This document shows positions 1-21,762 of a DNA stretch of 21,762 nt, piece by piece. Location of the stretch: positions 1 to 21,762 of IMG/VR virus record IMGVR_UViG_3300031659_000120. One strand, given 5' to 3'. The notes below the pieces were generated by a model. It had not been told where the DNA came from. It saw only the letters and a list, made by a program, of their open reading frames with translations, and did no database searches. Both the position numbers and the translations under genes were made by a program. The DNA comes from a virus. The first letter of the stretch is position 1. Every line of letters starts with the position of its first letter.

Positions 1-1384
1 CTTCTAACCATTTTTTGTAAACAGCTTCATCTTCTATATTTTCAGGAACTGGGTATTTAAGGTCTCTTGCTATATCAATGTAACGAGCTTTTTTTTCTTC
101 AGGAGTCATCCCAAAGTCTTCGTTTACAGTCTGAACTACTTTGTAAAACCCATCAACACCAGCACCGTAAAGACTTGCAAGAACATCACTAACACCAGGA
201 CCAACAAAAGTGTTAATTAAGCCTCCAACATATGTACTATCATCAGCTTCTTTCATGTCGATATAATTTCCGACAGTTGAGTCAACTACTGTTTTAAGTT
301 TTTTGTATTCGTTAAAACTGTTTCCTAACCCATTCTTTGTTTGTTGTAATCTTTTTCCAGCTGCTAAAGAATTTTGATATGCTAACTGCCATTCAGGTGT
401 TGCTTGTACTTCTGGGCTTTGTCCCATTAATGCATCCATTTCATACTCTTGTGTAGTCTGAGCTTCTAAGTAAACATTGTATCTTGTATTAAGCGCTCTG
501 GCTTTATTTTCAACTTCAGCTATGTCTGATTTAGTTCCTTCAAGACTAAAGTATTTTTTTCTATTTCTATCATATCCAGTAGTTAGTTCTGCCATTTTAT
601 TGTCAGTCCTTCTATTGGCTTTTAAAAATTCTCTTAATTCTGAAGCTGCTGCTTTTTCAGTACCAAAAAGATCTCCTGTTAAATCTCCTAATACTGAATC
701 TAAATTAACAGTAATGCTTTTACTGGGATCATCTTTAGATGTAACAGTCATTCCATCAAACCCATCAAACATACTACCACCTTGCTCAAAATCAAATCCG
801 TAATCTTCAAAATGATATTTCATTCTGTTAACCACTTCAGACTCTTCTCTGTCAACTAAATCAGCTGTAACATAAGCTAATGATTTATCAAACTGTGAGT
901 CTGTTGAATCGTAAGTAATTGTGTTAGCATTAATGTCTTTACCTTGCTCACGAGGATCGTAAGCAGGGTACTCGGTAACCATGTTAGGATCAATGCTGGA
1001 GTCGTATGCATCAAATTCTTCTTTTGTAACTTCTTTACCGTTAATTGAATAAGGAAAAACAGGTTTATCTTCCAACGAAGGATCAACTATGGTAGAAACC
1101 ACAGAAGTATCTACGACCTCTGGAGTTTCGGTAGTAGAATCCGTAATAACCTCCTCCACATTTGATGGAGAAGTTTCGATTGGATTTTTTTTTTCTAATG
1201 CAGTAAAATATTCAACATTAAACCTTTCCGCATCTAAATCTGTTAACTTTTCATCTCTTAAATAAGAATATAGCTCAGTATTTTTAGCAGTTCCTGCCGC
1301 ATACTCAACTTTAAATTGTTCAGCAGATAAATCTGTTAACCCTTCTTCCTTTAAATAATTGTATAACTCTGTAAACTTATCCAT
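1..1384 (-). CDS. N-terminal part of a large putative internal virion / ejected protein (runs off the left edge)
   Basis: An open frame of 461 codons begins at ATG 1384-1382 and is still open at base 1, so only the N-terminus is present. The ATG overlaps the stop codon of the upstream gene as TAATG, which suggests translational coupling and fixes the start. Residues 5-28 and 36-59 form a tandem repeat of period 31 (TELYxYLxxExLTDLxAExF), followed by an acidic, Thr/Ser/Val-rich linker (about 65-105) and then a long hydrophilic, probably helical region. There is a weakly hydrophobic Gly-rich patch near residues 395-425. No enzyme motif is visible in this part. Its place behind two putative cargo proteins suggests a large protein packaged in the capsid and ejected with the DNA, as in crAss-like and T7-like podoviruses; this is inference. 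The missing C-terminus could carry a peptidoglycan-cleaving or other domain. Confidence 0.7.
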   Translation of the reverse strand, partial: MDKFTELYNYLKEEGLTDLSAEQFKVEYAAGTAKNTELYSYLRDEKLTDLDAERFNVEYFTALEKKNPIETSPSNVEEVITDSTTETPEVVDTSVVSTIVDPSLEDKPVFPYSINGKEVTKEEFDAYDSSIDPNMVTEYPAYDPREQGKDINANTITYDSTDSQFDKSLAYVTADLVDREESEVVNRMKYHFEDYGFDFEQGGSMFDGFDGMTVTSKDDPSKSITVNLDSVLGDLTGDLFGTEKAAASELREFLKANRRTDNKMAELTTGYDRNRKKYFSLEGTKSDIAEVENKARALNTRYNVYLEAQTTQEYEMDALMGQSPEVQATPEWQLAYQNSLAAGKRLQQTKNGLGNSFNEYKKLKTVVDSTVGNYIDMKEADDSTYVGGLINTFVGPGVSDVLASLYGAGVDGFYKVVQTVNEDFGMTPEEKKARYIDIARDLKYPVPENIEDEAVYKKWLE

Positions 1385-3645
1385 TAATTAAATTTCTTAT
1401 TGGTTTTTCTTGTTCCTTTTCTATTTCTATTCTGACGAATTTCGTTTTCTTTTTGCGTAACTGTAACTGCTGCATCACGTAGCATTCCAGTTGCATCTAT
1501 CGTTGAAGTTCTACTACCCACGTCATCACTCATTTGAATTGGTGGTAACTCAACCTCGTTATTGTTTTTATCTCTATAGGTTATAATCACTTGATTATTA
1601 TTGTCATCCCATTTTAATTTAGCACCACTTTTTAATTCTTTAGGTAAGAAATTTGTAAAAACTTCAGAAAAAGCAGTTTGTACTTCTTTTTGAGTATCTG
1701 AATTCCCTAAATTAGGGCCTAATTTATCGTCCATATATACAGTTGGTGAAACCATAGTTGCAGTTGTTCCTGCACCCATTATCATATTTTGCTGAGAAGC
1801 TGATGACACTGCTGGATAAGGAGCTAATGAGGCATATTTACTTGCATCACCACCATTAAGAATTTCTCTTTCCATAGCTTTTAATTCATCCGCAGTTACG
1901 TTTTTACCTTGTGATTCAATTTCAGCTTTTAATTTTAAAGCATATGCTGCTGTTTCTTTTTCAAAAGCTTCTGCATTTAAATTAATTTCACTATTAGTTG
2001 GTTTCCCACCCTTACCAGTACCAGTAGTCAATTCTTTAAGTTCAGGAGGTTTACCTACTGCTTTTACAGCTCTTTCATTAGCAATAAAGCTTCTGTCTTC
2101 TTCATCTGTAGATCCCCTTGTAGTACTTCTAAATCCTCCACCTGGCTCTTTGTCGTACATATCAGCCGCATATTTAAATGAGTCATCATCTTGATCAGTG
2201 ACGTATCTCCATAGCTCTTGAGACATTACTCTTGCATTTTTAGGAACACCATTCTTATCAAATCTATTTATTGGCTCAACTCTACCATCTTGGTAAGTTA
2301 TAAGAATTTCATCACCATCTCTTATAATATTATCAATTCGTTTTGCTGGATCTGTTTGGTCTTTATTTAATGCAACAATACGATCATTAGCCTCTGCATC
2401 AAATTTACTTGCGTCATCTGAAACCAATGTATTAACACCATCCATAAACGCAATAAGCTTTCTATCTTGTTTTTTTCCAGCCAAAGTAGCAGCACTTGGA
2501 TCTTTTTTCTGTTGTGGTGTTGCTCCTTGAGTCATTTTTACAATGTGATCAACTTGAGATTCAACAGCTCTGTCTGCAATCTTACGAGCTGCTGATTGTT
2601 GAGCTGTATTCATTTCAGGAATCGGTTGACCTGAACTCATGTCAACTTTAATCATGAATTTTGTGTCTACATTTGGATGATCTTTTTTAAATTGACTCTC
2701 TGTCTGAGCAAAGTAATAACCATTACCAGTTGTCAATATCTCTGCCGCACTTAAATTTGATGCATCATTAACACCAACCATAGCATTTATTTGATCTTTT
2801 TTCCACATGTCGTAAGTAATGGTTTTCCCATTCTCATCTTTACCAAATTCTCCTAATTGCCTAAAATCCTCAATAGTCGTAATGTTACCACCACCACCAA
2901 GAGCAGTTAATCTTTCACGTTCAGAAGTTATAATCGAAGCAATATTAGCTGTTTGTGTTTTTGCTAAATCATTTACATCAACACCAGCATTTTTATACTT
3001 CATGAAATCCATCATAGTATTTGGATTCTGGTAATCTTGTTTTTGAGTTTCGTAATCTGGCATTACATCATATAGTCCAGTTTTTGCATTTTGCCCCATT
3101 GTCACTAACTGCATTTTACCGTTAGTAGGGTTGGTCCATAGTTTTTTGTTTTTTAAATTACCTAAAGCTTCTGTCTGTAAATTAGTAAAAGTCTCTAAAT
3201 TACCTGACGATATATTTGGATCTTCAAGTCTGGTTCGAGCTTCAACAGCCCAAGCATCCCAGCCTTTTACAGCTGTACTTAAACTTTTATACCCATTTTT
3301 TTGTTGTTGCATAAACAACATATTGTCTTTTGGGCTAATTAGACCACGTTTCATTAAATTGTTTTGTGTCATAACTGCCTCAACAGACATACCAGATCCA
3401 TTTATTAATAAAGAAGCGGCATCTTGAGTGCCTGTCTCTGGAACTTGACTAAGTTGTTCAATGGCATCTTGGGTAGATTTTTCAATAGCAGCTTTTTTGG
3501 CTTCTCTTTCATCTCGAATTGTTTCAAGCCCCTTAACTAATTGTCCTGATATTTCATTCCAATTAACTTGCGTACTATCTACACTTCTTTGTGCGTAAAC
3601 TGAATATTTATTAGCCCCTGAAGGTCTTGATTTATCTTCTGCCAT
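1384..3645 (-). CDS. Putative internal virion (cargo/ejection) protein, 753 aa
   Basis: This complete 753-residue frame starts nine bases after the 297-residue gene and ends in a TAATG overlap with the next gene. The protein is hydrophilic, rich in Asn, Gln, Lys and Asp, mostly predicted helical by eye, and has no signal peptide or membrane segment. The N-terminal 100 residues (SGANKYSVYAQRS, then a charged EREAKKAAIEK helix and QNNLMKRGLISP) have the look of a protein common in uncultured marine phages at this position. A Gly-rich stretch (LTALGGGGNITT) lies about one third in, and the C-terminus is strongly basic (NRNRKGTRKTNKKFN). No catalytic motif is visible. By position after the tail genes and next to a gp14-like protein I infer an internal virion protein delivered into the host; the exact role is unknown. 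It could alternatively be a tail-associated structural protein. Confidence 0.72.
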   Translation of the reverse strand: MAEDKSRPSGANKYSVYAQRSVDSTQVNWNEISGQLVKGLETIRDEREAKKAAIEKSTQDAIEQLSQVPETGTQDAASLLINGSGMSVEAVMTQNNLMKRGLISPKDNMLFMQQQKNGYKSLSTAVKGWDAWAVEARTRLEDPNISSGNLETFTNLQTEALGNLKNKKLWTNPTNGKMQLVTMGQNAKTGLYDVMPDYETQKQDYQNPNTMMDFMKYKNAGVDVNDLAKTQTANIASIITSERERLTALGGGGNITTIEDFRQLGEFGKDENGKTITYDMWKKDQINAMVGVNDASNLSAAEILTTGNGYYFAQTESQFKKDHPNVDTKFMIKVDMSSGQPIPEMNTAQQSAARKIADRAVESQVDHIVKMTQGATPQQKKDPSAATLAGKKQDRKLIAFMDGVNTLVSDDASKFDAEANDRIVALNKDQTDPAKRIDNIIRDGDEILITYQDGRVEPINRFDKNGVPKNARVMSQELWRYVTDQDDDSFKYAADMYDKEPGGGFRSTTRGSTDEEDRSFIANERAVKAVGKPPELKELTTGTGKGGKPTNSEINLNAEAFEKETAAYALKLKAEIESQGKNVTADELKAMEREILNGGDASKYASLAPYPAVSSASQQNMIMGAGTTATMVSPTVYMDDKLGPNLGNSDTQKEVQTAFSEVFTNFLPKELKSGAKLKWDDNNNQVIITYRDKNNNEVELPPIQMSDDVGSRTSTIDATGMLRDAAVTVTQKENEIRQNRNRKGTRKTNKKFN

Positions 3646-3654
3646 GGTATTTTT

Positions 3655-4548
3655 TTAAGGTGTATCGAATTGAGCATAAAATGCAGCATTATATGTTCCA
3701 GCTTTAGCTAAGTCTTTAAGTTGTTTTTTAGAATATCTTTTTGTAAGCCTATCCCTCATAAAATTAGTACCCATCGGAGTAGAAGTGGTAGGTGCAAATT
3801 TTGCCGCTTCTGTTGCATTATAGTCTGGATTTGCAATTTGATTTCCTTTTCCATCATCTATCGTTTGTTGACTAAACTTTGCATAAGCTGCTTTTCCTTC
3901 TACTGTTATACCATTTGGATTAACAATAGTGTCTTGAGTCAGCTTTGAGTCTAATTGATCTAAAACACTTTGAGCTGCCTTATCCTTACCACTTGCTGTA
4001 TACAACGGTACAGCTGAAGCAGCTGAACCAACAGCTGAACCAACAGAGGAAACACCTTGAATCATAGCTGCTGCTGATGCTTCTTGAGCATCTCTTGATA
4101 TCATTTGTTGATCCGTTGCCGCACCAACTTTCATATCTTTAATATCTTGGTTAATGTCTGACTTTTCTTGAGTTTGTAATTTTTCTAAATCATATAACTC
4201 TTTACCCATTGCAATTCGAGTGCCTTCATTTGATGCAGTTGCTCCTTGACCAACCCTTGCAACACCAGCCGCTAAATTACGAGAATCACCTTCTTGTAAA
4301 GCTTGTATACCTTGTTGTTGAACTTGTAAGTTCTGATCATACTCTCTACCGTAAGCATCTAAAGGAACATTAAGTTGACCAAAATATTGGATTTCGGCTT
4401 TTCTTTCAGCTTCTTCCATAAGTTTTTTACTTGCTGCTGACGCTTTTTCTCCAGCTTTTTTAGATTTTGCTGCTTGAGCAAAACTCATTCCTGCCGAAGT
4501 AGCACTTATTGCTACTGCTGTTGCTGCTATTGCTGTTGCTAATGCCAT
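3655..4548 (-). CDS. Putative inner-core / ejection protein, gp14-like, 297 aa
   Basis: The protein opens with a hydrophobic Ala-rich segment (residues about 2-27, ATAIAATAVAISATSAGMSF) followed directly by a basic, Ala/Lys-rich helix (KSKKAGEKASAASKK). A long Gln/Ala-rich helical region covers about 50-155. A second Ala/Gly/Ser-rich apolar segment (about 160-183, MIQGVSSVGSAVGSAASAV) precedes a hydrophilic C-terminus. One or two small-residue apolar helices joined to a long helical body are typical of podovirus ejection proteins such as T7 gp14, which form a channel across the host envelope; that comparison is architectural only. ATG 4548 lies one base after the GNAT stop codon, so start and coupling are well defined. 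Together with the next two genes it seems to form an ejection-protein cassette. Confidence 0.7.
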   Translation of the reverse strand: MALATAIAATAVAISATSAGMSFAQAAKSKKAGEKASAASKKLMEEAERKAEIQYFGQLNVPLDAYGREYDQNLQVQQQGIQALQEGDSRNLAAGVARVGQGATASNEGTRIAMGKELYDLEKLQTQEKSDINQDIKDMKVGAATDQQMISRDAQEASAAAMIQGVSSVGSAVGSAASAVPLYTASGKDKAAQSVLDQLDSKLTQDTIVNPNGITVEGKAAYAKFSQQTIDDGKGNQIANPDYNATEAAKFAPTTSTPMGTNFMRDRLTKRYSKKQLKDLAKAGTYNAAFYAQFDTP

Positions 4549-4549
4549 T

Positions 4550-4957
4550 TTATAATCTTTTTATTATTTCATAAGATGCTTTTGCATCTACGTGGTATCC
4601 CAGTTTTTTATGAGTATCCATTAAATGTTTGTTTCTTCCTATACTAAATATATATTTTTTATCAGCAGCTTTTACATACTCTTCACAAGTTAAAATTAAA
4701 AACTCAATAGCATCCTGTCTGTCATCATCTTTATAAGAAGGATTAGAAACAATCCATTCTAATAAAACCCCTTCAGAATTAGTAAAATACATAAAACCTG
4801 CTACAATAGGTACGTTGTTTTTTTCTACTATAAAACCACCTGTACCATTATCTGGTAAAAAATCTTTAGGTGGTGGTTTCCAACCTGGCCATTTATCCCA
4901 CCAAGACGTAAGTGTATCCCAATCCTTGTTTTCAAGTCTTCGTATCTCTAATTCCAT
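4550..4957 (-). CDS. GNAT-fold protein (N-acetyltransferase-like), 135 aa
   Basis: This compact 135-residue protein fits the GNAT fold. An N-terminal strand and helix (MELEIRRLENKDWDTLTSWW) come first, then a central beta-sheet (GGFIVEKNNVPIVAGFMYF, then GVLLEWIVSNPSY) and a C-terminal motif-B-like segment (GRNKHLMDTHKKLGYHV) like the N-x-A-x-x-LYEKLGF end of GNAT enzymes. The acyl-CoA pyrophosphate-binding loop, normally R/Q-x-x-G-x-G/A after the motif A strand, is replaced by KDDDRQDAI with no glycine. The protein may therefore bind CoA weakly or be a non-catalytic structural derivative. Similar small GNAT-like genes sit among virion genes in uncultured marine phages (from memory). The gene has its own -7 promoter element 17 bases before the ATG and starts the cargo-protein unit. 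Substrate unknown. Confidence 0.72.
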   Translation of the reverse strand: MELEIRRLENKDWDTLTSWWDKWPGWKPPPKDFLPDNGTGGFIVEKNNVPIVAGFMYFTNSEGVLLEWIVSNPSYKDDDRQDAIEFLILTCEEYVKAADKKYIFSIGRNKHLMDTHKKLGYHVDAKASYEIIKRL

Positions 4958-4974
4958 TTAATATGATTTAGAAA

Positions 4975-4982
4975 CAAAGATA
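4975..4982 (-). promoter_or_regulatory. Bacteroidota-type -7 promoter element before the GNAT gene
   Basis: On the minus strand the gap holds TATCTTTG followed by T, matching the Bacteroidota -7 consensus TAnnTTTG, 17 bases before ATG 4957. No clear -33 TTG/TTTG was seen about 19 bases further upstream. This would drive the GNAT and ejection-protein genes separately from the tail genes. Confidence 0.6.
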
Positions 4983-4990
4983 GTAAAATT

Positions 4991-5809
4991 CTATGGATAA
5001 CTTTTCATCACACTACTGCCTACCGCAAATAGTTCAACCGCAGATGTGGAGTTGTTTTCTAACTTAAATTCTAAGTAATATCCTCTTGCTCCATGAGACT
5101 CTGCAACCGCATTTTTTATAAACATAATAAACTGTCCAACTGTTGGAACTGTGCTTCCTCCTGAAGAAGCATCTACAGTAATACTTGTACTTGATTTTGC
5201 AGTAATTTCTCCTATTAGAAAAGGCTCTGTAGTTGCAACACCAGCCGCTAAAGTAGCTCCGTATGCTGCATCTCCAATATTTAATATTGATCCAATAGGG
5301 GTTGCGAAAACAATTATAGTTCCGTTGGATGGTCCACTTACTCCTGTACATGCACCAATACCATTAGCCGAACGCATTTGCCAATTTACAGTGCCAGCAT
5401 TTGTTCTAAGGTAACTAAAAAATTCGCCCTCTTTTTCTACAAAATAAGTTTCCAACATTGATCCTGGAGTTCCATCCGTTAAATCAGAAAGCAATCTTGT
5501 ACACTCCCATCTTGCTTCATTACTATCAACATTTGTTGTAGTTGCTTCGTATGATAATGTTTTAAATAATTTAATACTTAAAGTAGGTTCTGGATTAAAT
5601 ACACTCGTTATAGTAGAACTATAATTTATTCCATAATATTGGTTACGAATATTTCCTGTATTATGCCTCCATATGTTACCACCTTTAAAACTATAAAAAA
5701 AACTATTCATACCTATCATAAAGTCAGGAATAAAAGAATAAAACGAAGGCCATCCTTTAGATGATTCGCTATATGATAATGAGTATTCTGACGTACATTT
5801 TGTTGCCAT
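4991..5809 (-). CDS. Tail-surface structural protein with WPSFYSF-type motif, 272 aa
   Basis: The N-terminus carries a distinctive phage structural motif: SKGWPSFYSFIPDFMIGMN (residues 17-35), then FFYSFKGGNIWRHNTGNIRN and YYG to about residue 60. As I recall, this block occurs in virion proteins of crAss-like and marine phages and at the end of some stabilization proteins, so it may be a detached C-terminal domain of the muzzle. Residues about 160-233 form a beta-rich, Gly/Ser/Thr-rich module (GEITAKSSTSITVDASSGG, GQFIMFIKN), and the last 40 residues (RGYYLEFKLENNSTSAVELF) close with a beta segment ending in SYP. There is no enzyme motif. The start ATG 5809 follows an A-rich AAAT repeat, with no Shine-Dalgarno sequence. 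The likely role is an outer tail or tail-needle/fiber-attachment protein; this is inference. Confidence 0.68.
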   Translation of the reverse strand: MATKCTSEYSLSYSESSKGWPSFYSFIPDFMIGMNSFFYSFKGGNIWRHNTGNIRNQYYGINYSSTITSVFNPEPTLSIKLFKTLSYEATTTNVDSNEARWECTRLLSDLTDGTPGSMLETYFVEKEGEFFSYLRTNAGTVNWQMRSANGIGACTGVSGPSNGTIIVFATPIGSILNIGDAAYGATLAAGVATTEPFLIGEITAKSSTSITVDASSGGSTVPTVGQFIMFIKNAVAESHGARGYYLEFKLENNSTSAVELFAVGSSVMKSYP

Positions 5810-5831
5810 ATTTTTATTTATTTATTTATTA
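5810..5831 (-). repeat. AAAT tetranucleotide run before ATG 5809
   Basis: Between the TAA of the 340-residue gene and ATG 5809 the minus strand reads about four consecutive TAAA units ending in AAATATG. It gives stop codons in all three frames and supplies the A-rich upstream context that Bacteroidota use in place of a Shine-Dalgarno sequence. Confidence 0.6.
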
Positions 5832-6851
5832 TATACATGGTCCAGAAGAAACAACAACTCCGTTTCGTACTCCAAGTGCGGTTGTTCCTCCTATTATAAA
5901 ATATTTAATAGTTGCAGCGTCACCTAAGTATGTTGATCCATTAGCATCACTAAAAACAAAGTTACCTACTTCTGGAACTGTATTAGTTCTAATGCTATAA
6001 GGAACAGAAGTTCCTGTTGCATTTTGAATAAAATAATAAGTTTGTGTAGCGGCAGCACAAGTAGCTGCATTTTCTGGAGTTGAAGCTTGAAAACTCGGTA
6101 ATGCTATAGGACAATCTACCTCCCAATTAAATGCAGTTCCACATAATGGTGCAAATATTTTTAAGTTTAAGGTCGTTGGTGTTACAGATGTTTTTGGAAC
6201 AACCATAGTAAATACAGGAGAATTAGGATCTGAAGCATAACCTATAGCATTAGAAGCAACTGTTACATTTTGAGTTGTTCCTTGATCCACGTATGTACCA
6301 GACACTAAAGAAAAATCAGTTGGAGAAGTACCTTGAGTTGGACAAGATCCAGCACTATCGTAAGGACTGTTACTTAATAAGTTTGCATTTCGATTACCTA
6401 CATATGTAGGAAGTGATGTCCCCTGGTTTCCAATTCCAGCATAGTCAACTTGAGTATTAGATCCATCAACTAACGATACTCCATTGTGGTTATCTGCTGC
6501 TGTTAATCTATTATATCCAACACCATTTAATGTAGCAATAATACCATCTGGGACTGAGATACCCATAAAACAGCGTATTACTACCGCTCCTAAATCATTT
6601 GCTAAATCAATATTAGCATCAAAAACTCCATTTTGATTACCGATAGATGCAGAAAGTCCTGATCCACATGGAACTAAACATGATCCACATGGTTGAGCGT
6701 TAAGCAATATACCATTTAGTTGTTGTCTTATAATTCCTCCTTGTGAATAATATCCATCTGAAGCAAGGGTAGTTAATCCTGAATCTGTATACAAAGCCGA
6801 AGCTTGTGAAAAATTTAATCCATCAAAACAATATGTTCCTAATGCTGCCAT
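5829..6851 (-). CDS. Tail-tip / putative receptor-binding surface protein with Cys-ended modules, 340 aa
   Basis: This is a Gly/Ser/Thr/Asn-rich, beta-rich protein without enzyme motifs. Residues 7-62 hold a module reading FSQASALYTDSGLTTLASD, GYYSQGGIIRQQ, NGILL and then a cysteine cluster CGSCLVPC. Residues 264-340 hold a related module: TYYFIQNATG, VGNFVFSDANGSTYLGD, NGVVVSSGPC. A similar module ends the preceding 1601-residue protein. Such TYY...DGYY...NGVV...C units are, from memory, common in tail proteins of phages of Bacteroidota. The middle (about 70-260) is low-complexity beta sequence with several scattered cysteines. The small-residue composition and place between the muzzle and another surface protein suggest a fiber, tip or receptor-binding role, which is inference. 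The start is supported by an AAAT run just upstream. Confidence 0.68.
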   Translation of the reverse strand: MAALGTYCFDGLNFSQASALYTDSGLTTLASDGYYSQGGIIRQQLNGILLNAQPCGSCLVPCGSGLSASIGNQNGVFDANIDLANDLGAVVIRCFMGISVPDGIIATLNGVGYNRLTAADNHNGVSLVDGSNTQVDYAGIGNQGTSLPTYVGNRNANLLSNSPYDSAGSCPTQGTSPTDFSLVSGTYVDQGTTQNVTVASNAIGYASDPNSPVFTMVVPKTSVTPTTLNLKIFAPLCGTAFNWEVDCPIALPSFQASTPENAATCAAATQTYYFIQNATGTSVPYSIRTNTVPEVGNFVFSDANGSTYLGDAATIKYFIIGGTTALGVRNGVVVSSGPCI

Positions 6852-6866
6852 TTATTTATTTATTTA
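6851..6866 (-). repeat. AAAT tetranucleotide run before ATG 6851
   Basis: The TAA of the muzzle gene runs straight into ATAAATAAATAA and then ATG of the next gene: about four TAAA units. The arrangement is the same as before ATG 5809, one gene further on. It acts as an all-frame stop and an A-rich initiation context. Confidence 0.6.
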
Positions 6867-9800
6867 TGGGCATGTAGTTACTGCTGTAACTAAGCCAAAT
6901 TGATTTACTGTTATATAATCTGTTGAACTTATTTTATATAAGCCTTGTGATAATGTGCTTCCTACAGCTCCATCTGAAGAAGAATATACGAAATCTTGAT
7001 AAACTGGTAACGAGTTATTTCCAGAATGATAGTAAGTAACACCTAAAGGCTGACCACAAACAATTGCTGCTGTACTTTCAATAGTACTACTCAAATATGC
7101 TTTAAATGTAAATGCACAATCACAACAAGCTGAAGAAGAAGAGCTTGCATCAAAACAAAACTCTTGACAACTAACTAATCTATAGTCATATATTAAATAT
7201 AAATATTGATTTGCAAGTGGTAACGATAAATTACTTATTGTTGTTTGATATAATCCACTGGAAGGGCTTATTACCGATCCATTAGGTACAGTAGTAGCCG
7301 CAGCTAATAGCGAAACTATATCCGAAGCATTATTATTATACAATGTATTACTGGATAAATATTTAAAATTATCCTCTGGATATCCCCAATCATAATCATC
7401 AAAATTAATTTTATTAGAACGAATTGTTAAATCAACACCATCATAAGGAAACACACCTAATGATCTTACTCCTGCTTGAGCGTCATAACTTGAAGCTACT
7501 AAATTGCTTGAACCAAATTCTGCTAAATCTGAATCGATTGGACTTATATTGTTTGTGTCTTCCCACAGATACTCTACATGAATAAACTTTCCACTTTGCT
7601 CTGGTGAATTCATAACCACCTTTACAACAGTTATATCTACTGGTGTTACACAAGCAGATGTAACATAAAAAGATGCAGTTGTTATTGCTGTAAATGTTAC
7701 AGTTGCGTTAGGTGGAGTATTAAGAGTTTTTTCAAAACTAAATGTTCCAGTTCCTGTTAAAGTCGCACTTGTTGTTGTAACACCATTCCATAATACTGAA
7801 ATTGTTATTGATCCAGAAGTTATAGTGTAATTAAAATTAGCTGTTCCAATTAATAAACCATAATCTATAACACTAACAATAGCATTAGTTCCCCCAGTTA
7901 GCAATCCATTTCGTTGTAATGTATAACCACATTGAGAAATTACTGGAGGTAAAGGAATTTCATTGCAATTCATTCCTAACACGTACTCATCCATGTAAGG
8001 ATCATAACCTCCTAATTTTTGCGTTTGAATTGATTCATAAAACTCATCTCTAAACCAAGAACGCATTCCTAATTGAGATATTACTTCTAAAGAATCATTA
8101 TTTCTACTTGTACCTCTTAACTTCAATACAGCGCCTCTTTTTACATCAGTAAAAAACATGTCATACCCATGAGCTACAAAGCTTTCAGGATTATAACTAA
8201 TACCATACTCTTCAATACGAGCAATTTGAGTTCCTAAAATTTGAGGAACTGATGCAATAACACCACCACCAGTACTGTCACTAATTAAGTTTTTACTTGA
8301 TAATACATAAGTAATTCTGTCTTCTTGTAAAACTAAAATATCTGTTTCTCTTGGATGCATTTTTTGTATTGGTCCAAAAGAAGTTTCACAATCTTTGAAA
8401 TTTATTAATCCTAAATTAAACTCATTAAGATTATTAACACCACTATTACTACTAAAAACACCACTATAAGTTATACCTTCAAATCTATCAGCCTCTTTAA
8501 AATCTTGATTAGAAACAGCTAATACTCTTTGACCTAATTGAAATGGTCTACCAGCTAATTGATCTTTTATTTTAAAACTTTCAACTCCGTTTCCAAATGA
8601 AAAACAATCTCTAAAATTTAAATTAACTACAGCATCTTGAGTAGCAGTTTGACTTTGATCGCCTAAATCTGTTTTAGTACCAGATAAATGAAAACCATCT
8701 GGCTGTGAAATAGAAAAAGATTCTGACGCATCATAATACAATTCTGCATTCGCATCAGCTGGTTCTGTTTCAAAAACAATTAATGTATTTGCTCTAAACA
8801 CTATTAACTCAACCTCTAAATCAGATGTTCTGTCAGGTTGCGGCCATGTTCTCTCACATCCAGGGACTCCAGAAGAAACACCTAAATATAAAGGATCATT
8901 AACACCTTGAGCAGCATCTTGTATCCACTGAAAAGTTACAGTATCACGAGAGCAAACTACGTTGTTAGCTACAGCTGAATTGTTAGGTGTTGTACCACCT
9001 GGTACTGCTAAAGTCGAATTATTTATTGCTTCCGTTTCTGCATCAATATTTCCAGGTTGAGCAAGACCAGGATTTATATTATCTTGAAGCCACCATTCTC
9101 TCATGTTTGAGTAATCCCTACTTGCTACATATTCTTGTTCCCACTCCCATAATCTTTGTTCACATTTGTTTCCATTATAAGTGTCATTACGAAACATTAC
9201 AACTTTTATTCTTATAACAGTACCTCCTGGAACAGTATAATTATTTGTTATTGGATTTGCAGGATCAGTAGTATCTGTAGTAAAAACTGGATAACCAATT
9301 TTTCTCCTATTTGAACAACTACTACTTCCTCTTGCATCTGATGTTCTTTTTTCATTTCCATACTCTACAACAGAGTCATCAGGAATAACAATATCAAAAT
9401 TTTGATTTTTAATAAGCATGTATAATCCTTTCAATTGGGAAGAATCATCTCCTAACTCATTATCATCATTTAAAAAGTTTGTTGCTTCTGGAGATATATC
9501 TAATATTTCACAAGTTTCAACTCTTGATAATGCTCCACTAACATCAGCTTTTACAATAAGTGTTTGTCCTTTTTGAACCTTGTTTGCGTTATCTCCTTCG
9601 AGTCTAAAGAAAATCATGTTATCACTTGGTCTAACATAATAAAAATTACAAAATATAGTTTCGTAAGGCCCTTTACTTGGCTTAACAACAAACTTATATC
9701 GTTCTGCCCAATAAGGCGCTCTGGATGATACCGCAACTTGTATACTGTTTGCAGTAATACTATTACCAGGTTCTACATAAACAGTATTATATTCAGAAAC

Positions 9801-11669
9801 TAAAACCGTAGAAGATCTACCATATTCATCGCTGTATACAATACCTGTTTCAAAATCACGATCACTATGTAAACTTCCTGTATCTAAGTCTGTTGTAAAA
9901 CCACCAGATACAGATACAAATCTAAAATATTCAAATAAATTAGTTACAATAGGAGCAGCTGGATCAGTATTGTCGGTTGCTCTATAGTTCATAGCAATTA
10001 ACTGAATATCACAAGTGCTTGATCCTGGCGCAAAATTTGAAAGCCTAAAACCTTGTTGTATTGTAGCATCTGTAATACCACTATTAAATTTAACAAAAGG
10101 AAAAGTTCCTACAGCTGGACTACTTAATGCATTATTAAAAAAATCAGTCAAAGAATTACCTTGATCCGCTGTAGCAATAGGTTGAATGTTAGTGCCAAAA
10201 ATAGTTCCAATACGATCTGCAAATAAAGAACTACTAAAAAAGTCATACGGAGTCGCATAATCTTGATCTAATGTTATATTTACATCTATTGAAAAATTTT
10301 GATTTTGAAATTCTATATTATCTTCTGCCTCAGTAGTGCTTGTCGGAACAAACACTCTTTTCTCGCTGGCAAAATTAAATGAAAATCCTATTAAAGAATT
10401 AGTTTTTAGTTTATCAGCAATAGAAGTAAAATTAATTGTAGCTTTTGAATTTGGAATTGATTCACTACCGTTAAGTGTATAATTAATACCAGTCGTTAAA
10501 AGCCCTAATGGTAATTCTGCAAAACCTAAAATAGTATTAATTAAACTTGTGTTATAATCAATCGCAACTGTACTTCCGTTTGCGTCTGGTCTTGTAATAT
10601 TATAACCATCCACATAATTTCCAAACATTAATCGATTACCTTGTATTGTTTGAGCTTTTGCTAATCTTGGAACATTATCATATTGCCTAAGTAATTCGTC
10701 ATTACCTAATACAGTATATATTTTATTATTAGTAAAAGTATAAGTTTTAGTTGTATTGTTAGCCCAACCAAAATCTTCTTTTTTAAACCTTTCGATTACA
10801 TTTAATGTGTTTGAATTTGTGTCTTTAAATAATAAATCAACTTCTTTAACCCTTGAACTACCTGTAGAAAATTCAACAACCACACCATTATAAAGGTTTA
10901 ACATTCCCTCATTACAATAATTTTTTGTACTGAATTGAAATTTTCTTGGTACAAATGCTGGCACAGTAAATAAAGAAGTTACACTATATTGCCCATCTTC
11001 ATATCTGTATCTATAAGCAAAACATAAAAATCTATTTTCAATATAATTTTCATTTCCTGCAATATTTAAAAAACTTATTAGTGGAGCTGGTAAAGGAATG
11101 TTATTCCCTACAATGTTTTCAAAACCAGGAGGTTTAACAATTACCGATATATCTTCTTCTATAATTTGATCTGTGTTACCAATTGGCTCTGGATAACTTC
11201 TACTTATATTTATTGTTCGAGGTGGGTTTAAATCATCTGTCCAAAATAACAAATCTTCAATTAAATCAACCCCTGTTATTAAATACAAAGAATTAAAATT
11301 TAAAAGATTTTCACTAACTAAATGATAGTTAACTATTTGATTAGTTGTATTAAATGACACAACTAAATCTACAACACCACCAGCAGCTTGAGTATTTGCA
11401 CCATCATGAATAAACCAGTAAATAGTTTCTCTTACACCATCCTCATACGCTCCTATACATACAGCGGAGCTACTTATAGCCACTCCCTTGTATTGAATGA
11501 TAGTAAGCTGCTCATTACCTCTTGAGTTCTCTACAGCTCCTATTTCAGTAGATTCAGTTGATCCTAAACGAACATTTTGAGCATCAATATATTCTCCAGG
11601 TGGAAGAAGTCTTTCATCCACAGATTTATTCATTCTACCTGCAATAAAATTTGTTGTAACTATTGGCAT
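6864..11669 (-). CDS. Giant tail stabilization / muzzle protein (P22 gp10-like), 1601 aa
   Basis: This is the largest gene in the window. The N-terminus (TTNFIAGRMNKSVDERL, PPGEYIDAQNVRLGSTE, IGAVENSRGN, residues 5-51) is the signature of P22 gp10-like packaged-DNA stabilization proteins, which in crAss-like phages form the tail 'muzzle'. The body is beta-rich and propeller-like, with repeated DYGRSS, GYDPYMDEYVLGMN and similar elements; GGYDPYMDEYVLG near residue 1230 closes the propeller-like region. Residues about 1242-1345 look like an inserted Thr/Ser-rich beta-sandwich. A serine run followed by ACCDC lies near residue 1515, and residues 1545-1601 carry a module shared with the next gene. 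It should cap the tail tube below the ring proteins and hold the DNA in until infection. It starts one base after the 307-residue gene. The N-terminal call is firm by pattern; the muzzle equivalence is from family knowledge. Confidence 0.82.
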   Translation of the reverse strand: MPIVTTNFIAGRMNKSVDERLLPPGEYIDAQNVRLGSTESTEIGAVENSRGNEQLTIIQYKGVAISSSAVCIGAYEDGVRETIYWFIHDGANTQAAGGVVDLVVSFNTTNQIVNYHLVSENLLNFNSLYLITGVDLIEDLLFWTDDLNPPRTINISRSYPEPIGNTDQIIEEDISVIVKPPGFENIVGNNIPLPAPLISFLNIAGNENYIENRFLCFAYRYRYEDGQYSVTSLFTVPAFVPRKFQFSTKNYCNEGMLNLYNGVVVEFSTGSSRVKEVDLLFKDTNSNTLNVIERFKKEDFGWANNTTKTYTFTNNKIYTVLGNDELLRQYDNVPRLAKAQTIQGNRLMFGNYVDGYNITRPDANGSTVAIDYNTSLINTILGFAELPLGLLTTGINYTLNGSESIPNSKATINFTSIADKLKTNSLIGFSFNFASEKRVFVPTSTTEAEDNIEFQNQNFSIDVNITLDQDYATPYDFFSSSLFADRIGTIFGTNIQPIATADQGNSLTDFFNNALSSPAVGTFPFVKFNSGITDATIQQGFRLSNFAPGSSTCDIQLIAMNYRATDNTDPAAPIVTNLFEYFRFVSVSGGFTTDLDTGSLHSDRDFETGIVYSDEYGRSSTVLVSEYNTVYVEPGNSITANSIQVAVSSRAPYWAERYKFVVKPSKGPYETIFCNFYYVRPSDNMIFFRLEGDNANKVQKGQTLIVKADVSGALSRVETCEILDISPEATNFLNDDNELGDDSSQLKGLYMLIKNQNFDIVIPDDSVVEYGNEKRTSDARGSSSCSNRRKIGYPVFTTDTTDPANPITNNYTVPGGTVIRIKVVMFRNDTYNGNKCEQRLWEWEQEYVASRDYSNMREWWLQDNINPGLAQPGNIDAETEAINNSTLAVPGGTTPNNSAVANNVVCSRDTVTFQWIQDAAQGVNDPLYLGVSSGVPGCERTWPQPDRTSDLEVELIVFRANTLIVFETEPADANAELYYDASESFSISQPDGFHLSGTKTDLGDQSQTATQDAVVNLNFRDCFSFGNGVESFKIKDQLAGRPFQLGQRVLAVSNQDFKEADRFEGITYSGVFSSNSGVNNLNEFNLGLINFKDCETSFGPIQKMHPRETDILVLQEDRITYVLSSKNLISDSTGGGVIASVPQILGTQIARIEEYGISYNPESFVAHGYDMFFTDVKRGAVLKLRGTSRNNDSLEVISQLGMRSWFRDEFYESIQTQKLGGYDPYMDEYVLGMNCNEIPLPPVISQCGYTLQRNGLLTGGTNAIVSVIDYGLLIGTANFNYTITSGSITISVLWNGVTTTSATLTGTGTFSFEKTLNTPPNATVTFTAITTASFYVTSACVTPVDITVVKVVMNSPEQSGKFIHVEYLWEDTNNISPIDSDLAEFGSSNLVASSYDAQAGVRSLGVFPYDGVDLTIRSNKINFDDYDWGYPEDNFKYLSSNTLYNNNASDIVSLLAAATTVPNGSVISPSSGLYQTTISNLSLPLANQYLYLIYDYRLVSCQEFCFDASSSSSACCDCAFTFKAYLSSTIESTAAIVCGQPLGVTYYHSGNNSLPVYQDFVYSSSDGAVGSTLSQGLYKISSTDYITVNQFGLVTAVTTCP

Positions 11670-11670
11670 A

Positions 11671-12594
11671 TTATTTTATAATTTTATTCTGACCTCTTAA
11701 ATTCATTAAAAGCCTTCCAGGGTGTATGTTACTTAATCTTATTTTTGCATTTCTTAATAAAGAAGACTTATCTTTTCTTGCTCTGTTTACAATGTATTCT
11801 TGAATACCTAATCTTCCGTTTAAAATAGAATATCTAATATAAGCATAAATATATTCTTCAAATAATTTATTCACTTGAACCTCAGTATCAACTCCATTTT
11901 CCATACCATCAGATACATACTCTAAAACAATTGAAGCAGCTCCTGATATGTTACTGAAATTAATTACTCCAGATTGTTTATCTATCGTAAATGTAGGATT
12001 TGAGTTTGCAGTTTCAGTATTTAAACCAAATCTTGCGCCTACAGCATAATCAAAATACCAATTTCCATCACAACAGTATCCTTCAGATCCATGATATGGA
12101 CTTCCTTCATTTAAATAAATAGAACAACCACTACCTCTAATTCTCTCTAAATCTAATTCAGACTCTTGTGGCATTAAAACATTTCCATTTTGATCAAATA
12201 AAATATTAGAATCATTGTCTTGCAAATATGCAGAAGACCAATTTGTTTGAATATTTTCTGATAAAGGACGTAAACATCCGTTTGTAAATTGAGAAATTCT
12301 AACCCAATTAACATAATCTTGTGGTAATACAAATCTTAATTGTTGAGTAATGTCTAATTGAAGGATTTTTATTTCCTTCATTGCATCATAATTTAATTCT
12401 TGAACACCTCTTTTTGCATGAAATAATATTTGATATCTTTCTATATTATTTATTAATTCATGATTCCCTTGATACATTAACATAAAATTGTTAACTATAT
12501 CAGCTAAAGAAACATATTGATATGAACCCCAATTTGCATCAGTTGGATTATTTCCTGAATTTGCGTAATATGCGTAATCGTTTATATATGCCAT
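11671..12594 (-). CDS. Connector ring / tail tubular protein, 307 aa
   Basis: The N-terminal half is helical (SLADIVNNFMLMYQG, then HAKRGVQELNYDAMKEIKIL) and leads to QLRFVLPQDYVNWVRISQF near residues 90-105. This is the characteristic 'LP.DYV.....S' core of the gp11/gp4-like head-to-tail adaptor and tail tubular proteins of podoviruses, including crAss-like ring proteins. A Cys-containing loop (EGYCCDGNWYF) lies mid-protein. After it come a beta segment (IDKQSGVINFSNISGAASIVLEYVS, broken here by residue limits) and a C-terminal helical domain (LFEEYIYAYIRYSIL) with a basic end. The ATG directly follows the TAG of the 325-residue gene, and the muzzle gene starts one base after its stop. That places it between the portal-side ring and the muzzle. 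I expect a dodecameric ring under the portal; which ring number it matches is uncertain. Confidence 0.72.
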   Translation of the reverse strand: MAYINDYAYYANSGNNPTDANWGSYQYVSLADIVNNFMLMYQGNHELINNIERYQILFHAKRGVQELNYDAMKEIKILQLDITQQLRFVLPQDYVNWVRISQFTNGCLRPLSENIQTNWSSAYLQDNDSNILFDQNGNVLMPQESELDLERIRGSGCSIYLNEGSPYHGSEGYCCDGNWYFDYAVGARFGLNTETANSNPTFTIDKQSGVINFSNISGAASIVLEYVSDGMENGVDTEVQVNKLFEEYIYAYIRYSILNGRLGIQEYIVNRARKDKSSLLRNAKIRLSNIHPGRLLMNLRGQNKIIK

Positions 12595-13572
12595 CTATCC
12601 CTGAGTTATTTGTTCTTGTTGTAATTCTTGGTTACCAAAATTATATACATCAGCTTCTCTTATTTCAATACCTACATATTGACAAATCTTAGCTATTAAC
12701 GCTGGCTCATCAGACAATGGTAATTCAAAGTCTTGATAATCCGCATTTGTAGCATCAAATAAAGGCTCTCCAGCTATTAATGTAGCATAAGTCCAGTTTG
12801 GCGGCAAAGGGTATCTAACGTACTGTGACGTTAATCTTCCTATTGTATTTATCGTGTTAGGAAAAGCCTCTGCTACAAGAGCGTTTTGAGTATAAGCTGG
12901 ATAACTTATATTTGGTTTTGTTAAAATAGAATTGTTCAACATCGTAATTTTACTTTGTGCTACTCTTTCTGCTTCAACAATATCATTGACTGAATATATA
13001 TTGTAACTTTTTCCTACATTATTCCAAACTTGTCCTCCTGCTGTTGCAAAGACTAAAAGATTTGTTGCGCTTACAATTGTAGAAATTACAGTGTTATAAA
13101 CCACTCCTCCTGTAATTGTAGAAACAATATCCCCAACAGCTACTCCTGCCGCAATAAAATCCGCTGTAGTGTCGTTTACCGCTATACCTCCACCATTGGT
13201 CGAAGTTGTAGTTCCAGAAGCTAATTCTTTTGTGTATACCATCATCTTATTAATTAAATAATAATCAGTTGGCAATATGTATAAATTAGATAGGGGATTT
13301 CCTCCAGGGACTGTTGTAGTGTTTAATAAAGGTACGTTAACATAAAATGTATCTATTACCTCTAATAAACCTTTTGAAATATCTGCATATCCAGTACCTG
13401 ATTGTCTTTGATTTTCTTTAACTAACTGACTGTTGTATTGATAAAAATAATCCTCAAACATATCCATTTGAGACTGCGCACAATAAAGATTAAAATCTTG
13501 TGGCGAAATATATCCGTAGTTATTTTTATTTGCTATTGCTAATACAGTATTTCGTACTTCGTTTATTGGCAT
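12595..13572 (-). CDS. Connector / portal-proximal ring protein, 325 aa
   Basis: The N-terminus (VLAIANKNNYGYISPQDFNL, residues 11-30, then AQSQMDMFEDYFYQYN) is a block found, from memory, in many phages of marine Bacteroidota next to tail tubular proteins. The core continues with LYILPTDYYLINKMMVYTK (97-115), resumes at YNIYSVNDIVEAERVAQSKI (190-209) and goes on to LTKPNISYPAYTQ. Between them, residues about 119-194 form a Gly/Thr/Val-rich beta insertion (AAGVAVGDIVSTITGGVV). The C-terminal part has two helices and a Gln-rich tail (QELQQEQITQG). The gene follows its own terminator/promoter junction, with ATG 13572 lying 15 bases after a -7 element. It begins the connector-muzzle-tail unit. 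The assignment to a head-tail connector ring rests on position and core pattern; the exact ring identity is not determined. Confidence 0.68.
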   Translation of the reverse strand: MPINEVRNTVLAIANKNNYGYISPQDFNLYCAQSQMDMFEDYFYQYNSQLVKENQRQSGTGYADISKGLLEVIDTFYVNVPLLNTTTVPGGNPLSNLYILPTDYYLINKMMVYTKELASGTTTSTNGGGIAVNDTTADFIAAGVAVGDIVSTITGGVVYNTVISTIVSATNLLVFATAGGQVWNNVGKSYNIYSVNDIVEAERVAQSKITMLNNSILTKPNISYPAYTQNALVAEAFPNTINTIGRLTSQYVRYPLPPNWTYATLIAGEPLFDATNADYQDFELPLSDEPALIAKICQYVGIEIREADVYNFGNQELQQEQITQG

Positions 13573-13587
13573 AATTAATTCTTTTTA

Positions 13588-13595
13588 CAAAGATA
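13588..13595 (-). promoter_or_regulatory. Bacteroidota-type -7 promoter element before the ring-protein gene
   Basis: The minus strand reads TATCTTTG then TA, matching TAnnTTTG, 15 bases before ATG 13572 and only two bases (GC) after the T-run of the upstream terminator. No -33 TTG is seen at the usual distance, which falls inside the hairpin. It would start the connector/muzzle/tail unit. Confidence 0.65.
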
Positions 13596-13597
13596 GC

Positions 13598-13631
13598 AAA
13601 AAAAAAGAGGCTACTTTTTTTTGTAGCCTCT
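13598..13631 (-). terminator. Intrinsic terminator after the 92-residue gene
   Basis: A perfect 9-bp stem, AGAGGCTAC with GTAGCCTCT (13606-13614 with 13623-13631), closes an 8-base loop. On the minus strand a run of T follows immediately (nine T, the first inside the stem). It lies 24 bases after the stop codon of the 92-residue gene. Confidence 0.85.
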
Positions 13632-13654
13632 CTTTGATTTTATAATTAATGCTG

Positions 13655-13933
13655 TTATGCATTAACGATACTTGTTACAGCTTTTGGAAGACTTACTTGA
13701 TAATAAGGTCTCTGCCAAGATGTCGCTAATGCTACTTCCATATTCTCTAATATAGAGTTGTAAACATCATGAGCTACTTGAGCTGCTGTTGTAATTGTCG
13801 TAGTAGTTCCATCAACATAATCGATTGTAACTGTTACTGCCGTAGCTGTTGCTGTAGCAACCGCTTTTACTCCATCAAGACTGATCAATTGACCAGTAAT
13901 AGGAGCATTCGTAATTTTAAGAAATTTTACCAT
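13655..13933 (-). CDS. Small beta-rich putative head auxiliary/decoration protein, 92 aa
   Basis: The 92-residue product begins MVKFLKITNAP at ATG 13933-13931. A longer in-frame extension to GTG 13990 would run through a terminator and promoter, so I reject it. The sequence is almost all beta-prone: a first strand pair (VKFLKITN, TGQLISLDGVKAV), an Ala/Thr/Val block (ATATATAVTVTIDYVDG), a Thr run, then a short helix (AHDVYNSILENMEVAL) and a C-terminal strand (YYQVSLPKAV). There are no cysteines and no enzyme motifs. It is expressed alone between its own -7 element and a strong terminator, next to the capsid genes. That suggests a high-copy virion protein such as a capsid auxiliary/decoration protein; this is inference. 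I do not recognise the family firmly. Confidence 0.65.
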   Translation of the reverse strand: MVKFLKITNAPITGQLISLDGVKAVATATATAVTVTIDYVDGTTTTITTAAQVAHDVYNSILENMEVALATSWQRPYYQVSLPKAVTSIVNA

Positions 13934-13966
13934 TTTATAAAAAGTTTTTAATGGGTTAATAAAGTA

Positions 13967-13974
13967 CAAATATA
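13967..13974 (-). promoter_or_regulatory. Bacteroidota-type -7 promoter element before the 92-residue gene
   Basis: The minus strand reads TATATTTG then TA, matching TAnnTTTG, two bases (GT) after the T-run of the upstream terminator and 33 bases before ATG 13933. It appears dedicated to the single small gene downstream, which is followed by a terminator. No -33 element is evident. Confidence 0.65.
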
Positions 13975-13976
13975 AC

Positions 13977-14005
13977 AAAAAAAAAGCCACCCTTTTAAGG
14001 TAGCT
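13977..14005 (-). terminator. Intrinsic terminator after the 251-residue gene
   Basis: Minus-strand hairpin AGCTACC / GGTGGCT: 7 bp including one G-U wobble, a 7-base loop, 13985-13991 with 13999-14005. It is followed by a run of T (nine, the first inside the stem). It starts about 21 bases after the stop codon at 14027. The wobble shows that it is tuned for the minus-strand RNA. Confidence 0.8.
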
Positions 14006-14026
14006 AATTTTCAGTTAGTTGTTGTT

Positions 14027-14782
14027 TTACTTTATTTTATTTTTAAGAAGTTTATAAACCTCTAAACCATCATCACTTTTCATAAATGATGCAACTATAA
14101 AGTTAACATCTTCTCCGAAAGGAATGGTAAGCATTTTCTTTTTATTATTTGGAAGATTATAGTAAACATCTTTACCATTATTTCTTGTAGATAAAAGTGC
14201 TAAGTTAAAAAACTGATACACATCATCCATAAGTTCTAACATTGGATCATTAACGGTATCTAAGAAATCATCTGGATTGTTTTTAGCATAAACTAATATA
14301 TCTCTTTTCAACTCTGCTGTTGTCATGTTTTCTACAGCATTACCCATCAACACCCTACATACTTGAGTTAATTTGTAAATATCTTTAGTAATTTTTTTAG
14401 CTTCTATTTGAGCTTCTAACTCATATTCAACTTGTTCTAATTCAGAATTAGCATCACGCTCTCTGTTTATTTCCTCAAACACATATCCATTACTTGGATG
14501 TAGTGCTAAAAATTGTTGTAAATTTTGGTTTTCTTTATTTACCGTTAACATTCCATCTTCAAAAACAATAGGTTCTAAAATAGCATTACCATCTTGTTCA
14601 TTTTCAAAAGGTGACTTTTGATTACGAGCATAACGTAATGGTTGATTAACTCCTGTTTCTTCGTCAAAATGTAATAAAGGTGACCTCTGTGAATGTCGTG
14701 AAGATAACATGTAAGATAAAGGGGCCATGTCTCCTTTTAATCGGTAAGATTTTGCTTTGTATTCTACTTTTTTTGTTGCCAT
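14027..14782 (-). CDS. Conserved marine-phage head-module protein of unknown function, 251 aa
   Basis: The protein starts with a basic segment (MATKKVEYKAKSYRLKGD), then SYMLSSRHSQRSPLLHFD and GVNQPLRYARNQKSPFENEQ, a very distinctive block up to residue 65. A long charged helix (residues about 105-130, SELEQVEYELEAQIEAKK) and helical segments (MTTAELKRDILVYAKNNPDD) fill the middle. The C-terminal part (YYNLPNNKKKMLTIPFGEDVN, broken here for length; then SDDGLEVYKLLKNKIK) looks like a small alpha/beta unit. I recall proteins of this type directly downstream of the capsid gene in uncultured marine phages, but no function is known to me. It lies between two terminators and has no TAnnTTTG of its own, so it probably depends on read-through from the capsid gene. 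Candidate roles: head completion or capsid-associated protein. Confidence 0.7.
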   Translation of the reverse strand: MATKKVEYKAKSYRLKGDMAPLSYMLSSRHSQRSPLLHFDEETGVNQPLRYARNQKSPFENEQDGNAILEPIVFEDGMLTVNKENQNLQQFLALHPSNGYVFEEINRERDANSELEQVEYELEAQIEAKKITKDIYKLTQVCRVLMGNAVENMTTAELKRDILVYAKNNPDDFLDTVNDPMLELMDDVYQFFNLALLSTRNNGKDVYYNLPNNKKKMLTIPFGEDVNFIVASFMKSDDGLEVYKLLKNKIK

Positions 14783-14807
14783 TATAATATGATTTAATTT
14801 GATTTAT

Positions 14808-14843
14808 AAAAAATAATTACCCTCGTCATTATAACGAGGGTAA
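14808..14843 (-). terminator. Intrinsic terminator after the major capsid gene
   Basis: A perfect 10-bp stem, TTACCCTCGT with ACGAGGGTAA (14817-14826 with 14834-14843), closes a 7-base loop. On the minus strand it is followed by TTATTTTTTAT, an imperfect but T-rich tail. It lies 16 bases after the capsid stop codon. The interrupted T-run suggests partial termination. Confidence 0.78.
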
Positions 14844-14859
14844 GTATTACTACTATTTA

Positions 14860-16320
14860 CTATGCATCTTGAAATAAGAAGAAGTTGTTTGCACCTAAAG
14901 TACATACAGCTCTTTCACTCAAGAAATTTACTTCCATTGCATCCAAGTCACTTGTTCTTGCACCACCAGCTGAACCAGTAATCCAAGACTTGTAACGTCT
15001 GTCTTCAGTTTCTGAAGCTCTGTAACGAACATGTAGGAATGGTCTCTTAGCGTTCTTACCTAAGATTTGATCATATACAGTTGTAGAACCAGCTGGAACT
15101 AAAAGTCCACTAACTTTACCTGCATTAAGACCACCTCTCATAGTAGGATCGTTTAAGTATTTCCAGTCAGACTTGTAGAAGTCATAACCTCTACGGAATC
15201 CTGTGAAACCTAAGTTTAAAGCCATATCCTTATCATTGTCAAATAAACCATATGAAGTACCACCTGCTCCGTAAGAGTTTTGTGCTGCTAACATATCGTC
15301 AATGTCAAATGAAAATTGTCTGTCTACAAAAATAACATTTTCTTCAATAGATCCTTGCTTGTCAAGTCTTTGAATAATGTTATCAAATTGAGCTAAAGTT
15401 GTTGGGTTTCCACCACCGAATACATTACCTCTATTTCCTACTACATAGAAAATCCCTTCAGATCCAGACTCATTAATTACAGAAGCTCCTGCTGCTGTAC
15501 CTTGTAAGTAATCTCCTGCTCCAGAACCTGCTGCTGCTGGTACTGCTTCAATCATTGCTGTTTCTAAGTAATCTTCAAAACGCAATCTTGTATCATGTTC
15601 AGATTTCAAATACCATAAGTATCCAGTTGCACCATTTTCAGAAGTAACTTCTACCCATCCAATTTGAGCCATGTCAGAACCAGAAACAGAATATTTGTCT
15701 TTGATAATGATTGGTTTATTTTGGAAAAAATAGTCATCAGATTCTAAAGATCCAACCATTCCATTTACACCTTTTGCAAATTCCGAACCGTATACAAAAA
15801 TATCACATGAAGTTGCTGCTGCCATTGCTTGACCGCCACCTTCATAGTATGCAATTGTTACTACGTTTGGATTTGCAGCTGTTGGAGCTACAGAAATAAT
15901 ACCTTTGTTCTGTAAAGTAGAACCAGCTGTATTATCAGATACCATTACAGTTTGACCAGCTCTAAGAGCAGCCTGACTTGATGTACCACCTAAAGCTGGG
16001 TTGAAGTTTGTAATGTTGTTTGGAATTGTCCAAACAGCAGCGTCAACTCCAGCAGCTGCTGCTGATGTACATGCTTGATATTTAGTGTGTAATCTTCCTT
16101 GTTCTGCCCATTTGATAAGGTCAGACGTTGAAGGCATTTCAGCACCAACCATTCTTAAAAATGATGCTACTGTTCTATTTCCATAACGCTCAAATTCCTT
16201 TTCGTAAGTATCTGGAAGATACTGATTCAAGAAATCAAAGTTAGTTATGTAGTTTGTTGATAAAGGAGTTTGCTGCGCACTTGGCTGCAAGTCAAATCCT
16301 GGGGCTACATTTACTGCCAT
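14860..16320 (-). CDS. Major capsid protein, HK97-fold type, 486 aa
   Basis: The length, the position after a scaffold-like gene and before a strong terminator, and the sequence all fit the major capsid protein. The N-terminal arm (MAVNVAPGFDLQPSAQQ) leads to FEKYGNRT-like helices (YEKEFERYGNRTVASFLRM, 39-57), a possible spine helix. Residues about 84-178 form a beta-rich, Gly/Ala/Thr-rich region that could be an inserted surface domain. The C-terminal half has the patterns SIEENVIFVDRQFSFDIDD, FRRGYDFYKSDWKYLNDP and MRGGLNAGK, and ends with SERAVCTLGANNFFLFQDA. As I recall, the FYKSDWKYLND and GANNFFLF blocks recur in capsid proteins of crAss-like and marine phages. ATG 16320 lies 18 bases after the scaffold gene, preceded by an A-rich stretch (AACAAAAAACAAATT) and no Shine-Dalgarno sequence. 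Transcription probably comes from the promoter before the scaffold gene. Confidence 0.85.
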   Translation of the reverse strand: MAVNVAPGFDLQPSAQQTPLSTNYITNFDFLNQYLPDTYEKEFERYGNRTVASFLRMVGAEMPSTSDLIKWAEQGRLHTKYQACTSAAAAGVDAAVWTIPNNITNFNPALGGTSSQAALRAGQTVMVSDNTAGSTLQNKGIISVAPTAANPNVVTIAYYEGGGQAMAAATSCDIFVYGSEFAKGVNGMVGSLESDDYFFQNKPIIIKDKYSVSGSDMAQIGWVEVTSENGATGYLWYLKSEHDTRLRFEDYLETAMIEAVPAAAGSGAGDYLQGTAAGASVINESGSEGIFYVVGNRGNVFGGGNPTTLAQFDNIIQRLDKQGSIEENVIFVDRQFSFDIDDMLAAQNSYGAGGTSYGLFDNDKDMALNLGFTGFRRGYDFYKSDWKYLNDPTMRGGLNAGKVSGLLVPAGSTTVYDQILGKNAKRPFLHVRYRASETEDRRYKSWITGSAGGARTSDLDAMEVNFLSERAVCTLGANNFFLFQDA

Positions 16321-16338
16321 AATTTGTTTTTTGTTAAA

Positions 16339-17490
16339 TTAATTATTTTTTCTACTTCTAATTTTGAGTCCTCTTCCACTATCGCTACTTGAACTCATAG
16401 GTCTAATCGTAATTCCATTTTTAGAAACCGATTGAGATTGTTGTCTAACATCCATATTAATGTTTTTTGATTTTCTCGAAACATTATCTACAGTTGCAGC
16501 AACCCCTTGTTCGTAAAAGTGTTTGGCAAACTTATCAGGATTCATCGCTACCGATAAAGCTCTATGATAACCTACAGGATCTGTAATTAAACCATCATTG
16601 TCCATAAATTTGTTAACGAAATTGTTAACGTCAGATTGAACATTTTTAAGTTCTTGTGCATCACCTGGTTTAAAAGAAATGTTTTTTTCACCAATTGAAA
16701 ATTCAAAACCTTTGAACTCATTGTTAAAAACCGACTCGGTTTTATCTAAGAAATAATCATACTTTTTTTTGTTCCCCTCTGTAATAGTCTTTGATTCCTC
16801 TACATACTTTTTATAAGCATCAATGTCTTCTTTTTGATCTTCTGATAACCCACCCCCACTTGACTCAAGAGGAATTTTATATTTATCTTTCTCATCATTA
16901 AGAAACTTTTTTGCCTTAGAAAGTTCTCTTTTTTTAGCTAATTTTATTTTTCTAATATCTTTTTCATCATCTAAGTCTTCGTCATATGAAAACTTATCTT
17001 CTATAATGTCTTCGATATCATCTGAGTCTAAACCTTCTTCAGTTGACTCATAATAATTAGCAAGTACAGCATTATCGTCCATATCATCAATGTCTTTTTG
17101 TAAATTATAAAAGTCATTAATTCCACGACCAGTTTCCTGCTTGTACTTTAAATACGCAGATACATCTTCTGGTAAATCAGGATTTGCCTCTTTTTCCGCA
17201 AATAATTCATCAACAGAATTGATATCTTTATTGTATCTTTTCTTTATATATGAAAGAACATCATCATCATTTAATTCTGGTATAGATGTTTTTTCACTCT
17301 TAGTTTCATCAACCGATGTTTCTTCGGTAGTTGAATTTTGTTTATTACTTAAATCTACTTTATCAATAGATTTATCTTCAATTACTTTTTCTTCAAATTG
17401 TTCTTGATGTTCTTTTAACAACGTCTCTTCAACTTGCGCTCTTGATTTTTCTTCGACATTCCCATCGACTGCTTTTACTTTAAATTCCAT
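16339..17490 (-). CDS. Putative capsid scaffold / head assembly protein, 383 aa
   Basis: This hydrophilic protein has an extremely acidic first half. The N-terminus (residues 1-75) is a Glu/Lys/Thr-rich disordered stretch, followed by NDDDVLSYIKKRYNKD and a run of acidic helices (DDMDDNAVLANYYEST, DSDDIEDIIEDKFSYDEDLD, about 130-170). Next come a basic coiled-coil-like helix (IRKIKLAKKRELSKAKKFL) and more helices. The C-terminal 60 residues are basic (VSRKSKNINMDVRQQSQSV, RGLKIRSRKNN), as in scaffolds whose end contacts the capsid protein. There are no enzyme motifs. The place between portal and major capsid, the charge pattern and the length fit a scaffolding protein. It has its own -7 promoter element 16 bases before the ATG, and the capsid gene follows 18 bases after its stop. 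Confidence 0.75.
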   Translation of the reverse strand: MEFKVKAVDGNVEEKSRAQVEETLLKEHQEQFEEKVIEDKSIDKVDLSNKQNSTTEETSVDETKSEKTSIPELNDDDVLSYIKKRYNKDINSVDELFAEKEANPDLPEDVSAYLKYKQETGRGINDFYNLQKDIDDMDDNAVLANYYESTEEGLDSDDIEDIIEDKFSYDEDLDDEKDIRKIKLAKKRELSKAKKFLNDEKDKYKIPLESSGGGLSEDQKEDIDAYKKYVEESKTITEGNKKKYDYFLDKTESVFNNEFKGFEFSIGEKNISFKPGDAQELKNVQSDVNNFVNKFMDNDGLITDPVGYHRALSVAMNPDKFAKHFYEQGVAATVDNVSRKSKNINMDVRQQSQSVSKNGITIRPMSSSSDSGRGLKIRSRKNN

Positions 17491-17506
17491 TTGATTCTAT
17501 TTTTAA

Positions 17507-17514
17507 CAAAGTTA
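17507..17514 (-). promoter_or_regulatory. Bacteroidota-type -7 promoter element before scaffold and capsid genes
   Basis: The minus strand reads TAACTTTG then T, matching TAnnTTTG, 16 bases before ATG 17490 in the 53-base gap after the portal gene. No clear -33 TTG is seen. It would drive scaffold and major capsid together, since the 18-base gap between those two genes has no promoter. Confidence 0.6.
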
Positions 17515-17543
17515 ATACTAATTTAATTATAATTTTAGACTAT

Positions 17544-19979
17544 TTATCTTGGGTTAAATTCTGCTAAATCAAACCCATCTAAACTATCTTCATTAGACTC
17601 AAAATTTATAGCTGGCAAATCTCTTTTTTTCTGTTCAATCATTTTAGAGGTTTGCGTTGACTGCTGACTAATTCTATCATTCTTTGCATTTTCTCTTTCA
17701 TCTTCTCTTGTCTGTAAATTCTGAGAATCAATACCTTTTAATTGCATCTGCATTTCAAATTCTACCTGCATTAACTGTTGTTTTAATTCAGCTTCTCTTT
17801 GTAATTTTTGAATATCAAAAGCAATCTCTGCTTCTTTAACAGCAATCTTAGATTGAGTTTCAGCTTGATTTGTTTGCATAGCCATTTGTGCAGCAGCTTG
17901 TTGCGCTTGCATTTGCATTTGAGCTTGCATTTGTTGTTGTTGTGATTGCATTTGTTGCTCCATTGCTTGTTTAGCTTTACGCTTAACTTTAAGCAACTGA
18001 TTTGCCATTTTCAAATTAGATAGTTCTCTAATATCAATAGCATCTTCAAGATTAATATCTGATTTTGATAAAGCCATCTGAATGTTTTGTTCTAACATAG
18101 CCTTTTGTTCTTCATCTGGCATAAGCTCTATAAAGACTCCAAAATCATACAGATATAAATTTTTAATATCTTCAATTATACTTAAATTATATTTACCAAT
18201 TTGCATTGCAAACTCATCTTTAAAATCTGCAAATTCTAAAACATCTGCGGTTCTAATAGATAAACATTCTGCTAAAGTTCTTGTAATATATAAACTTGCG
18301 TTTAAAATATGTCTTGTAGCTACATTAGAGTTTAATGCTGCTAATTTCTGGACACCAACTAATGAATTTGGATCAGGACTTGATCCATCACGAGCTTCAT
18401 TTAAACCTGTTACAGACCTTATCATATCTAAATAATGATTGTAGTTACCAATAAGCATTTGCATTTTACTTGCACCACTATTTGCAGTTAACTGAGTAAT
18501 CGGAACTCTTGCATTATTATATTCACCATCTTGCGTGTAGCTTCTACCAATAACACTACCTGTTTGAAAATACAAACGTAGTGCATCTTCAGGATTGTAT
18601 GCGTTACCAGTTCCTAAGTCTACTTCATTTAAACCATCAGCATCAATAAACACACCATCTGGAACTACTCTTGAGACTACTTGTTGTATTTTTAGATGAC
18701 TAATTTGAATTAAATCAGCAAAAGGTATCATTCTTTTTACTAAAGACTCTAATTGCCCTTTGTACATTTTTGGCGCACAAGCAACATAGTTAGGCATAGC
18801 ATATTGACTTGCTGATTTTGGTCTAACCATATTTTCTCCAAGTTTCCATTGAAGCATAATATTAGTTCCCATTACCATAACACCATCATACCATACATCA
18901 ATAGTTTTAGTGATTTTTTCAAAGCCACCTTCATCCATCATTTCTTGAGGTGGATTAAATTGATCGTCTTTTTGAACAGTTTTAAAACTACCATCTGCCA
19001 TGCTTTTCTTTTTATAAACAAAAGTATGCGTGGTCTTGTAATTAAAATACATTAATGTAGCAGTATCCCTATGAAACATACTGTTCTCATAAAATTGTGC
19101 AGAATTATAGTAGTCATACCAAGACTGGCTGTATTTAGAAATTTCAGATAAATCTTCGTTTGTCAAAGAAGGATCTATTTTAAGTAATTCTCCAATAGGA
19201 ACTGTTTTAATTTCGCCCCAATAGAAAGTATCTTTAAAGTAAGGATCTTCAGTATAACTATAAACCACATTTGCTGGATCTACATATTCAACTCGAACAC
19301 CCTCGCCTGGTAAAAACATGTGTTTTGCCATACCAATACCTAAACAAGTAATATCATAATCTACACGTTTTCTGGTGTCATTATAATGGCTTGCTTGAAA
19401 TAATGTATCTATAGCTTCTTCAGTTGCAATCTCTATAGAGGGTTTATAATTCATTTGCATGAAAAGCTCTAACTCTGCATCTGTTTCTGGTAAATCGTCT
19501 TCTTTAGTTTGAAATACATTAACACCAAAATCAGATTCAATTTGTTGTAGTAAAGGTTTTGCCAACATATCACCCTCTATCATTTCTTGATATTGGTTTC
19601 GTTTTTCAGCCGACAATGCGTCTTGCGCAACTGCTTTTATTTTAAAAAGCCTATCATTCATTCCATTAACTACAATGTCAACAAATTTTGGAATAATAGG
19701 AACTGGTGTCCAATCTAAATTTAAATAACTTAAATCACCATCAATAGCTAATTCATTTTTATATTTACCAACCGATTGTTCTCCGCGAGCATATAATCTT
19801 AAACGATGAAAATCACCTGATTGAGAATAAAACCTACAAGATCCACTGTCTCTCCTAAACCACTCGTATTGTATTGCTTGTCCAACTTGAAGTCCAAATT
19901 CCATTGTGTCTTTAACGGAGTCCGAAGCAAATTGGTCTGGAAATGCAGATGCATTTACTTGTATTTTTACGTCTTTCAT
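17544..19979 (-). CDS. Portal protein with long Gln/Met-rich C-terminal coil, 811 aa
   Basis: The gene lies directly after the terminase, overlapping its stop as TAATG, and before the scaffold gene, the usual portal position. Early patterns include EFGLQVGQAIQYEWFRR (27-43) and LRLYARGEQSVGKYKNEL, then PIIPKFVDIVVNGMNDRLFK, which is typical of P22-type and crAss-like portals. The middle contains YVDPANVVYSYTEDPYFKD and a wing/stem region with SVTGLNEARDGSSPDPNSLV near residues 515-540. From about residue 668 to 790 the chain is a Gln/Met/Ala-rich coiled coil (MEQQMQSQQQQMQAQMQ) that could form the long barrel of the portal, followed by an acidic end (ESNEDSLDGFDLAEFNPR). The length suits portals with a long C-terminal barrel. 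A dodecameric ring at one capsid vertex is expected from family knowledge. Confidence 0.85.
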   Translation of the reverse strand: MKDVKIQVNASAFPDQFASDSVKDTMEFGLQVGQAIQYEWFRRDSGSCRFYSQSGDFHRLRLYARGEQSVGKYKNELAIDGDLSYLNLDWTPVPIIPKFVDIVVNGMNDRLFKIKAVAQDALSAEKRNQYQEMIEGDMLAKPLLQQIESDFGVNVFQTKEDDLPETDAELELFMQMNYKPSIEIATEEAIDTLFQASHYNDTRKRVDYDITCLGIGMAKHMFLPGEGVRVEYVDPANVVYSYTEDPYFKDTFYWGEIKTVPIGELLKIDPSLTNEDLSEISKYSQSWYDYYNSAQFYENSMFHRDTATLMYFNYKTTHTFVYKKKSMADGSFKTVQKDDQFNPPQEMMDEGGFEKITKTIDVWYDGVMVMGTNIMLQWKLGENMVRPKSASQYAMPNYVACAPKMYKGQLESLVKRMIPFADLIQISHLKIQQVVSRVVPDGVFIDADGLNEVDLGTGNAYNPEDALRLYFQTGSVIGRSYTQDGEYNNARVPITQLTANSGASKMQMLIGNYNHYLDMIRSVTGLNEARDGSSPDPNSLVGVQKLAALNSNVATRHILNASLYITRTLAECLSIRTADVLEFADFKDEFAMQIGKYNLSIIEDIKNLYLYDFGVFIELMPDEEQKAMLEQNIQMALSKSDINLEDAIDIRELSNLKMANQLLKVKRKAKQAMEQQMQSQQQQMQAQMQMQAQQAAAQMAMQTNQAETQSKIAVKEAEIAFDIQKLQREAELKQQLMQVEFEMQMQLKGIDSQNLQTREDERENAKNDRISQQSTQTSKMIEQKKRDLPAINFESNEDSLDGFDLAEFNPR

Positions 19980-21762
19980 TATTTAAGTAATTGACTAACT
20001 GAATTCTTATTATTATATCTTGCAAAGTTAATGCTTATTTTCGATTTTTCTTTAGCTGGGGTATACAAGTGTTTTTGGTTCGCCATTATAGCTAACCCAG
20101 AACTAATTGACGCATCAAACTTTGTTCGATTATTAATATCAAATTTTGCCCAATCTTCTAAAGTTCTTTGAAAATACATTATACCCATTTCATCACTATC
20201 TCTATAATTTTCCATTAAATCTAAACCAACATGTTTTTCTATGTATGATTCTATTGCAGAAGCGTGTGATTGTTTTACATCTTCACTTGAATTTGGAATC
20301 CCACCTAATTCTTTTTCTGTCTTTGATAATTTATTAAATGTTTTATCAGGTCTATTAATACTAAAACCTCTATAACCTCTATTTTTTAAATGATACAATA
20401 AACGAGGTTTATTATTTTCACATAATATTGGCATCCCATAAAACACACAAGCCATTAATATTTCTTCAAAAAATATTTCAGCTGTTTGAGGCCGAGCTAT
20501 GTATTCTAAAAAAAACTCATTACTTGGAGCGTTATCCATATTGAATTTGGTCTGCCCATGTAAAGAACCATTAGATCCTTTCCCAACTACAACTCCTGAA
20601 ATATCATATGAATCACATCCAAACGAACCTACATGTTCATTACCTGGATATTTTCTTCCATTTTTTATTTTTACATTATTTTGTAATGACCTTTCAGGTA
20701 ACCAAGATACAAAAAATCTTCCTCTTTTATCAGGACTCCAAATTACCCTACTATCTAAGATACCATTCTCCCAAGAAAAAGATCCTTGAGTTATATTTTG
20801 TCCCATAATTAAAGAATCATTATAGTCAATTTGCTGATATATTTTAGTTAAATTAAAAAGAGATTGTTTACTCTCATCTCTAAAAGCATGAGATTCAGTT
20901 CTTGGGAACTGTCTGTAAAATTCATTTAACGCATCTGGATCATTAGATAAAGAATCCACTTCGTTTTGCCAATAATTAATAGCTCCTTGATTTATCATTT
21001 CACCATCTATTCCCTTTATAGGCTTTTCAGGAGTTTCAAAAACAGGCATTCCATACATATCAATAAATCCTTCCATATTCCATTCCATAGGAATAAACAG
21101 ACTATACAATCCGCTTTTTGTTTGTCCGTTTGAGTTACGTTTAGTAACATCAGAGTCGTAGTATAATTTTTTAAAATTAGCGCCACCTTTATCTAAAGCA
21201 TTTGAAGTTGAACCCATCATACACTTTCCAATAATCTTGCTACCTAAACGTAAACATGTTTTTGTAATACCCCAGTTTTTAATAATACTGTTAGGTTTTT
21301 CCCACTTTCCACTTTCATCATGTATTAAAAGTTTTAATTTTTCCCCATCATAACTGTTATCACCAGTGTTTTTCCAGTCAATAGTGGTATCTAATCCTTC
21401 AACTAAATCTGTATCTTCTTCATACATGTTTTTTTTAGTAATCTTAGAAGCAGGAACTCTAAACGCTAATTCGGTTTTAGGTTTATCCATACCATCTTGT
21501 ATGGGCTTAAAAAAGAAAGGATAATTATTTGATATTGGAACAACTTTATCGGTAAACATTTTTTTAGCATCCGCACCTGTCTTAGATAATATTCCAATAC
21601 GAGCATCCTTAGTAATAGTACCTGTATTGGCACACTCCTCACTTCCCATATAAGAAAAACCTGAACGTCTAATTTTTAAATAATCATTACCAAAACTTCT
21701 TTTATCGGCCTTGCAAGCTTCCCAATGTATATAAAAAATTCTATTTGCTTCCCTAAAGTCAG
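19979..21762 (-). CDS. terL: Terminase large subunit, C-terminal 593 residues (start beyond the right edge)
   Basis: The frame is open to the right edge. In-frame sequence continues upstream of the internal ATG 21649 (FGNDYLKIRRSGFSYMGSEE), so that ATG is not the start and 593 residues lie in the window. The Walker A loop should be outside. A Walker B motif with catalytic glutamate is visible, KLLIHDESGKW (D and E codons at 21314-21319), followed by a motif III candidate MGSTSN. The nuclease domain begins near FGCDSYDISGVVVGKGS (codons around 20600-20620), which supplies the first metal-binding aspartate. It continues through EIFFEEILMACVFYGMPILC and NRGYRGFSINRPDKT. The protein packages DNA into the prohead with ATP and cuts it. 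The pattern resembles crAss-like phage terminases from memory. The stop overlaps the portal ATG. Confidence 0.88.
   Translation of the reverse strand, partial: DFREANRIFYIHWEACKADKRSFGNDYLKIRRSGFSYMGSEECANTGTITKDARIGILSKTGADAKKMFTDKVVPISNNYPFFFKPIQDGMDKPKTELAFRVPASKITKKNMYEEDTDLVEGLDTTIDWKNTGDNSYDGEKLKLLIHDESGKWEKPNSIIKNWGITKTCLRLGSKIIGKCMMGSTSNALDKGGANFKKLYYDSDVTKRNSNGQTKSGLYSLFIPMEWNMEGFIDMYGMPVFETPEKPIKGIDGEMINQGAINYWQNEVDSLSNDPDALNEFYRQFPRTESHAFRDESKQSLFNLTKIYQQIDYNDSLIMGQNITQGSFSWENGILDSRVIWSPDKRGRFFVSWLPERSLQNNVKIKNGRKYPGNEHVGSFGCDSYDISGVVVGKGSNGSLHGQTKFNMDNAPSNEFFLEYIARPQTAEIFFEEILMACVFYGMPILCENNKPRLLYHLKNRGYRGFSINRPDKTFNKLSKTEKELGGIPNSSEDVKQSHASAIESYIEKHVGLDLMENYRDSDEMGIMYFQRTLEDWAKFDINNRTKFDASISSGLAIMANQKHLYTPAKEKSKISINFARYNNKNSVSQLLK

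Follow-up and report, generated by a model that had tools for sequence, protein, structure and literature searches.

Bacteriophage T7 carries, between the gene for its tail protein gp12 and the genes for gp14, gp15 and gp16, a gene with a promoter of its own that encodes gp13 (PF11090, Phage_T7_Gp13; phrog_308, internal virion protein). In the accessible part of one article, gp13 is described as a protein of unknown function that is yet required, and as needed for other proteins to enter the virion (PMC5592923); the accessible part of another states that it is necessary for infection while its location is undetermined (PMC8811829). In the SIO1 roseophage and in cobaviruses, a gene for a GNAT protein (pc40; phrog_1249, acetyltransferase) adjoins internal virion protein genes, and available text of PMC6775973 already proposed that it corresponds to T7 gp13. 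In pelagiphage Skadi an acetyltransferase gene lies close to those for the internal core, and the available portion of PMC10504331 sees it as a possible means of metabolic hijack or host takeover. Our literature searches found no title on a glycine-free GNAT loop or on phrog_17252, the family described here.

We analyzed a virus record of 21,762 bases (hereafter the window), which among named phages is closest to those infecting Flavobacterium, Cellulophaga, Tenacibaculum and Maribacter, and which encodes a member of a GNAT-fold family made by viruses of marine Flavobacteria.

A GNAT gene at the head of the ejection genes

The large genes of the window lie on its minus strand in the order terminase-like, portal, scaffold-like, capsid, tail genes, muzzle C-terminal domain protein, GNAT and three more, the names terminase, scaffold and EJ3 being given by gene position. 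The features around the GNAT gene are the following.

4991..5809, minus strand: protein with a crassvirus muzzle C-terminal domain, encoded just before GNAT (PF25729, E 9.3e-10, above the cut-off)
4975..4982, minus strand: TATCTTTG, promoter-like -7 box of the TAnnTTTG type, 25 nt before the GNAT start codon, based on conservation and enrichment
4550..4957, minus strand: GNAT-fold protein of phrog_17252, an ATG open reading frame of 135 aa (phrog_17252 E 5.7e-32; AlphaFold pLDDT 94.8; RimI Z 15.8)
4709..4735, minus strand: site of the CoA-pyrophosphate loop, encoding residues 75-83 (Y KDDDRQD A), which lack glycine and include R80, almost constant among family members
4595..4633, minus strand: motif B, codons of residues 109-121 (NKHLMDTHKKLGY), with H116 at the place of RimI Tyr115
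3655..4548, minus strand: ejection protein 1 (EJ1), 297 aa, 1 nt from the GNAT gene, at the place of T7 gp14, matching phi40:1 gp099
1384..3645, minus strand: ejection protein 2 (EJ2), 753 aa, at the place of T7 gp15, matching phi40:1 gp100
2..1384, minus strand: putative ejection protein 3 (EJ3), truncated where the window ends, at the place of T7 gp16 by synteny only (position and orientation)

The open reading frame at 4550-4957 is a real gene: relatives are found in 196 loci, its synteny is kept, and its dN/dS of 0.12-0.39 against 11 close relatives corresponds to purifying selection. Its match to the profile of phrog_17252, a family with no function assigned, covers residues 4-133 and thus the whole chain. 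As an initial annotation of this DNA had described, the gene opens a unit that continues on the same strand with three large genes (3655-4548, 1384-3645 and 2-1384). That annotation had also called their products putative injected proteins. The first two are homologous to gp099 (EJ1 profile, E 2.5e-30) and gp100 (EJ2 profile, E 4e-15) of Cellulophaga phage phi40:1, both annotated as structural from MS/MS. The N terminus of the EJ1 of the window is rich in small residues.

Two further observations concern the neighboring genes. In the EJ3 slot, large open reading frames of two relatives bear the doubtful names "reticulocyte binding/rhoptry protein" (L018, 11293-16408) and "tRNA methyltransferase" (L273, 9491-12687). 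On the other side of the GNAT gene, the muzzle C-terminal domain is encoded in the window by a separate gene (4991-5809), and a variable gene of 340 aa (5829-6851) lies between this one and a hub gene of 1601 aa; a single open reading frame matches hub plus muzzle in several relatives (L078, L084 and L117). The muzzle may be split in the window and include a diversifying part that binds receptors.

The predicted fold is that of GNAT proteins

The AlphaFold model of the protein (pTM 0.89, built with 53 sequences) predicts with high confidence a GNAT fold that covers the whole chain, as the initial annotation had suggested from the pattern of the sequence. Foldseek gave YqjY of Bacillus subtilis (1mk4), a probable acetyltransferase, as the best match (E 1.2e-7), while VIA-align gave RimI, the ribosomal protein S18 N-alpha-acetyltransferase, with many rows tied at the top (5isv: Z 15.8, rmsd 2.3, 129 aligned residues; 2cnm: Z 15.6). 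Z reached at least 8 for 934 of the 1000 pre-ranked chains, with GNATs on top. At the profile level, no Pfam family matched our protein with an E of 1 or below, Acetyltransf_1 matched 15 of the 53 family members scanned weakly (best E 0.0017), and a profile of 53 members matched YqjY weakly (E 0.0026), which was again the best match; a profile alignment with RimI runs over RimI residues 25-124. In the profile alignment with YqjY, the loop of this cellular protein is also atypical (FRKMQIGKQL), but one loop glycine is kept. Motif B is present as it had been quoted (KHLMDTHKKLGYHV): residues 109-121 follow the pattern N...L...G-Y/F/W, with L112 in 149/149 and G120 in 131/149 distinct relatives.

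The CoA-binding loop is missing from the whole family

From the 196 loci with a tblastn hit, some of which are the same contig seen twice, we kept 149 distinct proteins no shorter than 115 aa, among them that of the window, leaving out identical sequences and the shorter pieces of two loci. The R/Q-x-x-G-x-G/A motif by which GNAT enzymes are recognized occurs in the loop region of none of these 149 proteins, and neither does GxG; a glycine is found somewhere in residues 75-83 in only 11 of them. Five more proteins of the family (phi40:1, Calle, Panino, L277 and L278) likewise lack the loop, as do the only two relatives found in bacterial genomes. The glycine-free KDDDRQDAI that the initial annotation had reported can be read directly in the window, and the search for homologues with an intact RxxGxG loop, which it had proposed as a check on its own claim, returned none among the 149. 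Its word "eroded" is nevertheless misleading, because a loop without glycine is what the family as a whole conserves and the dN/dS values indicate a state that is kept rather than decay.

In the alignment, the loop of the window protein (YKDDDRQDAIEFLI) is one residue shorter than that of RimI (YQRQGLGRALLEHLI), which has QRQGLG. R80 falls between the two RimI glycines if counted from the strand and on the second glycine if counted from the helix, which begins at residue 80 in the predicted model. This residue is Arg in 148/149 relatives and Lys in the remaining one, and two other polar residues are highly constant too (E67 in 144/149, E130 in 148/149). The two RimI residues that we take to be catalytic, Glu103 and Tyr115, are replaced in the window by Phe104 and His116; among the 149 relatives, the first position is Phe or Tyr in 148 and the second is His in 96, Tyr in 29, Phe in 21 and Leu in 3. 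We infer that the protein most likely does not use acetyl-CoA, while the conserved E67, R80 and E130 could form an active site of a novel type, judging from their conservation.

Synteny with ejection genes is frequent and loose in some phages

The next same-strand gene starts at most 30 nt from the GNAT gene in 174 of the 188 loci in which this could be tested (8 could not), a count whose items are not independent, since near relatives and repeats are included. The 14 exceptions are eight Pachyviridae-like loci, phi19:3 (counted twice), L118 and three loci with distances of 31-78 nt. Tight coupling of GNAT to EJ1 is therefore not required, as 587-1526 nt separate the two in the eight Pachyviridae-like loci (phi13:2 counted twice) and as phi19:3 has its GNAT gene and its structural genes on opposite strands. 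In the latter phage, the inverted gene is gp122 (L020, 9464-9835), and its homology reaches back beyond the annotated start into a stretch in which we found no ATG. On the other side, the muzzle-domain gene adjoins the GNAT gene in most loci tested.

Position 2 of the protein encoded directly downstream of GNAT is A, G, P, S or T in 173/174 cases, and A, G, S, T, V, I or L make up 60% or more of its first 30 residues in 158/174. In 102/112 EJ2 proteins, position 2 is likewise small (A, G, S, P or T), so that the pattern is not specific to EJ1.

A tRNA-Cys gene lies near the GNAT gene of phi13:2 (L019, 10539-10611) and of phi19:3 (L020, 8580-8652), and likewise in their copies L150 and L194. 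The case of phi13:2 had suggested a tRNA-dependent transferase; we rejected this idea, tRNA-Cys being present in only 4 of 31 sources, which are these two phages, each counted twice.

A promoter-like box precedes the GNAT gene

The 33-bp gap before the GNAT gene holds TATCTTTG, a box of the form TAnnTTTG, which we take to be the -7 box of Bacteroidetes promoters. It is kept in all 23 close loci tested as well as in the window (4975-4982), in line with the promoter that the initial annotation had assigned to this gene. Within 60 nt before the GNAT start, TATCTTTG is found in 55/195 loci, compared with 8/832 other open reading frame starts of the same loci, and 92 copies lie on the plus strand of 2.18 Mb. 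The looser TAnnTTTG precedes GNAT in 75/195 loci, compared with 165/3920 random 60-nt stretches and with 43/488, 3/159 and 16/185 at other gene starts. When only distinct 45-nt upstream stretches are considered, 48 of 140 contain it, the TA being in some of them the stop codon of the preceding gene. Most loci of the group L030-L080 are without the box.

In many divergent loci (L158-L224), TAnnTTTG stands only 12-15 nt before the GNAT start codon, so that a transcript starting there would be leaderless or nearly so. Elsewhere in the window, a hairpin with a T run (GAGGCTAC...GTAGCCTC) is followed by the only other coding-strand TATCTTTG (13588-13595); from hairpin and box, the region 13573-13654 may be read as a terminator and then a promoter before the tail genes. 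A second strong intergenic hairpin at 14783-14859 (TTACCCTCGTTATAATGACGAGGGTAA) is probably a terminator.

Virion annotation of a homologue in a Cellulophaga phage

Protein gp098 of phi40:1, encoded between a muzzle-domain gene and gp099, is recorded as a "structural protein, annotation based on experimental MS/MS proteomics analysis", the MS/MS basis being given in the annotation note of its record; the same note stands on gp097 and gp099-gp101. This protein belongs to the family according to the family profile (E 3.1e-16 when six proteins were searched) and to phrog_17252 (E 3.5e-10), and a collection-wide tblastn search links it to the elemo phages (E 9e-7). The structural note on the phi38:1 homologue rests on similarity, and the homologues are labelled only "hypothetical" in the records of phi13:2 and of an elemo phage (elemoE). 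Neither gp98 nor gp098 occurs in the accessible portion of the phi38:1 infection proteomics paper (PMC13288928).

Slot and fold are shared with T7 gp13

The order in T7, namely the phi13 promoter followed by gene 13 (138 aa), gene 14 (196 aa), gene 15 (747 aa) and gene 16, compares with that of the window, where the box is followed by genes for 135, 297 and 753 aa and by the cut gene. The window protein thus has the slot of gp13, in front of gp14-gp15-gp16-like genes and with its own promoter-like box. The models of the two proteins also share the GNAT fold: that of T7 gp13 (pLDDT 93.9, 19 sequences) matches GNAT 4u5y with Z 12.2 and rmsd 2.5 over 127 aligned residues, and its BFVD neighbors include internal virion protein A entries together with putative acetyltransferases.

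The two families differ in sequence. T7 gp13 belongs to phrog_308, whereas the window protein matches phrog_17252 only, with neither PF11090 nor any other Pfam family at E up to 1. We looked with hhalign for sequence homology to T7 gp13, gp14 or gp15 and found none: the comparison of the window family with the gp13 profile was not significant, whether over most of the length (E 0.094) or over residues 3-54 (E 0.099), nor was that of the EJ1 profile with T7 gp14 (E 0.13).

That the loop is absent throughout the gp13 slot holds only partly, for the T7 loop is RLSGKA, formally R-x-x-G-x-A. Nine of 60 distinct gp13 sequences are of this type and the rest differ; the R/Q-x-x-G-x-G/A string occurs anywhere in the chain in 10 of the 60. 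It is not found in the loop of P-SSP7, HTVC019P and ICP3 (phrog_308), of HTVC010P (weak match to phrog_308, with QFDGDA outside the loop) or of SIO1. The SIO1/cobavirus protein, whose loop is RGKPAS, differs from the window protein in that it passes the Pfam Acetyltransf_1 cut-off (27.4 vs 20.7 bits) and belongs to another PHROG; the protein encoded after it in SIO1 has a start rich in small residues, as EJ1 does.

Discussion

An acetyltransferase fold without its cofactor loop, encoded in a slot like that of T7 gp13, makes a role in assembly likelier than an enzymatic one. We therefore lean toward a GNAT-fold pseudoenzyme that would work like T7 gp13 in the assembly of the ejection proteins, which we hold to be somewhat probable. 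The protein would be produced from a promoter of its own, along with the ejection proteins whose genes follow, would bind at least one of these, EJ1 being the simplest choice, by way of the former acceptor groove, and would help to place them in the particle, where it would probably stay at low copy. Here, the non-use of acetyl-CoA, the binding to EJ1 and the assembly role are all inferred.

The initial annotation had hesitated between a non-enzymatic chaperone or lock and an unusual acyltransferase modifying its cargo before packaging. The first option fits better, given the loop absent in 149/149 relatives, the changed RimI positions, the synteny with the ejection cassette, the homologue annotated from MS/MS and the slot and fold of T7 gp13. 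We consider it unlikely that the protein is an active enzyme which, with a non-canonical loop or another donor, transfers acyl or aminoacyl groups to an ejection protein, at its N terminus or its lysines, ahead of packaging. This reading would account for the best solved matches being among N-terminal acetyltransferases (RimI and Ard1, many rows tied), for the small second residue of EJ1, which suits Met removal, and for the annotation of relative L018 as an "N-terminal acetyltransferase complex subunit", and the invariant R80 and E130 could serve a different chemistry; it has to contend with the lost loop and with the substitutions at both RimI positions. N-terminal acetylation of EJ1 as a specific function was rejected on account of the small second residue that EJ2 shares, and we retain it only as part of this alternative.

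That the protein is instead a minor structural component of tail or muzzle, and no helper of the ejection proteins, seems less likely again: the MS/MS-based annotation of phi40:1 gp098 and the adjoining gene with a muzzle C-terminal domain would suit it, but the promoter-like box parts GNAT from the muzzle gene and groups it with the ejection genes, and the word "acetyltransferase" does not occur in the crassvirus structure paper (PMC10172136). It is improbable, in our view, that the protein acts in the infected cell as an acetyltransferase serving host takeover, a role suggested for other enzymes of this kind from phages (Rac, Qst). The Skadi gene is read in this way in the available part of PMC10504331, which cites Pseudomonas phage acetyltransferase work; against this stand the place of the GNAT gene in a structural unit with ejection genes, the missing cofactor loop and the homologue annotated as structural.

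Since the defining feature of each class was looked for and is absent, the window protein is a member of phrog_17252 and is to be filed neither as an acetyltransferase nor as a PF11090 member. Going further than a gp13-like pseudoenzyme in flavophages, one may speculate, tentatively and with more doubt than belief, that the gp13-like slot of unrelated short-tailed phages (the T7 group, cyanophages, pelagiphages, cobaviruses and flavophages) is filled by pseudo-acetyltransferase chaperones of GNAT fold that would need no acetyl-CoA, would hold the gp14-like protein by its conserved N terminus, within what was once the substrate groove, and would load it into the particle. The findings call for caution in labelling such genes as metabolic or host-takeover acetyltransferases. 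They also bring forward a large environmental family that combines the slot and fold of gp13 with a strictly glycine-free loop and an MS/MS-annotated homologue, and phrog_17252 makes it testable whether gp13 may be a disused acetyltransferase turned into an assembly chaperone.
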